Shown one piece after another: positions 1-64,000 of a stretch of DNA of 64,000 nt (positions are counted from its first letter, which is position 1; each line of letters begins with the position of its first letter). This stretch comes from Oerskovia paurometabola (lineage in GTDB: Bacteria > Actinomycetota > Actinomycetes > Actinomycetales > Cellulomonadaceae), in NCBI RefSeq assembly GCF_016907365.1, contig NZ_JAFBBV010000001.1, positions 744,001 through 808,000 of the forward strand, read 5' to 3'. A program made the translations under genes and the position numbers. Under the pieces are notes generated by a model. It did no database searches and was not told the DNA's origin. It saw nothing but the letters and a program-made list of their open reading frames with translations.

Positions 1-344
1 CCCTTCTTGAGCTGCTTGCTGCCGACGAAGGCGAGGATGCCCGCGAGCAGGAACAGCACGACGCCGACGATGAGGGCCGCGAGCCACAGCGGTACGGCGT
101 GCGCGAGCCCGACCATCGCGGAGTGCAGCGCGAACCCGAGCCCGTAGAGCGAGAGCACACCGGCCACCACGAACATCCCGATCCCGATGCCCGATCGGGC
201 GGCCTTGGTCGTCAGCTCCTTCTTGGCGAGCGCGATCTCCGTCCGGACCAGGCGCGTGGCCTGCTCGGACATCTGCTCGACGAGCTTGCCGATCGAGGGC
301 TTCGGGCTCGGGGGAGGGGGCTGTCCGTCGTCCCAGTCGCTCAT
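1..344 (-). CDS. Actinobacterial holin-superfamily (phage_holin_3_6-like) membrane protein, C-terminus cut by window edge
   Basis: The visible part is about 114 residues. It has an acidic, proline-rich N-terminus, an amphipathic segment rich in E, R and K (around residues 20-48), then two hydrophobic segments (about 50-75 and 83-105) ending in a lysine-rich tail at the window edge. This is the layout of the actinobacterial putative holin superfamily III. These are chromosomal membrane proteins of unknown function despite the name. The ATG at 342-344 is preceded by an AAGGTG ribosome site. Base composition matches the surroundings, so I see no sign of phage origin. The family call rests on topology and composition only. 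Confidence 0.7.
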   Translation of the reverse strand, partial: MSDWDDGQPPPPSPKPSIGKLVEQMSEQATRLVRTEIALAKKELTTKAARSGIGIGMFVVAGVLSLYGLGFALHSAMVGLAHAVPLWLAALIVGVVLFLLAGILAFVGSKQLKK

Positions 345-540
345 GGTGGTCACCTTCCTGGCGCTCCGGTCGGGGCGCCCGTGCGCGCGGGGTTCACCCG
401 CGCCCTGAAGAGTCGGTTCTTCATGTCCCACTCAACCGGTCAACCGGCCCGAGGGCAATTCCGCGCGCCGGGCGTGCGAGTGTCCGTCCGGTGTGCTGCG
501 CAGAGAGCGGGCGGCCCAGCGGGCGGGACCGGCGGGTACG

Positions 541-580
541 ACGAAGCCCCGCCTCGTGGGAAACGAGGCGGGGCTTCGTG
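541..580. terminator. Strong GC-rich hairpin downstream of the tRNA cluster
   Basis: A perfect inverted repeat (arms ACGAAGCCCCGCCTCGT) closes on a short GGGA-type loop. It lies directly after the tRNA-Phe 3' end on the minus strand. No U-tract follows, which is usual for high-GC actinobacterial terminators. Confidence 0.75.
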
Positions 581-584
581 GAAG

Positions 585-657
585 TGGCTCCGACCGGCGT
601 CGATCCGGTGACCTTTCGATTTTCAGTCGAACGCTCTACCAACTGAGCTACAGAGCC
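585..657 (-). tRNA. tRNA-Phe (GAA)
   Basis: The minus strand folds as a 73-nt cloverleaf. It has acceptor GGCTCTG paired with CGGAGCC (one G-U), a D-arm with AGCTCAGTTGGTAGAGC, an anticodon loop CTGAAAA giving GAA, and a T-arm with GGATCGACGCC. The discriminator is A and CCA is not encoded. It is the last of three tRNAs in the cluster. Confidence 0.95.
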
Positions 658-702
658 TTGACACGAAAGCCCGGTCGTGATGACCGGGCAGTCGCTGTCG
701 AG

Positions 703-776
703 CGACCCTGACGGGACTTGAACCCGCGACCTCCGCCGTGACAGGGCGGCGCGCTAACCAACTGCGCTACAGGGCC
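703..776 (-). tRNA. tRNA-Asp (GTC)
   Basis: The 74-nt cloverleaf on the minus strand has acceptor GGCCCTG with CAGGGTC, anticodon loop CTGTCAC (GTC) and T-loop GTTCAAGTC, with G as discriminator. It is the middle tRNA of a Glu-Asp-Phe cluster. Confidence 0.95.
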
Positions 777-864
777 TTGCGTGAGTTTCTCCCGGCCTGG
801 GCCGTTCGAACCTCGAGAATCGTATCTCACTGCCGGGCGAATCCGTTAATCGGATCCTTCCGAG

Positions 865-937
865 TACCCCCAACGGGATTCGAACCCGTGCTACCGCCGT
901 GAAAGGGCGGCGTCCTAGGCCGCTAAACGATGGGGGC
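865..937 (-). tRNA. tRNA-Glu (TTC)
   Basis: The 73-nt cloverleaf on the minus strand has acceptor GCCCCCA with TGGGGGT, anticodon loop CTTTCAC (TTC) and T-loop GTTCGAATC, with discriminator A. It is the promoter-proximal tRNA of the Glu-Asp-Phe cluster, an order that is common in Actinobacteria. Confidence 0.95.
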
Positions 938-1090
938 CTAGTTTCCTGGACAACCCGCACCGCCTGCGGGGCACGAGTCGCCGAGAGACCTCCGTCAGCA
1001 TACGGGGAAGCAAGGTCGGCGTGCAAAACGGTGCGCGCGTGCGGCTCGCGGCTGTCGGTGCCCCGTAGGAGGGCGGGGGAGGATGGTCCC

Positions 1091-1444
1091 GTGGTGGAGA
1101 TGACGCGCGAGGACTTCGAGGACGCGGTGCGCGATGCGCTGGACGAGATCCCGGAGGAGCTGGCGGAGCAGATGGACAACGTGGTCGTCCTGGTCGAGGA
1201 CGACGCGCCCGTCGACGACCCCGAGCTGCTGGGGCTGTACGAGGGGGTCCCGCTGACAGAGCGCGACCTCATGTGGGCGGCGGGTGCGCTCCCGGACAGG
1301 ATCACGATCTTCCGCAACCCCACGCTCGCGATCTGCGAGACGCGGGAGGAGGTCGTCGAGGAGGTCGTGGTCACGGTCGTCCACGAGATCGCGCACCACT
1401 TCGGGATCGACGACGACAGGCTGCACGAGCTCGGATGGGCCTAG
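1091..1444 (+). CDS. Metallopeptidase family protein (minimal zincin, HExxH)
   Basis: This 117-residue protein of the actinobacterial metallopeptidase family often found near tRNA or housekeeping genes is acidic throughout. The zincin motif HEIAHHFGIDDDRLHELG lies near the C-terminus, giving the extended HExxHxxGxxD metal site. An ELLGLYEGVPLTERD segment is typical of the family. The GTG start at 1091 was chosen because it gives the usual MVEM-type N-terminus and has a GGGGAGG ribosome site about nine bases upstream. The substrate is unknown. The next two genes are metal-responsive, but they have their own promoter, so a functional link is not shown. Confidence 0.85.
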   Translation: MVEMTREDFEDAVRDALDEIPEELAEQMDNVVVLVEDDAPVDDPELLGLYEGVPLTERDLMWAAGALPDRITIFRNPTLAICETREEVVEEVVVTVVHEIAHHFGIDDDRLHELGWA

Positions 1445-1463
1445 CATTCATCGCCGAAGGGCG

Positions 1464-1476
1464 ATAACATCGTTAT
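1464..1476. promoter_or_regulatory. Candidate ArsR/SmtB operator overlapping a leaderless promoter
   Basis: ATAACATCGTTAT is a dyad (ATAAC-ATC-GTTAT) ending one base before the ATG of the repressor gene. Its left half contains TAACAT (1465-1470), a good -10 hexamer exactly six bases before the start codon. The gene is therefore probably transcribed leaderless, and repressor binding would cover both the -10 and the transcription start. Confidence 0.55.
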
Positions 1477-1890
1477 ATGACGATGAAAAGGGAGACGAGC
1501 ACCCGCACGCACCTGCGGGCGCGGCGCACCGCGACCGACGGTCTCGTCGAGCAGCCGGCGGCCGAGCATCCGCAGCAACCGTGCACCCCGCCCGTCGTCG
1601 GGCACGACCACACCGCAGTCGCGCGGCTCCTGCACGCCCTCGCCGAGCCGCACCGACTCTCCGTGGTGCACCTCCTCGCGGTCGCCGAGCACCGCGTGGT
1701 CGACCTGACCCGCGAGCTGGGGCTCGCGCAGTCCACCGTGTCCGCCCACCTGGCGACGCTCCGCGACGCGGGACTCGTCGAGACCCGCCGAGAGGGTCGT
1801 TCGTCCTGGTACCGCCTCGCGCGCCCCGAGGTCGCGCACATCCTGGCCGACGCCGAGCGGATCGTCGACGCCACGAGGGGTTCCCGATGA
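1477..1890 (+). CDS. ArsR/SmtB-family metalloregulatory repressor
   Basis: This is a 137-residue winged-helix protein. The first 40 or so residues are basic and likely flexible, with a single Cys and a GHDHTAVARLLHALAEP stretch rich in His. The ArsR fold follows, with the recognition helix in LAQSTVSAHLATLRDAGL and the wing REGRSSWYRL. The His-rich N-terminus and the coupled CDF exporter suggest a zinc or cobalt sensor, which is inference. The ATG at 1477 has no ribosome site but sits six bases after a -10 hexamer, fitting leaderless translation. An ATG at 1483 is the alternative start. The stop overlaps the exporter start (ATGA), so the pair is an autoregulated metal-resistance operon. Confidence 0.85.
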   Translation: MTMKRETSTRTHLRARRTATDGLVEQPAAEHPQQPCTPPVVGHDHTAVARLLHALAEPHRLSVVHLLAVAEHRVVDLTRELGLAQSTVSAHLATLRDAGLVETRREGRSSWYRLARPEVAHILADAERIVDATRGSR

Positions 1891-2813
1891 GCGGCCACTC
1901 GCACTCGCACTCCCACGGCGCGTCGACCGCGACGGGCGCGCACCGCCGTCGGCTCGTGATCGTCCTGTGCATCACGCTCGGCGTGATGATGCTGGAGGTC
2001 GTGGGCGCCCTGGTCTCCGGGTCGCTCGCGCTCCTCGCCGACGCCGGGCACATGCTGACCGACGCCAGCGGGATCGGGATCGCACTCTTCGCGAGCTGGC
2101 TCGCGACGCGTCCGGCTTCCCCGACGCGGACCTTCGGGTGGCAGCGCGCCGAGATCCTCGCCGCGCTGACCAACGCGCTGATCCTCGGCACGGTCGCCGT
2201 GCTCGCGATCATCGAGGGCGTCTCGCGGTTCCGCGCGCCGGACCCCGAGATCCAGGCCGGGCTGATGATCGGGGTGGCGGTCGTCGGTCTCGTCGCGAAC
2301 GCGATCGGGCTGCGCCTGCTGTCGGCGGGCCAGGCCGAGAGCCTCAACGTCCGCGGGGCCTACCTCGAGGTGCTCGGCGACCTGCTCGGGTCGGTCGCGG
2401 TGATCGTCGCCGGCGTCCTCGTCGCGGTCGGGTTCCCGGGGGCCGACGGTCTCGCGTCCGTCGCGATCGGGCTGCTGATCCTGCCGCGCGCCTTCATGCT
2501 CCTGCGCGAGGTCGCGGCGGTGCTCCTCGAGTCGACCCCCGCCGGCGTGGACCTCGAGAAGGTGCGCACCCACATGGAGGGCACCCCGGGAGTGGTGGGC
2601 GTGCACGACCTGCACGCCTGGACCATCACCTCGGGCGTACCCGTCATGTCGGCACACGTGGTCGTCGAGGACGAGGTCCTGGCGAGCGGAGGGGGGACGG
2701 AGGTGCTGCGACGGCTCAAGGAGTGCCTGGGCGGGCACTTCGACGTCGACCACTGCACGTTCCAGATCGAGCCGCCCTCGATGCAGGCGACCGAGGATTC
2801 GGTCCACCACTGA
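1887..2813 (+). CDS. Cation diffusion facilitator (CDF) zinc/cobalt exporter
   Basis: This 308-residue CDF transporter is expected to exchange cytoplasmic Zn2+ (or Co2+, Cd2+) for protons. A His-rich start (HSHSHSH, residues 4-10) precedes six membrane segments. The TM2 metal motif reads LADAGHMLTDA, and the C-terminal CTD includes VHDLHAWTITSG. The TM5 motif reads YLEVLGDLLGS, where the more familiar form has His in place of that Glu (HVLGD), so the active tetrad would carry Glu. This variant is, to my knowledge, common in actinobacterial members. The start overlaps the stop of the ArsR gene by four bases, indicating translational coupling and control by that repressor. Confidence 0.92.
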   Translation: MSGHSHSHSHGASTATGAHRRRLVIVLCITLGVMMLEVVGALVSGSLALLADAGHMLTDASGIGIALFASWLATRPASPTRTFGWQRAEILAALTNALILGTVAVLAIIEGVSRFRAPDPEIQAGLMIGVAVVGLVANAIGLRLLSAGQAESLNVRGAYLEVLGDLLGSVAVIVAGVLVAVGFPGADGLASVAIGLLILPRAFMLLREVAAVLLESTPAGVDLEKVRTHMEGTPGVVGVHDLHAWTITSGVPVMSAHVVVEDEVLASGGGTEVLRRLKECLGGHFDVDHCTFQIEPPSMQATEDSVHH

Positions 2814-2879
2814 CCGGCGGGCGTCTCGCGGGCGAGGGTGTCGTCGAAGGTGGCTCGCCGGGCGTTCTACGCTCCTCCC

Positions 2880-3863
2880 ATGACGATTCTGGTGACAGGC
2901 GGAGCGGGGTTCATCGGTGCGCACGTGGTGCGCCTGCTGCAGGAGAGAGGAGACCAGGTCGTCGTCGTGGACGACCTGAGCACCGGGCAGGAGAAGCGCG
3001 TCGGGGGGGCGCCGCTCGTGCACCTCGACGTGTCGAGCGCCGAGGCGGTCGACGTGCTGACCCGGACCATGGTCGAGCACGAGGTCAGCGCCGTGGTGCA
3101 CTTCGCGGCCCGCAAGCAGATCGGCGAGTCGGTCGAGAAGCCCGTCTGGTACTACCAGCAGAACGTGGGCGGGTTCACGAACCTCGTCGCCGCGATGGAG
3201 GCCGCCGGGGTCGACCGTCTCGTCTTCTCGTCCTCGGCGGCGACCTACGGCATGCCCTCGGTCGCGCTCGTCGAGGAGAAGCTGCACGCCGACCCCATCA
3301 ACCCCTACGGCGAGACGAAGCTCGTCGGAGAGTGGCTCGGGCGGGCGGCCGGCCGGTCGTGGGGGCTGCGGTTCGTGGCGCTGCGCTACTTCAACGTCGC
3401 CGGTGCGGGGTGGCCGGACCTGGGTGACCAGACGCTCCTCAACCTCGTCCCGATGGTGTTCGACCGCCTGGCACGGGGCGAGCGGCCCCGGGTCTTCGGC
3501 GACGACTACCCGACGCCCGACGGCACCTGCATCCGTGACTACCTGCACGTCATGGACCTCGCCGAGGCGCACCTCGTAGCGCTCTCCTACCTGGACGAGG
3601 ACGAGCGGGACTACGACGTGTTCAACGTGGGGACGGGCGTGGGGGCCTCGGTGCGCGAGGTCATCGACGAGATCGGCAGGGTGTCGGGCCTCGACGCCAC
3701 CCCGGACGTCTTCCCGCGCCGTCCCGGCGACCCGCCGCAGCTCGTCGCCTCGCCCGAGCGCATCAACACGGTGCTCGAGTGGAGAGGGTCGCACGGGCTC
3801 GAGGAGATCATCTCGTCGGCCTGGGAGGCGTGGCAGGCAGGGCCGCGCCGCATCGACGTCTGA
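2880..3863 (+). CDS. galE: UDP-glucose 4-epimerase
   Basis: This 327-residue extended short-chain dehydrogenase interconverts UDP-glucose and UDP-galactose in the Leloir pathway and supplies cell-wall and exopolysaccharide precursors. It has the NAD-binding TGGAGFIG at residues 5-12, DDLSTG, the catalytic SSAATYG serine region, and Tyr-xxx-Lys in NPYGETKL. The ATG at 2880 is preceded by TACGCT (2868-2873) six bases upstream and no ribosome site, so the transcript looks leaderless. It stands alone between the metal operon and the carotenoid operon and ends in a hairpin terminator. Related nucleotide-sugar epimerases are possible, but the length and motifs fit GalE well. Confidence 0.9.
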   Translation: MTILVTGGAGFIGAHVVRLLQERGDQVVVVDDLSTGQEKRVGGAPLVHLDVSSAEAVDVLTRTMVEHEVSAVVHFAARKQIGESVEKPVWYYQQNVGGFTNLVAAMEAAGVDRLVFSSSAATYGMPSVALVEEKLHADPINPYGETKLVGEWLGRAAGRSWGLRFVALRYFNVAGAGWPDLGDQTLLNLVPMVFDRLARGERPRVFGDDYPTPDGTCIRDYLHVMDLAEAHLVALSYLDEDERDYDVFNVGTGVGASVREVIDEIGRVSGLDATPDVFPRRPGDPPQLVASPERINTVLEWRGSHGLEEIISSAWEAWQAGPRRIDV

Positions 3864-3876
3864 CCACGGCGTGACG

Positions 3877-3911
3877 GAAGGGCTCTCTCGCCTCGCGCGA
3901 GGGGGCCCTTC
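3877..3911. terminator. Hairpin after galE
   Basis: Arms GAAGGGC and GCCCTTC enclose further pairing of CTCTCGC with GCGAGGG-type sequence, shortly after the galE stop. The structure separates galE from the carotenoid promoter. Confidence 0.65.
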
Positions 3912-3924
3912 TGCGCGTCCGGCG

Positions 3925-3953
3925 CTGACATCCCGTCAGATCCTCAGTATGCT
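3925..3953 (+). promoter_or_regulatory. Sigma-70-type promoter of the carotenoid operon
   Basis: CTGACA (3925-3930) and TATGCT (3948-3953) are separated by exactly 17 bases, a near-consensus housekeeping promoter. The predicted start near 3960 gives a 35-base leader to the crtE ATG at 3995, which has an AAGGGG ribosome site. Confidence 0.65.
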
Positions 3954-3981
3954 GAGCAAAATTACTCAGCACGCTGAGGAT
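3940..3981. promoter_or_regulatory. Double palindromic operator over the crt promoter
   Basis: Two identical-layout dyads CTCAG-N4-CTGAG occupy 3943-3956 and 3965-3978. They are spaced 22 bases apart (two helical turns) and together form a larger inverted repeat with outer arms ATCCTCAG and CTGAGGAT. The first dyad contains the -10 hexamer; the second lies just after the predicted transcription start. This is a textbook repressor arrangement. In Corynebacterium a MarR-type CrtR adjacent to crtE controls the equivalent operon, but no regulator gene sits next to this site. Confidence 0.75.
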
Positions 3982-3994
3982 GAAGGGGTGTGCC

Positions 3995-5173
3995 ATGTCC
4001 GCAACGAGCACGACCATCGACGACGTCGCCGAGCGGTCGTCGACGGGCGCAGTCCGTGCAGCATCTGCTGGGGCCGAGCCCCGGCCCGGGACCGAGCCCG
4101 GGCTCGCCGCGTCGACGCGGGACGTCCGGCTCGCCGTCGACCTCGACCACGCTCTCACAGCCACACGTCGCGCGCTCGCCGAGTACTTCGCCACGGCGGC
4201 GTCGCGGGCGACCGACCCCCGGGTCGTCGATCTCTGGAAGGACCTGGCCGACCAGACCGGGGGAAAGCTCGTCCGCCCGCGCCTGGTCCTCGCGGCCTAT
4301 CTCGGCCTCGGCGGCCGGGACCTCGGGGCGGCGGTGCCCGTCGCCGCTGCACAGGAGGTCCTGCACACCGCGATGCTCGTGCACGACGACCTCCTCGACC
4401 ACGACGAGTCGCGTCGCGGCCGCCCCAACCTCGCGGGCACCACACGTGCGCGCCTCGCGGGGACGGGCGTCGATGCAGCCCACGCCGACGAGCTCGTCCA
4501 GGCCGCCTCCCTCCTCGCCGGGGACCTCGCGATCAGCGGAGCCTTCGACCTCGTGCTGACGTCGACCGCCCCACCGCCCGTCCGGCTCGAGGTCACCCGA
4601 CAGCTCGTGCGCGCGGTCCAGACGGCCGTCGCGGGCGAGGTGCTCGACGTGTCGGGACAGCTCCGCTCCCCCCTCGACGTCGCCCCCCTGCTCGTCGCGG
4701 AGCTCAAGACGGCGACCTACACGTGCGTCGTCCCGCTCCTGTCGGGCGCCACGCTCGCCGGCGCGGACCGTGCTGTGCGGTCGGACCTGGAGACCTGCGG
4801 CCGCGCGCTGGGGATCGCCTTCCAGCTCGTCGACGACCTGCTCGGGGTGTTCGGCGACCCGCGGGTCACGGGGAAGTCGACGCTCTCCGACCTGCGCGAG
4901 GGCAAGCGCACCCTGCTCCTCGCCTGCGCCTACCGTCGGGCCACGCCCGCGGACGTCGCGCTGCTGGACCGGTACGTGGGGCGGGCCGACCTCACCGAGG
5001 CGGAGGCCGACGTCGTGCGGGAGGCCATGCAGCGCTCCGGAGCCCCCGGAGCGGTCCGGGAGACCGTGACCCGCCACCTCGACGAGGCCCGGGCGGCGGC
5101 TTCCCGGCTGCCTGCTCCTCTCGCGCGATATCTGACCGACCTGGCCGACTCGTTCGCGGAGAGGGTCGCCTGA
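3995..5173 (+). CDS. crtE: Geranylgeranyl diphosphate synthase
   Basis: This 392-residue class I trans-prenyltransferase condenses IPP units to GGPP (C20), the first committed precursor of the carotenoid. It has the GGKLVRPRL substrate-binding segment, first aspartate-rich motif DDLLDHD (about residues 130-136), a second motif DDLLGVFGD, and GKSTLSDLREGKRT. The ATG at 3995 was preferred over one at 3980 because AAGGGG lies at the right distance and because 3980 falls inside the operator. The first 45 residues are low-complexity and probably disordered. It is the first gene of a six-gene run; crtB follows after one base. No idi gene for IPP isomerase is present in the window. Confidence 0.93.
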   Translation: MSATSTTIDDVAERSSTGAVRAASAGAEPRPGTEPGLAASTRDVRLAVDLDHALTATRRALAEYFATAASRATDPRVVDLWKDLADQTGGKLVRPRLVLAAYLGLGGRDLGAAVPVAAAQEVLHTAMLVHDDLLDHDESRRGRPNLAGTTRARLAGTGVDAAHADELVQAASLLAGDLAISGAFDLVLTSTAPPPVRLEVTRQLVRAVQTAVAGEVLDVSGQLRSPLDVAPLLVAELKTATYTCVVPLLSGATLAGADRAVRSDLETCGRALGIAFQLVDDLLGVFGDPRVTGKSTLSDLREGKRTLLLACAYRRATPADVALLDRYVGRADLTEAEADVVREAMQRSGAPGAVRETVTRHLDEARAAASRLPAPLARYLTDLADSFAERVA

Positions 5174-5174
5174 G

Positions 5175-6134
5175 ATGCCGACGAGCACGACGTCCGAGAC
5201 CATGGCCAGGGAGGCCAACGTGTCGCAGATGCTGTACGACCGCACCGCCGCCCGCGCGAGCCGGGCGGTCCTGACCGGGTACTCGACGTCCTTCGGGCTC
5301 GGGTCCCGGCTCCTGGGGAGCGTGGCGCGTCGCGACATCGACGCGGTCTACGGCCTGGTCCGCGTGGCCGACGAGGTCGTCGACACGCGCAGGGGCGAGG
5401 GCGCCGACGCGCTGCTGACCGGGCTCGAGGAGGAGACGGCGCGCGCGCTCGCGAGCGGGTACTCGACCAACCTCGTCGTCCACTCGTTCGCCCGCACTGC
5501 CCGGCGCACCGGGATCGGGCACCCGGAGATCGACCCGTTCTTCGCGTCGATGCGCATGGACCTCACGGTCCAGGTGCACGACAAGGCGAGCTACGAGCAG
5601 TACGTCCACGGCTCGGCCGAGGTCGTGGGGCTCATGTGCCTCGCGGTGTTCCTCAACGCGGACCGTCGGCCCGGGGATCCCGTGGTCCGCGCCGACGCCG
5701 CCGTGCTGCGCGGTGCGCAGGGTCTGGGCGCCGCGTTCCAGAAGATCAACTTCCTGCGCGACCTGCGCACCGACCACGAGGAGCTGGGGCGCAGCTACTT
5801 CCCCGGGATCACGCCGGCCGACCTCACGCAGGAGGACGTCGACGCGATCCTCGCGGAGATCGGCAGCGACCTCGACGCCGCGCGCGCCGCGCTCCCGTCC
5901 CTCCCGCGTCGCGCACGGATGGCGGTCGCCGCGACCCTCGCGCTCTACGACTCGCTGCTGGGACGGCTCGCCTCGACGGCTCCGCAGGACCTGCTCCGGG
6001 CACGCGTGCGGGTCCCGGACCCGGTCAAGATCGTCGTCGCGGCGCGTGCCGTGGCGCGTGAGTCGCTGCGACGCGACGTGCACGCCATGTCCCGCCGGTC
6101 GACCAGGTTCACCGACACCAGAGGAGCCCTGTGA
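5175..6134 (+). CDS. crtB: Phytoene synthase
   Basis: This 319-residue squalene/phytoene-synthase-family enzyme joins two GGPP to give the C40 phytoene. The two aspartate-rich magnesium-binding motifs are visible as ADEVVDTRRG (about residues 63-72) and NFLRDLRTDHEELGRSYFP (about 190-209). The YSTSFGLGSRLL segment near residue 36 is characteristic. The start lies one base after the crtE stop, and its end overlaps crtI by four bases (GTGA), so synthesis is translationally coupled. The protein is likely associated with the membrane surface with CrtE and CrtI. Confidence 0.93.
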   Translation: MPTSTTSETMAREANVSQMLYDRTAARASRAVLTGYSTSFGLGSRLLGSVARRDIDAVYGLVRVADEVVDTRRGEGADALLTGLEEETARALASGYSTNLVVHSFARTARRTGIGHPEIDPFFASMRMDLTVQVHDKASYEQYVHGSAEVVGLMCLAVFLNADRRPGDPVVRADAAVLRGAQGLGAAFQKINFLRDLRTDHEELGRSYFPGITPADLTQEDVDAILAEIGSDLDAARAALPSLPRRARMAVAATLALYDSLLGRLASTAPQDLLRARVRVPDPVKIVVAARAVARESLRRDVHAMSRRSTRFTDTRGAL

Positions 6135-7885
6135 ACGTCGCCCCACCCGAGATGCCGCACGTCGTGGTCGTGGGGGGAGGGATCGGCGGCCTCGCCACCG
6201 CCGCGCTCCTGGCCCGGGGCGGCGCCCGGGTGACCCTGCTCGAACGCCACGAGCGGGTCGGGGGGCGGGCCGGGACGCTCGACCTCGACGGGTTCCGGTT
6301 CGACACCGGACCGTCCTGGTACTTCATGCCCGAGGTCTTCGAGCACTGGTTCGCGCTCCTGGGCGAGCGCGCCGAGGACCACCTCGACCTGGTCCCGCTC
6401 GACCCGTCGTACCGTGTCTTCTTCGAGCGGGCCTCGTCCAGCGAGCAGCCCGACGGCGCCACGAACCTCCCCCCGGCTCGCACCGTCCTCGACGTCACCC
6501 GCGACCCGGAGGTCAACTGGGCTCGCTTCGACGCGCTCTCGCCGGGCGACGGCGAGCGCATGCGGGCCTACGCCGAGGAGTCGAGCGAGGCCTACCGCCT
6601 CGCCCTGGACCACTTCCTCTACACGACGTTCGAGCGTCCCGACCGGGCCGTCGACGGCGCCGTGCTGCGCCGGCTCCCGCGGCTCGCGGCCCTGCTGGGA
6701 CGCTCGCTCGCGGACCGCGTCGAACGCCGCGTGCACGACCCGCGCCTGCGCCAGGTCCTCGGCTACCACGCGGTCTTCCTCGGCAGCTCGCCCTACCGGG
6801 TGCCCGCGCTGTACTCGCTCATGAGCCACCTCGACCTGGTCGAGGGCGTACGGTTCCCGCGCGGTGGGATGTACACGATCATCGAGGCCATGGAGAAGAT
6901 CGCCCGCTCGCAGGGCGTGACGATCCGCACGGCGAGCGACGTCGTCGGGATCGAGGTCGCGCCGCACGCTCCCATGCCCGACGGCGGAGCCTCGCCCCGC
7001 GCGCGGACCGGCAGGCCCGGGCGACGCGCGCGAGGCGTCGCGACCGGGGTGCGGCTGAGCACGGGCGAGGTCGTGCCTGCGGACGTCGTGGTGTCGGCCG
7101 CCGACCTGCACCACACCCAGACCGCGCTCGTGCCCCCCGCGTACGCCGACCTGCCCGCGCCAGCGTGGGACGACCGCGGACCCGGGATCTCGGCGCTGCT
7201 GATCCTCGCCGGCGTCCGTGGCGAGCTGCCCGAGCTGGCCCACCACTCGCTCTTCTTCACCGAGGACTGGCGGGGGAACTTCGCCGACGTCCTGGGCGAC
7301 GCGGCCGACAGCCCCGTGGACTCGTTGCGGGTCCCGTCCCCCGCCTCCCTCTACGTCTCGAGGACGTCGGCGACCGACGACGCGACGATCGACCACCCCG
7401 CTGCGCCTCCCGGCCACGAGAACCTCTTCGTCCTGGTGCCGTTCCCCGCGGACCCGGCGCTCGGTGGCTCGGCCGCGTCGCAGGCCGAGCTCGAGGAGCT
7501 CGCCGACGGGTACCTCGACCAGGTCGGCGCCTGGGCCGGGATCGACGACCTGCGCGGGCGGGTCGTGACCCGGCGGGTCCTGGGCCCCGCGCACTTCGCG
7601 ACCGAGTTCTCGTCCTGGCGAGGGACGGCCCTCGGGATGGAGCACACGCTCGCGCAGAGCGCGATGTTCCGCCCGCCGGGCGCCTCGCGCAAGGTCACCA
7701 ACCTCTACTACGCGGGAGCGGGCACGGCCCCTGGCGTCGGGCTGCCGATGTGCCTCATCAGCGCCGAGCTCGTCGCCAAGCGGCTCCTGGGCGAGACGTC
7801 CTCCCGGCCCCTGCCGTCCCCGCTGCGCCCCGGCTACCTCGCGGCGAGCCGCCGTCCCGAGCGACTGCGGGGCGGTGGCGCGTGA
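6131..7885 (+). CDS. crtI: Phytoene desaturase (lycopene-forming)
   Basis: This 584-residue FAD-dependent desaturase introduces the double bonds converting phytoene to lycopene. The Rossmann dinucleotide motif VVVGGGIGGLATAALLARGG is at residues 11-30 and the family C-terminal signature YYAGAGTAPGVGLPMCLISAE near residues 525-545. An Arg/Pro/Gly-rich insertion around residues 280-302 makes it slightly longer than most CrtI proteins. The start is GTG at 6131 overlapping the crtB stop. The following crtYe start overlaps the crtI stop in the same way. Confidence 0.93.
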   Translation: MNVAPPEMPHVVVVGGGIGGLATAALLARGGARVTLLERHERVGGRAGTLDLDGFRFDTGPSWYFMPEVFEHWFALLGERAEDHLDLVPLDPSYRVFFERASSSEQPDGATNLPPARTVLDVTRDPEVNWARFDALSPGDGERMRAYAEESSEAYRLALDHFLYTTFERPDRAVDGAVLRRLPRLAALLGRSLADRVERRVHDPRLRQVLGYHAVFLGSSPYRVPALYSLMSHLDLVEGVRFPRGGMYTIIEAMEKIARSQGVTIRTASDVVGIEVAPHAPMPDGGASPRARTGRPGRRARGVATGVRLSTGEVVPADVVVSAADLHHTQTALVPPAYADLPAPAWDDRGPGISALLILAGVRGELPELAHHSLFFTEDWRGNFADVLGDAADSPVDSLRVPSPASLYVSRTSATDDATIDHPAAPPGHENLFVLVPFPADPALGGSAASQAELEELADGYLDQVGAWAGIDDLRGRVVTRRVLGPAHFATEFSSWRGTALGMEHTLAQSAMFRPPGASRKVTNLYYAGAGTAPGVGLPMCLISAELVAKRLLGETSSRPLPSPLRPGYLAASRRPERLRGGGA

Positions 7886-8286
7886 TCGGCTTCGCGTACC
7901 TCGCTGCGCTCCTCGTCTCGCTCGGCGGTCTCGCCGTGCTCGACCGTCGGTTCCGCCTCGCGTTCTGGGCTGACCCGGCCCGGACGGCGATCACGCTCGT
8001 GGCCGGCGTGCTGTTCTTCCTCGCGTGGGACGTCGCGGGGCTCGCCCTCGGGATCTTCGCGCGCGGCGACTCGCCCCACATGACCGGGCTCCAGCTCGCC
8101 CCCGAGCTGCCCGTCGAGGAGGCCGTCTTCCTCACGCTCCTGTGCTACAACACCCTGCTCGTCTGGCGGTTCCTCGACCTGCGTGCGCGGGAGCGCGCAG
8201 CCCGGCGGACGGACGGTGGTGCCAGGAGAGCGGACGAGGCACCCGCGCGCGCCGCGGACGGTCCGACGACGGGAGCGGGCGCATGA
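7882..8286 (+). CDS. crtYe: C50 carotenoid epsilon-cyclase subunit A
   Basis: This 134-residue membrane protein of the heterodimeric lycopene-cyclase-domain family has three hydrophobic segments. It carries the conserved stretch FARGDSPHMTGLQLAPELPV followed by EEAVFLTLLCYNTL. With CrtYf it cyclises the ends of the C50 chain made by CrtEb. The C-terminal 35 residues are charged and probably disordered. GTG 7882 overlaps the crtI stop and the gene's stop overlaps the crtYf ATG. Whether the product is decaprenoxanthin (epsilon rings) or sarcinaxanthin (gamma rings) cannot be read from sequence; gene order resembles Corynebacterium more than Micrococcus. Confidence 0.9.
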   Translation: MIGFAYLAALLVSLGGLAVLDRRFRLAFWADPARTAITLVAGVLFFLAWDVAGLALGIFARGDSPHMTGLQLAPELPVEEAVFLTLLCYNTLLVWRFLDLRARERAARRTDGGARRADEAPARAADGPTTGAGA

Positions 8287-8597
8287 CCAACATCGTCCTG
8301 AACCTCGTCGTGATCGCGCTCGTCGCGGTCGTCACGGTGTGGACGCTCCGGCGCCACCGGGCGGGGCCGCTCCTGTGGACGGCAGCGGTCATGGTGGTCC
8401 TGACGCTGGTGTTCGACACGATCATGATCGCCGTCGGGCTGTACACCTACGCTCCCGACAAGATCCTCGGGATCTACCTCGCCGGGGCGCCGCTCGAGGA
8501 CTTCGCCTACCCGCTGGCCGCGGTGCTGCTGCTGCCCGCGGTATGGAACTGGGTCGGGGACGGTCGACGCCGTCGGCACGCGGGAGGGCAGTCGTGA
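8283..8597 (+). CDS. crtYf: C50 carotenoid epsilon-cyclase subunit B
   Basis: This is a 104-residue partner of CrtYe with three transmembrane segments and the family signature GIYLAGAPLEDFAYPLAAVL near residues 62-81. The conserved PLEDF acidic residue matches the PVEEA motif of its partner and is thought to contribute to the acid-base cyclisation chemistry. ATG 8283 overlaps the crtYe stop, and the next gene starts at a GTG overlapping this stop, consistent with stoichiometric production of a membrane complex. Confidence 0.9.
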   Translation: MTNIVLNLVVIALVAVVTVWTLRRHRAGPLLWTAAVMVVLTLVFDTIMIAVGLYTYAPDKILGIYLAGAPLEDFAYPLAAVLLLPAVWNWVGDGRRRRHAGGQS

Positions 8598-9514
8598 CCG
8601 GGGTCGCGGTCGAGCCGGGGGCTGCGCCGGGGCCGCTCGTCGCGCTCCGGGAGATCGTCGCCGCCTCGCGCCCGTTCTCCTGGATCAACACCGCGTACCC
8701 CTTCGCGGCGGGCTACCTGGTCGCCACCGGGGGACGGGTCGACGCCACGCTCGTCGTCGGGACGCTCTACTTCCTGATCCCGTACAACCTGCTGATGTAC
8801 GGGATCAACGACGTGTTCGACTACGCGTCCGACCTGCGCAACCCGCGCAAGGGCGGGATCGAGGGAGCGCTCGCGGACCCCGCGACCGCACGGACCACCC
8901 ACCGGCGCATCCTGTGGGCGTGCGTCGTCGCGAACGCGCCGTTCCTCGCATGGTTGCTCCTCCAGGGCGACGTCGCCGCGAACCTGACGCTCGCCGTCGT
9001 GGTCTTCCTCGTCGTGGCCTACTCGGCGCCCGTGCTGCGCTTCAAGGAGCGTCCGTTCCTCGACTCGTTCACCTCGGCCATGCACTTCGTGGGGCCCCTG
9101 CTCTACGCGCTCGTGCTCGTCGGGACGGACCTCGGAGCACGGACCGTGTGGCCCGTGCTCGTGGCGTTCGTGCTGTGGGGGGCCGCGTCGCACGCGTTCG
9201 GCGCGGTGCAGGACGTGCGGGCCGACCGGGAGGGCGGGATCGGCTCGGTCGCGACCGTGATCGGGGCGCACCGGACGGTCGTCGTCGCGGCGACCGCCTA
9301 CCTCGTGGCCGCGGGGCTGCTCGCGCTGCTCCCGTGGCCGGGGTGGCTCGCCGCGGTCCTGCCGCTGCCCTACCTCGTCAACGTGGCGTCCTTCTGGACG
9401 GTGCGCGACGACGACTGCGAGCGGGCGAACGCGGGCTGGCGTCGCTTCCTCTGGCTCAACCTGGTGACAGGGTTCCTCGTGACGATGCTGCTCATCGCCG
9501 CCACCTGGGGCTGA
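8594..9514 (+). CDS. crtEb: Lycopene elongase (UbiA-type prenyltransferase)
   Basis: This is a 306-residue integral membrane prenyltransferase with about eight hydrophobic segments. The first aspartate-rich motif is NDVFDYASDLRNPRKGG and the second DVRADREGG, as in the UbiA superfamily. CrtEb enzymes add dimethylallyl units to both ends of lycopene, giving flavuxanthin-type C50 products for the cyclase. Start GTG 8594 overlaps crtYf. It is the last operon gene and is followed by a strong bidirectional terminator. No glycosyltransferase, cmrA-like exporter or carotenoid hydroxylase gene accompanies the cluster. Confidence 0.92.
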   Translation: MTGVAVEPGAAPGPLVALREIVAASRPFSWINTAYPFAAGYLVATGGRVDATLVVGTLYFLIPYNLLMYGINDVFDYASDLRNPRKGGIEGALADPATARTTHRRILWACVVANAPFLAWLLLQGDVAANLTLAVVVFLVVAYSAPVLRFKERPFLDSFTSAMHFVGPLLYALVLVGTDLGARTVWPVLVAFVLWGAASHAFGAVQDVRADREGGIGSVATVIGAHRTVVVAATAYLVAAGLLALLPWPGWLAAVLPLPYLVNVASFWTVRDDDCERANAGWRRFLWLNLVTGFLVTMLLIAATWG

Positions 9515-9552
9515 CGCCTGGGTCCGACCCCTGGGTCGAGGTCCCGCGGACG

Positions 9553-9590
9553 ACGACGGCCGCCGTTCCTCGCGGAACGGCGGCCGTCGT
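9553..9590. terminator. Bidirectional terminator between crtEb and M15 peptidase
   Basis: A 17-bp perfect stem (9553-9569 with 9574-9590) carries a TCGC tetraloop. It lies between two convergent genes and can serve both strands. Confidence 0.85.
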
Positions 9591-9608
9591 GCTCGTGGCA
9601 GACCCAGG

Positions 9609-10952
9609 TCAGTACGTGGTGCCGTACTCCCAGTGCCACGCCTCGGGCTTGGAGCCGCCCTGGCGTGCCCACTCGGGGTTGTCCCAGCCGTAGGCCGGGG
9701 CGTTCGCGCGCATCCAGGCGTACTGGGCGCTGCCGAAGCTGCTGATGCCGCCGCCGAGGTCGAGCGCCTGCGCCATGCCGTGGTTCGACGTCCCCGGGGC
9801 CGCCGCGAGGTAGCCCTTCGACGCCTTGACCGCGACCTGCGAGCCGAACGAGCGGTAGGACGACGTCACCGAGATGTCGGTGCCGAACGCCGCCCGGTAG
9901 GCCACGTTGAGCTGCTCGAGCTGGTAGGCCGCGTCGCAGCGCACGAGCTGGCCGGGCGCGAAGCTCGGCGAGCACAAGAGGCTCTCGGGGATGGTGCCGT
10001 TCGAGTAGCCAGCGGTGCTGTTCGCCCAGGCCGCGAGCTGTGCCGCCATCGCGGCACGCTGGGCGGCCTCCTCCGCAGCCTGCTGGGCCGCGATCTCCTC
10101 GGCCGTCGGTGCCGGCTGGACCGAGACCGCGACGGCAGCGGCGTCGAGCACCGTGCGCAGCGCCTCGGTCGCAGCCCCGATCTCCGTGGTCGTCGGCGCG
10201 ACCTGCGCATGGTCGATCACCGGGTCGGCCGTGGTGCCGGCGGTCACCGCACCGGTGGTCGCCTGGTCCGTCGTCGTCTGCGCCGCCTCCTCCGGGGAGG
10301 TGGTCGCGGTGTCGGTCGAGGCCTCAGGGGCCTCGGCCGTGCCGTCGGTCGTGAGGGGCTCGCGACCGTCGGCTCCGGCACGGCTCGCGCGGAACGTGTC
10401 GCGGCCGTCGAGGGTCTCGTCGGCGCTCGTCCCGTCGGCGGTGCCGGCGGCGAGGGTCGTGGCGTCGTCCAGGGACGCGCTCGTGTCGAGAGCCGCGCCC
10501 GTCTCGAGGGCGGTGCTCGCGGCGAGCGTGGGGTCGGTCGCCGACCCGATCGTGGTCGTCCCACGCGCCGCCGTCTCGGACGTGCGCGTGACGTCCAGGA
10601 GCTGGCGGAGCTGGTCGCGGGTCGCAGTGACCTGGGCGAGCTGCTCGGGTGTCAAGGAGGACGTGCCCTCGCTCGCCAGGTACTCGGCGCGGACGAGCTG
10701 GGTGCTGGCCGCGTCGAGCGCCGACTTCTCCTCGGGGGTCGTCGCGACGGGTCCGGCGGCACTCGTGACCGGTGCGGACGCCGATGCGGTCGCGGCCTGG
10801 GAGCCGTCGGGAGACGTGGTCATGCTGGCCGCACCTGCCGTGGTGGTCACGGCGACCGTGGCGAGGGCTGCCGCGATCGCGAAGGGGGAGCGGCGGCGCA
10901 GGGAACGCCCGGGGAGGGTCGCGGCGAAGCGACGCTGGGAGTGCTTCCCCAT
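9609..10952 (-). CDS. Secreted M15-family (VanY-like) D-alanyl-D-alanine carboxypeptidase with long low-complexity spacer
   Basis: This protein has 447 residues. A twin-basic N-terminus and a hydrophobic segment ending AGAA (about residues 24-43) form a signal peptide or anchor. Residues 45-330 are almost entirely A, T, S, E, D and Q, an extended linker that includes a run of AAEEAAQRAAMAAQLAAWA and probable helices. The last 100 residues are the M15 catalytic domain: SYRSFGSQ, the zinc motif SNHGMAQALDLG and EAWHWEYG. It likely trims peptidoglycan stem peptides outside the cell. ATG 10952 has a GAGAGGGGG ribosome site. It is convergent with the crt operon. Confidence 0.85.
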   Translation of the reverse strand: MGKHSQRRFAATLPGRSLRRRSPFAIAAALATVAVTTTAGAASMTTSPDGSQAATASASAPVTSAAGPVATTPEEKSALDAASTQLVRAEYLASEGTSSLTPEQLAQVTATRDQLRQLLDVTRTSETAARGTTTIGSATDPTLAASTALETGAALDTSASLDDATTLAAGTADGTSADETLDGRDTFRASRAGADGREPLTTDGTAEAPEASTDTATTSPEEAAQTTTDQATTGAVTAGTTADPVIDHAQVAPTTTEIGAATEALRTVLDAAAVAVSVQPAPTAEEIAAQQAAEEAAQRAAMAAQLAAWANSTAGYSNGTIPESLLCSPSFAPGQLVRCDAAYQLEQLNVAYRAAFGTDISVTSSYRSFGSQVAVKASKGYLAAAPGTSNHGMAQALDLGGGISSFGSAQYAWMRANAPAYGWDNPEWARQGGSKPEAWHWEYGTTY

Positions 10953-11401
10953 CAACGGCCCCCTCTCGCGCGCAGGCCCGGCCCGTCGGCTGCGCCGAGG
11001 GGAGCGGTGTCGAGGAGAGCGGTGCCGAAGGGGGAGGTCGTGCGGTCGTCGGCGCCCGGGAGCGGGCGGCGCCCTGCAGGCGCGGCGAAGCTGAGCGGTG
11101 CAGTTGTCACGGTGTTCGGATGTTCCGTTCGTCGGGCCGAGGCCGGGACCGCGTGCGCACTGCGGCTGTCGAGCGGGAGCTCGACGCCGTACCGTGCCGT
11201 CGCGGTGACGGGAGTCGTTCTTGGAGCCTCAGCAGCCTGAGTCGCGGCGCGTCCGGATGACGTGGGAGCCGCGTGCGCCGGCAGATGGGATGCGAGGACG
11301 GTCCTCGGTGCCTGCCAACTCGTTCCATCTTCAACTACGTTTGTGAGCGGTCTGGCCTTGTCGAGCAAGGATCCGCTGGCGATGGTGTGCCGGGTCCGGG
11401 C
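10953..11401. other. Intergenic region upstream of the M15 peptidase
   Basis: This gap of about 450 bases lies between two minus-strand genes and must hold the promoter and 5' leader of the M15 gene. Several short GC-rich hairpins are possible (for example GTCGAG...CTCGAC around 11169-11186). I looked for a c-di-AMP (ydaO) riboswitch, which often precedes actinobacterial wall-hydrolase genes, and did not recognise its conserved core. No convincing coding sequence is present. Confidence 0.4.
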
Positions 11402-12838
11402 CTATTCGGTGAAGAAGGTACGACCGACGCGTCTCGCGTCGCGAGTCAGCGCCGTACCCACGAGCATGCCCAACGCGATCGCGAAGACGGCGACGACGGC
11501 GTTCGCGATGTCGGACACAGAACCCGTGTCCCCCGCCACGAGCTCCGACAGCCCCAGGAAGCTCAGGGCGCCCGGCACCAGGAGCCAGAAGGCCGGGAGC
11601 GTCGTGATGATGGCCGGGGGACCGGTGCGGGTCCGTTCGACGAGCGTCGCGAGCGGCACGATCACGAGCGCGCCGAAGAAGCCGGAGATCTCCGGGGCGA
11701 TGTAGGACCCCACGAGCTGGGCCGCGTACGCCGCGAACAGGACCACGAGCACCCAGGGCAGGCTCCGGCGCGGGGTGGAGGAGAAGAACATCTGCCCGAC
11801 GCCCACGAGCACGACCCCGATCCACGGGGCCCACCACCCCATCCGCTCGCCGCCGTGCCCGGCGACCAGGTCACCGGCGACCGCTGCACCGGCCACGACG
11901 CCGAACACGAGCAGCAGCAGCTGGGCGACCCCGTAGAGGAGCCTGCTCGCACCCGAGACGATCTGGTTGCTCGTGAGCTCGATCGCCGCGACGGTCAGGA
12001 CCGACCCTGGCAGGAAGCTGATGAGCGGCGGGACCAGGACCTGCAGCGGGCTGTCGCCGAGCCAGGGGTGCACCACCTGGATCGCCAGGACCGTCACGAG
12101 GAAGGCCGCGACGACGGGCAGGGCCGTACTGAGCGTGGGCCAGCGTGCGGCGAGCCACCGCAGCACCCCGACGCCGAGCCCGAGCACCAGGAAGACGGGC
12201 AGCAGATCCAGGGTCGGGTTGAGGATCAGCCCGAAGCCCAGCGTCAGGATCGCGTGCCCGACGATCGTGAGCACGGCACCGAACCGGGCCGGCTGGCGCC
12301 GGATCGCGCGCAGCTCGGTGCGCGCGTCGGCGAGGTCGATCGTCTGGGAGCGCAGCTTGCGGATGACCGCGTAGAGCGCGCCGATCTGGTCGAGGTCCAG
12401 CCCGCTGCCCGCGGCGTCGGTGAAGTCCGTGACGACTCCGGAGGCGGTCTGCACGCGGATGAAGACGCACGTCGGCAGCACCAGGGTCTGCACGGTGTGC
12501 GCGCCGTGCAGGTCGGCGACCTGCTTGAGGACGTCCTGGGCGTCGTTGACCGACTGCCCTGAGTCGAGCATCGCCCGTCCGAGCGTGCGGAGCAGGGGGA
12601 CCAGGTCGGGCGAGATCTCCGGGACGTCGGGCTCGTCGTCGGGGGTGGCCTCGTTGCCGAGCGCCTGCAGGACGCGCCGGAAGGTCGAGGGGGCGTGGCG
12701 GAGCCCGGCGAGCAGGGGGAGCCGGTGCCGGGGCCGGGGCGCGGGGTCGGGGTCCTCGGCGGAGGAGGGGTCGGTCTCCGTGGCGTGCGGCGAGGTGTCC
12801 CGGGGGTCGGCCGCGGGGGCGTCGTCGGGCGGCGTCAC
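11402..12838 (-). CDS. ThrE-family threonine/serine exporter
   Basis: This protein of about 478 residues carries both halves of the ThrE family. A cytoplasmic N-terminal domain (LLRTLGRAMLDSGQSVNDAQ, about residues 80-100; GAHTVQTLVLPTCVFIR) precedes about ten transmembrane helices. These include TIVGHAILTLGFGLILNPT and ISFLPGSVLTVAAIELTSNQ, and near the C-terminus FWLLVPGALSFLGLSELVAG. The role is proton-driven export of threonine or serine, by family knowledge. The start is uncertain: GTG 12838 is the best in-frame candidate after the upstream gene ends, but its ribosome site is weak. The first 70 residues are acidic, proline-rich and probably disordered. Confidence 0.8.
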   Translation of the reverse strand: MTPPDDAPAADPRDTSPHATETDPSSAEDPDPAPRPRHRLPLLAGLRHAPSTFRRVLQALGNEATPDDEPDVPEISPDLVPLLRTLGRAMLDSGQSVNDAQDVLKQVADLHGAHTVQTLVLPTCVFIRVQTASGVVTDFTDAAGSGLDLDQIGALYAVIRKLRSQTIDLADARTELRAIRRQPARFGAVLTIVGHAILTLGFGLILNPTLDLLPVFLVLGLGVGVLRWLAARWPTLSTALPVVAAFLVTVLAIQVVHPWLGDSPLQVLVPPLISFLPGSVLTVAAIELTSNQIVSGASRLLYGVAQLLLLVFGVVAGAAVAGDLVAGHGGERMGWWAPWIGVVLVGVGQMFFSSTPRRSLPWVLVVLFAAYAAQLVGSYIAPEISGFFGALVIVPLATLVERTRTGPPAIITTLPAFWLLVPGALSFLGLSELVAGDTGSVSDIANAVVAVFAIALGMLVGTALTRDARRVGRTFFTE

Positions 12839-12876
12839 CTGTTCCGGTGGCGCGTCCGCGGGAGGGCCCTCGGCGT

Positions 12877-13359
12877 TCAGGTCGCCACCCCGCGTCCGTC
12901 CGCCGGGCCGGGGGCCGCTGACGGGCGCACCGAGGGCGGACCCGACGACGCCGCGACCAGGTGCAGGAGAGCCTCGCCGTAGGCGTCGGCCGGGTCGTAG
13001 CCGCGGAACGTGAGCGGGTGCCCGCCGAGCTCGATCTCGACGAGGTAGGCGGGGACGTCGTCGTCCTCGACGAATCGTTGGAGCCAGCGGAAGGTGCCGC
13101 CCAGCAGGGCGCGGAGCTGTGGCTCGAGCGGGTGCCAGAGCGCGTCCTCGAGGGCCACGGAGTCGAGCGCCCACTCGGTCGTGCCGTTGAAGCCGAGGAT
13201 CACGCCGGTGTCGAACTCGTGGGGCTCGATGGTCATGTCGCTCACGGTGAAGAGGTCGCCCGTGGGGCCGGTGGCCAGGAGCCGGAAGCGGTCGCCGGAC
13301 TCGGGGTGCCAGCGCACCCCGGCCTCGCGCAGGGCGAGGGCCAGGTCCCAGGAGATCAT
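12877..13359 (-). CDS. Conserved actinobacterial protein (often annotated as CpaE-like pilus assembly protein)
   Basis: This is a 160-residue soluble protein. The segments MISWDLALALREAGVRW, FTVSDMTIE, GFNGTTEWALDSV and LRALLGGTFRWLQRF match a small conserved family of Actinobacteria that databases frequently call pilus assembly protein CpaE. I see no P-loop, so a true CpaE ATPase role is not supported. ATG 13359 has no ribosome site but a CATACT hexamer (13366-13371 on this strand) six bases upstream, suggesting a leaderless transcript. The C-terminal 20 residues are Pro/Ala-rich. It lies 38 bases upstream of the ThrE gene and may be co-transcribed with it. Confidence 0.6.
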   Translation of the reverse strand: MISWDLALALREAGVRWHPESGDRFRLLATGPTGDLFTVSDMTIEPHEFDTGVILGFNGTTEWALDSVALEDALWHPLEPQLRALLGGTFRWLQRFVEDDDVPAYLVEIELGGHPLTFRGYDPADAYGEALLHLVAASSGPPSVRPSAAPGPADGRGVAT

Positions 13360-13537
13360 CTGGCCAGTATGGTCGGGCGGGCCGGACCGTGCCCCCTGGA
13401 GGTGGCGTCCGGAACAGCCGAGGGTGACGCCACGTCCCACCGAGGGCGACGCTCCCGCAGGCCCTTCACCCGCTCGCGCGAGACAGTAGGGGAAGGACTC
13501 CCGCAGCCCGCGGGGCCCCCAGCACGGGGAGGTCGGC

Positions 13538-13897
13538 ATGACCGGGACGTTCGCGACCGTCGACGACTACATCGGCTCGTTCCCGCCCGAGACCCAGGCG
13601 GTCCTGCAGGAGATGCGGCGCACGATCCACCGGGTCGTGCCCGACGCCGGCGAGAAGATCAGCTACCAGATCCCGGCCGTCACGGCGCAGGGTCGGGTCA
13701 TCGTGTACTTCGCGGGGTGGAAGCACCACGTGAGCCTGTACCCCGTGCCCGACGGCGACGAGGACTTCGAGCGGCTCGTCGCCCCCTACCGGGCCTCCAA
13801 GGGGACGCTCAAGTTCATGCTCTCGGAACCGATCCCGTACGGCGTGATCGAGACGGTCTCGCGGCACCTGCTCGACCAGTACGGGGCCTCGGCGTAG
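13538..13897 (+). CDS. DUF1801 / iron-chaperone-like (YdhG-type) protein
   Basis: This 119-residue protein of the DUF1801 family has the frataxin-like alpha-beta fold. FATVDDYIGSFPPETQAVLQEM, the central EKISYQIPAV, and the KGTLKFMLSEPIP segment before a final helix are the family hallmarks. Some members are called intracellular iron chaperones, but the biochemical role of most is not established. An AGGTCGG sequence precedes the ATG. It stands alone, divergent from the preceding gene. Confidence 0.75.
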   Translation: MTGTFATVDDYIGSFPPETQAVLQEMRRTIHRVVPDAGEKISYQIPAVTAQGRVIVYFAGWKHHVSLYPVPDGDEDFERLVAPYRASKGTLKFMLSEPIPYGVIETVSRHLLDQYGASA

Positions 13898-14017
13898 CGC
13901 GGGCTCGGGCCGGGCGAGGCCCGGCGACCCCTCGAGCGCGCCCACCTGTCGGGACGTGTCGTCCCACGGTCGCCGGGTGTCACACCCACGAAACGTCGGC
14001 GTCGTGTACTCGCCCTC

Positions 14018-14614
14018 ATGACCGTTCCTCCCACGTGCACGGCCGGGCGATCCCCGGACCGACCCGTCACCGTCTCCATCCACCGCCGCATCCACCCTGA
14101 CCTGGTCCCGGACGCGACGCGCTGGGTCCAGGCCGGCGTCAACATAGCCAACACGTACCCGGGCTTCCTCGGGTCGGGCTGGGTGCGCGCCGCGAAGGAC
14201 TCGCACGACTGGCACATGCTCTACCGCTTCGCCGACGAGGCGACGCTCGACGCCTGGGACTCCTCGCCCGAGCGGGTCGCGTGGCTCCAGGAGGGGCAGG
14301 GGCTCGTCGAGGAGCAGCGCGTCGAGCGCAGGACGGGCATCGAGGGGTGGTTCGACGCGCCCGCCCGCGTCGAGGAGCCGCAGATCAGCGCCGACCGGGC
14401 GCCGGCCCGCTGGAAGCAGTCGGTGAGCATCTGGCTGGGGTTCTTCCCGGTGAACCTCGCGTTCACGCTGCTCATGTCCTGGGCGGTCCCGAGCTTCGGC
14501 GAGCTGCCCGTGGTCCCGAGGGTGCTCGTGACGACGCTCGTGCTGACCCCGATCATGACGTACGCGGTGCTGCCGTGGGTGACCGGCCGTCTGGCACCGT
14601 GGTTGGCGCGCTGA
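14018..14614 (+). CDS. Antibiotic-biosynthesis-monooxygenase (ABM) domain protein with two membrane helices
   Basis: This is a 198-residue protein. Residues 15-105 form an ABM-type dimeric alpha-beta barrel (VTVSIHRRIHPDLVPDATRWVQ ... DWHMLYRFADEATLDAWDSSPERVAWL). A linker and two transmembrane segments follow (about 134-157 and 163-185, KQSVSIWLGFFPVNLAFTLL and VLVTTLVLTPIMTYAVLPW). The membrane-attached ABM form is widespread in Actinobacteria with unknown substrate. A TGTACT hexamer sits seven bases before the ATG with no ribosome site, so it may be leaderless. Confidence 0.75.
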   Translation: MTVPPTCTAGRSPDRPVTVSIHRRIHPDLVPDATRWVQAGVNIANTYPGFLGSGWVRAAKDSHDWHMLYRFADEATLDAWDSSPERVAWLQEGQGLVEEQRVERRTGIEGWFDAPARVEEPQISADRAPARWKQSVSIWLGFFPVNLAFTLLMSWAVPSFGELPVVPRVLVTTLVLTPIMTYAVLPWVTGRLAPWLAR

Positions 14615-14727
14615 GGCGCGCGTGGCCCGTCACGCCCCGGTCGAGCGCGTGCTCCCTGGCCTGTGAGGACCGTCTCATTCGGTGCCTGTCCGGGCGTCGC
14701 CCGCCCCGCGCACCTAGCGTGGACGGA

Positions 14728-16352
14728 TGGACGAAGAGATCGAGAGCGCGACCGACGTCGCCCTGACCCTGGCCGCCGTCGCGGGAGCGCTCGTGGCCGC
14801 GTTCGTGCTGGGCACGATCATCTCGGCGATCACGAACCGCCTCGGGCGGCGCAGCGAGCTCGCGCGGGACATCTCGAAGCGGCTGCGCCGCCCCGACCGT
14901 GCGGTGCTGATGGTCGTCGCGGTGTGGATCGCGGTGCGGGTCACGACGGACGCGTCGGTCGCGTGGCGGCCCGCGGTCGAGCACGCGCTGCTCGTCGCGC
15001 TCATCGCCGCCGGTGCGTGGTGGGTGGGGGCGCTCGCGTTCGTCCTGGAGGACAGCGCGCTCAAGCGCTTCCGGGTCGACGTCGTCGACAACCGGCACGC
15101 CCGGCGCATCCGCACGCAGATCATCGTGGTGCGACGCCTGACGGTCGCGATCATCGTGATCTGCGCGATCGCCGCGGTGCTCCTGACGTTCCCCGCGGCG
15201 CGGGCCGCGGGCGCGAGCATCCTCGCGTCGGCCGGTGTCATCTCGATCGTCGCGGGCCTCGCGGCGCAGACGTCGCTCGCGAACGTGTTCGCGGGCATGC
15301 AGATCGCGTTCACGGACGGCATCCGGGTCGACGACGTCGTGGTGCTCGAGGGGGAGTGGGGGCGGATCGAGGAGATCACCATGACGTACGTCGTGGTGCA
15401 CCTGTGGGACGACCGGCGCCTCATCATGCCGTGCACCTACTTCACGACGACGCCCTTCCAGAACTGGACGCGGCGGGCCGCGGACCTGCTCGGCACGGTC
15501 GAGCTCGACCTGGACTTCCGGGTGCCGTTCGGCGCCATGCGTGCCGAGCTCAAGCGGCTCCTCGCGCACACCGACCTGTGGGACCAGCGCGTGGGCATCC
15601 TGCAGGTGACCGACGCGATCAACGGCGTGGTCCGGGTGCGAGCGCTCGTGAGCGCCCGCGACGCCCCGACGCTGTTCGACCTCCGGTGCTTCGTGCGCGA
15701 GGGGCTCGTCGAGTGGCTCCAGCGGTCGAGCGCCGACTCGTTGCCCCGCACGCGCTTCGAGGGCGTCGAGGAAGGACGCATCAACGAGGAGCCCGACGTC
15801 GCGCCGGGTCGCACGCAGGAGAAGGGCGCGGCGGCACACCCCGCGATCCCCGAGCGCGAGGTCCACCTCCCGCCCTCCATCCCCGTGGGGCCAGGAATCC
15901 CGGGGCAGCCGCCGCTCTCGACCCGCCAGGCGACCCGGCGCCTGTCGGTGCGCGACAAGGCGAGGGTCATCGGGTCGGTCAGCGCACCACCGGACGTCGT
16001 CGAGACGCGGGTCATGGACCCCGTCGAGGTAGCCGTAGCGGTAGGGCGCGAGGCAGAGGTCGCTCCGGAGGACCTGCCCGGCGGCGCGGCCGAGTCTGCC
16101 TTCTTCAGTGGTACGGCCGAGGGAGTCGAGCGGGCGCAGGCCTTCGCGGGCCCGGGCCAGGAGGTCATCGACGAGCGCGAGGAGACGGCCGAGCGGAACC
16201 GGGTCGAGGACGAACGCGACGCGCCGGCCTCGCCGGACGACGACGAGCGGGACCGCGAGGCTGCGCGCCCCGGCGACAGGGAGCGCCCGGGCGACCGCGA
16301 CCTGGGGCGCGGTGAGTCGCAGGGCGACGGCGGCCACGACGGTGACGCCTGA
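14728..16352 (+). CDS. MscS-family mechanosensitive ion channel with long charged tail
   Basis: This protein of about 541 residues has four or so N-terminal hydrophobic segments. The MscS pore helix and beta domain follow: ILASAGVISIVAGLAAQTSLANVFAGMQIAFTDGIRVDDVV around residues 165-205, with Gly/Ala packing typical of TM3. The first 350 residues are channel and cytoplasmic vestibule; the last 190 are strongly charged (Asp/Arg/Glu/Pro) and look disordered, which is unusual for the family. The start codon lies within one base of 14727; a TAGCGT hexamer ends six bases before it and there is no ribosome site, fitting a leaderless message. The expected role is osmotic safety valve or small solute release. 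Confidence 0.88.
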
Positions 16353-16457
16353 CGCCTGACGCCTGATGCCGACGGTGATGGTCCCGTCAGCCCCGACGTG
16401 ACGCACCCGACCCGCGTCCGCCGCGCCGCGACGCCCGCCCCTGGTTAGGGTCTCGTC

Positions 16458-17603
16458 GTGAGCAGGTGGACCTGGCCCGCGTACGTGGGCGTGATCGGCG
16501 GGGTCGTCGTCTTCGTGATGTTCCTGCTGCCGATCGTGGTCTGGCAGTACCGCCGGTACGGGCGACTGAGCTGGCTGCGCCTGCTCGGGTCGGCGGCGGT
16601 CGCGGTCTACGGTGTCGCGCTCGTGGCGTACACGCTCCTGCCGCTGCCCTCGGGCGACCTCGCGCTGTGGTGCGCGCAGCACGGGTTCTCGGGGCCGCAG
16701 CTGAACCCGTTCCAGTTCGTCGAGGACATCCGCCGCGACACCGCGGGCATGAGCGCGGCGGCTCGGCTGCGGAGCCCGGCGGTGCTCCAGACGGTGTTCA
16801 ACGTGGTGCTCTTCGTCCCGTGGGGCGTCCTGGTGCGGCGCTTCTTCGGGTGGCGGCTACCGCTCACGGTGCTGTCGGCGTTCGCGGCGTCGCTGCTCAT
16901 CGAGACGACGCAGGGCACGGGGATCTTCGGTCTCATCCCGTGCTCGTACCGGCTGGCCGACGTCGACGACCTCCTGACGAACACCCTGGGCGGGTTGATC
17001 GGTGCGCTGATCGCGCCGGTGGTCCTGCGGTGGATGCCGCGCTCGACGGACCTCGCGACCGAGCGGGGCGTGCCGCGCCCGGTCACGGTGTGGCGGCGGT
17101 GGCTGGGGATGTTGCTCGACGCGTTCCTGGTGTCGGTGACCGGGACGGTGCTGGTCCTGTTCTACCGGGTGACGCTCGTCGCGCTGGGGCAGGACGTCCC
17201 GGTCGAGGCGGGCGCGGTCGACGTCGTGCTCGGCTCGGTCGTGCCCGTGGTCCTGGTCCTGTTCGTGCCGCCGTTCCTGGGGAGCGGGGCGTCGTGGGGG
17301 CAGCGGGCCATGTGGCTCGAGCCGCGCTGGACGGCCGACGTCGCGCAGGGCCCGGTCGGTGCGGACGGCCTGGGGCGTGGGACCACGGTGCGTCGCGTGG
17401 TGCGTGGCTTCGTGTCGGGCGGCCTCTGGGGGGTGTGCCTGGTCCTGGCGGAGGTCCCGGGTGGTGGTCTCCTGCCCGACGTCGCAGCGCCCCTCGGTTC
17501 TCTCGTCGCCTTCGTGGCGGTCGTCTCGGTCCTGTTCACGCGCGACCGGCGCGGGGTGTCGGGGGTCGTGTCGGGGGCCCGGATGGTCGACGCGCGGAGC
17601 TGA
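16458..17603 (+). CDS. VanZ-RDD fusion membrane protein
   Basis: This 381-residue polytopic protein fuses two domains. The N-terminal half is VanZ-like, with NPFQFVEDIRRD, FNVVLFVPWGVLVRRFFGWRLP and the signature RLADVDDLLTNTLGGLIGAL near residues 165-185. The C-terminal half resembles an RDD domain (RRWLGMLLDAFLVSVTGT, GQRAMWLEPRW). VanZ proteins influence teicoplanin sensitivity in enterococci, but their general role is unknown. The GTG start follows TAGGGT by six bases with no ribosome site (leaderless). It converges on the surface-protein gene through a long palindrome. Confidence 0.8.
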   Translation: MSRWTWPAYVGVIGGVVVFVMFLLPIVVWQYRRYGRLSWLRLLGSAAVAVYGVALVAYTLLPLPSGDLALWCAQHGFSGPQLNPFQFVEDIRRDTAGMSAAARLRSPAVLQTVFNVVLFVPWGVLVRRFFGWRLPLTVLSAFAASLLIETTQGTGIFGLIPCSYRLADVDDLLTNTLGGLIGALIAPVVLRWMPRSTDLATERGVPRPVTVWRRWLGMLLDAFLVSVTGTVLVLFYRVTLVALGQDVPVEAGAVDVVLGSVVPVVLVLFVPPFLGSGASWGQRAMWLEPRWTADVAQGPVGADGLGRGTTVRRVVRGFVSGGLWGVCLVLAEVPGGGLLPDVAAPLGSLVAFVAVVSVLFTRDRRGVSGVVSGARMVDARS

Positions 17604-17619
17604 GCCCGACGGACCCGAA

Positions 17620-17683
17620 CGCCGAGAAGTGAGTACACGCCCCTGAATCACGAGATGCAGGGGCGTGTACTCACTTCTCGGCG
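17620..17683. terminator. Perfect 26-bp palindromic terminator, contains the stop codon of the surface-protein gene
   Basis: Arms 17620-17645 and 17658-17683 are perfectly complementary around a 12-base loop. The outer 16 bases, CGCCGAGAAGTGAGTA, are identical to those of the palindrome at 20945-21014. On the minus strand the arm begins within the last codons of the LPXTG gene (stop TGA at 17671-17673). Confidence 0.85.
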
Positions 17684-20600
17684 AGGCGCTGCGGCCGGCG
17701 CGACAGGGTCGTGACAGCGATTCCGGTGCCGAGCAGGAGGAGCGCGGCGAGAGCAGCGAGGGCCGCGTCCGCCCCGGTGGTGGGGAGCGTGCTTGCGCCG
17801 CCTCGTCCGGGCACGGTGTCGCCCACGGTCGACCACACGCCCTGGGCGTCGTTGTCGGTCGGGGAGGCGTCGGTGTCTGTGTCGATCGTGGGCACGACGA
17901 GAGGGCTGAACCGTTCTACGACCGGGTCCACGAAGCCGTCCTCGTCGAGGTCGGTGTCCGGGGCCGGGGCCACGTAGGCGACGTCGCGCATGCTGCCCGC
18001 ACCGGGGGCGGGGGAGACCACGCGCGCGGTCACGGTCAGCGGCGGACCGTCTGCGCCCAGGGGGAGGTCGCCCGTGGAGGTCGCCGTGGCGCCGTCGACC
18101 GTGTAGCCGTCGCCCGCCATCGAGACGAGCGTGGCGCCGTCGGGCAGGAGCTGGGTGATCGTCCACCCGGCCGGGGCGACGCGCGGGCCGTCGTTGTGCG
18201 GGGTCAGCGTCCAGGAGACCAGGTCCCCGGCGCGCTGGGGGTCGTCGGGGTCCACGGCGAGCGTCTGCTTGAGGGACAGGTCGATGCAGCTCATCGGGTA
18301 GAGCACGGGGGCCTCGGTGAGCTCGTGCACCTCGGCGCCGCCGCCGTCGTAGTACGGGATGCCGTCGAGGAAGCCCGTCGCCCGGCACGCCGACCCCCAG
18401 TCGTTGGGGGTGCCGTGGTCCCGGGCGTCCACGGCGACCGGGCCGTCGACCGGCAGCGCGCGGGCGAGGGCGGGCGCGGAGTCCTCGCCGACGACCGCGT
18501 TCGCGTACGTGCGGATCGCCGCGCTGGCCGCCGGGAAGGAGTTGCCCGTGACGAGCACGTCGTCGCGCAGCGTGCGCCGGGCGGCCTCGGGCGACGTGGG
18601 GTCTGCCGTACCGACCTGGATCCAGGTGCCCCCGCCCGTGAAGGCGTTGCCCGTGACCCGGACGTCGGACGACGAGTACGAGTCCGGGAGCGCGCCGTCG
18701 GCCCACGACGGGGCGACGCTGATCGCGGCGAGCCCGTCGCCGCCCGTCTGGGAGATCGTGTTGTCGGCGACGAGGAGGTCGTGGGCCGGCCCCGCGGACA
18801 CGACGTCGGGCTGGCCGCTCACGGTGTTGCGCACGACCTGCACGCCGGTCGTGCCCTGGAGCGCACGGATCCCGCCGTCGTTGTCGGTCATGGTGCTGTC
18901 GTGCACGGCGATGTCGTGGCTGATCCCGTTCGCGGGAGTCGTGACGACGAACAGGCCGACCCCGGAGTTGCCCGTGAACGTCGTCGCGCTGACGTCGAGG
19001 TTCGCGACGCTGCGCCCGTACACCCCGTACTCGACGAGGTTCGCGACGGTCGCATTGGTCACGGTCGACCCGTCGGTCGCGGAGTAGAAGAACCCGTACG
19101 ACCCGGCGTCGATCGAGGAGCGGTCGACGTCGACGTCCTGCGACCCGTAGGCGCGCAGGATCGCGGCTCCCGTGACCGAGGTCGGCCCCTCGTTCCCCGT
19201 CACGGTGATGTCCTGGGCCGTGACCCCGATCGACTGGTGGATGACGAGCGCGGCGCCCGTGAGGTTCGCGGTGACGCGGGAGATCGTCGCGTTGCGCGCG
19301 CCCAGCAGGTACACGCCGCTCGACGCGTCGGGCGCTCCGACCACGTCGATGTCCGAGATCGAGATGTCGACGCGGTCCGAGGTGTCTTCGTCGAAGTTGG
19401 ACTGCGCGCCGATCGCGTAGAGGAACCCGGTGGCGGACACGTCCGAGACCGTGACGCGCCCGGCGTTGACGAGGTTGATGCCGGTGCCGGCGGGCCCCCA
19501 CGTGCCGGCGTCGAGCACCGCGCCCGTGACCACGGCGTTCTGGGTCGAGCCCAGGGTGATGCCGCCGAACGCGGTGATCACGGGGCTGGTGATCGTCGGA
19601 CCCGTGCCCGTGTTGGCCGCGCTCGTGGTGATCCCGTACATGGCGCCCCTGATCGTCGGCCGCTCGATCACGACGCCGGTGGCGAGCAGCGTGAGGATGC
19701 CCGTCGTCTGGTTGGCTCCCGCCAGCGTGATCCGGGCGTCCGAGACTCTCGCACCGGTCGTCGCGCCGAGCGAGATGCCCTCCCGGGAGCTGCCCGTGAC
19801 GACCGCGCCCGTGATCGTGGGGCCGGTGCGAGGGTTCGCAGGCGCCGTGCCGATCCCGCGCGCGAAGCCGGTCACGGTGACCGCGTCGACCCGGGCACCG
19901 GACGAGCTCGACAGGTCGATCCCGGTGCCCGTGCTGGTCTGTGCGCTGGTCACGCTGACGCCCGACACGCTGGGCGTGGTCGTCGTGCCCAGCGAGATGC
20001 CCGACGTCGCGGCGCTGATCGTGCCGCCGGAGATCACGACGCCCCCGGCGGTCGAGGCCGCGGCCGCGGTGATGCCCGTGGCGACGCCCGAGATGGCGGG
20101 ACTGGTGATCGTCGCGGCCCCCGTCGTGAGGTTGACCCCGTACGACGAAGCCTCGCCCGCGCCGTCCATGTCGAGCCCGTCGATCACGACGCCCGTGAGG
20201 TTCGCGCCGAGCTGTACCCCCGTGGGGCGGGCCACCGGGGTCGGGTTGCGGATCGTGAGGTTGGACAGCACGACGTCCGACGCGGTGACCGAGACGATCG
20301 CGCCCGTGTTGGCCGCACCGATCGTCACGTCGTCGTCGAGCGTCAGGCCCCCTCCGCTGACCGTGAACCGGGTGTAGAGCGTCGAGGGGCCGCTGGCGTC
20401 GAGGGTCACGGCCCGAGGGACGGTGATCGTGCCGGTGAACGCGTAGTCGTTCTGGTCGAACGAGACGGTCCCGCCGGCCGGGGCGGCGTTGATCGCCGCC
20501 TGGAGCGTGAGCAGGGCGGGGGTGCCCGGGCGCTGGTCCGGCGTGCCGACCCAGGCCACCGGCAGGGTGTTGGCGTTCGGCACGACGCCGGGGGCCGTCG

Positions 20601-20847
20601 GGGTCACCTCGACGACGGTCTCGTCCGGCACGGGCGCCGGCTCCTCGAGGCCGCCCGGCGTCGTCGGGTCGGCGGGCGGTGCGGGGTCACCGGTGTCGAC
20701 GGTGTCGGGCGGCGAGGCGGCCTGCGCGGGAGCGGTCACGGGGGCGACCGTGACCACACCCGCGCCGAGCAGGGCGGCGACGCCGATCGCCGCAGCGGCG
20801 CGCCGCCACCGGCGAGCGCCGTCCCGTCCGTCCAACGCTGTGCGCAT
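17671..20847 (-). CDS. LPXTG-anchored right-handed beta-helix surface protein
   Basis: This is a 1058-residue secreted protein. A signal peptide with RRWRR before a hydrophobic core and a cleavage-like AQAAS occupies residues 1-44. A Pro/Thr linker follows, then about 700 residues of short repeats with IxGxxVxx and TGI patterns, the parallel beta-helix type seen in pectate lyases and NosD. Near residues 850-980 a DUF11-like module appears (LVSWTLTPHNDGP, TQLLPDGATLVSM). The end is a sortase signal: LPTTG at about 1021, a hydrophobic helix and RRPQRLAEK. The ligand or enzyme activity is unknown, and no sortase gene is in the window. ATG 20847 follows a GGGGGCGGG stretch. Confidence 0.82.
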   Translation of the reverse strand: MRTALDGRDGARRWRRAAAAIGVAALLGAGVVTVAPVTAPAQAASPPDTVDTGDPAPPADPTTPGGLEEPAPVPDETVVEVTPTAPGVVPNANTLPVAWVGTPDQRPGTPALLTLQAAINAAPAGGTVSFDQNDYAFTGTITVPRAVTLDASGPSTLYTRFTVSGGGLTLDDDVTIGAANTGAIVSVTASDVVLSNLTIRNPTPVARPTGVQLGANLTGVVIDGLDMDGAGEASSYGVNLTTGAATITSPAISGVATGITAAAASTAGGVVISGGTISAATSGISLGTTTTPSVSGVSVTSAQTSTGTGIDLSSSSGARVDAVTVTGFARGIGTAPANPRTGPTITGAVVTGSSREGISLGATTGARVSDARITLAGANQTTGILTLLATGVVIERPTIRGAMYGITTSAANTGTGPTITSPVITAFGGITLGSTQNAVVTGAVLDAGTWGPAGTGINLVNAGRVTVSDVSATGFLYAIGAQSNFDEDTSDRVDISISDIDVVGAPDASSGVYLLGARNATISRVTANLTGAALVIHQSIGVTAQDITVTGNEGPTSVTGAAILRAYGSQDVDVDRSSIDAGSYGFFYSATDGSTVTNATVANLVEYGVYGRSVANLDVSATTFTGNSGVGLFVVTTPANGISHDIAVHDSTMTDNDGGIRALQGTTGVQVVRNTVSGQPDVVSAGPAHDLLVADNTISQTGGDGLAAISVAPSWADGALPDSYSSSDVRVTGNAFTGGGTWIQVGTADPTSPEAARRTLRDDVLVTGNSFPAASAAIRTYANAVVGEDSAPALARALPVDGPVAVDARDHGTPNDWGSACRATGFLDGIPYYDGGGAEVHELTEAPVLYPMSCIDLSLKQTLAVDPDDPQRAGDLVSWTLTPHNDGPRVAPAGWTITQLLPDGATLVSMAGDGYTVDGATATSTGDLPLGADGPPLTVTARVVSPAPGAGSMRDVAYVAPAPDTDLDEDGFVDPVVERFSPLVVPTIDTDTDASPTDNDAQGVWSTVGDTVPGRGGASTLPTTGADAALAALAALLLLGTGIAVTTLSRRPQRLAEK

Positions 20848-20944
20848 GCCCGCCCCCGATACGTCGCCTGCGGTCGCCAGTGGCCGATACGCCATCGTCG
20901 GCCGATGTCGGAGAACCGGCAACCGGGCCGAGGGGAGCCTCACG

Positions 20945-21014
20945 CCCCGCCGAGAAGTGAGTAGATGCCCCAGGATCGCGGGATCCCGGGGCATCTACTC
21001 ACTTCTCGGCGGGG
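20945..21014. terminator. Perfect 27-bp palindromic terminator upstream of the surface-protein gene
   Basis: Arms 20945-20971 and 20988-21014 are fully complementary with a 16-base loop. The structure ends the glycerophosphodiesterase operon, all on the minus strand. It shares CGCCGAGAAGTGAGTA with the palindrome at the other end of the surface-protein gene. Confidence 0.85.
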
Positions 21015-21035
21015 CGCGCGGGGCAGCGGGCGGGA

Positions 21036-21773
21036 TCAGCGTCCCGCGAGCCACCCTCGCAGCCGGTCAGGACGGTCGGTGATGACCGCGTCGACACCGG
21101 CCAACCGGGCCAGGGTCCACTGCGCGGGCTCGTTCAAGGTCCACACCATGACCTCGAGCCCCGCCGCGTGCAGCTCGTCGACCAGACCGGGCCGCTCGAC
21201 GAGCAGGTGCCCCGCCGGGTTGCACGTCATGACGCCCAGGTCGGCGCACGTCGCGAGCAGGTCGTCGGACAGCTCGCCGATCAGCAGCCCGCGGCGCAGG
21301 TCCGGGGCCACCTTCGCCAGGGCCGCGACCGTCGAGGTCCAGAAGCTCTGCCCGATCACGCGGTCGGCGAGCCCGGCGCGCAGGACGGGCTCGGTGACCC
21401 TGCGGACGTCGTCGGGCCCCCAGTCGCCCTTGATCTCCAGCAGGAGGTCGATGCCTGGGTGCGTCACGAGGAAGTCCACGAGCTCCGTGAACGTCGGGAC
21501 CCGCTGCCCGGCGTAGGCGGGGGCGAACCACGAACCCGCGTCCACGGCGCGGACCTCCGCGAGCGGGAGCGCGTCGACGCGACCGGTCGCGTCGGTCGTG
21601 GCGTCGAGGGTGTCGTCGTGGATCACGACCACCTCGCCGTCCGCGGTGAGCTGCACGTCGAGCTCGATGCTGTCCGCGCCCGCGCGCCACGCGGCCTCGA
21701 ACGCCGCGAGCGTGTTCTGCGGGGCCACCGACGAGTTCCCCCGGTGCGCGACGACCCGGAACGCGCCCGTCAC
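21036..21773 (-). CDS. Glycerophosphodiester phosphodiesterase
   Basis: This 245-residue GDPD-family TIM-barrel enzyme hydrolyses glycerophosphodiesters to glycerol-3-phosphate and an alcohol. Motifs visible are the catalytic VVAHRGNSSVAPQNTLAAF near the N-terminus, DSIELDVQLTADGEVVVIHDD, LLLEIKG and VMVWTLNEP. There is no signal peptide, so it acts in the cytoplasm. GTG 21773 overlaps the stop of the ABC binding protein by four bases, making it the last gene of a transport operon. This supports import of intact glycerophosphodiesters or their hydrolysis after uptake. Confidence 0.9.
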   Translation of the reverse strand: MTGAFRVVAHRGNSSVAPQNTLAAFEAAWRAGADSIELDVQLTADGEVVVIHDDTLDATTDATGRVDALPLAEVRAVDAGSWFAPAYAGQRVPTFTELVDFLVTHPGIDLLLEIKGDWGPDDVRRVTEPVLRAGLADRVIGQSFWTSTVAALAKVAPDLRRGLLIGELSDDLLATCADLGVMTCNPAGHLLVERPGLVDELHAAGLEVMVWTLNEPAQWTLARLAGVDAVITDRPDRLRGWLAGR

Positions 21774-23137
21774 AGGTACGGCTCCACGTTCTCCTGGTAC
21801 GCCTTCTCGAGGCGCGGCGTGATCGACGCGAACGCCTCGGCGGCGGGCGTGCCCTTGAGGACGATCTGCTCGATCCCGTCGGTGAGGATCTGGTCGCCAC
21901 CAGGCACGAAGACCCGGACCCAGTCCTGCGAGCGGGACTTCTCGGCGAGCTGGTCGACCGCCGTGCGGAACTGCGGCGTGGCCGCGTAGATGCTGCTCAT
22001 GGTCTCTCCCTCGACCGCGGACGTACGCACCGGCATGTACCCGGTGTTCTGGGAGAAGTATGCGGTGTTCTCCGGGTCCGTGATGAAGGCGAGGAACATC
22101 GCGGCGGCGAGCTGCTGCTCGGGCGTGCGCGAGGCCGGGATGGCCAGACCCGTGCCACCAGTGGGCGTCCCGGAGCCGCTCGGGCCGTCGGGCAGGTAGG
22201 CCGTGCCGAGCTCGAACGACGCGGCGTCGAGGAGCCCCGTGAGGCTGCCCGTGGACCCGATGGTCGAGGCGAAGATGCCGGCGGCGAAGTCGGCCCCGGC
22301 GTCGGTCCCGACGCCCGCGACCTTGGACCCGTGGAACAGGTCGTGCAGGAAGTCGCCCGCGGCCAGGGCCTGCGGGGTGTCGAGCGTGACGGTGAACTCG
22401 TCGCTGTACTGCCCACCCTGGCCCCACAGCATGTTCTCGAACCACCACGCGGCCCACGAGGTGCCGGTCGCGAGGCCCAGCGGGGCGCCGTCGGCCGGGA
22501 CCTGGGCGCGCAGCGCGGGGGCCCACTCGGCGAGCTCTGCCCACGTCGCGGGCCCGCGGTCGGGCAGGCCGGCTGCGGCCCACATGGTCTTGTTGTAGTA
22601 GAAGAGCGGCGTCGAGCGCGCGTACGGCACCGCCCAGTGCCGGGTGTCGTACGCGTAGTCGCCGTACAGCGTCGGGTTGTAGTCGGTGACGTCGACGTCG
22701 AGGTGCGCGAACACGTCGTCGAGCGGCATGACCTGGCCGTTGAGGTAGTAGCGGAACCACCACACGTCGCTCGCGATGACGAGGTCGGGGAGGTTGTTCG
22801 ACGACGACGCGGCCTGGAAGCGCTGCGCGACCTCGTCGTACCCGGCGCCCGCGGTCACGAGCTTGACCGCGATGTCGGGGTGCTTCGTGTTGAAGCGGCG
22901 GATCAGCTCCTCCTCGATGGCCTTTGAGGCGCCGGGGTGGTTGCTCCACCACGTGATCTGCGAGGCGGGCTTGATCGTGGTCCAGTCGGTGCCCGCGGAG
23001 GCGGACGGGGCGGACGTGCCGCCGCCGACGGTGGGTCCCGCGCACGCGGCGAGGGAGAGGGCGAGGGCGCCGAGGCCGCCGAGGCGCAGCACGTCGCGTC
23101 GCGACGGGGTCCACTGGGCGGGCAGGGGCTGGTTCAC
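21770..23137 (-). CDS. ABC transporter extracellular solute-binding lipoprotein (UgpB-like)
   Basis: This is a 455-residue family 1 solute-binding protein. The N-terminus has a Tat-like SRRDVLRLGG motif followed by a lipobox LAAC at about residues 29-32, so the mature protein is probably a Tat-exported lipoprotein. ITWWSNHPGASKAIEEELI, the YARSTPLFYYNKTMW segment and TGTSWAAWW resemble UgpB and MalE relatives. The downstream phosphodiesterase makes glycerol-3-phosphate or glycerophosphodiesters the best substrate guess; oligosaccharides are the alternative. The GTG start has a well-placed AAGGAG site. The genes for two permeases lie directly upstream. Confidence 0.87.
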   Translation of the reverse strand: MNQPLPAQWTPSRRDVLRLGGLGALALSLAACAGPTVGGGTSAPSASAGTDWTTIKPASQITWWSNHPGASKAIEEELIRRFNTKHPDIAVKLVTAGAGYDEVAQRFQAASSSNNLPDLVIASDVWWFRYYLNGQVMPLDDVFAHLDVDVTDYNPTLYGDYAYDTRHWAVPYARSTPLFYYNKTMWAAAGLPDRGPATWAELAEWAPALRAQVPADGAPLGLATGTSWAAWWFENMLWGQGGQYSDEFTVTLDTPQALAAGDFLHDLFHGSKVAGVGTDAGADFAAGIFASTIGSTGSLTGLLDAASFELGTAYLPDGPSGSGTPTGGTGLAIPASRTPEQQLAAAMFLAFITDPENTAYFSQNTGYMPVRTSAVEGETMSSIYAATPQFRTAVDQLAEKSRSQDWVRVFVPGGDQILTDGIEQIVLKGTPAAEAFASITPRLEKAYQENVEPYL

Positions 23138-23203
23138 GTGATGCTCCTTGGGGTGGGGAACAGCGATCCGGCAGGTGCCGGGGGACAGGGGGAGACCGGC
23201 ACG

Positions 23204-24187
23204 TCAGCCGGTCACGGCTCCGGCGGTGAGCCCGGCGACGAGCCGGCGCTGGAGGAGCAGGAAGACGACGAGGATCGGGAGGGTCACGAGCACGGTCGCG
23301 GCCATGAGGACGCCCCAGTTGTTCATGCCGTCGACGCTCTGCAGGAGCGTGAGTCCCACGGGGAGCGTCATCTTCTCGGCGTCGTCGGTCACGAGGAACG
23401 GCCACAGGTAGTCGTTCCACTCGGCGACGACGGACACGAGCGCCACGGCCGCGATCGTGGGGTAGGACAGCGGCACGACGAACCGCCACAGCTTGCGCCA
23501 GTGGCCCGCACCGTCGAGCTCGGCGGCCTCGAGGATCGAGATCGGCAGCGACAGGAAGTGCTGGCGGAACAGGAAGGTCCCGAACGCGCTCGCCAGGCCC
23601 GGCACGAGGATGCCCTGGTAGGTGTTGAGCCACCCGAGCTGTGCGACGAACGTGTAGTTGGGGATGATCGTGATCTGCTGCGGGATGAGCAGCGTGAACA
23701 GGACCAGGACGAACAGCGCGCGCTTGAACGGGAAGTCCAGGAACACGAGCGCGTACGCGCAGCACAGGCCCAGCAGCAGCTTGAGCGTCGAGCCGACGAC
23801 CGTCAGGCCCACGCTGTTGAGGAAGAGCTGCCCGACGGGGATGCTCTGCGTCGTCTGGACGTAGTTCGCGAGGTCGAGGTCCTGTGGGAGCCACTGGAGC
23901 GGGATCGAGTACAGCTCGTCAGGGCGCTTGAAGCTCGCGAGCACCATCCACACGAGCGGCAGCGCCATGACGACGGTCGCGACCAGCAGGGTCGCGTACG
24001 AGCCCAGGTGCAGAGGCCGACGACGGCGCGCGCGCTCCGGCGCCCGGGCGCCGCTCGGGCGGTGGCTCGCACCGCCGGGGGCCGGTGGTGCGTCCACGGG
24101 TGACCCGGGGTGCTGAGCGCTGGGCGCGCCCGAGGTCGTGCGAGGTGCGGTGGTGGGGACGTCCCGGACCGGGTTCTGGACGCTCAT
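23204..24187 (-). CDS. ABC transporter permease, UgpE/MalG type
   Basis: This 327-residue inner-membrane permease has six hydrophobic segments. The EAA loop appears as SILEAAELDGAGHWRKLWRFVVPLSYPT, which docks the ATPase. The first 60 residues form an unusually long Pro/Ala/Arg-rich cytoplasmic extension before the first helix (LLVATVVMALPLVWMVLASF). The start ATG overlaps the stop of the upstream permease gene (ATGA). It pairs with the UgpA-type permease and the binding protein that follow in the same operon. Confidence 0.9.
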   Translation of the reverse strand: MSVQNPVRDVPTTAPRTTSGAPSAQHPGSPVDAPPAPGGASHRPSGARAPERARRRRPLHLGSYATLLVATVVMALPLVWMVLASFKRPDELYSIPLQWLPQDLDLANYVQTTQSIPVGQLFLNSVGLTVVGSTLKLLLGLCCAYALVFLDFPFKRALFVLVLFTLLIPQQITIIPNYTFVAQLGWLNTYQGILVPGLASAFGTFLFRQHFLSLPISILEAAELDGAGHWRKLWRFVVPLSYPTIAAVALVSVVAEWNDYLWPFLVTDDAEKMTLPVGLTLLQSVDGMNNWGVLMAATVLVTLPILVVFLLLQRRLVAGLTAGAVTG

Positions 24188-25161
24188 GCGTAGTGCACCT
24201 TCTTCTCGACGAAGCGCAGCTGGACGACCGTGACGACCAGCAGCAGGAGGAAGAGGATCGTCGCGACGGCCGACGCGTAGCCGGCGCGGCCGGTCACGAA
24301 GCCCTCCTCGTAGATCTGGTACATGAGGGTCGTGGTCGAGCCCAGGGGGCCGCCCTTGGTCATGGCCTGGATGATGTCGAACGACTGGAGCGAGCTCAGG
24401 AGCGTCGTGACCGTGAGGAAGAAGGTCGTGGGCGCGAGCAGCGGCAGGACGATCGAGCGGAACGTGCGGGCCGAGGACGCTCCGTCGAGGGCGGCGGCCT
24501 GCTTGAGCTCCTGCGGGACGGCCTGGAGGCCGGCCAGGAAGATCAGGGCGACGTACCCGACGTTCTTCCACAGGTAGACGACGATGATCATGACGAGCGC
24601 CCAGGGTGAGGTCGTGTACCAGTCGGGGGACTCGAGCCCGATCGCGCGCAGGCCCGCCGAGAGCAGGCCGTAGCGGGGGTCGAAGATGAACAGCCACAGC
24701 ATGCCGACCGCGACGCCCGACAGGACGTAGGGAGCGAACGCGACGGTCCGCGCGAGCCCGCGACCCTTGAGGCGCCGGTTCAGCAGCAGGGCCAGGCCGA
24801 GTCCCAGGACCAGCGAGCCGCCCACGGTCGCGACCGTGAAGACGCCCGTCGTGACCATGACGTCGGCCGTCGTCGGGTCCTGGAACCACTCGACGTAGTT
24901 GCCGAGTCCGACCGAGCGGGCCGTGGGGGAGCCCATGTTCCACTGCAGGGTCGAGTAGTAGAAGCTCTGCAGCAGCGGGCGGTAGACGAACACGAGCAGC
25001 AGGACCACGTTGGGCCCCGCGAGCAGCAGGAACGCGAGCCAGGTGCGCAGGGCGCGCGGGGTGGGGCGCGTGAAGCGGGACCGGGCCGTCGGGGCCCGCC
25101 CGGGGATCGTCCGAGGGCGTGCGGGTGGCGCGGGGCGCACGGGGGCTGACACGGAGGTCAT
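24184..25161 (-). CDS. ABC transporter permease, UgpA/MalF type
   Basis: This is a 325-residue first permease of the operon with six predicted membrane helices after a Pro/Arg-rich N-terminal stretch. The EAA motif reads KQAAALDGASSARTFRSIVLPLLAPT near residue 220. No ATPase gene accompanies this operon in the window, so the complex probably uses a shared MsiK/UgpC-type ATPase encoded elsewhere, a known arrangement in Actinobacteria. The operon runs permease, permease, binding protein, phosphodiesterase on the minus strand. Confidence 0.9.
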   Translation of the reverse strand: MTSVSAPVRPAPPARPRTIPGRAPTARSRFTRPTPRALRTWLAFLLLAGPNVVLLLVFVYRPLLQSFYYSTLQWNMGSPTARSVGLGNYVEWFQDPTTADVMVTTGVFTVATVGGSLVLGLGLALLLNRRLKGRGLARTVAFAPYVLSGVAVGMLWLFIFDPRYGLLSAGLRAIGLESPDWYTTSPWALVMIIVVYLWKNVGYVALIFLAGLQAVPQELKQAAALDGASSARTFRSIVLPLLAPTTFFLTVTTLLSSLQSFDIIQAMTKGGPLGSTTTLMYQIYEEGFVTGRAGYASAVATILFLLLLVVTVVQLRFVEKKVHYA

Positions 25162-25453
25162 GGGGTGGGGCTCCAGTCACGAGCGGGTGGACGCCGTCAC
25201 CCTAGGAGGGCGAAGTGTCCGAGAAGTGGCCTCAGCGGCTCCGTTCCCCGAACGTTCCCGAGGCGTTCATCGGGGCCTCGGCGCGAGGTCATCGGGGATG
25301 CCGGGAGGTCATCTGCGGGGCGCACGTGCGGCGTGCGAAGCCGAAGCCGCAGGCGACCGCACCTCGCCCCCGAGGCCAGGTCGGCGCGTCGATGACGGCC
25401 TAGCATGGGCGGTCCGGCCAGCACTCCTGCCGGGCCCGACGACGAGGTGAGCG
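25162..25453. promoter_or_regulatory. Divergent promoter region between the ABC operon and an uncharacterised gene
   Basis: This is a 292-base divergent gap. Towards the plus-strand gene, TAGCAT (25401-25406) is a good -10. GAACGTTC at 25250-25257 is a small palindrome that could be a regulator half-site for the transport operon. The phrase GAGGTCATC occurs twice (around 25286 and 25305). Nothing stronger is visible. Confidence 0.35.
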
Positions 25454-26218
25454 ATGACGCACGAACGACAGGACCTGCGGAACATCAACGTGGGGCGCGG
25501 CACCGGCTTCACGGTGGCCCTGTTCGTCCGCGACCGTCTGGCGCTGCCCGTGGCTGACGACGTCCCGGCGCTGGTCCCCCGCCTCGCCGTCGAGGCCCTG
25601 CCGGGCGACGAGGCCGCGGCGCTCGCGGACGGGTGGCGCGCGTGGTGGGACCGATTGACCGAGGTGCCCACCGGGCGCGACGTCAGGCCCGCGTCGGAGA
25701 GGCTGGCGACGGTGGTCGACGCCCTCGTGGACGAGGCCCGGTCGTGGGCCGAGCAGATGGTGCGACCGAACTTCTTCTTCTCGGAGGCCGATCTTCCCCC
25801 TGGCTACGTCCCGGAGCCGATCGGCGACCCGGACGTCCCGGTGGTCTACGACGTCGAGCTCGTTCCCGTGGGCGGCGCGTGGCACCGGGACCTCGGCCCG
25901 CACCGGATGCTCGTGAGCGTCGAGACGTGGGAGGACCCGGCGGCGATGGACACGCTCCTGAGACCGCGGATCGAGCGGCTGCAGAGCCGGGTCAGCGCTG
26001 CACCGCAGAGGGCCAATCAGGTGTGGCACATGACGGTCGACGGTCAGGCCTTCACGGTCGTCGACAGGCCCCACGACCCGGGGGTGTACGACTTCTCCTG
26101 GACGAACGGTCCGATCGATGGCTACGGGTTCACGATCGCGACGTCGACCCGGCAGCCCTTGGGCGAGGACGTGCTGCGCAAGGAGATCCGAGGCTTCGTC
26201 GAGGGCTACGAGCCCTGA
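25454..26218 (+). CDS. Uncharacterised 254-residue protein
   Basis: I do not recognise this gene. The protein is soluble, without signal peptide or membrane helix, Trp-rich (WRAWWDRL near residue 60) and acidic. The second half contains GVYDFSWTNGPIDGYGFTIATS. Codon use and GC content match the region and GAGGTGAGCG precedes the ATG, so it is very likely real. It is divergent from the ABC operon and separated from the reductase gene by about 140 bases. Confidence 0.6.
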   Translation: MTHERQDLRNINVGRGTGFTVALFVRDRLALPVADDVPALVPRLAVEALPGDEAAALADGWRAWWDRLTEVPTGRDVRPASERLATVVDALVDEARSWAEQMVRPNFFFSEADLPPGYVPEPIGDPDVPVVYDVELVPVGGAWHRDLGPHRMLVSVETWEDPAAMDTLLRPRIERLQSRVSAAPQRANQVWHMTVDGQAFTVVDRPHDPGVYDFSWTNGPIDGYGFTIATSTRQPLGEDVLRKEIRGFVEGYEP

Positions 26219-26355
26219 CAGTCCAGGGGCTTCCCCGCCGCCTCCACCGTGCACCTTGACCTCAACCGTGGTTGAGGACGTACCGTCGAAGCGTGCGGCT
26301 GCCGACCCCGGCGTGGACCGCACCTCCCCTCCTCGACCGGAAGGCGTTCTTTCCT

Positions 26356-27777
26356 GTGAGCAGCTCTCGTCCGTTGCGTGTCGCCATTGTTGGCGCTGGT
26401 CCTGCTGGTATCTATGCGGCGGACATTCTGTCGAAGACGGGCGTCGAGGTGAGTATCGACTTGTTCGAGCGTCTTCCGGCGCCGTTCGGGTTGGTGCGGT
26501 ACGGGGTGGCGCCGGATCATCCGCGGATCAAGGCGATCATCGTGGCGTTGCACAAGGTGTTGGCCCGGGGTGATGTGCGCCTGCTCGCCAATGTGGAGTA
26601 CGGGGTGGATCTGAAGCTGGATGATCTGCGGCAGTTCTATGACGCGGTGATCTTCTCGACGGGTTCGATCCGGGATGCGGCGTTGGCGATCGAGGGGATC
26701 GATCTGCCGGGGTCGTTCGGTGCGGCGGATTTCGTGTCGTGGTACGACGGGCATCCGGATGTGGCGCGCACGTGGCCGTTGGAGGCCGAGCAGGTCGCGG
26801 TGCTGGGGGCGGGGAACGTGGCGCTGGACGTGGCGCGGGTGCTGGCCAAGCATGCGGACGACTTGTTGCCCACGGAGATCCCGGAGAACGTGTACCAGGG
26901 GTTGAAGGAGTCGCCGGTGACGGACGTGCACGTGTTCGCGCGTCGTGGTCCGGCGCAGGCGAAGTTCTCCCCGTTGGAGCTGCGTGAGCTGGGGCACGTG
27001 CCGGATGTGGACGTGATCGTGTATCCGGAGGACTTCGAGTTCGACGAGGGGTCGATGGCCGCGATCAATTCCTCGAACCAGACCAAGCAGGTCGTCAAGA
27101 CGTTGACGGACTGGACGCTCAAGGACCCGTCGCAGTTCACGGCTTCGCGGCGGTTGCACCTGCATTTCTTGCATGCGCCGGTCGCGGTGCTGGGCGAGGG
27201 CAGGGTCGAGGGGTTGCGTACCGAGCGGACCCGGTTGAACGGGGACGGGACGGTCAGCGGGACGGGGGAGTTCTTCGAGTGGCCGGTGCAGGCGGTGTAT
27301 CGGGCGGTGGGGTACTTCGGGTCGCCGTTGCCCGAGATCCCGTTCGACGACCTCAAGGGTGTGATTCCCAACCGTGAGGGTCGGGTCATCGACATCGATG
27401 GTGCGCAGATCCCGGGGGTGTATGCCACGGGGTGGATCAAGCGTGGCCCGGTCGGGCTGATCGGGCACACCAAGTCCGACGCGTCCGAGACCGTCCGCCA
27501 CCTCGTCGAGGACCTCGCCGACTCCCGCACGGCCGCCCACCCCGAGCCGGAGAGCGTCGTCGAGTTCCTGACCGAGCGCGGCGTCGACCTCGTCCAGTGG
27601 GCCGACTGGGAGGTCCTGGACGCCCACGAGCGCACCCTCGGGGAGCCGCACGGGCGCGAGCGTATCAAGGTCGTGCCCCGCGAGGACATGATCCGCATCG
27701 CCCGCCGCCAGACCGAGGAAGCCACCAGCACCGTGGCGGCCACCAGCACCGAGGCGGCCGGCGACTCTCAGGCCTGA
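26356..27777 (+). CDS. FprA-type ferredoxin-NADP+ reductase
   Basis: This is a 473-residue adrenodoxin-reductase-like flavoprotein transferring electrons between NADPH and ferredoxin, for example to supply P450s. The FAD motif is VAIVGAGPAGIYAADIL at residues 8-24, followed by LFERLPAPFGLVRYGVAPDHPRIK. The NADP motif is VAVLGAGNVALDVARVL near residue 152 with FARRGPAQAKFS, and the C-terminal FAD contact is YATGWIKRGPVGLIGHTKSD. The GTG start follows a GGAAGG site. Up to about position 27480 codon choice differs from all neighbours (many TTG, GAT, GGT, GTT codons); afterwards it reverts to GC-ending codons. The last 30 residues are a Thr/Ala-rich tail. Its 3' end overlaps the convergent next gene by 10 bases. 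Confidence 0.92.
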   Translation: MSSSRPLRVAIVGAGPAGIYAADILSKTGVEVSIDLFERLPAPFGLVRYGVAPDHPRIKAIIVALHKVLARGDVRLLANVEYGVDLKLDDLRQFYDAVIFSTGSIRDAALAIEGIDLPGSFGAADFVSWYDGHPDVARTWPLEAEQVAVLGAGNVALDVARVLAKHADDLLPTEIPENVYQGLKESPVTDVHVFARRGPAQAKFSPLELRELGHVPDVDVIVYPEDFEFDEGSMAAINSSNQTKQVVKTLTDWTLKDPSQFTASRRLHLHFLHAPVAVLGEGRVEGLRTERTRLNGDGTVSGTGEFFEWPVQAVYRAVGYFGSPLPEIPFDDLKGVIPNREGRVIDIDGAQIPGVYATGWIKRGPVGLIGHTKSDASETVRHLVEDLADSRTAAHPEPESVVEFLTERGVDLVQWADWEVLDAHERTLGEPHGRERIKVVPREDMIRIARRQTEEATSTVAATSTEAAGDSQA

Positions 27778-28355
27778 CGTCCGGCCAGGGCGAGCAGCCT
27801 CGTGAGGTCGGGTGCGTCGTCGGGCACGGGGAGCGGGCCCGCGAACAGACGGCTCGCCGCGAACATGCCCTTGCGACGCTGGGCGTAGCCCAGGACGAAC
27901 GACACGAGCTGCGGGCCGAGGTCCGCGTCGAGGCCGATGCCCTGCGCGAGGTCCCACGCGTGGACCGTGAGGTCGAACGTCATCTGGTGCGCGTACTCGG
28001 TCGCCGGGGCGTCGCCGTACGACAGGTGCACCGCACGGTCCAGGGCGCCGGGGGCCAGGAACGCCTCGCGCGACTGGGTCGACGCGTCGATCCACGCGTC
28101 GACCGGGTCGTCCCCCAGGACGTCGCCGTCGAAGACCGTGCCGACGTCGGCGACCGTCCGGCCCGCGAGCAGCTCGGGAGCCCAGAGCTGCTCGGAGACC
28201 AGGTGGTTGACGAGGTCGTGGACGCTCCACTCGTCGTCGGGCGTGGGCAGGTCCCACTGGTCGTCCTGGACCCGCCGGACCAGGTGGTCGAACGCCCCGA
28301 TGGCGTCGCCGTGCGCCGCCAGGAGGTGCTCGTGCGACGAGACCGCGGTGCTCAC
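27768..28355 (-). CDS. TIGR03086-family (DinB/maleylpyruvate-isomerase-like) metal-binding protein
   Basis: This is a 195-residue four-helix-bundle protein. WSVHDLVNHLVSEQ (about residues 43-56) and FDLTVHAWDLAQGIG (about 123-137) give the conserved His residues of the mycothiol-dependent maleylpyruvate isomerase/DinB fold, as in TIGR03086. Such proteins may bind zinc and use mycothiol, consistent with the mycothiol-synthase gene elsewhere in this window. GTG 28355 overlaps the stop of the VOC gene, so the two are co-translated. The actual reaction is unknown. Confidence 0.8.
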   Translation of the reverse strand: MSTAVSSHEHLLAAHGDAIGAFDHLVRRVQDDQWDLPTPDDEWSVHDLVNHLVSEQLWAPELLAGRTVADVGTVFDGDVLGDDPVDAWIDASTQSREAFLAPGALDRAVHLSYGDAPATEYAHQMTFDLTVHAWDLAQGIGLDADLGPQLVSFVLGYAQRRKGMFAASRLFAGPLPVPDDAPDLTRLLALAGRQA

Positions 28356-28726
28356 GGGTTGCTCAGGATCGCGAGGACGTTGCGCGCCGGGTCCTTGAAC
28401 CAGGCGATCGCCGGTCCCTCGGGACCGCGGGCGATGCCCTTGGCATCTTGGTCGAACCCGACGTAGCGCTCGAACTCGACGCCCTTCGCGATGAGCTCGT
28501 CGACCGCGGCCTCGACGTCGTCGACCCCGAAGTTGAGCACCGTGAACGATGCCGCGACGTGGTTCTTCTTGGGGTAGACGAACACGTGCCCGCCCGACCC
28601 GAGGCGCAGGTCGAGGCCCATGGGGGTCTGGTCGACCTCGACGCCCACGACGTCGGCGTAGAACGCCCGCGCGGCGTCCAGGTCGTTCACCGAGAAGCTG
28701 CTGAATGCGTTCGTCGTCGAGACCAT
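28352..28726 (-). CDS. VOC-family (glyoxalase/bleomycin-resistance-like) protein
   Basis: This 124-residue vicinal-oxygen-chelate domain has NAFSSFSVNDLDAARAFYADVVG at the start, GGHVFVYPKKNH in the middle and a C-terminal AIAWFKDPARNVLAIL with the usual DPxGN-like turn. ATG 28726 has an AAGGAG site. It forms a two-gene operon with the TIGR03086 protein, a pairing that suggests thiol-linked small-molecule chemistry or resistance. The substrate cannot be read from sequence. Confidence 0.85.
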   Translation of the reverse strand: MVSTTNAFSSFSVNDLDAARAFYADVVGVEVDQTPMGLDLRLGSGGHVFVYPKKNHVAASFTVLNFGVDDVEAAVDELIAKGVEFERYVGFDQDAKGIARGPEGPAIAWFKDPARNVLAILSNP

Positions 28727-28863
28727 CGGGTGCTCCTTGTCCACGGCAGATCCACAGGGGGTGGCGTCGTCGGCGCCACTTCCACGATGGCACGGAACGC
28801 CGACGGTGACGAGGGGAGGCGTCCCGCTTGCGATGGACCCCGTCGGCGAGCGAAGGTACGCGG

Positions 28864-30474
28864 GTGCCTTCAGCCCCGCTCGTCCGTCATGTCCTCTTCC
28901 CGGGGCGCCACCACCTCGTGACCCGCTTCCAGGTCGACTACCTGCGGGCGCTGCGCGCCGGGCTGGTGAGCGACCTCGACGGCGTCCCCGTCCGCTGCTC
29001 CCCGGACGCGGTGGTCGTGTGGGCCGTGACGTCCGCGAACCACGCGGGCACGCGCCGCAACCCGGTCCCGGGGCACCGGCGCGAGGCGCTCATCGAGCAC
29101 GTGACGGCGGTCGAGCACCTGCCGAGCCTCGTGGTCCCGGTGCCGGACGTGGCGCCGCACCCGCGGTTCGCGCACCTCGTGGCGACCACGGTCGAGACGG
29201 CGACCGGTCACGCCGTGACGCTCGACCCGCACGACACGGTCGTGGCCTGCTCGACCCCGGAGGTCATCGCGGCCTACCAGGAGCTCGGGTACCGCGTCGT
29301 GGGTGTCGAGCTCGACGCGACCGACGCCCAGGGCGACGGCCCGGCCCGCCCGTGGGACGCCGTCGGGCGCCTGGCTGCGGGCGACCCGACGTGGACCGAC
29401 GTCGCGCACCCCGTCGTGCCGGGCTTCTTCCGGCGCTACGGGCTCGAGGCGCAGATCGCCCAGGTCTTCGCCGACCCCGTCGTCTCGGGCGACGGCGACC
29501 TGACCGCGACGCGCGACTACCGGACGTACGCCGCGGCGTTCGAGGACGCCTCGCGCCGCAAGTGGGAGCAGGTGCGCCCGTACGTGCTCCCCGGGCGGAT
29601 CGTCGACATCGGGTGCGCGACGGGCGGCCTGCTCGAGCTCGTCGCGGCCGAGCCGCGCCTGCACGAGTCGGACCTGTTCGGGGTCGACGTCGCACGCCAC
29701 CTCGTGGCCGAGGCCGAGCACAAGAAGACGCAGGGCGTGTTCGCGAACCCCAACGTGTGGTTCGTGCAGGCCAACATCCTGCGCGGTGAGGTCATGCCCG
29801 AGCGCAGCGTCGACACGACCGTCACGATCGCGCTCACGCACGAGATCTCCTCGTACGGCGAGGGCGTCCCCGACGTCGGACGGTTCGCCCAGCGCACGTT
29901 CGTCCACACCCGCCCGGGTGGGGTGTGGATCAACAGCGACGTGTGCGGTCCGGCGGACGGCGACCGCGTGGTGCACCTGACCCTCCGGGACGACGACGGC
30001 GCGCGCCCGGGCGTCGTGACGGACCTCGACGCGTGGGCGCGGCCCGACGTCGCCGCGCACGTCCGCGGGCTGTCGACGGCCTCGCGCATGCGCCAGTTCG
30101 CGCACGACTTCCCGCGCCTGTCCGGTGCGTCGTTCGCGGTCGAGGAGGTCGCGCCCGCGACGTTCCGGCTCACGCTGCGCGACGCCATGGAGTTCCTCAC
30201 GACCAAGGACTACGCCGACAACTGGCTGTCCGAGTGCCACGAGCGGTTCTGCGACCTGGACGGCGACGCGTGGGCCGACCTGCTGGCGGGGGCCGGCTTC
30301 GAGCTGGGGCCCGAGAGCGGTGCGTGGCGCAACGAGTGGCTCGTCGAGCACTCGTTCGCGCCCGTGGCGACGCTGACGGACGCCGCGACGGGCGAGACGG
30401 TCGAGTGGCCCGACACGCACGTGCTGACGGTCGCGCGCCGGCCCGTGCTGGACGCGGCCCGTGGCCGGGGGTAG
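28864..30474 (+). CDS. Methyltransferase with an N-terminal nucleotidyltransferase-like domain
   Basis: The product has 536 residues. Residues 8-150 look like an NMN-adenylyltransferase-type nucleotidyltransferase: FPGRHHLVTRFQVDYLRAL in place of the GxFxPxHxGH motif, then AVTSANHAGTRRNPVPGHRREALIEH, VPVPDVAPHPRF and ACSTPEVIAAYQELGYRV. After a linker, residues 240-460 form a class I SAM-dependent methyltransferase with motif I GRIVDIGCATGGLLEL (245-260) and EVMPERSVDTTVTIALTHEI. The N-terminal motif is degenerate, so catalysis there is uncertain. GTG 28864 is the inferred start. The stop overlaps the GH2 gene start. The substrate is unknown. Confidence 0.65.
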   Translation: MPSAPLVRHVLFPGRHHLVTRFQVDYLRALRAGLVSDLDGVPVRCSPDAVVVWAVTSANHAGTRRNPVPGHRREALIEHVTAVEHLPSLVVPVPDVAPHPRFAHLVATTVETATGHAVTLDPHDTVVACSTPEVIAAYQELGYRVVGVELDATDAQGDGPARPWDAVGRLAAGDPTWTDVAHPVVPGFFRRYGLEAQIAQVFADPVVSGDGDLTATRDYRTYAAAFEDASRRKWEQVRPYVLPGRIVDIGCATGGLLELVAAEPRLHESDLFGVDVARHLVAEAEHKKTQGVFANPNVWFVQANILRGEVMPERSVDTTVTIALTHEISSYGEGVPDVGRFAQRTFVHTRPGGVWINSDVCGPADGDRVVHLTLRDDDGARPGVVTDLDAWARPDVAAHVRGLSTASRMRQFAHDFPRLSGASFAVEEVAPATFRLTLRDAMEFLTTKDYADNWLSECHERFCDLDGDAWADLLAGAGFELGPESGAWRNEWLVEHSFAPVATLTDAATGETVEWPDTHVLTVARRPVLDAARGRG

Positions 30475-32296
30475 CGGCGGGGGCGCGACCCTGCCCACGC
30501 GCTGGACCGCCACGCTCGACCGTGCCGCGCCGCTGCCCGAGTACCCGCGCCCGCAGCTCGCCCGCGACAGCTACCTGAACCTCAACGGGGTCTGGGAGTA
30601 CGCCGTCACGGCGCAGTGTCCCGGTCCGGTGGGCTCGCTGGGCGGCACCGCGCCCGAGGTGTTCGACGGCGAGATCGTCGTGCCGTTCTCACCCGAGTCG
30701 CCGCTGTCCGGGGTGGGGCGCCAGGTCCAGCCCGACGAGGCGCTCTGGTACCGCCGCGACCTGTCGCTCCCGGACGGGTTCGTGCCCGGCGGCGGCCGCG
30801 TCCTGCTGCACTTCGGCGCGGTCGACCAGTCGTGCCGCGTCCTGGTCGACGGCGTCGAGGTGGGGCGGCACACCGGCGGCTACCTGCCGTTCGCGTGCGA
30901 CGTCACGGACGCCCTCGCCGGTGCGCCCGGCGAGGCGCACGAGCTCCTCGTAGAGGTCACCGACGTCAGCGACACCAGCTTCCACGCGCGCGGCAAGCAG
31001 AACCTCGCGCGGGGCGGCATCTGGTACACGGCGCAGTCGGGCATCTGGCAGACGGTGTGGGTCGAGGCCGTGCCCGCCCTGCACGTCGCCCGGCTCACGC
31101 TCGTGCCCGACCTCCCGGGCAGCCGCCTCGACGTGACCGTCCACGCGGGCGAGGGGTCCGCGGGGGCGAGCGGCGCCGTCGGGCAGGACGCGCCCGTGGC
31201 GTGCATCCAGGTGCACGACGGCGCCACGCTCGTCGCGCAGGTCGACGCGCCCGTGGGCGTGGTCGCCCGCGTCCCCGTGCCCGACCCGCACCTGTGGACG
31301 CCCGAGGACCCGCACCTGTACGACGTGACCGTGACCCTCGGCGACGACGAGGTGCACAGCTACGCGGGGCTCCGGTCGTTCGGCGTCGGACCCGACGCGC
31401 AGGGGGTGCCGCGCCTGCTGCTCAACGGCGAGCCGTACTTCCACGCCGGGGTCCTGGACCAGGGGTACTGGTCCGACGGGCTGCTCACCGCGCCGTCGGA
31501 CGAGGCCATGGTCCACGACATCGCGACCATGAAGGACCTCGGGTTCACGATGCTGCGCAAGCACATCAAGATCGAGCCCCTGCGCTGGTACCACCACTGC
31601 GACCGGCTCGGGATGCTCGTGTGGCAGGACATGGTCAACGGGGGCGGCCCGTACCGTCCCGCGGTCGTCAAGGCGCCCGTGCTCCTGCCGCTGCGCCTGA
31701 GCGACCGGTTCCACGCCCTGTTCGGCCGGGGCGACGCCGAGGGGCGCGAGGAGTTCCTCCGCGAGGTCGACGCGACGGTCGAGCACCTGCGCGACGTCGT
31801 GAGCCTCGCGGTCTGGGTGCCGTTCAACGAGGCCTGGGGTCAGTTCGACGCGGTCAAGGTCGCGGCCCGCGTCAAGGCTCTCGACCCCACGCGGTCGGTG
31901 GACCACGCGAGCGGCTGGCACGACCAGGGCGCAGGGAACCTGCGGAGCCTGCACGTGTACTTCAAGCCGTTCCGCGTGCCGTCGCGGCGTGACCGGCGGG
32001 CGCTCGTGCTCTCCGAGTACGGCGGCTACAGCCTGCGGGTCGAGGGGCACGTCGCCGGGGAGAAGGACTTCGGGTACGCGACGTACGCCGACCCAGGCGC
32101 GCTCGGCGCCGCGTTCGAGGCGCTGCACCGCGAGCAGGTCGTGCCCGCGATCGCCCGCGGACTGTCCGCGACCGTCTACACCCAGCTCTCCGACGTCGAG
32201 GACGAGACCAACGGGCTGCTGACGTACGACCGGGAGGTCGCGAAGCTCCCTGCCGACCTGGTGCGGGCGGTCAACGCCGAGCTGCGGCTGGGCTGA
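30461..32296 (+). CDS. Glycoside hydrolase family 2 protein (beta-galactosidase/beta-glucuronidase-like)
   Basis: The product has 611 residues with the three-part GH2 layout. A sugar-binding jelly-roll comes first (YLNLNGVWEYAV; VVPFSPESPLSG; ALWYRRDLSLP; DGVEVGRHTGGYLPFACDVTD), then an immunoglobulin-like domain ending LRSFGV, then a TIM barrel. The acid-base glutamate is E457 in WVPFNEAWGQ and the probable nucleophile E519 in LSEYGGYS. There is no signal peptide, so the enzyme is cytoplasmic and would act on imported oligosaccharides. The GTG start lies inside the end of the methyltransferase gene (14-base overlap). The exact glycosidic specificity cannot be told. Confidence 0.88.
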   Translation: MAGGSGGGATLPTRWTATLDRAAPLPEYPRPQLARDSYLNLNGVWEYAVTAQCPGPVGSLGGTAPEVFDGEIVVPFSPESPLSGVGRQVQPDEALWYRRDLSLPDGFVPGGGRVLLHFGAVDQSCRVLVDGVEVGRHTGGYLPFACDVTDALAGAPGEAHELLVEVTDVSDTSFHARGKQNLARGGIWYTAQSGIWQTVWVEAVPALHVARLTLVPDLPGSRLDVTVHAGEGSAGASGAVGQDAPVACIQVHDGATLVAQVDAPVGVVARVPVPDPHLWTPEDPHLYDVTVTLGDDEVHSYAGLRSFGVGPDAQGVPRLLLNGEPYFHAGVLDQGYWSDGLLTAPSDEAMVHDIATMKDLGFTMLRKHIKIEPLRWYHHCDRLGMLVWQDMVNGGGPYRPAVVKAPVLLPLRLSDRFHALFGRGDAEGREEFLREVDATVEHLRDVVSLAVWVPFNEAWGQFDAVKVAARVKALDPTRSVDHASGWHDQGAGNLRSLHVYFKPFRVPSRRDRRALVLSEYGGYSLRVEGHVAGEKDFGYATYADPGALGAAFEALHREQVVPAIARGLSATVYTQLSDVEDETNGLLTYDREVAKLPADLVRAVNAELRLG

Positions 32297-32302
32297 GCCC
32301 GG

Positions 32303-32986
32303 TCAGCCCGCCGCGTCCGGGAGCGGCTGCGGGCACTCGCCACCGGGCGAGGTCGCCAGCTCGAAGTGCCACATCTCGTTGGCGAACGTCTGGCACAGGC
32401 CGTAGCGCGCACCCTTGCGGATCGTCCAGTCGGCGCCGTCGGTCGGACCGATGTCGACGGCCTGGCCGGAGACGTGCTCCGACGTCTCGGGCGTCTTGAC
32501 GAACCTGCGGGCCTCGTCGAGCGAGCCGTAGCGGTCGACCGCCCGGTCGAGCAGGCTCTGCTGGTAGCCGGTGCTGCGCCACCCGGAGGTGACCCAGAAG
32601 TCGACGCCTGCGGCCCGGGCGTCCTGCGCGGCGGCCTGGAGCGCGGCGCGCAGGTCGTCGTCGAGGCCCGAGATCGCGGGGTGGGTCTCGTCGAACGGGT
32701 CGATCGTGTCGTCCTCCTGGCGCGGGTCGTCCTGCGCGGGGAGGTCCGACGTGCCGCCAGCAGCCACCTCCGAGGTCGACGCCTCGTCGCCGAACGTCTC
32801 CGTGACCACGGTCCGCAGGCCGCGGTCGGCGCTCGGCAGGAACGCCCATGCGAGGGCGACCAGGATCGCGGCGGCCGCGACGAGTGCGACGGTCCGTCGT
32901 CTTCTCGCGCGCCTGCGCGGGCCCCCTGCGGGAGCGACCGGGGGCGGTACGGGGGAGAAGGTCGTCGGTGGGTTGCGTGTTTCCAT
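32303..32986 (-). CDS. Membrane-anchored VanY-type D-alanyl-D-alanine carboxypeptidase
   Basis: This 227-residue protein has an Arg-rich stretch (RRRARRRR, about residues 24-31) followed by a signal-anchor helix (VALVAAAAILVALAWAFL). An acidic linker and an M15B catalytic domain follow, with VTSGWRSTGYQQ, zinc motif TSEHVSGQAVDIGP and EMWHFEL. It would remove the terminal D-Ala from peptidoglycan stem pentapeptides, lowering glycopeptide targets. It is divergent from a response regulator/histidine kinase pair 135 bases away, the arrangement of vanRS-linked vanY genes, so regulation by that pair is likely but unproven. Confidence 0.85.
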   Translation of the reverse strand: METRNPPTTFSPVPPPVAPAGGPRRRARRRRTVALVAAAAILVALAWAFLPSADRGLRTVVTETFGDEASTSEVAAGGTSDLPAQDDPRQEDDTIDPFDETHPAISGLDDDLRAALQAAAQDARAAGVDFWVTSGWRSTGYQQSLLDRAVDRYGSLDEARRFVKTPETSEHVSGQAVDIGPTDGADWTIRKGARYGLCQTFANEMWHFELATSPGGECPQPLPDAAG

Positions 32987-33121
32987 GCGGTCCACTGAAC
33001 CCAGGAGGATGTTGTGCGGACGTCTCACTTTTTGCAGACGTTTTCGACACCTCCTCGTTCCTAGACTGGCGGGGCAGGCCCGCCGTCGGAGGGGCCGGGC
33101 CGACGAGCGGGTGGAGGATCG

Positions 33122-33796
33122 ATGCGGGTGCTGGTCGTCGAGGACGAGCCGTTCCTGGCCGAGGCCGTGCAGACCGGGCTGCGGCGCGAGGCCGTCGCGG
33201 CCGACGTCGCGCTCGACGGAGAGCAGGCGCTCGAGAACCTGAGCCACACCGCGTACGACGTCGTGGTGCTCGACCGCGACCTGCCCGGGGTCCACGGCGA
33301 CGAGGTGTGCCGGTCGATCGTGGCCCGAGGCCTGCCGACCCGGGTCCTCATGCTCACCGCGGCGGGCACGCTCGACGACAAGACCCGTGGCTTCGGGATC
33401 GGCGCCGACGACTACCTGACCAAGCCGTTCCTGCTGCCCGAGCTGATCCTGCGCGTGCGGGCCCTGGGACGCCGCCCGGCCCCGCTCCCACCCGTGCTGG
33501 AGGCTGCCGGGGTGCGGCTGGACCCGTTCCGCCGGGAGGTGTACCGCGACGGTGAGCACGTGCGCCTGAGCCGCAAGCAGTTCGCGGTGCTGGAGGTCCT
33601 GCTGGCGGCCGACGGTGGCGTGGTGAGCACCGAGGACCTGCTCGAACGCGCGTGGGACGCGAACGCCGACCCCTTCACCAACGCCGTCAGGGTGACCGTC
33701 TCGACGCTCCGCAAGCGCCTGGGCGACCCCTGGGTCGTGCACACCGTGCCGGGCGTGGGCTACCGCGTCGGGGCGCCGAGCGTCGAGACGCAGTGA
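33122..33796 (+). CDS. OmpR/PhoB-family response regulator
   Basis: This is a 224-residue protein. The receiver domain has acidic pocket E7/D8, phospho-acceptor D51 (VVLDRDLPG) and Lys101 (YLTKPF). A winged-helix domain follows with LSRKQFAVLEVLLAADGGVVS and the recognition helix NAVRVTVSTLRKRLGD, then a wing VPGVGYRV. TAGACT around 33060 is a plausible -10 and GGAGGATCG precedes the ATG. The stop overlaps the kinase start (GTGA). The divergent VanY-type gene is the most likely target. Confidence 0.93.
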   Translation: MRVLVVEDEPFLAEAVQTGLRREAVAADVALDGEQALENLSHTAYDVVVLDRDLPGVHGDEVCRSIVARGLPTRVLMLTAAGTLDDKTRGFGIGADDYLTKPFLLPELILRVRALGRRPAPLPPVLEAAGVRLDPFRREVYRDGEHVRLSRKQFAVLEVLLAADGGVVSTEDLLERAWDANADPFTNAVRVTVSTLRKRLGDPWVVHTVPGVGYRVGAPSVETQ

Positions 33797-34968
33797 GGAT
33801 CCTGCGCCAGACCGCCCGGCTCCGCCTGACCCTGAGCTACGTGGCGTTCCTGCTCGCCGCCGGGCTCGCGATGTCCGTCATCGTGTACGCCGTCATGCGC
33901 TTCGTGCCGAACTACCCGCTTACGGCGGCGAACCCGTCGGACGCCCACCTGTTCATCGCGTCGCGGGGGCAGATCCTCGACGCGTTGATCCAGGCCTGCA
34001 CCGTGGCGATGGGCGTGCTCGCCGTTGTCGGGACGGCGGGTGGATGGCTCGTCGCCGGGAGGGTGCTGCGCCCCCTCGCGGACCTCAACACCGCGGCGCA
34101 GGTCGCGGCGTCGGGCGACCTGTCGCACCGCATCTCGGCCCGCGACACGAGGCGGGGGCGGGACGAGTTCACCGACCTGGCCGACACGTTCGACACGATG
34201 CTCGAACGCCTCGAGCGGTCGTTCGCGGCCCAGCAGCGGTTCGCGGCCAACGCGTCGCACGAGCTGCGGACGCCGCTCGCGGTCACCCAGACCATGCTCG
34301 ACGTCGCGCGAGCCGACCCCGACGCCGTCGACCTCCCGCGCCTGCTCGAACGCCTCGACGTGACCAACAGGAGGGCGAGCGACCTCGTCGCGGCCCTCCT
34401 GCAGCTCGCGGCCCTCGACCGGGCACCGGTCGCCCGTGCGCCGGTCGATCTCGACGTCGTGGTCGAGGACGCGGTCGACGACGTCGCGCGCGAGGCCACC
34501 GACCGCGGGGTCCGGATCGCGGTCGAGAGCACGCCCGCGATCGTGCCGGGCGACGAGATCCTCCTGGCCCGGGTCGTCGACAACCTCCTGCGCAACGCGA
34601 TCCGGCACAACCTGCCGCACGGCGGCTGGGTCACGATCCGTCTCGAGGACACCGCGCCCGTCGTCCTGACCGTCGAGAACAGCGGTCGCCCGCTCACCGA
34701 GGACGGCCTGCGCATCGCGCTCGAACCGTTCGCCCGGCAGGTGGACCGGCTCGCGCACGCGCGGACCGCCCAGCACGACGCGCGGCCCGACCGCAGCAGC
34801 AACGGCCTGGGGCTCGCGATCGTGGCCAAGATCGTCGAGGCGCACCGCGGCAGGCTGCTGGTCGTGGCCCGGCCCGGCGGGGGAGCGGTCGTGCGCGTCG
34901 AGCTCCTGCGCGGGGCGGCCCCGGCCGGGACGCGTCGGCCGAAGGGGCCGGACGCCGAGCCCACCTGA
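33793..34968 (+). CDS. Sensor histidine kinase
   Basis: This is a 391-residue HisKA kinase. Two membrane helices (about residues 12-36 and 64-90) bracket a short 28-residue extracellular loop. A HAMP domain (GRVLRPLADLNTAAQVAASGDLSHRI) follows, then the H-box FAANASHELRTPLAV with H156. The ATPase core has the N box DNLLRNAIRHN and a G2-like SSNGLGLAIVAKIVEAH. The very small sensor loop suggests membrane or envelope stress sensing. GTG 33793 overlaps the response-regulator stop. The cognate partner is the upstream gene. Confidence 0.93.
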   Translation: MRILRQTARLRLTLSYVAFLLAAGLAMSVIVYAVMRFVPNYPLTAANPSDAHLFIASRGQILDALIQACTVAMGVLAVVGTAGGWLVAGRVLRPLADLNTAAQVAASGDLSHRISARDTRRGRDEFTDLADTFDTMLERLERSFAAQQRFAANASHELRTPLAVTQTMLDVARADPDAVDLPRLLERLDVTNRRASDLVAALLQLAALDRAPVARAPVDLDVVVEDAVDDVAREATDRGVRIAVESTPAIVPGDEILLARVVDNLLRNAIRHNLPHGGWVTIRLEDTAPVVLTVENSGRPLTEDGLRIALEPFARQVDRLAHARTAQHDARPDRSSNGLGLAIVAKIVEAHRGRLLVVARPGGGAVVRVELLRGAAPAGTRRPKGPDAEPT

Positions 34969-35049
34969 CGGCACGGCGTTCCCCGATCGTCGGGGCGAGG
35001 GCCGGGGAGCGGTGCTGCGCCGTCGGACGTGCCTTCGTACGCTGGGGAC

Positions 35050-35634
35050 ATGCTGCTCACCCGGCAGACGCTCAGCGGGCTCGAGGACGGCACGGTGTCC
35101 CTCGCGTACCGCCGCTGGCTCGCGCCGCGCGTGCGGGCAGGCAGCCGGATGAGGACGCGGATCGGGGTCGTGGAGGTCACGTCGATCGACCGGGTCCCGG
35201 AGGTGGACGGGGTCCCCGACCTGCCCGACGACGACGCGCGCGCCGCCGGGTTCCGCTCGGCCGACGCGGCGCTCGCCTGGGTCGCCGCCAAGGGCGAGGG
35301 AGACCTGTACCGGATCGGGCTGCGGCGCGTGGGGGAGGACCCGCGCGTCGCGCTGCGGCAGGACGCCGACCTGTCCGCCGAGGAGGTCGAGGCGCTCCGC
35401 GCACGGCTCGCCCGCATGGACCGGGCGGCGCCCGCGCCGTGGACACGGGACTACCTCGACCTGATCGTCGCCCGGCCCGAGGTCGTGGCACGCGAGCTCG
35501 CGACCTCGATCGGCGTCGAGCGCGACTACTTCAAGATCCGGGTCCGGCGGCTCAAGGAGCTCGGCCTCACCGAGAGCCTGGCCGTGGGCTACCGCATCTC
35601 GCCGCGCGGTCGGGCGTACCTCGACGCGACGTAG
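35050..35634 (+). CDS. ASCH-like domain protein with C-terminal winged-helix segment
   Basis: This is a 194-residue soluble protein. The first 90 residues (LLTRQTLSGLEDGTVSLAYRRWLAPRVRAGSRMRTRIGVVEVTSID) resemble ASCH/PUA-like domains that bind RNA or modified nucleotides. The last 65 residues (ARPEVVARELATSIGVERDYFKIRVRRLKELGLTESLAVGYRIS) read as a winged helix. TACGCT ends six bases before the ATG and no ribosome site is present, so the gene is probably leaderless. It could be an RNA- or DNA-binding regulator; the function is otherwise unknown. It converges on the next gene with only 12 bases between. Confidence 0.65.
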   Translation: MLLTRQTLSGLEDGTVSLAYRRWLAPRVRAGSRMRTRIGVVEVTSIDRVPEVDGVPDLPDDDARAAGFRSADAALAWVAAKGEGDLYRIGLRRVGEDPRVALRQDADLSAEEVEALRARLARMDRAAPAPWTRDYLDLIVARPEVVARELATSIGVERDYFKIRVRRLKELGLTESLAVGYRISPRGRAYLDAT

Positions 35635-35646
35635 CGCTCGCGCCCC

Positions 35647-36213
35647 TCAGCCCAGCGGCGCGATGTCCACGCCCGGCAGTCCGTCGATGCTCGTCGCGTT
35701 CTTCTTCTGCCAGTACGCGTCGAAGTACTCGGGCTCTCGCCGGTCGTGCGCGCGGTCCAGGACGTCACGGTCCGCCACGAAGTCCATGAGCGGCACCGAG
35801 AACCCGCACGAGTCCGAGACCCGGTCCACCTCGACCACGACGATGCCGCGCTGACCCGACTCGCGCTCCTTGGCGAACAGCGGACGCAGCGCGTCGAACT
35901 CGGGGGTGCGGGCGAGGACGTACCGGCCCCGGCCGTGGAAGCGCACGATGTTCGGCGGCCCCTCGAACGCGCAGAACATGACCACGATGCGCCCGTTCTC
36001 CTGCAGGTGTGCCGCGACCTCCGCCCCCGAGCCCGTGTAGTCGAGGTAGGCGACCCGGTGCGGGTCGAGCACGACGAACGTGCCTCCCATGCCCTTGGGG
36101 GAGACGTTGACGTGCCCGTCCCCCGCGAGGGGGGCCGTGCCCACGAAGAACACGGGCTGGGACAGCACGAAGCGGGAGAGCCGGGGAGTGATCTCGTCGT
36201 GGACGGTCGCCAT
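35647..36213 (-). CDS. Pyridoxamine-5'-phosphate-oxidase-family flavin-binding protein
   Basis: This 188-residue split-barrel protein has the N-terminal segment FFVGTAPLAGDGHVNVSPKGMGGTFVVLDPHRVAYLDYTGSGAEV and a central GRIVVMFCAFEGPPNIVRFHGRGRYV, diagnostic of PNPOx-like proteins annotated as FMN-binding oxidoreductases. This subgroup lacks the pathway context for vitamin B6 synthesis, and its substrate is unknown; F420 or FMN are both possible cofactors in Actinobacteria. A CAGACT hexamer lies seven bases upstream of the ATG. Confidence 0.85.
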   Translation of the reverse strand: MATVHDEITPRLSRFVLSQPVFFVGTAPLAGDGHVNVSPKGMGGTFVVLDPHRVAYLDYTGSGAEVAAHLQENGRIVVMFCAFEGPPNIVRFHGRGRYVLARTPEFDALRPLFAKERESGQRGIVVVEVDRVSDSCGFSVPLMDFVADRDVLDRAHDRREPEYFDAYWQKKNATSIDGLPGVDIAPLG

Positions 36214-36305
36214 GGGCGGCAGTCTGGCACCGGGAGCGCGCCGCGCCGAGGCGCGGTCCGTATGTGAGACGAGCGGCGCCGTCGGGCCTGCTGAGAACGG
36301 CGCGG

Positions 36306-37289
36306 CTACCAGCGCTGCCGTGCCTCCTCGGCCCAGCCGACCATGCCGTCCAGGTCCACCCACGCGCCCTCGTCCGTGCGGGCGCGGCCCGACCACGTGC
36401 CGAAGCACTGGTGCGTCTCGCTGCCCACGACGAGCAGCTCGGTGCGCGCGACCCGCTCGTGGAAGGGCGTGAACAGCGCCTCGACCCCGTCCCCCGAGAC
36501 GCGCCACGGCGCGAGCCAGTCCGTGCGGTCGTACGTCCAGTCCAGCTCCGTACCGATCTTGTGGATCCGCCCGTCCACCAGGAGCGCGTTCTCGGTCGAG
36601 CCCGTGCCGTCCGTCCATCCGCCGCCGAGCTGGATGCCGCGGCCGTGCCCGCTGCCCGCGGCCCAGTTCCACGTCATGGCGTAGGGCCACCGGCCGCGCC
36701 CGTGGTCCAGCACCGCGAACGAGTCGTCGGCGCTGACCTCGTGCCGGGTGCCGCGCACCGTGAGCGAGCCGTGGACAGGGCGGGCCACGTCCTTGACCGT
36801 GTACTGGAACAGCCGGTCGCCCCACGGGACGACGACCCCCAGCGACTCGTGCCCCGGCGGGAGCGGGACGGTCAGGTCGAGGCTCACGTCGCGCGAGGCC
36901 GCCCGGATGCGGGTGGCCTCGGGGGCCTGGTCGATCACGATCGCGAGCCTCTTCGCGCGCGCCTCGACGCGACCGGATCCGCTGCGCTCGGGCATGACCA
37001 CGCCCCGGGCCAGGGGCACGACGACGTCGGTCACCGTCTCCTCGCCCGTCGTCCGGTCCAGGACGTACAGGCCGTGGACTCCCGCGTAGTCGATCGAGGA
37101 CGCGACGATCCCGACCACGTGGGTCGGCGTGACCACGCCCCAGTACTCCCAGCGCTTGGTCCGCCCCCAGCCGCGCAGGTTCGCACGGTGCAGCGCGGTG
37201 CGCGTCCACCCGACCGCGTCCGGGTTCAGCCGGCCGTCCGGCAGGCACAGGTCGACCGGGGACGTGATCTCGCGCTCGTGCGTCGTCAT
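36306..37289 (-). CDS. DUF2804 family protein
   Basis: This 327-residue protein of the DUF2804 family has no known activity. Conserved-looking blocks include KRWEYWGVVTPTHVVGIV, FAVLDHGRGRWPYAMTWNWAAGSG, GIQLGGGWTDGTGSTENALLVDG and the C-terminal HQCFGTWSGR. There is no signal peptide or membrane helix. TAGCCT (37296-37301 on this strand) sits exactly six bases before the ATG, so the transcript is probably leaderless. It is in the same direction as the PNPOx-like gene, 93 bases upstream of it. Confidence 0.8.
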   Translation of the reverse strand: MTTHEREITSPVDLCLPDGRLNPDAVGWTRTALHRANLRGWGRTKRWEYWGVVTPTHVVGIVASSIDYAGVHGLYVLDRTTGEETVTDVVVPLARGVVMPERSGSGRVEARAKRLAIVIDQAPEATRIRAASRDVSLDLTVPLPPGHESLGVVVPWGDRLFQYTVKDVARPVHGSLTVRGTRHEVSADDSFAVLDHGRGRWPYAMTWNWAAGSGHGRGIQLGGGWTDGTGSTENALLVDGRIHKIGTELDWTYDRTDWLAPWRVSGDGVEALFTPFHERVARTELLVVGSETHQCFGTWSGRARTDEGAWVDLDGMVGWAEEARQRW

Positions 37290-37444
37290 GCGAGGAGGCT
37301 ACTGGTCGGTAGGCACCGGGTGTGCCGCACGAACCCACGGACGACACGTCGACGTCCTGCGCCCGCAACACGGACGAAACGACAGTGCTTCACGATCGAC
37401 CTGACGGCCCCGGCAGCGGGGCGGCGACGACCGGAGGAGAGCCC

Positions 37445-37684
37445 ATGAGCACGCAACGCCCCTACTTCCTCGCCCCGAGCACCCCGCACCGGCGCTCCCG
37501 GTCGACACGGGCGGCAGGCGCCCCCGGCATGCCTCGCGTCGTGGAGTCCGCCGACCGGGCGGGCAAGCCCGTGCGCCGCGCCAACCCGGGGGACGAACGC
37601 ACGATCGACCCCGCGGACCGCAAGCGCCGGGCGCTCGCAGCCCTCGGTGACCTCACGCGGGGGCATGCTGGGCTCGGCGGCTGA
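37445..37684 (+). CDS. Small basic hypothetical protein
   Basis: This is a 79-residue reading frame beginning at an ATG with a strong CGGAGGAGAG ribosome site at correct spacing. The product is Arg/Pro/Ala-rich (PHRRSRSTRAAG) with a C-terminal ADRKRRALAALGDLTRGH helix. It has no recognised domain. The good ribosome site is the main support for it being a real gene. Confidence 0.45.
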   Translation: MSTQRPYFLAPSTPHRRSRSTRAAGAPGMPRVVESADRAGKPVRRANPGDERTIDPADRKRRALAALGDLTRGHAGLGG

Positions 37685-37784
37685 GACCCGCTCGGCCGCG
37701 TCGGCGCCGACGCCGGCGGCTCGGCCGGGGTGTCAACGGAGACACCTCCCCCCGTGCCCGACGGCGCCGCGACCGTCCGGGCGC

Positions 37785-38546
37785 TCAGCCCGGCTTGCGT
37801 GCGTCGACCAGGAAGCGCGTCGTCGTCGCGACGAAGGGCCCCTCGGCCTCGATCTGCTCGTGCAGCGCGGCGAGCTGCGGGCGGTACTCCTCGACCGTGA
37901 ACCCGGGGACCATCCACACGACCTTGCGCAAGAAGTAGACGACCGCGCCGATGTCGAAGAACTCGGTACGCAGCTCCTCGAACCGCAGGTCGACGACCTC
38001 GAGCCCGGCAGCCTCGGCCGCGGCGCGGTCGGCGTCGGGGTGGCGGCCGTTGCGGACCTCCTCGGGCTGCGGGCCCAGGAAGTGCTCGACGAGCTCGAAG
38101 ACGCTGTACGGGCCCACGTGCTGCGCGAAGTACGTGCCGCCGGGGGCGAGGACGCGTGCGATCTCCGACCACCACGGCTTCACCGGGTGGCGGCTGACCA
38201 CGAGGTCGAAGGCCTCGTCCGCGAACGGCAGGGGTGGCTCGTCCGCATCGGCGACGACCGCGACGCCGAGCGGGTGCAGGAGCCGCGTGGCCTTGGTGAC
38301 GTTCGGGGGCCAGCCCTCGGTCGCCACGGTCAGCCGCGGGAGCCGGGGGACCGAGGCGAGGACCTCGCCGCCGCCCGTCTGGAGGTCGAGGGCTGCGCTC
38401 GCCGTAGCCATCCGTTCGCCCATCGAACGGGCGTAGCCCCAGGAGGGCCGCTGCTCGGTCGCACGACCGTCGAGCCAGGAGAAGTCCCAGCCGTCGACGG
38501 AGACGGTGGCCGCTTCGGAGACGAGGTCGTCGAAGGATCGCTTCAT
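37785..38546 (-). CDS. Class I SAM-dependent methyltransferase
   Basis: This is a 253-residue methyltransferase-domain protein. Motif I is degenerate for its class (ALDLQTGGGEVLASV near residue 52). The region LPFADEAFDLVVSRHPVKPWWSEIARVLAPGGTYFAQHVG gives motifs II-IV, as in the UbiE/YcgJ group. The substrate is unknown. A CAGGAT hexamer lies seven bases before the ATG. It is alone on the minus strand between a small plus-strand gene and a small membrane protein. Confidence 0.85.
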   Translation of the reverse strand: MKRSFDDLVSEAATVSVDGWDFSWLDGRATEQRPSWGYARSMGERMATASAALDLQTGGGEVLASVPRLPRLTVATEGWPPNVTKATRLLHPLGVAVVADADEPPLPFADEAFDLVVSRHPVKPWWSEIARVLAPGGTYFAQHVGPYSVFELVEHFLGPQPEEVRNGRHPDADRAAAEAAGLEVVDLRFEELRTEFFDIGAVVYFLRKVVWMVPGFTVEEYRPQLAALHEQIEAEGPFVATTTRFLVDARKPG

Positions 38547-38596
38547 GCGTCCGATCCTGACAGGTGGGGGCAGGGCGTGGTCAGCTGATTCTGAGG

Positions 38597-38791
38597 TCAG
38601 CCGACGATGAGGGCGATCGTGGTGATCACCGCTCCCCAGAAGGCGATGCCTGCGCCGAGGGCGATGCCCATGCCGTGACCGCCGGTGCTAGGACGCCCGC
38701 GCTGCTCACCGGCACGCACGGCCCACGCGGCGCGGGCGGCGAGGAGCACGCCGAGCACCACGAGAACCAGCCCTACCGTAACCCATACCAT
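38597..38791 (-). CDS. Small membrane protein with two helices
   Basis: This 64-residue reading frame starts at ATG 38791 after a GAGTGGGA ribosome-like site. It has two hydrophobic segments (VTVGLVLVVLGVLLAARAAW and ALGAGIAFWGAVITTIALIV) joined by a short basic loop. An upstream in-frame ATG at 38806 has no ribosome site. No family is recognised. The helix pattern and position support a real gene. Confidence 0.5.
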   Translation of the reverse strand: MVWVTVGLVLVVLGVLLAARAAWAVRAGEQRGRPSTGGHGMGIALGAGIAFWGAVITTIALIVG

Positions 38792-39086
38792 TGTCCCACT
38801 CTGCATGTAGGAGGCCGCTGCCCGCAATTCGAAGAACCTCCTGGTACGTGGTGTTTTCTGCCACACAGGGGGCGGGCCGTCGTTCAAACCCTAGGTGTCG
38901 ATCCTGGGAATGCTGGCGGCGCTCACTGAGTGGGACGACACCACGTCTATGCATGGGACGTGCAGGTCAGTCGTCACACGCGCACGGCGCCTGTCCGGGA
39001 CCAGCCCGCGCGCCCCTCGCGCCTCGGGCCTAGCGTGGGAGATGCCGCTCGACGGGGAGCGGCCCCGCGTCGTCCGAGGAGCCTCC

Positions 39087-40973
39087 ATGTCCGATCCTGT
39101 CGTCGAGAGCGTCGCGGCGTCGTTCCGTACCGCCCAGGAGACCCTGCCGTTCGACGACACGCGCGACGTCGAGGCGGCGGCGCGTGGCCTGCTGGCCGAG
39201 TCCTCCCGGCCGCAGGTGCTCGACGACGCCGGTCGGGTCGTCTGGGACACCACCGGGTACGGGTTCCTCGACGGGCCGGCCCCGGGCACGGTCCATCCCA
39301 GCCTGTGGCGGCAGAGCGGGCTCGTCGCGAAGGCAGGGCTCTTCGAGGTCGTGCCGGGGATCTACCAGGTCCGAGGCTTCGACCTGTCGAACATCACCTT
39401 CGTCGAGGGGGACCGCGGTGTCATCGTGATCGACCCGCTCATCTCGACCGAGACGGCAGCGGCCGCCCTCGCCCTCTACCGCGGCGAACGGGGCGAGCGC
39501 CCCGTGACCGCGGTGATCTACTCGCACTCGCACGTCGACCACTTCGGCGGCGTCAAGGGCGTCACCACGCAGGAGGACGTCGACGCGGGGACCGTGCCGG
39601 TCATCGCGCCGTCGGGCTTCGTCGAGCACGCCGTGTCCGAGAACGTCTACGCGGGCACCGCCATGGCACGGCGCGCCGGGTACATGTACGGGGCGGCGCT
39701 CGCCAAGGGTCCGAGCGGCCAGGTGGGGGCCGGTCTGGGGCAGACGACGAGCACGGGCACGGTCTCGCTCATCCTCCCCTCGCTCTACGTCACCGAGACG
39801 GGGCAGCGCGAGGTGGTCGACGGCGTCACGATCGACTTCCAGCTCACGCCCGGCACCGAGGCCCCCAGCGAGATGAACTTCTTCTTCCCCGAGCGCTCGG
39901 CCCTGTGCATGGCGGAGAACGCGACCCACACGCTCCACAACACGCTCACGCTGCGAGGAGCGCTCGTGCGCGACCCGCACGTGTGGGCCGAGTACCTCAC
40001 CGAGGCGATCCGCCTGTTCGGGCACCGCTCCGACGTCGTGTTCGCCTCGCACCACTGGCCCACGTGGGGTCGGGACGAGCTCGTCGGCTTCCTCTCGACC
40101 CAGAGGGACCTCTACGCCTACCTGCACGACCAGACGCTTCGCCTGCTCAACCAGGGCCTCGTGGGCAAGGAGATCGCCGAGCAGATCGTCCTTCCGCCCG
40201 CTCTCGAGCGCGCGTGGAACGCCCGCGGTTACTACGGCAGCGTGAGCCACAACGTCAAGGCGGTCTACCAGCGGTACATGGGGTGGTTCGACGGCAACCC
40301 CGCGCACCTCTGGGAGCACCCGCCCGTCGAGGAGGCGCGGCGCTACGTCGAGTTCATGGGTGGCGCGGACGCGACGGTCGCGAAGGCGCGCGAGTCGTTC
40401 GAGGCCGGCGACCTGCGCTGGGTCGTCACCGTCCTCAACCACGTCCTGTTCGCAGACCCGGCGCACACCGAGGCGCGCGAGCTCCAGGTGCAGGCCTACA
40501 CACAGCTCGGGTACGGCAGCGAGAACGGCACCTGGCGCAACTTCTTCCTCTCCGGGGCCGTCGAGCTCCGGGACGGGAACTTCGGGACGCCCACCGCGTC
40601 GGCCGCGCCCGACATCCTGGCGGCGCTCTCCGTCGAGCAGGCGCTCGACTCGATCGCGATCCGGATCGACGGGCCGCGCGCGTGGGACGCGACGGTGCTC
40701 CTGGACTGGGTGGTCGACGGTGAGCGGCACCGCGTGCGCCTCGCGAACGGTGTGCTCACGCACCAGGTCCCGGGCGCGGAGGACGCGACGGCCCCCGAGG
40801 CGACGTTCACGGCCGCCAAGCCGGGCTTCCTCCAGGCCGTCGTCGCGCCACAGACGTTGGGTGACCTGACGGCTGCGGGGACCGTCGAGGTCGACGGTGA
40901 CGCGGGGGCATGGGGTCGGCTCCTCGGATTCCTCGACACCGTCGACCCCTCGTTCGAGATCGTGCTGCCCTAG
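39087..40973 (+). CDS. Alkyl sulfatase / metallo-beta-lactamase-fold sulfatase (SdsA1/BDS1-like)
   Basis: This is a 628-residue class III sulfatase. The zinc-binding metallo-beta-lactamase motif is VIYSHSHVDHFGGVKG (about residues 147-162) with later ligands in CMAENATHTLHN and ASHHWPTWGRDE. A helical dimerisation domain (MGWFDGNPAHLWEHPPVEEARRYVEFMGG) and a C-terminal SCP-2-like hydrophobic-ligand domain complete the architecture known from SdsA1. It hydrolyses primary alkyl sulfates such as SDS, by family knowledge. There is no signal peptide. ATG 39087 has a CGAGGAG site; an in-frame ATG at 39042 lies five bases after TAGCGT and could be a leaderless alternative start adding 15 residues. 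Confidence 0.9.
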   Translation: MSDPVVESVAASFRTAQETLPFDDTRDVEAAARGLLAESSRPQVLDDAGRVVWDTTGYGFLDGPAPGTVHPSLWRQSGLVAKAGLFEVVPGIYQVRGFDLSNITFVEGDRGVIVIDPLISTETAAAALALYRGERGERPVTAVIYSHSHVDHFGGVKGVTTQEDVDAGTVPVIAPSGFVEHAVSENVYAGTAMARRAGYMYGAALAKGPSGQVGAGLGQTTSTGTVSLILPSLYVTETGQREVVDGVTIDFQLTPGTEAPSEMNFFFPERSALCMAENATHTLHNTLTLRGALVRDPHVWAEYLTEAIRLFGHRSDVVFASHHWPTWGRDELVGFLSTQRDLYAYLHDQTLRLLNQGLVGKEIAEQIVLPPALERAWNARGYYGSVSHNVKAVYQRYMGWFDGNPAHLWEHPPVEEARRYVEFMGGADATVAKARESFEAGDLRWVVTVLNHVLFADPAHTEARELQVQAYTQLGYGSENGTWRNFFLSGAVELRDGNFGTPTASAAPDILAALSVEQALDSIAIRIDGPRAWDATVLLDWVVDGERHRVRLANGVLTHQVPGAEDATAPEATFTAAKPGFLQAVVAPQTLGDLTAAGTVEVDGDAGAWGRLLGFLDTVDPSFEIVLP

Positions 40974-41117
40974 GCGACGGCAGGAGAGCCGGGCTGCCTG
41001 CCCGGTTGAGCGGTGAGCGGGGAGCGGGGAGCGGGTGAGATCGGCAGGAGTGCGTCCGATCGCCCGCCATCCGAACGCGGTTCGTCAACCCGCGCCGGTT
41101 GGGGGTAATGTCTTCCT
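40974..41117. other. Spacer between the sulfatase gene and the candidate small RNA
   Basis: This stretch holds the tail of the upstream transcript (a GGGGAGCGGGGAGCGGG run near 41018) and the small-RNA promoter. TAATGT at 41106-41111 is a clear -10; the -35 region near 41083-41088 (CGTCAA) is weak. Confidence 0.4.
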
Positions 41118-41203
41118 CGGTGGCGCGAAGTACCCCCTGCATCGCGCCACCACCTAACGTTCACGAAGCCCCCGTCCGGCCCCGGCCGACGGGGGCTTCG
41201 TCG
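41118..41203 (+). ncRNA. Candidate structured small RNA (6C/B11-like layout)
   Basis: A -10 hexamer TAATGT (41106-41111) predicts a transcript starting exactly at the first hairpin: arms GGTGGCGCGA (41119-41128) and TCGCGCCACC (41142-41151) with a loop containing CCCCC. Eleven bases later a second hairpin (ACGAAGCCCCCGTC 41163-41176 with GACGGGGGCTTCGT 41188-41201, C-rich loop) ends in TCGTT and acts as terminator. Two stem-loops with cytosine runs in the loops is the hallmark of the actinobacterial 6C RNA (B11 in mycobacteria). Here the C runs are five and four long, so the assignment is tentative. No coding sequence overlaps it. Confidence 0.55.
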
Positions 41204-41293
41204 TTCCCCGACCCGCACGACCGCGAGCCGGCCCACGCGCGGGCGCTCCGCCGTCGGGGCGCTGTCCTCGCTGGTGAGGCAACGGATCCGGGC

Positions 41294-41353
41294 TAGTATC
41301 ACCGAGGAGTCTGGAAGTAGGCCCGCTCCTTTCCCATGCCCTGGGGGCCTACT
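41294..41353 (+). promoter_or_regulatory. Promoter and start-codon-occluding hairpin in the leader of the ANTAR gene
   Basis: TAGTAT (41294-41299) is a -10. The leader then has GAGGAG, and a 9-bp perfect stem AGTAGGCCC (41316-41324) with GGGCCTACT (41345-41353) around a 20-base loop. The right arm takes in the Shine-Dalgarno-like G-run and the first base of the TTG start codon, so the fold would block translation initiation. Confidence 0.5.
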
Positions 41354-42030
41354 TGACCACTTCGTACAACCCGTCTCGCCGGTTCGACCCCGAGCTCGCC
41401 GAGGCCCTGCTGCGCGGCGCACCGCAGATCGTCGGCCAGTTCATCCTCGACCTGTCCGACCAGAGCTGGTGGTGGTCCGACGAGCTGTACGCCATGCACG
41501 GCTTCCGGCCCGGCGAGATCATGCCCACGACCGCGCTCATGCTCGCGCACAAGCACCCCGAGGACCGCGAACGGGTCGAGGACGTCCTGCTCGCCGCCGT
41601 CACCACCGGTGACCCCTTCAGCTCGGTCCACCGCATCGTCGACGCGCTGGGACGCACCCGGACGCTCGGCGTGGTGGGGCGCGGGCGCCTCGACCGCCGC
41701 ACGGGCGAGACGACGCACGTCTCGGGCTACTTCATCGACCTCACGACGACACAGCGCGAGCTCGCCCAGCGCGAGGCCACGGCCGCGATCCGGGCGTCCT
41801 CCGCGAGCCGCTCGACGATCGAGCAGGCCAAGGGTGCCGTCATGGCGATCTACGGGCTGCCCGCCGACGAGGCGTTCGACCTCATGTGCCACCACTCGAG
41901 CGTGAACAACGAACCGCTGCGCGACCTGTCCCGGCGGCTCGTCGCCGAGCTCACCGTCGGCGGGGACGAGGGCGCGATGCGGCGGGCCGACCTCGACCGG
42001 TTCTTCGAGGGGAAGCGGCCCGTGCGGTGA
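41353..42030 (+). CDS. PAS-ANTAR RNA-binding antitermination regulator
   Basis: This is a 225-residue protein. Residues 10-130 form a PAS-type sensor domain (FILDLSDQSWWWSDELYAMHGFRPGEIMPTT ... HVSGYFIDLTTTQREL), then a short coiled helix, then an ANTAR domain SRSTIEQAKGAVMAIYGLPADEAFDLM...HHSSVNNEPLRDLSRRLV near residues 155-200. ANTAR domains bind paired RNA hairpins to prevent transcription termination. The start is TTG 41353, the only reasonable in-frame initiator that keeps the whole PAS domain. The start codon sits at the end of a hairpin, suggesting leader-level control. Target RNAs are unknown. Confidence 0.85.
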   Translation: MTTSYNPSRRFDPELAEALLRGAPQIVGQFILDLSDQSWWWSDELYAMHGFRPGEIMPTTALMLAHKHPEDRERVEDVLLAAVTTGDPFSSVHRIVDALGRTRTLGVVGRGRLDRRTGETTHVSGYFIDLTTTQRELAQREATAAIRASSASRSTIEQAKGAVMAIYGLPADEAFDLMCHHSSVNNEPLRDLSRRLVAELTVGGDEGAMRRADLDRFFEGKRPVR

Positions 42031-42041
42031 GATCAGGACGG

Positions 42042-42113
42042 TGGGCCCCGTGGGACTCGAACCCACAACCTACGGATTAAAAGTCCGCAGCTCTGCCATT
42101 GAGCTAGAGGCCC
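42042..42113 (-). tRNA. tRNA-Lys (TTT)
   Basis: The 72-nt cloverleaf on the minus strand has acceptor GGGCCTC with GGGGCCC (one wobble), anticodon loop CTTTTAA (TTT), T-loop GTTCGAGTC and discriminator A. It is convergent with the ANTAR gene, 12 bases from its stop. Confidence 0.95.
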
Positions 42114-42246
42114 GGGCACCGTGCGCGCGCCTCGTCCGAGGCGGCACCAAGGCCCGCGCAGAGTCTACGCGCCGAGCCCCTGCCCACGGCGACCCGACCA
42201 CGGGTGGTGGGCGGCGTCGTCGGGCCGGGGAAGCCCCGGCGGAGCC

Positions 42247-42849
42247 TCAGCGCGGGACGCGCGCGAGGACGTCGAAGACGTGCCAGTGCTTGGGGCCGCT
42301 GAACGACTCGCCGTCCTCGTCCTCCTCGCGGACCTCGACGACGTCGAGCCCGTCGAACAGGGCCTCGGCCTCGGGGCGCGTCAGGAAGGTCCCGTCGATC
42401 GTCCCCGCGAACGAGTCGTGCACGTCGAACAGGTTCATCGCCAGCCACGCGCCAGGGCGCAGCGCGCGGCGGATCTCGGTCCAGACGCGTGGGAAGTCGT
42501 CGGGCGACGCGTACGGCAGCGAGTACCCGGCATAGAGGAGGTCGGCGGGTGGCAGCACCAGGTCGGCGAACGGCACGACGGCGACGCTCAGCGCGTCTCC
42601 CCCCTCGCCGCCCGCGGTGGCCCGCACGAGCGACGGGGTGGCCGGTTCGCCGTCGACCGCGTGGACACGCCACCCCGCAGCCAGCAGCGCGGCGGACTCG
42701 ACGCCCGCGCCGCACCCCAGGTCGACCGCCTGCCTGCCCGCTCCCGGGCCTGCGAGCGCCAGCACCTCGCGGCACAGAGCCCGGACGCCGCGGCCCGGCT
42801 GGGCGGCGTTGTAGACGGCCCAGTGGTCCGGTGAGTGAAGCGCGGTCAT
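42247..42849 (-). CDS. Class I SAM-dependent methyltransferase
   Basis: This is a 200-residue protein with HWAVYNAAQPGRGVRALCREVL, motif I QAVDLGCGAGVESAALLAAGWRVHAVDGE (about residues 40-68), a motif II/III region and RRALRPGAWLAMNLFDVHDSF. It resembles TehB/small-molecule methyltransferases. Two in-frame ATGs (42858 and 42849) are possible; 42849 gives better ribosome-site spacing. The substrate is unknown. The palindrome at 42885-42945 lies just upstream. Confidence 0.85.
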   Translation of the reverse strand: MTALHSPDHWAVYNAAQPGRGVRALCREVLALAGPGAGRQAVDLGCGAGVESAALLAAGWRVHAVDGEPATPSLVRATAGGEGGDALSVAVVPFADLVLPPADLLYAGYSLPYASPDDFPRVWTEIRRALRPGAWLAMNLFDVHDSFAGTIDGTFLTRPEAEALFDGLDVVEVREEDEDGESFSGPKHWHVFDVLARVPR

Positions 42850-42884
42850 GGGCGCCATGCTCCCACCGGCGCCTGCCGGCCGGG

Positions 42885-42945
42885 GTTGAGTGCGGAGTAG
42901 TTGTCGTGAAACGGCACGATGCACGACAACTACTCCGCACTCAAC
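42885..42945. repeat. Perfect 24-bp intergenic palindrome
   Basis: Arms 42885-42908 and 42922-42945 are fully complementary around a 13-base loop. The arm contains GAGTGCGGAGTA, matching the GAG-N4-GAGTA pattern of the palindromes at 17620 and 20945. It lies between divergently oriented genes, so unlike those it is not obviously a terminator for either. Confidence 0.75.
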
Positions 42946-43202
42946 GGCGTTCCAGCGGCGGCCGGTGGCGGGCCCAGCGGCGGCGGCCGCGGGGGGCCCG
43001 CGCCTCCCGCGGGCGCGGACCCTAACCCGATCCGCGAGGGCTTGTCGCGCCCGATCCCATTTTTTGAGAGACACGCCGTGAATCAGTCCCTGGCCTTGCG
43101 ATCGGGCCCGATCCTTGTTTGGTTGGAGGCAACCGAAAGGCGCACGCCGAGGGTTCGTCGCAAGACTGCCCGTGCGTCCCCAGGCAACCGAGAGGAGCTT
43201 CC
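42946..43202. other. Upstream region of the HesB-like gene
   Basis: The stretch contains a T6 run near 43058, a 14-base palindrome GATCGGGCCCGATC around 43099-43112, and three copies of CCCGATCC (near 43027, 43051 and 43107). TTGCGA followed by a T-rich stretch near 43115 could be the promoter of the following gene. No coding sequence is convincing. Confidence 0.4.
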
Positions 43203-43487
43203 ATGCTCACCCTGACCGACAACGCCCGCGATGCAGTCCAGGACCTCACCACGCGGGCCGGAGTGCCCGACGGTGGCGGACTCCGGATCGCCGAGTCGGC
43301 GCCGCAGTCCGGCGACTTCGAGCTGGCCCTCGTCCCGAGCCCGCAGCCCGACGACACGGTCGTCGAGAGCGGCGACGCACGAGTCTTCGTCGAGCCGACC
43401 ACCTCGATCGCGCTCGCGAACCTCACGCTGGACACGGACCCTCGTGCGACCGAGGGCCCCGGGTTCGTCCTCACGCCGCAGGCCTGA
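43203..43487 (+). CDS. HesB/IscA-like fold protein lacking the cluster-binding cysteines
   Basis: This 94-residue protein matches the start and strand order of A-type iron-sulfur carrier proteins (LTLTDNARDAVQDLT ... GGLRIAESAPQSGDFELALV ... ARVFVEPTTSIALANLTLD). It has no cysteine at all, whereas true IscA/HesB need three. It therefore cannot bind a cluster in the standard way, although such proteins are commonly annotated as HesB in Actinobacteria. The ATG has a GAGAGGAG site. Its role is unknown. Confidence 0.75.
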   Translation: MLTLTDNARDAVQDLTTRAGVPDGGGLRIAESAPQSGDFELALVPSPQPDDTVVESGDARVFVEPTTSIALANLTLDTDPRATEGPGFVLTPQA

Positions 43488-43623
43488 CCGGCCCGGCACC
43501 ACCTGCGGGGCCTGACAGCCCGCACCACGTCTCGACCGGTTGCGCGGCCCGCCCGTCCCGGGAGCCGACCCCCCTCCTCCTCGGAAGGTTCCCGGCCCGG
43601 CCAGGGCTACGCACCCGATCACC

Positions 43624-43660
43624 ACGACGGGCCGTCCGCGAACAGCGGGCGGCCCGTCGT
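43624..43660. terminator. Bidirectional hairpin between convergent genes
   Basis: ACGACGGGCCG (43624-43634) pairs with CGGCCCGTCGT (43650-43660) and the stem extends inward with TCCGC and GCGG. It lies between the HesB-like gene and the DoxX-like gene, which converge. Confidence 0.75.
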
Positions 43661-43694
43661 CGTGCGCTCTGACGACGTCGACGGCGAAGGTCGC

Positions 43695-44072
43695 TCAGCC
43701 GTGCCGCGCGACCCCCAGCGCCCACGCCACGAGCGGCACCTGGACCGGCAGGCGTCCCCACGCCACCACGGGCCTGCGGGCCCACGACCGGGCGCCGGGG
43801 TGCGAGTCGAGCGCCATCTTCACGTTCCCGGGGAAGACGCCCACCAGCAGCGCGGCGCTCGCGAGGCCCCCGGCGCGACGCGTGGCCGGGACGAGCAGCG
43901 CCGTCGCGCACGCCAGCTCGGCCACGCCGCTCCACGTGACCCACGGGCGCGGGTCCCCGAGAGCGTCGGGGATCAGGGGCTCAAAGACCTGCGGACGCAC
44001 CAGGTGCACGACGCCGGACGAGCCGAGCAGTGCCGCGAGCGAGACGGCGGAGGACGCGGGGGAGAGAGCCAT
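43695..44072 (-). CDS. DoxX-like small membrane protein
   Basis: This is a 125-residue protein with about three or four hydrophobic helices. SSGVVHLVRPQVFEPLIPDAL and WVTWSGVAELACATALLVPATRRAGGLASAALLVGVFPGNV are typical of the DoxX/DUF417-like group of unknown function. A PWVTWSGVAE segment carries the conserved Glu. TAGCAT (44079-44084 on this strand) is exactly six bases before the ATG, indicating leaderless transcription. Confidence 0.75.
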   Translation of the reverse strand: MALSPASSAVSLAALLGSSGVVHLVRPQVFEPLIPDALGDPRPWVTWSGVAELACATALLVPATRRAGGLASAALLVGVFPGNVKMALDSHPGARSWARRPVVAWGRLPVQVPLVAWALGVARHG

Positions 44073-44141
44073 GTCCCGATGCTAGGCAGGGTGGGTGAGG
44101 CTCGCCCTGGGGCCGTCACCCGCTGCGGTGGGCCGGCAGGC

Positions 44142-44888
44142 TCACGGGGCCGCCGGCGACACGATCCAGTACCCGCCCAGCACAGCGGCTCCGACGGTCA
44201 CGAGCAGGAACACCCCGACCCACACGAGCCCGGGGATGCCGGTGAGCCGCGCGAGCATGTCGGCGTCGGACTGGCGGGCCTTGCCGCGGCTGCGGGAGAT
44301 CTGCAGCTCCAGGACGGGCCGGATCGCGCCCAGCAGCAGGAACCACGTCACGGCGTACGCGACGGCGCTCTGCACGGGCGGCGTCGCGGCCCACGACACG
44401 ACGACGAGCGCCACGCCGCTCACCAGCACGGACCACAGGCCGAACCAGTTGCGGATCTGCAGCAGCATCAGGGTCAGCAGCAGCACGAGGAGCCACAGGA
44501 GCCCGACGGCGTAGCCCGCCCGCAGCAGCGCGGCCGCCCCGAGCCCCACGAGGCCCGGGCCGACGTAGCCCATGAAGGCCGTGAGGACCATGCCGAAGCC
44601 GCGCGGCTTGCCGTAGGAGACCGTCAGGCCCGATGTGTCGGAGTGCAGGCGGATACCCGTCAACCGCCTTCCGGTGAGCAGGGCCGCGATGGCGTGCGCA
44701 CCCTCGTGCGCGATCGTCACGACGTGCCGGGCGACCCGCCACACGGGCGTGAACACCACGACGATCAGCGCGACGAGCGACATCGACAGCACGACCGCGG
44801 AGGCCGGTGCGGGCACGGGGGTCGTGGCCGCCGACCAGATCTGACCGATGACGTCGCCCACGGAGCTCATGAAGTCCACGGGCGACAT
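44142..44888 (-). CDS. M50-family membrane metallopeptidase (site-2-protease-like)
   Basis: This 248-residue polytopic protein has the zinc-site HExxH motif within VTIAHEGAHAIAALLTGRRLTGIRLH (about residues 58-83), embedded at a membrane edge, and about six helices. It matches the short M50 family widespread in Actinobacteria that lacks a PDZ domain. The second metal ligand motif of classical S2P (LDG) is not obvious, so activity is uncertain. ATG 44888 follows GGTGGA. Confidence 0.8.
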   Translation of the reverse strand: MSPVDFMSSVGDVIGQIWSAATTPVPAPASAVVLSMSLVALIVVVFTPVWRVARHVVTIAHEGAHAIAALLTGRRLTGIRLHSDTSGLTVSYGKPRGFGMVLTAFMGYVGPGLVGLGAAALLRAGYAVGLLWLLVLLLTLMLLQIRNWFGLWSVLVSGVALVVVSWAATPPVQSAVAYAVTWFLLLGAIRPVLELQISRSRGKARQSDADMLARLTGIPGLVWVGVFLLVTVGAAVLGGYWIVSPAAP

Positions 44889-45120
44889 TCCACCACGCCC
44901 GCATGGGCGGGACGTGCGAGGTCCGGGCGAGCTCCTGGGCGAGCCGCCGGGGAGGTGAGGGATCGGTGAGGGATGTGGAGACGTCGATCACCATCGACGC
45001 ACGTGCGCCCCAGTCGTGAGAGAGTGGGGACCGTGGCTGCGCATCTCTGCGCGCCCAGCGTCGTGGAGTTCCCTGGATTTCTTGCGGCGAACCCCGACCC
45101 TACGCCCGAGAGGCAAACCC

Positions 45121-46884
45121 TTGAACAACCCCATTCGTGCTGCCGTGCGCCCGAACGCCGCAGCCCCCCGTACCAACGCGTCGCAGGGACAGCAGTCCCG
45201 CGACACCAACCGCCCCGCTCGCGACGACCGGGCCCGTCCGGCCCGCGACTCCCGCGACGAGCGCGACAACCGCGACTCGCGTCCCGCCAAGGTGACCCGT
45301 GACGGTCGCCCGGTCCGTGAGCGCGACTCGCGCGACGGCCGCGGCGCCGGCCAGGGCCGCCCTGCCGGTGGCAACCGTGAGCAGCGCGCTCCCCGCGAGC
45401 AGCGCGAGCAGCGTCCCGCCGTGGAGCGTTCGTCGGTCCCGACCGTCGTGCCCGAGGGCCTGACGTTCGCCGACTTCGCGATCCCGACCACGGTGGTCCG
45501 TGAGCTCTCGAGCCAGGGCATCGAGTCGCCGTTCCCCATCCAGGTGGCCTCGCTGCCGGACACGCTCAAGGGCCGCGACGTCCTGGGCCGTGGCCGCACG
45601 GGCTCGGGCAAGACCCTCGCGTTCTCGCTGCCCGTCGTCACGCGCCTGTCCCAGTCGGACACGCGCCGTGCCGCTCGTCGCCCCCGCGCCCTGGTCCTGT
45701 GCCCGACGCGTGAGCTCGCCAACCAGATCAACGCCACGATGGAGCCGCTCGCGAAGGCCCTGGGCCTGAACACGACGACCATCTTCGGTGGCGTCGCGCA
45801 GAGCCGCCAGGTCAGCGCCCTGAACGCGGGCGTCGACATCGTCATCGCGTGCCCGGGCCGCCTCGAGGACCTCCTCAACCAGCGCGTCCTGTCGCTCGAC
45901 GGCATCGAGATCACGGTCCTCGACGAGGCCGACCACATGGCCGACCTGGGCTTCCTGCCCGGCGTCAAGCGCATCATGGACAAGACCCCGACGCGCGGCC
46001 AGCGCCTGCTGTTCTCCGCGACGCTCGACAACGGCGTGGACCAGCTCGTCAAGCGGTACCTGAGCAACCCGGTGAGCCACTCGGTCGACTCGGCCGAGTC
46101 GCCCGTCTCCAACATGACGCACCACATCTTCGCGGTCCGTGACGCGGACGCGAAGAAGGACGTCGTGCAGCAGCTCGCGTCGGGCACGGGCCGTCGTGTC
46201 CTGTTCACGCGCACCAAGCACCAGGCGAAGAAGCTCGCGAAGCAGCTCACGGCCCAGGGCATCCCGTCGGTCGACCTGCACGGGAACCTCGGCCAGGGCG
46301 CGCGTGAGCGCAACCTCGAGGCGTTCTCGAACGGGTCCGTCCGCGTGCTCGTCGCGACCGACATCGCGGCGCGCGGCATCCACGTCGACGAGATCGAGCT
46401 GGTCGTGCACGTCGACCCGCCGGCCGAGCACAAGGCGTACCTGCACCGCTCGGGCCGTACGGCTCGCGCCGGCTCCGAGGGCGTCGTCGTGACCGTCATG
46501 CTCCCCGAGCAGCGCAGCGACGTGAAGGACCTGACCCGCAAGGCGAAGATCACGGCGCAGCCGCAGCCCGTCGCCCCCGGTGACGCGGCGATCACGTCGC
46601 TCGTCGGCGAGGTCGCCGAGTACGTGCGCCCCGCGGACATCACGCCGCCGCAGACGCAGGCCCGTCGTGGCACGCCGTCGCGCAACGGTGGGACGCGTGC
46701 GACGCGGACGTCGGCCCCGGCCAAGTCCGCAGGCCCGACGGCGCAGCGCGCCCAGGGTGGTCGCGGCCAGTCGGCGCAGGGCGGCGAGGGAGGCGCTGGT
46801 GCGCAGGCTCGTCGTCGTGGCGGTCGCGGTCGCGCGCAGCGCGGTGGCGGCTCGGCGACGGTGTACTCGTCGTCGTCGTACTGA
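45121..46884 (+). CDS. DEAD-box ATP-dependent RNA helicase
   Basis: This is a 587-residue RNA helicase. A 105-residue N-terminal tail rich in Arg, Asp and Ser (repeated RDSRD units) precedes the core. Core motifs are the Q motif near FPIQVASLPDTL, motif I GRGRTGSGKT, DEAD in VLDEADHM, SAT in LFSATLDNG, and motifs V and VI ATDIAARGIHVDEIELV and HRSGRTARAG. The C-terminal 90 residues are Arg/Gly/Gln-rich, resembling RNA-binding tails of cold-shock helicases. TTG 45121 is chosen as start because a GAGAGG site lies eight bases upstream and the preceding sequence is unlike the family. It probably remodels structured RNA or ribosome precursors. Confidence 0.9.
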   Translation: MNNPIRAAVRPNAAAPRTNASQGQQSRDTNRPARDDRARPARDSRDERDNRDSRPAKVTRDGRPVRERDSRDGRGAGQGRPAGGNREQRAPREQREQRPAVERSSVPTVVPEGLTFADFAIPTTVVRELSSQGIESPFPIQVASLPDTLKGRDVLGRGRTGSGKTLAFSLPVVTRLSQSDTRRAARRPRALVLCPTRELANQINATMEPLAKALGLNTTTIFGGVAQSRQVSALNAGVDIVIACPGRLEDLLNQRVLSLDGIEITVLDEADHMADLGFLPGVKRIMDKTPTRGQRLLFSATLDNGVDQLVKRYLSNPVSHSVDSAESPVSNMTHHIFAVRDADAKKDVVQQLASGTGRRVLFTRTKHQAKKLAKQLTAQGIPSVDLHGNLGQGARERNLEAFSNGSVRVLVATDIAARGIHVDEIELVVHVDPPAEHKAYLHRSGRTARAGSEGVVVTVMLPEQRSDVKDLTRKAKITAQPQPVAPGDAAITSLVGEVAEYVRPADITPPQTQARRGTPSRNGGTRATRTSAPAKSAGPTAQRAQGGRGQSAQGGEGGAGAQARRRGGRGRAQRGGGSATVYSSSSY

Positions 46885-46928
46885 CGGACGCGCTCGTCCG
46901 CTCGCCCGCCGAGCGTGACGGGTTCCGT

Positions 46929-47027
46929 CGCCGAGGGTGACGACGTGCTTGAGGACCCCGGTGGTGATCTTCGGATCATCACCGGGGTCCTCTGCGTCCC
47001 GGCGGAAGCGCCCCGTCACCCTCGGCG
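46929..47027. terminator. Nested terminator: inner hairpin within an outer palindrome
   Basis: The inner hairpin has arms 46951-46968 and 46975-46992 (GAGGACCCCGGTGGTGAT type, loop CTTCGG, one wobble). It is enclosed by an outer pair, CGCCGAGGGTGACG (46929-46942) with CGTCACCCTCGGCG (47014-47027). A near copy of the outer arm, CGCCGAGCGTGACG, also occurs at about 46907. It lies after the helicase gene and upstream of msrB. Confidence 0.75.
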
Positions 47028-47086
47028 GCAGGACCGTCCGGGAACAGCCGGAGACCCGGCACGGTTGTCGCTGTCGGAGGTGGAGC

Positions 47087-47536
47087 ATGACCAACGAGAC
47101 CCACGACACGACCGGAAGCCTGTTCTCGCAGAAGGTGTATCCGGTGGCCAAGCCCGACGCCCAGTGGCGAGAGGAGCTGGCTCCTGACGAGTACGCGGTG
47201 CTCCGGCAGGCCGGCACCGAGCGCCCCTGGACCGGCGAACTCCTCGACGAGAAGCGCGAGGGCGTCTACCGGTGCCGGGCCTGCGGGCACGAGCTGTTCC
47301 GGTCGGACACCAAGTTCGACTCGCACTGCGGGTGGCCGAGCTTCTACGCGCCCAAGGAGTCGGACGCGGTCGAGCTGATCCAGGACCGGAGCCACGGCAT
47401 GGTCCGTACCGAGGTGCGGTGCGCCAACTGCGGCTCGCACCTGGGTCACGTGTTCGACGACGCGCCGCAGACCCCGACGGGCGACCGGTTCTGCATGAAC
47501 AGCCTCAGCCTGACGTTCGAGGACGCCGGCGCCTGA
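47087..47536 (+). CDS. msrB: Peptide-methionine (R)-S-oxide reductase
   Basis: This 149-residue MsrB reduces methionine-R-sulfoxide in oxidised proteins. Structural zinc cysteines are C63 and C66 (YRCRACG) and C112 and C115 (RCANCG); the catalytic cysteine is C136 in [17 protein letters not shown] and HLGHVFDD complete the fold. The ATG has a GGAGGTGGAG ribosome site. It stands alone between two strong inverted repeats. Confidence 0.95.
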
Positions 47537-47556
47537 GCCCGCGGCACTGCAGCACC

Positions 47557-47598
47557 TGTCAGAACGAGCGTGACCTCGAGGTCACGCTCGTTCTGACA
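47557..47598. terminator. Perfect 42-bp palindrome with no loop, containing a stop codon
   Basis: The sequence 47557-47598 is its own reverse complement over 42 bases, centred on CTCGAG, arms TGTCAGAACGAGCGTGAC. The stop codon of the minus-strand gene (47582-47584) lies inside it. It separates convergent msrB and the DUF2809-like gene. Confidence 0.8.
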
Positions 47599-48034
47599 CC
47601 TCCGACGTCCTGACACCTACGAGGGTGTCGAGGCCGACCGCGAGCAGCACGCCCACGAGGTAGAGCACCAGGTCGCGCGCGTTGAAGGTGCTCCCGAGCA
47701 CCCACGCGGCCGCGGGCACGACGTCCAGCACGGCCGCCACGACAGGCGTCGCCTGCAGGACCTCGACGAGCCAGCACCACGCGAGCGCCACGGTCCCGGC
47801 CACCCACGGCCGCAGCCGAGGGGCCACGAGCACGAGCGCCACATAGACCGCGACGGCGTACAGCAGGTCCCCGACCACGTCACCGACGGGGTCGGGGACC
47901 TGCTTCGTCACCACGAGGCCCAGCGCGACCACGGCCGCGAGGACGGCCAGGACGCGCAGGCGGCTGCGCCGTCGGGCAGACCACGCCGGGGGCGCGACGC
48001 CCGGCCGCCCCGTCGGCGCGTCACCCGACGTCAT
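47582..48034 (-). CDS. DUF2809-like small membrane protein
   Basis: This 150-residue protein has a Pro/Arg-rich N-terminus, then four or so hydrophobic helices (LRVLAVLAAVVALGLVVTKQVP; VGDLLYAVAVYVALVLVAPRLRP; VALAWCWLVEVLQATPV; LGSTFNARDLVLYLVGVLLAVGLD). The WCWLVEVLQ and FNARDLVLYLVGV segments match DUF2809/VanZ-like proteins. Function is unknown. It begins one base from the end of the MarR gene and is probably its operon partner. Confidence 0.7.
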   Translation of the reverse strand: MTSGDAPTGRPGVAPPAWSARRRSRLRVLAVLAAVVALGLVVTKQVPDPVGDVVGDLLYAVAVYVALVLVAPRLRPWVAGTVALAWCWLVEVLQATPVVAAVLDVVPAAAWVLGSTFNARDLVLYLVGVLLAVGLDTLVGVRTSEVSERA

Positions 48035-48035
48035 G

Positions 48036-48512
48036 TCAGCGCGACGCCTGCCAGCGCACGACGTCCTCCGAGTACCGGTGGAGCAGGGCGGCGAGGGCCG
48101 CGACGTCGTCGGGCGACCAGTCGCTCAGGGCCTGGGAGATCGAGTCGACGCGACGCTCGTGCGTGGTCCGCAGCAGCGTCTCCCCGGCCTCGGTGAGCGT
48201 GATGATCTGGCCGCGGGAGTCCTCGGGGTCGACCTCGCGGTCCACCATCCCGACCGACTCGAGCCGGGCGAGCTGCCGCGAGATCGTCGCGCGCCCCACC
48301 CCGAACTGCTGCGCGAGGTCCGACCCGCGCACGCCCGGGTTGGCCCAGATGTGGGCGAGCAGCGGGTACGCGCTCGCGTCGAGGTCGGGGTGGATGCGCT
48401 TGGCCATCGCGTTCGCGGACGAGCCCGCTCGGCGCGTCAGGACGCGGAGCTCGCGTTCGAGCGCGTAGAGCGGCGACTCGTCGGCGGGGGGCGGGGTGGG
48501 CGTTGAGGACAC
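48036..48512 (-). CDS. MarR-family transcriptional regulator
   Basis: This 158-residue winged-helix regulator has YALERELRVLTRRAGSSANAMAKRIHPDL, HTH VRGSDLAQQFGVGRATISRQLARLESVGMV and a wing DREVDPEDSRGQIITLTEAG. GTG 48512 was chosen because GGAG lies six bases upstream and longer frames add only unstructured sequence. It lies between the export pump gene and the small membrane protein, both on the same strand. Its own target is unknown; the pump operon has a second MarR upstream. Confidence 0.85.
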   Translation of the reverse strand: MSSTPTPPPADESPLYALERELRVLTRRAGSSANAMAKRIHPDLDASAYPLLAHIWANPGVRGSDLAQQFGVGRATISRQLARLESVGMVDREVDPEDSRGQIITLTEAGETLLRTTHERRVDSISQALSDWSPDDVAALAALLHRYSEDVVRWQASR

Positions 48513-48632
48513 AGTCGGCTCCGGCTGGTCGGTCGGCGAGGGCGGGATCACACGCCCCATCATGGCGTGCGGCGGGGCCGCCGTGGAACACGCATCCACG
48601 ACGGCCCCGGGTGAGGTCCTGCGAGAAGGAGG

Positions 48633-50288
48633 TCAGCGCGAGGTGCTGCCCCCACGAGCGGGGCTGTCCCCGGCCCCCGTGAGGACCGAGCCCTCGGCGG
48701 CCGCGAAGTCGCCCTCGTGCTCCTGCTCGATCTCGTCGGTCAGGTCGGGCAGGCCGGCCGCGAGCTCGCGCTCGAGGCGCTCGTCGAGACCGGACTTGGT
48801 GCCGAGCGGGACCTCCTTGAGGAACAGCACGCAGATCAGGCCGATGACCGCGAGGGGCACGGCCACGAGGAAGATCTCCGCGATGCCCTCGCCGTACGAG
48901 CGCTCGACGAGGTCGCGCATCGGGGCGGGGAGCGTCGAGACGTCCGGCACGGTGCCGCCCGTCCCGTCGCTCGGCACGCCCATCTTGGCCAGGCCCTCCT
49001 GGATGGAGCTCGTGACCTTGCTCGCGAGGACCGCACCCAGGACGGAAACGCCGATCGCTCCGCCGAGCGTGCGGAAGAACGCGACGGTCGAGGTGCCGGC
49101 GCCCATCTCCGAGACGTCCAGGGTGTTCTGGACCGCGAGCACGAGGTTCTGCATGAGCATGCCCATGCTCGCGCCCAGGAAGAACAGGTAGACGCTGATG
49201 AGCACGAAGCTCGTGTGGTAGTCGATCGTCGACAGCGCGAACAGCGACCCGACGAGCAGCACGCCGCCCGTGACCATGAAGGCCTTGTAGCGGCCGGTGC
49301 GCGTGATGAGCTGCCCGATCAGGGTCGAGGCGATGAACGTCCCGACGATCATCGGGATGGTCAGCAGACCCGACTCGGTCGCCGTCTTGCCGCGCGCGAC
49401 CTGCATGTACTGGCTGAGGAAGACCGCGGTGCCGAACATCGCGACGCCGACCGCGACGCTCGCGAGGACCGCGAGGACGAACGTGCGGTTCTTGAACAGG
49501 TGCAGCGGGATGATGGGCTCGACCGCGCTCTTCTCGACGAGGACGGCCGCGACCAGGGCGAGCAGCGACCCGATCACCATGACGGCGCTCTGCCACGAGA
49601 CCCACTCGAAGTTGTTGCCCGCGAACGTGACCCACAGCAGCAGGGTCGAGACGCCGACGCTGATGAGCAGCGCACCCCAGTAGTCGATCTTCACGACGCG
49701 GCGGGGGATGGGCGGCAGGTGCAGCGTGCGCTGCAGCACGACGATCGCGGCGATCGCGAACGGCAGGCCCACGAAGAAGTTGAGGCGCCAGCTCACGGTG
49801 TCGGTCAGGACACCGCCGAGGAGGGGGCCGCCGATCTGGCTCACGGCCATGATCGCGCCCATGAGGCCCATGTACTTGCCGCGCTCGCGCGGGGAGATGA
49901 TGTCGGAGATGAGGACCATGGCGAGCGCCATGAGCCCACCGGCACCGATGCCCTGGAGGGCGCGGAACGCGATGAGGGTGCCGACGTTCTGCGACAGGCC
50001 CGCGAGGGCCGACGCGACGACCGAGACGACCAGCGCGAGCTGGATGAGGACCTTGCGGTTCGTCAGGTCGGCGAGCTTGCCCCAGATGGGGGTCGAGATG
50101 GTGGTCGTCAGCAGGGTCGCGGTGACGACCCAGGTGAACGACGACTGCGACCCGTTCAGGTCGTTGATGATCTTGGGCAGCGAGCTCGAGACCACGGAGG
50201 TCGCGAGGATCGAGACGAACATCCCGAGGAGGATGCCGGACAGTGATTCCAGCACCTCTCTGCGGGTCATGGTGGTGGTTGCGCTCAT
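48633..50288 (-). CDS. MFS multidrug exporter (DHA2/EmrB-type, 14 helices)
   Basis: This is a 551-residue proton-driven drug exporter. The N-terminal half carries LESLSGILLGMFVSILATSVVSSSLP and motif A-like GKLADLTNRKVLI; GALLGGVL-type motif C appears as SQIGGPLLGGVLTD. About 14 hydrophobic segments are spread over 490 residues, then an acidic 45-residue tail. The length fits DHA2 pumps. ATG 50288 is preceded by GTGAGTC. A MarR gene (50421-50939) with two operator sites lies directly upstream in the same direction and most likely controls it. Confidence 0.9.
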   Translation of the reverse strand: MSATTTMTRREVLESLSGILLGMFVSILATSVVSSSLPKIINDLNGSQSSFTWVVTATLLTTTISTPIWGKLADLTNRKVLIQLALVVSVVASALAGLSQNVGTLIAFRALQGIGAGGLMALAMVLISDIISPRERGKYMGLMGAIMAVSQIGGPLLGGVLTDTVSWRLNFFVGLPFAIAAIVVLQRTLHLPPIPRRVVKIDYWGALLISVGVSTLLLWVTFAGNNFEWVSWQSAVMVIGSLLALVAAVLVEKSAVEPIIPLHLFKNRTFVLAVLASVAVGVAMFGTAVFLSQYMQVARGKTATESGLLTIPMIVGTFIASTLIGQLITRTGRYKAFMVTGGVLLVGSLFALSTIDYHTSFVLISVYLFFLGASMGMLMQNLVLAVQNTLDVSEMGAGTSTVAFFRTLGGAIGVSVLGAVLASKVTSSIQEGLAKMGVPSDGTGGTVPDVSTLPAPMRDLVERSYGEGIAEIFLVAVPLAVIGLICVLFLKEVPLGTKSGLDERLERELAAGLPDLTDEIEQEHEGDFAAAEGSVLTGAGDSPARGGSTSR

Positions 50289-50420
50289 ACGGGACTCACA
50301 TTCATAGGTCGTGCTTTGTCGTCGAGACGTCATAGCGGTGCCCGACGGCGGAGGCCGGGACGGGTGGGCGGGTCGCCCTGGGCGGTAGTTCTGGGGCGCG
50401 AGGCGCGAGGGGGCGGGTCG

Positions 50421-50939
50421 TCAGGCGCGCGAGAGCGCCTCGGTGAGGCGTCCGAGCTGGTCGATCGAGGCGCGCAGGTCCTCGGCGGTCCAGCCGGCGA
50501 ACGTCTCGGCCGTGCGGCTCATGAGGAGGCGGAACGTCTCGTCGACCTTCTCCCTGCCCTCGGGCGTGAGCGTCACGCTGCGGGCACGTCGGTCGTCGTC
50601 GCACGCCGTCCGCTCGACCAGTCCTGCGTCGACGAGGTGCGTCACCTGTCGGCTCGCGACCGACAGGTCGACCTTGAGGTGGTGCGCGAGCTCGGTGACC
50701 TGGAGGGGGCCGCAGCGCTGCAGGAGGCGCAGCGCACCGAGCGACGCCCGGGGGAAGTCCAGCTCGCGCGCGAGGCGGGCCGAGACCTCGCGCTGGGCGC
50801 GGTTGAGCTCCTCGAGGGCGACCGTGAGCTCCTTGACGGGCAGGTCGAGGACGTGGCTGTGGGGGGCGCTCGGGGCCGTCGAGGGGTCGGCCGTCAGGGC
50901 GGCGGGGGTGTCGAGGGAGGGGGTGGGGGAGAGGGGCAC
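50421..50939 (-). CDS. MarR-family repressor of the multidrug pump
   Basis: This 172-residue winged-helix protein has a disordered Pro/Ser/Thr N-terminus. The domain follows: VALEELNRAQREVSARLARELDFPRASLGALRLLQ, HTH LQVTELAHHLKVDLSVASRQVTHLVDAGLVERT and wing CDDDRRARSVTLTPEGRE. GTG 50939 has AAGGAGA eight bases upstream. Its promoter carries two inverted repeats and the MFS pump gene follows on the same strand, the standard marR-efflux arrangement with ligand-relieved autorepression. Confidence 0.9.
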   Translation of the reverse strand: MPLSPTPSLDTPAALTADPSTAPSAPHSHVLDLPVKELTVALEELNRAQREVSARLARELDFPRASLGALRLLQRCGPLQVTELAHHLKVDLSVASRQVTHLVDAGLVERTACDDDRRARSVTLTPEGREKVDETFRLLMSRTAETFAGWTAEDLRASIDQLGRLTEALSRA

Positions 50940-50955
50940 GCGAGAGATCTCCTTA

Positions 50956-50999
50956 GTTGCTGCAAGCAACCATAAACCCAGATGGTTGCTGAAGGCAAT
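50956..50999 (-). promoter_or_regulatory. Promoter and paired MarR operators of the efflux operon
   Basis: GTTGCT-GCA-AGCAAC at 50956-50970 is a perfect dyad. GTTGCT-GAA-GGCAAT at 50985-50999 is a second, imperfect copy 29 bases away. On the minus strand TTGCCT (50998-50993) and TATGGT (50974-50969) with an 18-base spacer form the promoter. The two sites sit on the -35 and just after the -10, consistent with autorepression. Confidence 0.7.
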
Positions 51000-51137
51000 A
51001 GTTGCAGCGAGCATGTTGTTGGGACGCTTGTACCGGAGCGAGGGTCGGGTCGGCCGTCGACCACGGCCCGGCGACGACCAGTCACCTGCGCACCCGCCCC
51101 GCGCTCCGCCGTCGGGCACCCTGCGTACGATCGAGAG

Positions 51138-51782
51138 GTGAGCGAACAACCGACACCCAGTCACCGTCCGCGCCGCCCCGCGATGCTCGACCCGCGCGAG
51201 GCCGACGAGCTCCCCGGCGACCTCGACCCCGCGCTGCGGGACCAGATCGCCCACACGACCGCCGCCGCGATCGTGCACGGCGCGCGCGCCGCCGAGGACC
51301 CCCGGGTCGTCGACCGCCTCATCCGCCTCGTCGAGACCGAAGGCCTCGACGTCGTGTCCGGCCTCTGGGCCGACTCGGCCCCCGCGACCCTCCCCGGCGC
51401 GCTCTGGCGCCTGTACGTCCTGCGCGAGTGGGTGCGCCGTGACCCGCAGACCGTGGCGCTGCGCTACCGTCTCGGCGTCGACGCGGCCCCCGTCCAGGAG
51501 GTCGTCGCCGGCGTCGTCAGCCCGCCCGGACCCGAGGACGTGCGCGACCTCGCCGACGCCGTGCTCTCGGGCGTCTTCGCCGGCGACCTCGCCGTGGCCC
51601 TCGAACGAGCCGCCGCGTTCTGCCGCATCCTCGCCACGGGCGCCGCGTTCGACGCCGACGCGCGCGAGGCCGGCGACCCCGACTCCGCGCTGCGCATGAC
51701 GCGCGGCGCCTCGTCGCTGCTGCGCACGGCCGAGGAGCTCGAGCACTCCGCCGCGCTGTGGCGGGCCGACAAGCTCGACTGA
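51138..51782 (+). CDS. Conserved hypothetical protein
   Basis: I do not recognise this 214-residue protein. It is soluble, helical and acidic. LPGALWRLYVLREWVRRDPQTVALRYRLG, GPEDVRDLADAVLSGVFAGDLAVALERAAAFCRILATGAAFDAD and a final LLRTAEELEHSAALWRADKLD suggest an all-helical regulatory or structural protein. GTG 51138 sits six bases after TACGAT (51126-51131) without a ribosome site, so it looks leaderless. An ATG at 51183 is an alternative start. Confidence 0.6.
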   Translation: MSEQPTPSHRPRRPAMLDPREADELPGDLDPALRDQIAHTTAAAIVHGARAAEDPRVVDRLIRLVETEGLDVVSGLWADSAPATLPGALWRLYVLREWVRRDPQTVALRYRLGVDAAPVQEVVAGVVSPPGPEDVRDLADAVLSGVFAGDLAVALERAAAFCRILATGAAFDADAREAGDPDSALRMTRGASSLLRTAEELEHSAALWRADKLD

Positions 51783-52073
51783 CGCGGCGCCGTCGGGCTG
51801 CTCCGCGTTCCCCGAGCGTCGGGACCCCGAGGTCCGCTCCACGGCTCGACGGGCCCTGTGACCTGCGGGTTCGAAGCCTCCGGGACGCGGGCGTACGATG
51901 GTTCACGACGTCGGGTCGCGGTAGCCCCGGGCTCCAACATCAGCCGCTTCGAGCGGCCTTCGCGCCGACAGGCGCTCCCGGCCCGGCGTCGCTCCCACCA
52001 CGACGTGAGCACCGTCCGGCCTGCCCTTTCGAGGCCCTCGGCGGCTCCCGCCGGTCGCCGCGAGCGATTGAAC
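51783..52073. other. Non-coding stretch upstream of the phosphate operon
   Basis: This 290-base stretch lies between the hypothetical gene and the phosphate-operon promoter. I see no convincing reading frame or strong hairpin in it. Confidence 0.35.
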
Positions 52074-52128
52074 GTTCAGGCGACAGTTCGGTTACATTTG
52101 ACGAGCGTTAGAGATGCGTTAACGCGCC
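52068..52128 (+). promoter_or_regulatory. Candidate PHO-box promoter region of phoU-like/pit
   Basis: TTGAAC (52068-52073) with GTTACA (52091-52096) 17 bases downstream is a plausible core promoter. GTTCAGGCGAC (52074-52084) followed by AGTTCGGTTAC (52085-52095) resembles the 11-base GTTCA direct-repeat units of actinobacterial PhoP boxes. Further GTTAG and GTTAA phases at 52107 and 52118 continue the 11-base rhythm. The region is less GC-rich than its surroundings. Confidence 0.45.
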
Positions 52129-52256
52129 CTCTCGGCGCAACTCACCACAGCGTCACCTTCCAACAGAACACCTGTGACATCCGGGTGACGATCGCTTCGT
52201 GCGGTCGTCATCTGCCTGTGAAAACCCACCAGCGTCCAGCCCTTTCGGAGCCTCCC

Positions 52257-52877
52257 GTGCGCTTGCGCCTCACCCCGCGCGATACCTCGTTCTTCGACCT
52301 CCTCGCCGACTCCGCTCAGCACCTGGTCACCGGGGCGAACCTCCTGGCCGAGCTGCTCGGCGCAGACCGCCCGACCCGCAAGGAGCTCGCCAAGAAGCTC
52401 GCGGAGACCGAGCACCTGGCCGACGACGCGACGCACACCATCATGCGACGCCTCAACCAGACCTTCGTCACGCCGTTCGACCGCGACGACATCTACGGGC
52501 TGGCCTCCGCGCTCGACGACTGCATGGACTACATGGAAGAGGCCGCGGACCTCATCGTCCTGTACAAGATCGAGGAGCTGCCCGCCCGCGTCGGCGAGCA
52601 GGTCCAGGTCCTGCAGCGCGCGGCCGAGCTGACCGCCGAGGCGATGCCGCGCCTGCGCTCGCTCAACGACCTCGCCGAGTACTGGGTCGAGGTCAACCGC
52701 CTCGAGAACCAGGCCGACAAGATCCACCGCAAGCTCCTCGCCGAGCTCTTCGACAACGTCTCCGACCCGATCCTCCTCATCAAGCTCAAGGAGGTCATCG
52801 AGATCCTCGAGCAGGCCGCCGACGCGTTCGAGAAGGTCGCGAACATGGTCGAGACCATCGCGCTCAAGGAGTCCTGA
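52257..52877 (+). CDS. PhoU-like DUF47 family protein
   Basis: This 206-residue, almost entirely helical protein shows the family pattern FFDLLADSAQHLVTGANLLAELL, HLADDATHTIMRRLNQTFVTPFDRDDIYGLASALDDCMDYMEEAADLI and NRLENQADKIHRKLLAELF. DUF47 proteins are encoded next to Pit transporters and are thought to modulate phosphate uptake. GTG 52257 has a CGGAG site. The pit gene starts six bases after its stop, so they form an operon. Confidence 0.88.
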   Translation: MRLRLTPRDTSFFDLLADSAQHLVTGANLLAELLGADRPTRKELAKKLAETEHLADDATHTIMRRLNQTFVTPFDRDDIYGLASALDDCMDYMEEAADLIVLYKIEELPARVGEQVQVLQRAAELTAEAMPRLRSLNDLAEYWVEVNRLENQADKIHRKLLAELFDNVSDPILLIKLKEVIEILEQAADAFEKVANMVETIALKES

Positions 52878-52882
52878 GCCCC

Positions 52883-53887
52883 GTGGAATTCGCTCTGGTC
52901 GTCCTCGTCGTCGCGCTCGCGCTGAGCTTCGACTACACGAACGGATTCCACGACGCGGCCAACGCGATCGCCACATCCGTCTCGACGAGGGCCCTCACGC
53001 CGCGCGCCGCGCTCATCATGGCGGCAGTCATGAACTTCGCCGGCGCACTCCTGGGGACCGAGGTCGCCGAGACCATCGCGACCTCGATCGTCGACCTCGA
53101 GGACGTGCCACCGCACACGGCACTCGTCGTGGTGCTGTGCGCCCTGGTCGGCGCGATCGTGTGGAACCTCATCACGTGGTGGTTCGGGCTCCCGTCGTCC
53201 TCGACGCACGCGCTCATCGGCGGCCTCGTGGGCGCCGGGCTCGCGGGCGGGCTCGCGATCTACGGCGCCTCGATCGTCGACAAGGTCGTCCTGCCGATGA
53301 TCTTCTCCCCGCTCGTGGGCTTCGGCCTCGCGTTCATCGTCATGGTCGGCCTGCTGTGGGCGTTCCGCCGCGCGGCCCCCTCCAAGACCACGCGCCGCTT
53401 CCGCCTCGCGCAGACCGTGTCCGCCGCGGCCATGGCCCTGGGCCACGGCCTGCAGGACGCGCAGAAGACCATGGGCGTCATCTTCATGGCGCTCCTGACG
53501 GTCGGCTGGGCGAGCCCCGACGAGGGCATCCCGCTGTGGGTCAAGCTCGCCGCGGCCGCCGCGATCTCCGCCGGGACCTACTCGGGCGGCTGGCGCATCA
53601 TGCGGACCCTCGGCCGCAAGATCATCGAGCTGGACCCGGCGCGCGGGTTCGTCGCCGAGTCCGTCTCCGCGATCGTGCTCTACGTCAACGCGTTCGCGCT
53701 GCACGCCCCGGTCTCCACGACGCACACCATCACGTCCGCGATCATGGGCGTCGGCGCGACCAAGCGCCTGTCGGCCGTGCGGTGGGGCGTCGCCAAGAAC
53801 ATCGGCATCGCGTGGGTCCTGACGATCCCCGCCGCCGCGCTCGTGGCCGCGATCATGTACTGGATCCTGTCGCCGATCCTGCTCTGA
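52883..53887 (+). CDS. pit: Low-affinity inorganic phosphate transporter (Pit)
   Basis: This 334-residue Pit-family permease couples phosphate (as metal phosphate) uptake to protons. The duplicated signature is visible as DYTNGFHDAANAIATSVSTRAL in the first half and ALHAPVSTTHTITSAIMGVGAT in the second, with GLPSSSTHALIGGLVGAG between. About ten membrane helices are predicted. GTG 52883 starts six bases after the DUF47 gene. A hairpin terminator follows. Confidence 0.93.
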   Translation: MEFALVVLVVALALSFDYTNGFHDAANAIATSVSTRALTPRAALIMAAVMNFAGALLGTEVAETIATSIVDLEDVPPHTALVVVLCALVGAIVWNLITWWFGLPSSSTHALIGGLVGAGLAGGLAIYGASIVDKVVLPMIFSPLVGFGLAFIVMVGLLWAFRRAAPSKTTRRFRLAQTVSAAAMALGHGLQDAQKTMGVIFMALLTVGWASPDEGIPLWVKLAAAAAISAGTYSGGWRIMRTLGRKIIELDPARGFVAESVSAIVLYVNAFALHAPVSTTHTITSAIMGVGATKRLSAVRWGVAKNIGIAWVLTIPAAALVAAIMYWILSPILL

Positions 53888-53895
53888 ACCGACCA

Positions 53896-53951
53896 GGTCG
53901 CCGGGCGGTGCGTCGCGGTCCGCGCGACCGGGAGCGCGACGCTCGGCGACC
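53896..53951 (+). terminator. Hairpin after pit
   Basis: GGTCGCCG (53896-53903) pairs with CGGCGACC (53944-53951), with an inner stem GCGTCGCG (53910-53917) with CGCGACGC (53935-53942). It begins eight bases after the pit stop codon. Confidence 0.65.
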
Positions 53952-54305
53952 AGGTCCAGAGCGGCCGCCCCTGAACGACGACGCCGGACGCAGGGCCCGG
54001 CCCGGCCGCGCGTCGCTCACGTCGGCGTGCACCCTTCCCGTATCGCGAGCCGAGGGCACGCCCGGGACGTGTCTCCCCGTAAAGAGCCCCCTGGGCAGCG
54101 GTGTCGCCCGGTGTCGCGCCGTGCCGCCCGAATGCCCCGTCGTGCCCCCCCCGTCGCCGCGCCGCGGGGCCCGCGGGCCGCGCCGTGCGACGCCCTCTTC
54201 CGCTCGTCGCCGTGTCCCAGGTGGTCGGACGGCAATTCTTCTTGCTCCGGACCATGCTCGTGGTAGGTGCGAGTTTCTCCGTGACGAAGTGAAGCAGAAT
54301 GTGTC
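53952..54305. other. Non-coding stretch between pit and the I36 operon
   Basis: This stretch of about 350 bases has very high GC and is composed of GC-rich inverted segments with no ribosome-site-supported reading frame. Base composition changes sharply near 54230, after which A and T become frequent up to the next gene. Confidence 0.4.
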
Positions 54306-54335
54306 TTGACACGCTCTGAAGGGGCCCAATAGGCT
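54306..54335 (+). promoter_or_regulatory. Strong promoter of the I36/lipoprotein/ABC operon
   Basis: A perfect TTGACA (54306-54311) and TAGGCT (54330-54335), spacer 18, predict a start near 54342 and a leader of nearly 140 bases. ACCGGTCGGT (54373-54382) in the leader is a TetR-type palindrome. The leader is unusually AT-rich for this genome. The start codon at 54480 has GGGGGA upstream. Confidence 0.65.
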
Positions 54336-54479
54336 TCCCGAGGTCGCCAACGAATGGCTCCGAAACTTAACTACCGGTCGGTCATTATTGGGACTTCTCC
54401 GAACGCCCGCCGGCACAGTTGACGTGCCGGATCGCTCTCGGAGATCTTTTGTTCACTCGATACATTTGGGGGATATCGT

Positions 54480-54857
54480 ATGCGCAAGATCAGCAAGCTC
54501 GTGGCCGCAGCAGCAGTCGCTGCCGCCATCGGAGGGGGTGGCGTCGTCGCCGCCGCGCCCGCCTCGGCCTCGTCCGACTGTGCCGCCGGGTATGCGTGTG
54601 CATGGGAGCACGCGAACTACAACCCGGGCAACGTCGGCAAGAAGGTGTCGTTCCAGTACGGGATCCCCGACATGCGGAACTTCGGGTTCGACGACATGGC
54701 CAGCTCGCTCAAGAACAGTGGACGCACGTCCAACGCCGCCTGGTCCCAGGACCTCAACTACACCGGTAGGACCTGGGTCCTGAACCGTGGCTACGTGTCG
54801 TCGGACCTGGCCGGCTCGTGGCTCCAGGACTCGATCACGTCGGCACGGTTTATCTGA
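54480..54857 (+). CDS. Secreted peptidase-inhibitor I36-family (beta/gamma-crystallin-like) protein
   Basis: This is a 125-residue secreted protein. The signal peptide (RKISKLVAAAAVAAAIGGGGVVAAAPASAS) ends near residue 31. The 93-residue mature domain has SDCAAGYACAWEHANYNPGNVGKKVSF and YVSSDLAGSWLQDSITSARF, the I36 (SMI-type metalloprotease inhibitor) pattern. It has two cysteines, probably disulfide-bonded. It is the first gene after a near-consensus promoter, and 14 bases before the first lipoprotein gene, so it is probably the most highly expressed member of the operon. Some I36-family proteins may be structural rather than inhibitory. Confidence 0.75.
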   Translation: MRKISKLVAAAAVAAAIGGGGVVAAAPASASSDCAAGYACAWEHANYNPGNVGKKVSFQYGIPDMRNFGFDDMASSLKNSGRTSNAAWSQDLNYTGRTWVLNRGYVSSDLAGSWLQDSITSARFI

Positions 54858-54871
54858 GACGCGACGGTTCC

Positions 54872-55756
54872 GTGAGGTCTGTGCGACTCACGGCCGGGTG
54901 CGCCCTCGCCGTCCTGCTGCTCTCCGGGTGCTCCGGAGCGGCGGCAGGCGGCGAGGCCGCGTCCGGCCGGTTCGACTCACCCTTCGCCCTCCCGCTCGAG
55001 AGTCGTTTCGTCGACCTCGCGCTCTACGGTGCTGCGGTCGACGCATTCATGGCTGAATGCATGGCGGAGTCCGGGCTGGAATACACGGTGGGGACATGGG
55101 ACGTGAATCAGCCCGCGGTGCACGCGTTCAGCGCTCTGGGATATCCGAACCTCGAGCGGGACGTTGTCGAAGAATTCGGCTATCGGGCGCCGAGGGACCC
55201 GCGTTTGATCGAGCCGCCGGCTGATCTTTCCGGGAGCATTCCACCCGGTGAGGAAGAGAGATACGCGAAAGCACAGCAGGCGTGCACGGAGGAGTCCCGC
55301 GGGCCCGTGCCGGACATCGCGTCCCCCGCCAACGTGCTGCTGCAGCTCAACGCCAAGAGTCAGGACATGGCCCTGGAGGACCAGCGCATCCGCATCACGA
55401 CGAGCGTCGAGCGGTGGCGTGAGTGCGTCGTGAAGGCGGATCCGCCGGTCGGCGACGCGGGCGGCACGCCCCTCGACTTTCGGGTCTCGGTGCTGAAGAC
55501 CGTGGACGCCCGTGAGGGCTGGGCGGGAACCGGTGACTCCCACATGCGGCCGGCGCCCGTCGACGAGGTCGAGGCGGCGAGGATCGACGTGGGGTGCAGG
55601 CAGCAGTCAGGTTATGACAAGGCGTTCTTCTCGGCCGTCGGTGAGGCGCAGGAACGCCTCGTCACCGAGCATGGAGAAGTACTCGAAGGGGTGGAGGACT
55701 CGATGAACGAGATCCAGCTGGCGATTGACCACTACGTGCTCGAGGGGCAGAAGTGA
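54872..55756 (+). CDS. Four-cysteine lipoprotein A
   Basis: This is a 294-residue lipoprotein: signal segment VRLTAGCALAVLLLSGCSG with lipobox LSGC, then an acidic, mostly helical domain. After the lipid-bearing Cys it has four further cysteines in AECMAESG, AQQACTEE, RWRECVVKAD and DVGCRQQSG. The same four-cysteine order and the C-x3-x-G and W-x2-C contexts occur in the next gene, so the two are diverged tandem paralogues. The start may be GTG 54872 or GTG 54881. The stop overlaps the next start by four bases. No known family was recognised. Confidence 0.7.
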   Translation: MRSVRLTAGCALAVLLLSGCSGAAAGGEAASGRFDSPFALPLESRFVDLALYGAAVDAFMAECMAESGLEYTVGTWDVNQPAVHAFSALGYPNLERDVVEEFGYRAPRDPRLIEPPADLSGSIPPGEEERYAKAQQACTEESRGPVPDIASPANVLLQLNAKSQDMALEDQRIRITTSVERWRECVVKADPPVGDAGGTPLDFRVSVLKTVDAREGWAGTGDSHMRPAPVDEVEAARIDVGCRQQSGYDKAFFSAVGEAQERLVTEHGEVLEGVEDSMNEIQLAIDHYVLEGQK

Positions 55757-56502
55757 GGGCGGGCGCGCGCGGTCGTGCCGCGGCCCGGTCGGGCCTCGTC
55801 GGGACCCTGGGGCTCGTGCTGCTGCTGAGCGCCTGCTCCTCGACCTCGGACGGGGTCGCCTCGTTGGAGGAAGAGGGCGGCGGCGCCGTGCGCGGGGGGT
55901 ACGCCGACGAGAAGACGGCGGACTACGCGGACTGCCTGACGGACGTCGGGTTGAGCGTGCACGCCGAGACCGAGGGCTCGTTCAAGGGGTTCCTCGTGAT
56001 CGAGGGAGCCCAGATCCTCGGAGACACGGACACCTCGCCGATCGGAGTCGACGGGGAGGACCGGGACGCGGACATCAAGAAGTGCCGTGCCGAGTTCTCC
56101 GGCGCCAAGGACCTGCTCGACGCGTCCACCACGGTCGACCTCCCCGTCGAGGACACGCTCGTCGACGACGACGTGGCCGCGGCGAGCCGGGCGTGGGCAC
56201 AGTGTGCCCGCGACGCCGGGTTCGCGATGATCGCCGACCCCGTCGTGGACATGGTGGTCATCCCCGAGGGGCTCACGGTCGAGCAGGCGCAGCAGCTCGG
56301 CAGCGCGTGCTCGAAGCCGATCGCCGACGCGGGCGACCCCACGCCCCACTTCGACTACCAGGCCGCCGTGAAGGTCGAGGGCGGCGGGCTGGACATCGCA
56401 CCGTACATGAAGGCGATCGAGGGACCGATCTACGCGAACGTCACGAGTGGGGGACCTCCGAGCGGGGGAGCGCCGTCCGACGGCGGCACGGAGGCCCCGT
56501 GA
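55753..56502 (+). CDS. Four-cysteine lipoprotein B
   Basis: This is a 249-residue lipoprotein with lipobox LSAC after a 24-residue signal. The mature part is acidic. Cysteines lie in ADCLTDVG, IKKCRAEF, AWAQCARDAGF and LGSACSKPIAD, matching the order and context of lipoprotein A. A Gly/Pro/Ser-rich tail ends the protein. The GTG starts inside the stop of gene A and its own stop overlaps the MacA-like gene. The context suggests a surface partner of the ABC machinery; the ligand is unknown. Confidence 0.7.
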   Translation: MRAGARGRAAARSGLVGTLGLVLLLSACSSTSDGVASLEEEGGGAVRGGYADEKTADYADCLTDVGLSVHAETEGSFKGFLVIEGAQILGDTDTSPIGVDGEDRDADIKKCRAEFSGAKDLLDASTTVDLPVEDTLVDDDVAAASRAWAQCARDAGFAMIADPVVDMVVIPEGLTVEQAQQLGSACSKPIADAGDPTPHFDYQAAVKVEGGGLDIAPYMKAIEGPIYANVTSGGPPSGGAPSDGGTEAP

Positions 56503-57956
56503 AGCGGATCGCCAAGCTCGTCATCGCCTTCAGCACGCTCGGCGTGATCGGCGCGGCGACGCTCGGCGGGACGTGGCTCGCCGGGGCGGACGAGGACGAG
56601 AAGAAGGCGTCGACCGAGGTGCGCACCGCCGTCGTCGAACGCGGTGCGCTCTCGGCGGGCATGCGGCTGACGGGGAACCTGACCCGCGGGGCGGTCACGC
56701 AGCTGTCCGGCTCCGGGGAGGGCGTCCTCACGGCCCTCCCCGCGGCCGGGGCGGAGATCGCGGCCGGGCAGGTGCTCTACGAGGTGGACGGGAGGCCGGT
56801 CTTCCTCCTGACCGGGACGACCCCCCTGTGGCGGGCGCTCAAGCTCGGGGACGCCGGCCCGGACGTGCTCATCCTCAAGTCCTCGCTCGCGGCCCTCGGC
56901 CACGACGTCGGCGATGCCTCCTCCGACGTCTACGACACCAAGACCTCGGACGCCGTCGCGGCCCTCTACCGTGCCGCCGGCAAGACGCCACCCTCGGAGA
57001 CGAGCGAGGGCAAGAAGTCCGTCGATGACGCGCAGGCCGGACTGGTCGCCGCCAACCAGGGGGTCGTGACCGCGAAGAAGGCGCTCTTCGCCGGGGACGT
57101 CCGGCCTGATGCGCTCACCATCGCCCAGGCGGACGCCGCTGTGGCAGACGCCGCGACGGCGCTCGACGAGGCGGCCGCGAGCGGCGCGAGCACCACGCTC
57201 CCGCAGGCGCAGCTCGATGCCGCGAAGAAGGCGCGCAAGGCACTCGACGCGCCGCCCGACCTGACCGGGCAGAAGCAAGCCGTCAAGGACGCCGAGCAGC
57301 AGGTCGTGGCAGCGAAGAACACGCTCGCGGTCGCTCGTGCGCAGTCGGTGGGGCCTGGCCAGGTGACCGTGCTGAGCTCTCCCTCCATCCGGGTCGAGAA
57401 GGTCGCGGGCCGCCTCGGAGGGGCGGCCAACGCCGAGATCGCGCAGTGGACGGGCATGACGACCTTCGTCGAGGCGCCCGTGACGGCGTCCCAGCAGGCC
57501 GCGCTCTCGATCGGCGGCGTCGTCCAGGTCCGTGTCCCCTCCGGAGACGTCCTCGAGGGGACCATCGCGGCCGTAGGCTCGGCGCCCGGTGCCTCGGCGG
57601 ACGCCGACGCCGGTGACGGCGAGGAGGGCGACGGCGGTGGAGGCGCAGCGGGGACGGGCGGGGACGGCGCAGGGGGCAAGACGGTCCTGCGGGTGGACAT
57701 CGCCGACCAGGCGGCAGCTGCCCCGCTCGCGGGGTCCGCGGTCACGATCGAGGTGTCGACCGACGTCGCGGAGGACGCGCTCATCGTCCCGGTGACCGCG
57801 TTGCTCGCGCTCGCCGAAGGGGGCTACGCCGTCGAGCGCGTGACGAAAGGCGATCGTGTGGAGCTCGTCGCCGTGGAGCTCGGGCTCATCGCGGAGGCAC
57901 GGGTCCAGGTCTCCTCGGACGCGCTCGAGGCGGGCGACCGGGTGCAGATCCCGTGA
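56499..57956 (+). CDS. MacA-like periplasmic adaptor with peptidoglycan-binding-like segment
   Basis: This is a 485-residue membrane-anchored protein: N-terminal helix (IAFSTLGVIGAATLGGTWLAG), then a beta-barrel/lipoyl-like segment (GVLTALPAAGAEIAAGQVLYEVDGRPVFLL). A PG_binding_1-like stretch follows (ALKLGDAGPDVLILKSSLAALGHDV), then a 130-residue coiled-coil hairpin rich in Ala, Lys and Asp, and a C-terminal beta domain interrupted by an acidic Gly-rich loop near residues 370-390. This is the actinobacterial variant of HlyD/MacA adaptors, lacking an outer-membrane partner. It overlaps both neighbours by four bases. Confidence 0.85.
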   Translation: MKRIAKLVIAFSTLGVIGAATLGGTWLAGADEDEKKASTEVRTAVVERGALSAGMRLTGNLTRGAVTQLSGSGEGVLTALPAAGAEIAAGQVLYEVDGRPVFLLTGTTPLWRALKLGDAGPDVLILKSSLAALGHDVGDASSDVYDTKTSDAVAALYRAAGKTPPSETSEGKKSVDDAQAGLVAANQGVVTAKKALFAGDVRPDALTIAQADAAVADAATALDEAAASGASTTLPQAQLDAAKKARKALDAPPDLTGQKQAVKDAEQQVVAAKNTLAVARAQSVGPGQVTVLSSPSIRVEKVAGRLGGAANAEIAQWTGMTTFVEAPVTASQQAALSIGGVVQVRVPSGDVLEGTIAAVGSAPGASADADAGDGEEGDGGGGAAGTGGDGAGGKTVLRVDIADQAAAAPLAGSAVTIEVSTDVAEDALIVPVTALLALAEGGYAVERVTKGDRVELVAVELGLIAEARVQVSSDALEAGDRVQIP

Positions 57957-58654
57957 CGACGGACGGCGCCCCGGCCATCGCGATCCGTGACGTCACCAAG
58001 GAGTTCCCCACAGGGGGCGGAACCTTGCGTGTGCTCCACGGGATCGACCTCGAGATCGGCCCGTCCGAGCACGTCGCGGTCGTCGGGCCGTCGGGGTCCG
58101 GGAAGTCGACGCTCCTGTCCATCATGGGCACCCTCGAGAGCCCGACCACGGGAGACGTCGTCGTGGGCGGTCGATCGACCGCGACGATGACAGACGGCGA
58201 CAAGGCGGCCCTGCGGTCGCGGGCCTTCGGGTTCGTCTTCCAGCAGTTCCACCTCATCGGACACGTGAACGCCACCCGGAACGTCGAGCTGGGCCTGCTG
58301 TACGCCGGGTTCGCGCCCAAGGAACGTCACGAACGAGCACGGCACGCCCTCGATCGCGTGGGGCTCGGCTCCCGCACCGACCACCGACCGGGGCAGCTCT
58401 CGGGCGGTGAGCAGCAGCGTGTGGCCGTGGCCCGAGCACTCGCGCACGACCCACAGGTGGTGTTCGCCGACGAGCCGACCGGCGCCCTTGACCAGGCGAC
58501 GGGGGCGTCCGTCATGGAGCTCCTGCGGGGCCTCAGCGGGACGGCGCTCGTCGTCATCACGCACGACGAGACGATCGCCGCGTCGTTGCCCCGGCTCGTC
58601 CGCGTGCGCGACGGGCGGATCGAGCAGGACGTCCGCCAGGGGACGCTCGCATGA
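57953..58654 (+). CDS. ABC transporter ATPase, MacB/LolD type
   Basis: This 233-residue ATPase has Walker A GPSGSGKST (about residues 44-52), a Q-loop in FVFQQFHLI, signature LSGGEQQRVAVARAL, Walker B VVFADEPTGALDQ and H-loop VVITHDE. The MacB/LolD group powers mechanotransmission-type exporters that expel proteins, lipoproteins or peptides. GTG 57953 overlaps the adaptor stop and its stop overlaps the permease start. Confidence 0.95.
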   Translation: MTTDGAPAIAIRDVTKEFPTGGGTLRVLHGIDLEIGPSEHVAVVGPSGSGKSTLLSIMGTLESPTTGDVVVGGRSTATMTDGDKAALRSRAFGFVFQQFHLIGHVNATRNVELGLLYAGFAPKERHERARHALDRVGLGSRTDHRPGQLSGGEQQRVAVARALAHDPQVVFADEPTGALDQATGASVMELLRGLSGTALVVITHDETIAASLPRLVRVRDGRIEQDVRQGTLA

Positions 58655-59826
58655 CGACGCGCCTGTCCTTCGCCGACATGGTCGGCACAGCGACGCTCGG
58701 CCCGAGGTCGCGTCCCCTGCGAGCCCTCCTGTCGATCCTCGGGATCGGGATCGGGATCGCCACGCTCGTCGCGGTCATGGGAATCGCCGGAACCAACCAG
58801 GCGCACACGCGGGCACAGCTCGAGGCCCTCGGGTCCAACGTGCTCGAGGTCGCGCCCGGCGACGGCCCGGACGGGGTCGTCCCGCTCCCCGACACCGCCT
58901 CGGAGATGATCCGCCGGATCGGACCCGTCGAGGGCGCCGCAGCGACCCGGGACCTCAAAGGCCTGCACGCGTACCGTACGGACCTCGTCCCCGGGACCAT
59001 GGGCAACGGGCTCACGGTCGCGGCCGTCGAGCCGGAGCTCGCGGTCACGATGGACCTGACTGTTGCCGACGGCAGGTGGTTCGACGAGTCGACCTCGGCG
59101 CTGCCGGCCGTCGTCCTCGGGTCCTCGACCGCCCGACTGCTCGGGGTGTCCAGCATCGGGCAGCGGGTCTGGATCGGCGACGCCTGGTACGGGGTGCTGG
59201 GGATCCTCTCGCCCTCGCAGCTCGCGCCCCAGCTCGACACGAAGGCCCTGATCGGTGACCGGTGGGCCCTGGCCAACGTCGACGAGGCGGCGATCACCAC
59301 GATCTACGTCCGCACGCGCAGCGGTGAGGCGACCACGGTCCGACCCGTGATCCCCGCCACGGCGAACCCCGCCGCACCGTTCGCCGTGAAGGTGGGGGCG
59401 CCGTCCCGGCTGGAGAAGGCGCAGACCGCTGTCGACGGCTCGTATCGGGCGCTCGCGCTCGGGCTCGCGACCATCGCGCTCCTGGTCGGCGCGATCGGCA
59501 TCGTGAACACGATGGTCATCGCCGTGCTCGAGCGGCGCGGAGAGATCGGCCTGCGCCGCGCCGTCGGCGCCCGGTCCGGGCAGGTGCGGCTCCAGTTCGT
59601 CGTCGAGGCGGCGCTGCTCGGGTTGGTCGGCGGTGTGGCGGGGTCGGTGATCGGTGTGCTCGTGACGCTCGGCTACGGGATCGCCACCGGCATGTCGCCG
59701 AAGGTCGACCTGTGGGCGGGCGTGGTGGGGATCGTCCTGGCGGTGCTCGTCGGTGCAGCAGCCGGCGCCTACCCGGCGTCGCGTGCGGCCAAGCTCTCGC
59801 CGACGCAGGCCCTGCGCGGCGCGTGA
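58651..59826 (+). CDS. ABC transporter permease, MacB/FtsX type
   Basis: This 391-residue permease has the MacB layout: one N-terminal helix (LRALLSILGIGIGIATLVAVMGIAG), a large extracytoplasmic domain of about 230 residues, and three C-terminal helices (ALALGLATIALLVGAIGIVNTM; LLGLVGGVAGSVIGVLVTLGYG; GVVGIVLAVLVGAAAGAYPA) with the conserved ERRGEIGLRRAVGA loop and C-terminal KLSPTQALRGA. It is the last gene of the six-gene operon and is convergent with the NUDIX gene. Confidence 0.93.
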   Translation: MTTRLSFADMVGTATLGPRSRPLRALLSILGIGIGIATLVAVMGIAGTNQAHTRAQLEALGSNVLEVAPGDGPDGVVPLPDTASEMIRRIGPVEGAAATRDLKGLHAYRTDLVPGTMGNGLTVAAVEPELAVTMDLTVADGRWFDESTSALPAVVLGSSTARLLGVSSIGQRVWIGDAWYGVLGILSPSQLAPQLDTKALIGDRWALANVDEAAITTIYVRTRSGEATTVRPVIPATANPAAPFAVKVGAPSRLEKAQTAVDGSYRALALGLATIALLVGAIGIVNTMVIAVLERRGEIGLRRAVGARSGQVRLQFVVEAALLGLVGGVAGSVIGVLVTLGYGIATGMSPKVDLWAGVVGIVLAVLVGAAAGAYPASRAAKLSPTQALRGA

Positions 59827-59860
59827 CGACGGTTGTCGGCCCGCTCTGGCACCCGCCACG

Positions 59861-60879
59861 TCAGTGCAGCGGCGGTGCGACCTTCTCCGCCGCGAGCACC
59901 CTCGGGCCCTTGGCCGTGTCCGCGACGTGCGCGACCAGCATCTCGCCCGGCTCCAGGAACGGGTCCCTGCTCGGCAGCGCGTTCGCGACCGGTCGTCGCG
60001 AGTGCTGGCCCAGGACGTCGAGCACCGTGGGCAGCACGGGCCGGTGGGTGCACAGCACGGTCGACCGCTCGGACTCGAGGAGCTCGCGCACCGTGCGTGC
60101 GACGCGCGACGGCGACCGCTCGTGCTGGGCCTCGGACAGGTGGTCGATCGAGATCCGGTCCAGGCGCGCGGCCTCGGCGTACGGAGAGATGGTCTGCTCG
60201 CAGCGGTTCCACCGGCTCGTGACCACGGCATTGACGCCGTACGCCGCGAGCACGGGCACCAGGGCGGCCGACTGCGCGTGCCCCGCGGGCGTGAGGGGCC
60301 GGTCCTCCTCGGCGCCGTGCCACGCCGCGCGGGTCACGGCCTTGCCGTGGCGGGCGATCACGACCACGCGGGTCGCGAGCCGGTCCTGGGCGAACTCCTC
60401 GGCCAGCGCCGCGAGCGGCCCGCGGTCCGCCTTGCGGGTCACGCGCCGGGCCGCGTCCTCGACGCCGAGCCACACGGAGTCGTCGATCTCGTCGACGGAC
60501 ACCGGGGGCACGGGCGCACGCGCGGCGAGGGGGCCCGCGTCGCGGACCCGCTTGGCCTGCCGCGCGGCCCAGTAGTGCACGCGCTTCACACGGCCCTCGG
60601 GCGTGAGGTACTGGAGCCCCGGCAGCGGTACGCCGAGGACGACGGGCCTGCCCGTCTCTTCCGCGACCTCGCGCACCGCGGCCGTCTGGAAGGCCTCGCC
60701 CGGGTCGAGCTTGCCCTTGGGCCACGACCAGTCGTCGTAGCGCGGCCGGTGCACCAGCTTGACCTGGAGCTCACCGTCGCGCACCCGCCACACGAGCCCG
60801 CCCGCGGACTCGATCACGGGGGCGTGGGGGACGTGCGTGGGGCCGAGCATGTCCACGAGCGGGGCGAACGAGGACGAGC

Positions 60880-60883
<4 letters not shown>
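59861..60883 (-). CDS. mutT1: NUDIX hydrolase / histidine phosphatase fusion (MutT1-like)
   Basis: This is a 340-residue two-domain protein. The NUDIX box [22 protein letters not shown] lies near residues 57-78 within a domain running to about 165. A histidine-phosphatase domain follows with the RHG catalytic motif [11 protein letters not shown] near residue 190, [12 protein letters not shown] and [10 protein letters not shown]. The mycobacterial MutT1 has the same fusion and genomic neighbourhood beside ppk, and removes 8-oxo-dGTP and diadenosine polyphosphates. ATG 60883 overlaps the ppk stop (ATGA). Confidence 0.92.
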
Positions 60884-63209
<2,326 letters not shown>

Positions 63210-63213
<4 letters not shown>

Positions 63214-64000
63214 GACTTCATGGTGGCATCACTCGGTGAACTTTGGGTGACGGGATTCACTGCCGGCGGGCCGTACTGGACGTCGACCGTGTCCTTGCCG
63301 AACCCCGCCCCGAGGTAGGTCCTCGTCGCGGCGGCGTTGTCGCCGTCGACGTAGAGGACGGCGCGGTCGAGCCCGCGCGCGGCGAGGTGCGCGAGCCCCA
63401 CGGCGGTCAGCACCTTCCCGAGCCCCTGGCCCTGGGCGTCGGGGTCGACGCCGACGACGTAGATCTCGCCCTCGCGCACGTCTCCGGTCTGGTCGGTGGG
63501 CACCTTGGTCCACAGCGAACCGGCGAGCGAGCCGTCCGCGCGCTCGAGGAGGAAGAAGCCCTCGGGGTCGAACCAGTCCTCGGCGACGCGGGCGTCGAGG
63601 TCGGCCTGGTCGAGGCGGCCCTGCTCGGGGTGGTGCGCGAAGGCGCGCGCGTTGACGCGGAGCCACGCTGCGTCGTCGGGACCGGGGCGGAACGTGCGCA
63701 GGCTCAGGCCCGCGGGCACCTCGGGGCGCTCCCACGTCCCGGACCGCAGGTCGAGCCCCATCTTCCACAGCTCGCGCACGACGACGAGCCCCGCGTCGGC
63801 TGCGAACGCCCGCGCGGCGGGGAGGTCGCCGTGCGCCCACACGTGCAGGACGCCGCCGTGCTGGCCCGGCTCGCCCGAGCGCGCGGGCAGGGTCGCGTCG
63901 CGCTGCGCGGTGCGCAGCAGCATGCGCCCGGTCCGACGGCGGCGCGCGGCCGGGTGCACCACGAGCTCGGCGCTCGCGACGTCGCCGCCGCGGTCGACCT
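63210..64000 (-). CDS. mshD: Mycothiol synthase, N-terminus cut by window edge
   Basis: At least 262 residues of a two-GNAT-domain acetyltransferase are visible; the start lies beyond the window. The visible N-part has [18 protein letters not shown] (acetyl-CoA-binding signature of the first GNAT). The second GNAT has [31 protein letters not shown], then [20 protein letters not shown]. This two-fold design is typical of MshD, which acetylates Cys-GlcN-inositol in the last step of mycothiol synthesis. The stop overlaps the ppk ATG. Confidence 0.85.

Follow-up and report, generated by a model that had tools for sequence, protein, structure and literature searches.

A conserved accessory cassette in Oerskovia paurometabola joins a secreted I36-type protein, four-cysteine lipoproteins and a MacAB-like transporter

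What brings a small secreted protein, two lipoproteins and the three components of a MacB-like transporter into one run of coupled genes, and whether their products act together, is the question raised by a locus within a 64,000-nucleotide stretch of the Oerskovia paurometabola genome, which as a whole is referred to as the window. A preliminary description of this DNA had reported six coupled genes and reasoned that tight coupling means one machine, and the anatomy which it gave was found to be correct: the genes occupy 54480-59826 (Table 1), whereby a 14-base gap after the I36 gene is followed by four 4-base GTGA/ATGA overlaps. Its remark that no system with this content had been described is likewise in line with the literature searched (open-licence papers only), in which no published description of the cassette was found. 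The region upstream of the genes corresponds to the earlier account in part. Of the near-consensus promoter claimed, the perfect -35 element (TTGACA, 54306-54311) and the 18-base spacer stood, but TAGGCT agrees with TATAAT at only three of six positions, and a consensus promoter scan of 53850-60000 returned no promoter. The leader, described as AT-rich, does coincide with the lowest window of the GC profile, but with 58% GC at 54250-54549, the minimum of the profile of 52000-61449 in which the remaining windows range from 63 to 80%, it is AT-rich by comparison only. A search of the leader against Rfam gave no match, and no obvious conservation was seen in the two closest relatives.

Table 1. 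Positions of the cassette features within the window
Feature	Position	Strand	Remarks
Segment absent at this site in 6/6 congeners	53888..59851		flank comparison
Promoter-like site	54306..54335	+	TTGACA, 18-base spacer, TAGGCT; read from sequence
Leader, relatively AT-rich	54336..54479	+	GC profile; Rfam; comparison with relatives
I36 gene (secreted PF03995 protein, beta-gamma-crystallin type)	54480..54857	+	125 aa
Lipoprotein 1 (lipoB)	54872..55756	+	GTG start; 294 aa; lipobox Cys20; conserved Cys63, 138, 185, 242; model mostly helical
Lipoprotein 2 (lipoC)	55753..56502	+	GTG start; 249 aa; lipobox Cys28; conserved Cys61, 111, 151, 186
MacA/YknX-like adaptor	56499..57956	+	GTG start; 485 aa; hydrophobic anchor at N-terminus; weak PG_binding_1-like stretch
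MacB/LolD/YknY-type ATPase	57953..58654	+	GTG start; 233 aa
MacB/YknZ-type permease	58651..59826	+	ATG start; 391 aa; MacB_PCD + FtsX

The first gene was confirmed to encode a secreted I36-type protein, as a Sec-type signal peptide pattern covers approximately residues 1-30 (APASA) and the PF03995 domain, shared with the peptidase inhibitor SMPI of family I36, is matched with 40.1 bits against a cut-off of 21.1 (E 3.6e-10, Pfam). The same cut-off was passed by five of six I36 candidates from relatives, the one at L099 falling just under it, and an A-x-A pattern of the Sec signal type stands shortly upstream of the domain in 63 of 71 linked I36 open reading frames (not dereplicated). Other Pfam matches of the window protein comprise sub-threshold ones to crystallin and PNGase_A_C; no bacteriocin family was among its Pfam and NCBIfam matches, NCBIfam giving none at all, and the mature protein is not cationic, with 8 K/R and 8 D/E counted by eye. 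When searched by itself against PDB sequences the protein matched solved crystallins weakly (E 0.29), while profile A4, built from 31 rows of linked I36 domains, identified spherulin 3a (E 1e-7) and Protein S (E 5.7e-6) as best relatives among beta-gamma crystallins, several of them Ca2+-binding and including clostrillin and M-crystallin. No chain named metalloproteinase inhibitor was among the matches listed for either search. The canonical Ca2+ motif of beta-gamma crystallins, given as N/D-N/D-X-X-S/T-S in PMC3551895, occurs in half (29/58) of the non-redundant linked I36 domains against 3.2 expected from shuffling, the exact motif being absent in the other 29, and 18 of the 58 carry at least two such motifs (0.1 expected from shuffling). 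Before dereplication the motif was counted in 31 of 71 linked I36 proteins versus 3 of 25 other I36 matches of the same set, and the window protein itself holds one exact copy (DDMASS) and one near-miss (QDSITS). The linked I36 proteins differ from the crystallins named in their Sec-type signal, a C-x5-C near the N-terminus and an operon shared with a lipoprotein. Because the I36 profile matches Ca2+-binding beta-gamma crystallins, "peptidase inhibitor" is a weak label for this protein, protease inhibition being a family label only. An AlphaFold model of the window protein, computed from an alignment of 3 sequences only, had a mean pLDDT of 37.

The two genes that follow do encode four-cysteine lipoproteins, with the lipoboxes LSGC (lipoB) and LSAC (lipoC) and four further cysteines kept in the close relatives of each. 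No Pfam family was found above cut-off for either of them, and profile comparison identified lipoC as a distant member of the lipoB superfamily (hhalign 94.5%, E 7.9e-8). Profiles were built from lipoB, at first a narrower one (A1) and then A3, a 62-row alignment across all rows of which the four cysteines are the sole invariant residues. Exactly four cysteines are present in 104 of 106 matched domains, and 102 of the 106 are preceded by a lipobox and hydrophobic stretch according to a simple pattern test. None of the 62 superfamily members matched Pfam (E 0.01), nor did the profile match PDB sequences at E 1, and those copies for which a source name could be read (many have none) are always called "hypothetical protein". 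The superfamily was detected in 132 of the 221 genomes of the window's family and in 105 of 394 genomes sampled from the class, the narrower A1 profile in 57 and 26 of these, respectively.

The remaining three genes correspond to the MacA-MacB-type transporter proposed earlier. The ATPase matched ABC_tran (E 6.8e-31, Pfam) and the permease both MacB_PCD (PF12704; 72.2 bits, cut-off 27, E 9.7e-20) and FtsX (PF02687; 71.9 bits, cut-off 25.5, E 6e-20), which together with the MacA-like adaptor encoded alongside, between lipoC and the ATPase, is what identifies a MacB-type ABC transporter. For the adaptor itself Pfam reported no adaptor domain above the cut-off and nothing below it beyond a weak PG_binding_1 match; its C-terminal part matched a MexC-like RND adaptor (E 2.4e-5). 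MacB, LolD and the lactococcin-972 transporter are the nearest NCBIfam models of the ATPase, all below cut-off, with MacB and LolD scoring best. The NCBIfam MacB equivalog, a model of the fused protein with a cut-off of 966 bits, scored 230.8 bits with the ATPase and 82.1 with the permease, and in many relatives the two are indeed one frame of approximately 630-665 aa. PADLOC returned ATPase and LolE-type matches only for the cassette.

Whether the genes belong together was examined by following their neighbourhoods through related genomes. An I36 class was defined by an A4 score of at least 45 bits, a line of our own, giving 47 members in 36 genomes among the 221 of the window's family, a count which includes close relatives and three copies in one genome (G228). 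In 40 of the 47 the following gene, of the same strand, encodes a related lipoprotein; four more have a lipoprotein within 5 kb in another layout, and three have none by A3, one of which (L184) holds a lipoC-type gene alone between I36 and pump, while two neighbouring genes (L189) have none. A transporter lies near 40 of the 47 as well. The linkage to MacAB genes in other genomes, on which the preliminary description had staked its proposal, is thus borne out, as is one conserved module whose gene order recurs in many genomes. Cellulomonas biazotea NBRC 12680, for instance, has a related cassette whose lipoB is 57% identical to that of the window. As A4 was built from linked I36 genes, 20 loci fetched afterwards were counted separately: 17 of them have I36 followed by lipoprotein on the same strand (one, L192, without a pump, one, L187, ending at a contig edge, and two, L194 and L195, being near-identical copies of an A4 locus), the other three being divergent (L179), of the lipoC type (L184) or without lipoprotein (L189). 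In total, 121 stretches including the window were chosen around matches, with genes located by profiles and gene calls from a simple script; of the lipoprotein genes in them, 106 in all, 67 are preceded by an I36 gene of the same strand at no more than 2.5 kb, 64 are followed by ATPase and permease, and 42 are accompanied by I36, adaptor, ATPase and permease, whereby the window-based adaptor profile also catches general MacA-like adaptors. The pairing of I36, lipoprotein and transporter is not due to chance.

Outside the window's family the picture shifts. Forty such loci, a mostly rank-based and not random selection, were examined: I36 precedes the lipoprotein in 24 of them, a transporter occurs in 7 and both in 3, which leaves 21 I36-lipoprotein pairs lacking an adjacent pump. 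At L095, L096 and L100, scored here as I36-free, a weaker I36 match does stand immediately upstream. The full cassettes among them come from one f34 genome (L239, with a weak I36 match, E 1e-5) and from two loci (L081, L082) of one f17 genome. As a consequence, the single machine envisaged earlier holds with regard to the conserved linkage, but the transporter is not an obligatory part of it, being present in 7 of the 40. In a tree of 99 lipoprotein rows, like architectures group together, needing 23 changes where shuffling gives 52.3 (none of 200 shuffles was as low). Under midpoint rooting, the deepest fork drawn has the combination of I36 and transporter in either of its branches. Clades with I36 alone are also present, and 19 rows form a clade (support 100/100) that has no I36, with a transporter in 15 of them. 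To this I36-free clade belong the members of a second locus of the window's own genome (L083), where two lipoproteins, adaptor, ATPase and permease stand beside another MacB-type pair. Because other families often keep the I36-lipoprotein pair alone, and because one clade has transporters without I36, it is the lipoprotein that is the hub of these gene neighbourhoods.

Weaker I36 genes of the same genomes for the most part behave differently. A lipoprotein was present in the fetched stretch of 1 of 26 sampled loci, while 21 of the 26 are followed by a same-strand sigma-70/ECF-type factor gene whose end is no more than 1.5 kb away; three such sigma-factor genes, one of them from this sample, were checked with Pfam. 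Exceptions come from loci outside the sample: at L166 two weak I36 genes precede two lipoproteins and a pump, and the full cassettes of L076, L153, L155, L194 and L195 each have a weak I36 gene some kilobases before them.

The cassette is accessory, as it is absent from the same site in all six congeners compared, and it is patchy and movable. The congener flanks, 90-97% identical, match up to 53887 in five genomes and 53894 in one (G006) and again from 59852-59863, which places the right edge at 59851-59862, and between them the congeners carry other sequence of 0.14 kb (G003) to 3.7 kb (G006). By our reading of the neighbours, a PiT-type phosphate transporter gene lies to the left and mutT1/ppk1-like genes to the right, and some congeners have different cassettes elsewhere (L167, L185). 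G228 contains three copies, 99.97% identical, of an 8.79-kb segment with a sigma-factor gene, two I36 genes, a lipoprotein, an adaptor, a fused MacB and a DDE transposase gene; at one of the copies, the left end is overlapped by an ISL3 transposase frame.

Across 35 non-redundant full cassettes the distances of I36 protein and lipoprotein correlate with r 0.80, and a partial r of 0.45, a value reached in none of 2000 permutations, is retained after the distances of ATPase and permease are removed. For the lipoprotein, the correlations with permease (r 0.90) and with ATPase (0.86) are stronger than that with I36, and at a mean identity of 0.31 versus 0.24 for the lipoprotein, I36 is not the more variable of the two. 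This co-divergence is modest backing for a physical I36-lipoprotein pairing, modest because shared history is not fully removed by such a test.

Considering these data, we tentatively put forward, with rather less than even confidence, that the cassette encodes a Sec-secreted crystallin effector which is held by its cognate lipoprotein and expelled by a MacAB-like pump, as in YknWXYZ. Here, the small I36 protein would be exported by Sec, fold as a Ca2+-binding beta-gamma crystallin and act extracellularly, its targets most likely being other bacteria or the walls of these. The lipoproteins, anchored on the outside of the membrane, would bind it, and MacB-type strokes of the adaptor-ATPase-permease pump on that side would push the bound protein away from the membrane of the producer. 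Lipoproteins and pump may thus confer self-immunity and aid release, like YknWXYZ does for SDP and as was proposed for lactococcin-972-like loci. Lipoproteins occur beside I36 where there is no pump, and beside a pump where there is no I36, as would be expected of such a bridging factor. Against the effector speak the many I36-lipoprotein pairs without adjacent pump, five of the 47 class members with another layout or lipoprotein type together with the two lacking a lipoprotein, and a mature I36 protein that is not cationic, belongs to no bacteriocin family and does not exceed the lipoprotein in variability. The closer correlation of the lipoprotein with permease and ATPase than with I36 counts against it too, as do PADLOC matches confined to the ATPase and LolE types. 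More speculative still is that such loci make up a widespread family of antagonism systems in actinobacteria. Each crystallin effector, secreted and dependent on Ca2+, would come with a four-cysteine lipoprotein as its specific immunity factor, and a MacAB-like pump for expulsion could be added, giving an exchangeable cassette inserted at varying sites of the chromosome.

The data are nearly as compatible with a protective role, which we regard as less probable than the effector. The secreted crystallin would then either coat the cell in a Ca2+-dependent manner, in the way of Protein S from Myxococcus, or serve as a decoy for proteases or antimicrobial peptides; the lipoproteins would anchor or receive it and the pump would remove attackers, no self-directed toxin being involved. 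Such a guard is favoured by the kinship with spherulin 3a and Protein S, both stress-associated in their Ca2+-dependent form according to PMC3551895, and by sigma-factor neighbours, as the second I36 class adjoins ECF sigma factors in most sampled loci and ECF sigma genes lie near some cassettes. The accessory distribution, the multiple copies in one genome and the modest co-divergence are somewhat easier to reconcile with an effector and its matched immunity partner than with a coat of general function. The ECF genes, or genes read by eye as response regulators, near some cassettes and pairs would also suit a BceAB-like sensor, in which the lipoprotein-pump complex reports its occupancy by I36 or an antibiotic to a regulator; with no regulator gene inside the window cassette and an ECF match anywhere in the fetched stretch in just 10 of 64 linked loci, this is quite improbable.

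LolCDE extracts lipoproteins, and MacAB-TolC releases protein that has already been exported by Sec. By analogy, and following the preliminary description, the pump might detach I36, alone or together with a lipoprotein as its carrier, from membrane or wall and so set it free in the medium, while the protein itself serves some other purpose. Conserved gene order and overlaps speak for this, and so do the best scores of the ATPase with the MacB and LolD models, though these remain below cut-off; the pump-free pairs in 21 of 40 loci outside the family and the 19-row clade that has transporters and no I36 render it unlikely. In its strictest form, with I36 as MacB cargo across the cytoplasmic membrane, the idea is not supported, since a protein with a Sec-type signal peptide should not need MacB for that step. 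That the genes have no functional link, being chance neighbours or a product of general operon packing, can draw solely on the pairs lacking a pump and the lipoproteins lacking I36, and is very improbable, as it is contradicted by the linkage in the 47-member count, in the loci fetched after A4 and in several families. The cassette may represent a means of self-protection or attack of a new kind. Its lipoprotein, with a fixed position between crystallin and pump, offers a handle on the substrates of MacAB-like systems in bacteria that have no outer membrane, on the real role of actinomycete "I36 inhibitors" and on microbial crystallins as possible weapons or shields.

Among known systems, MacAB-TolC shares the adaptor and the MacB_PCD/FtsX transporter, which in many relatives is fused as in E. 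coli MacB, whereas ATPase and permease are split in the window; TolC is not expected in this Gram-positive group. In LanI/LanFEG lantibiotic immunity a lipoprotein and an ABC transporter shield the producer, yet the cassette has no lanthipeptide and its transporter is of another type. The loci of lactococcin 972 and streptococcin B (ScbABC) are outlined in PMC11796350 as one operon in which a Sec-secreted small beta-protein is followed by accessory and ABC genes, the roles of these in immunity and transport being predicted ones. The cassette differs from them in that its secreted protein is of the PF03995/crystallin kind and that adaptor and lipoproteins are added, and its ATPase scored 173.4 bits with TIGR03608, below the cut-off of 254.85. 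YknWXYZ of Bacillus resembles the cassette in its Gram-positive host, its separate ATPase and MacB-type permease and its membrane-anchored adaptor. According to PMC4887032, this set of adaptor, ATPase and permease gives protection from SDP, a secreted killing factor, and PMC8144471 lists it under the ECF factor sigma-W, whereas such protection by the cassette is a prediction. A Yip1 domain, as in YknW, was not found in the six cassette proteins at E 0.1 (Pfam), and in place of a Yip1-family YknW gene the cassette has four-cysteine lipoproteins and a linked secreted crystallin gene. At best, the cassette would work in the manner of YknWXYZ and the lactococcin-972-like loci, and it is a member of neither.

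Across the genus Oerskovia, the site of the window cassette, which lies between a gene for a PiT-type transporter and a mutT1-like gene, was found to be variable. The corresponding gap is almost empty in congener G003, while in four others (G001, G002, G004 and G005) it holds one gene encoding 287-294 aa, for whose G002 copy a Pfam scan returned no match. In G006 the gap contains the gene of an ABC exporter with ABC_membrane and ABC_tran domains, and after it a gene of 623 aa.

A second locus (L083) of the window's own genome lacks an I36 gene and encodes two lipoproteins of the four-cysteine type together with an adaptor, an ATPase and a permease, adjoining a further MacB-type ATPase-permease pair. 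Resembling loci were identified (L075, L079 and L080), the number of lipoproteins per locus ranging from one to four.

Coordinates of the features discussed
Feature	Sequence	Coordinates
Variable site	window	53888-59851
I36-free lipoprotein-pump locus L083	contig of the window's own genome	1437000-1453000
Segment copy in genome G228	L153	5717-14506
Segment lacking about 120 bp in genome G225	L076	around 7045-7317

Among 26 sampled family loci (L136, L138-L151, L158-L165, L172, L173 and L175), the second-class I36 gene (PF03995) is followed downstream by a sigma-70/ECF-type factor gene in 21, and the two may possibly constitute a secreted-protein/sigma operon. Genome G228 carries a segment of 8.79 kb in three copies of 99.97% identity (L153, L194 and L195) at far-apart sites of a single contig, each comprising a sigma factor, two I36 genes, a lipoprotein, an adaptor, a fused MacB and a transposase gene. 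In the related genome G225, this segment is shorter by about 120 bp, which leaves an I36 frame without signal peptide, and profile matches are retained for lipoprotein and pump.

Outside the family, a lipoprotein relative on a plasmid of Streptomyces sp. NBC_01186 (L275) is flanked on one side by a gene annotated as zeta-toxin family and on the other by one annotated as I36. Four genomes of another family, f35, possess an I36-lipoprotein pair (L086, L089, L094 and L097) with constant neighbours, which by eye are a helicase and a response regulator; in this the pair differs from the movable window cassette.
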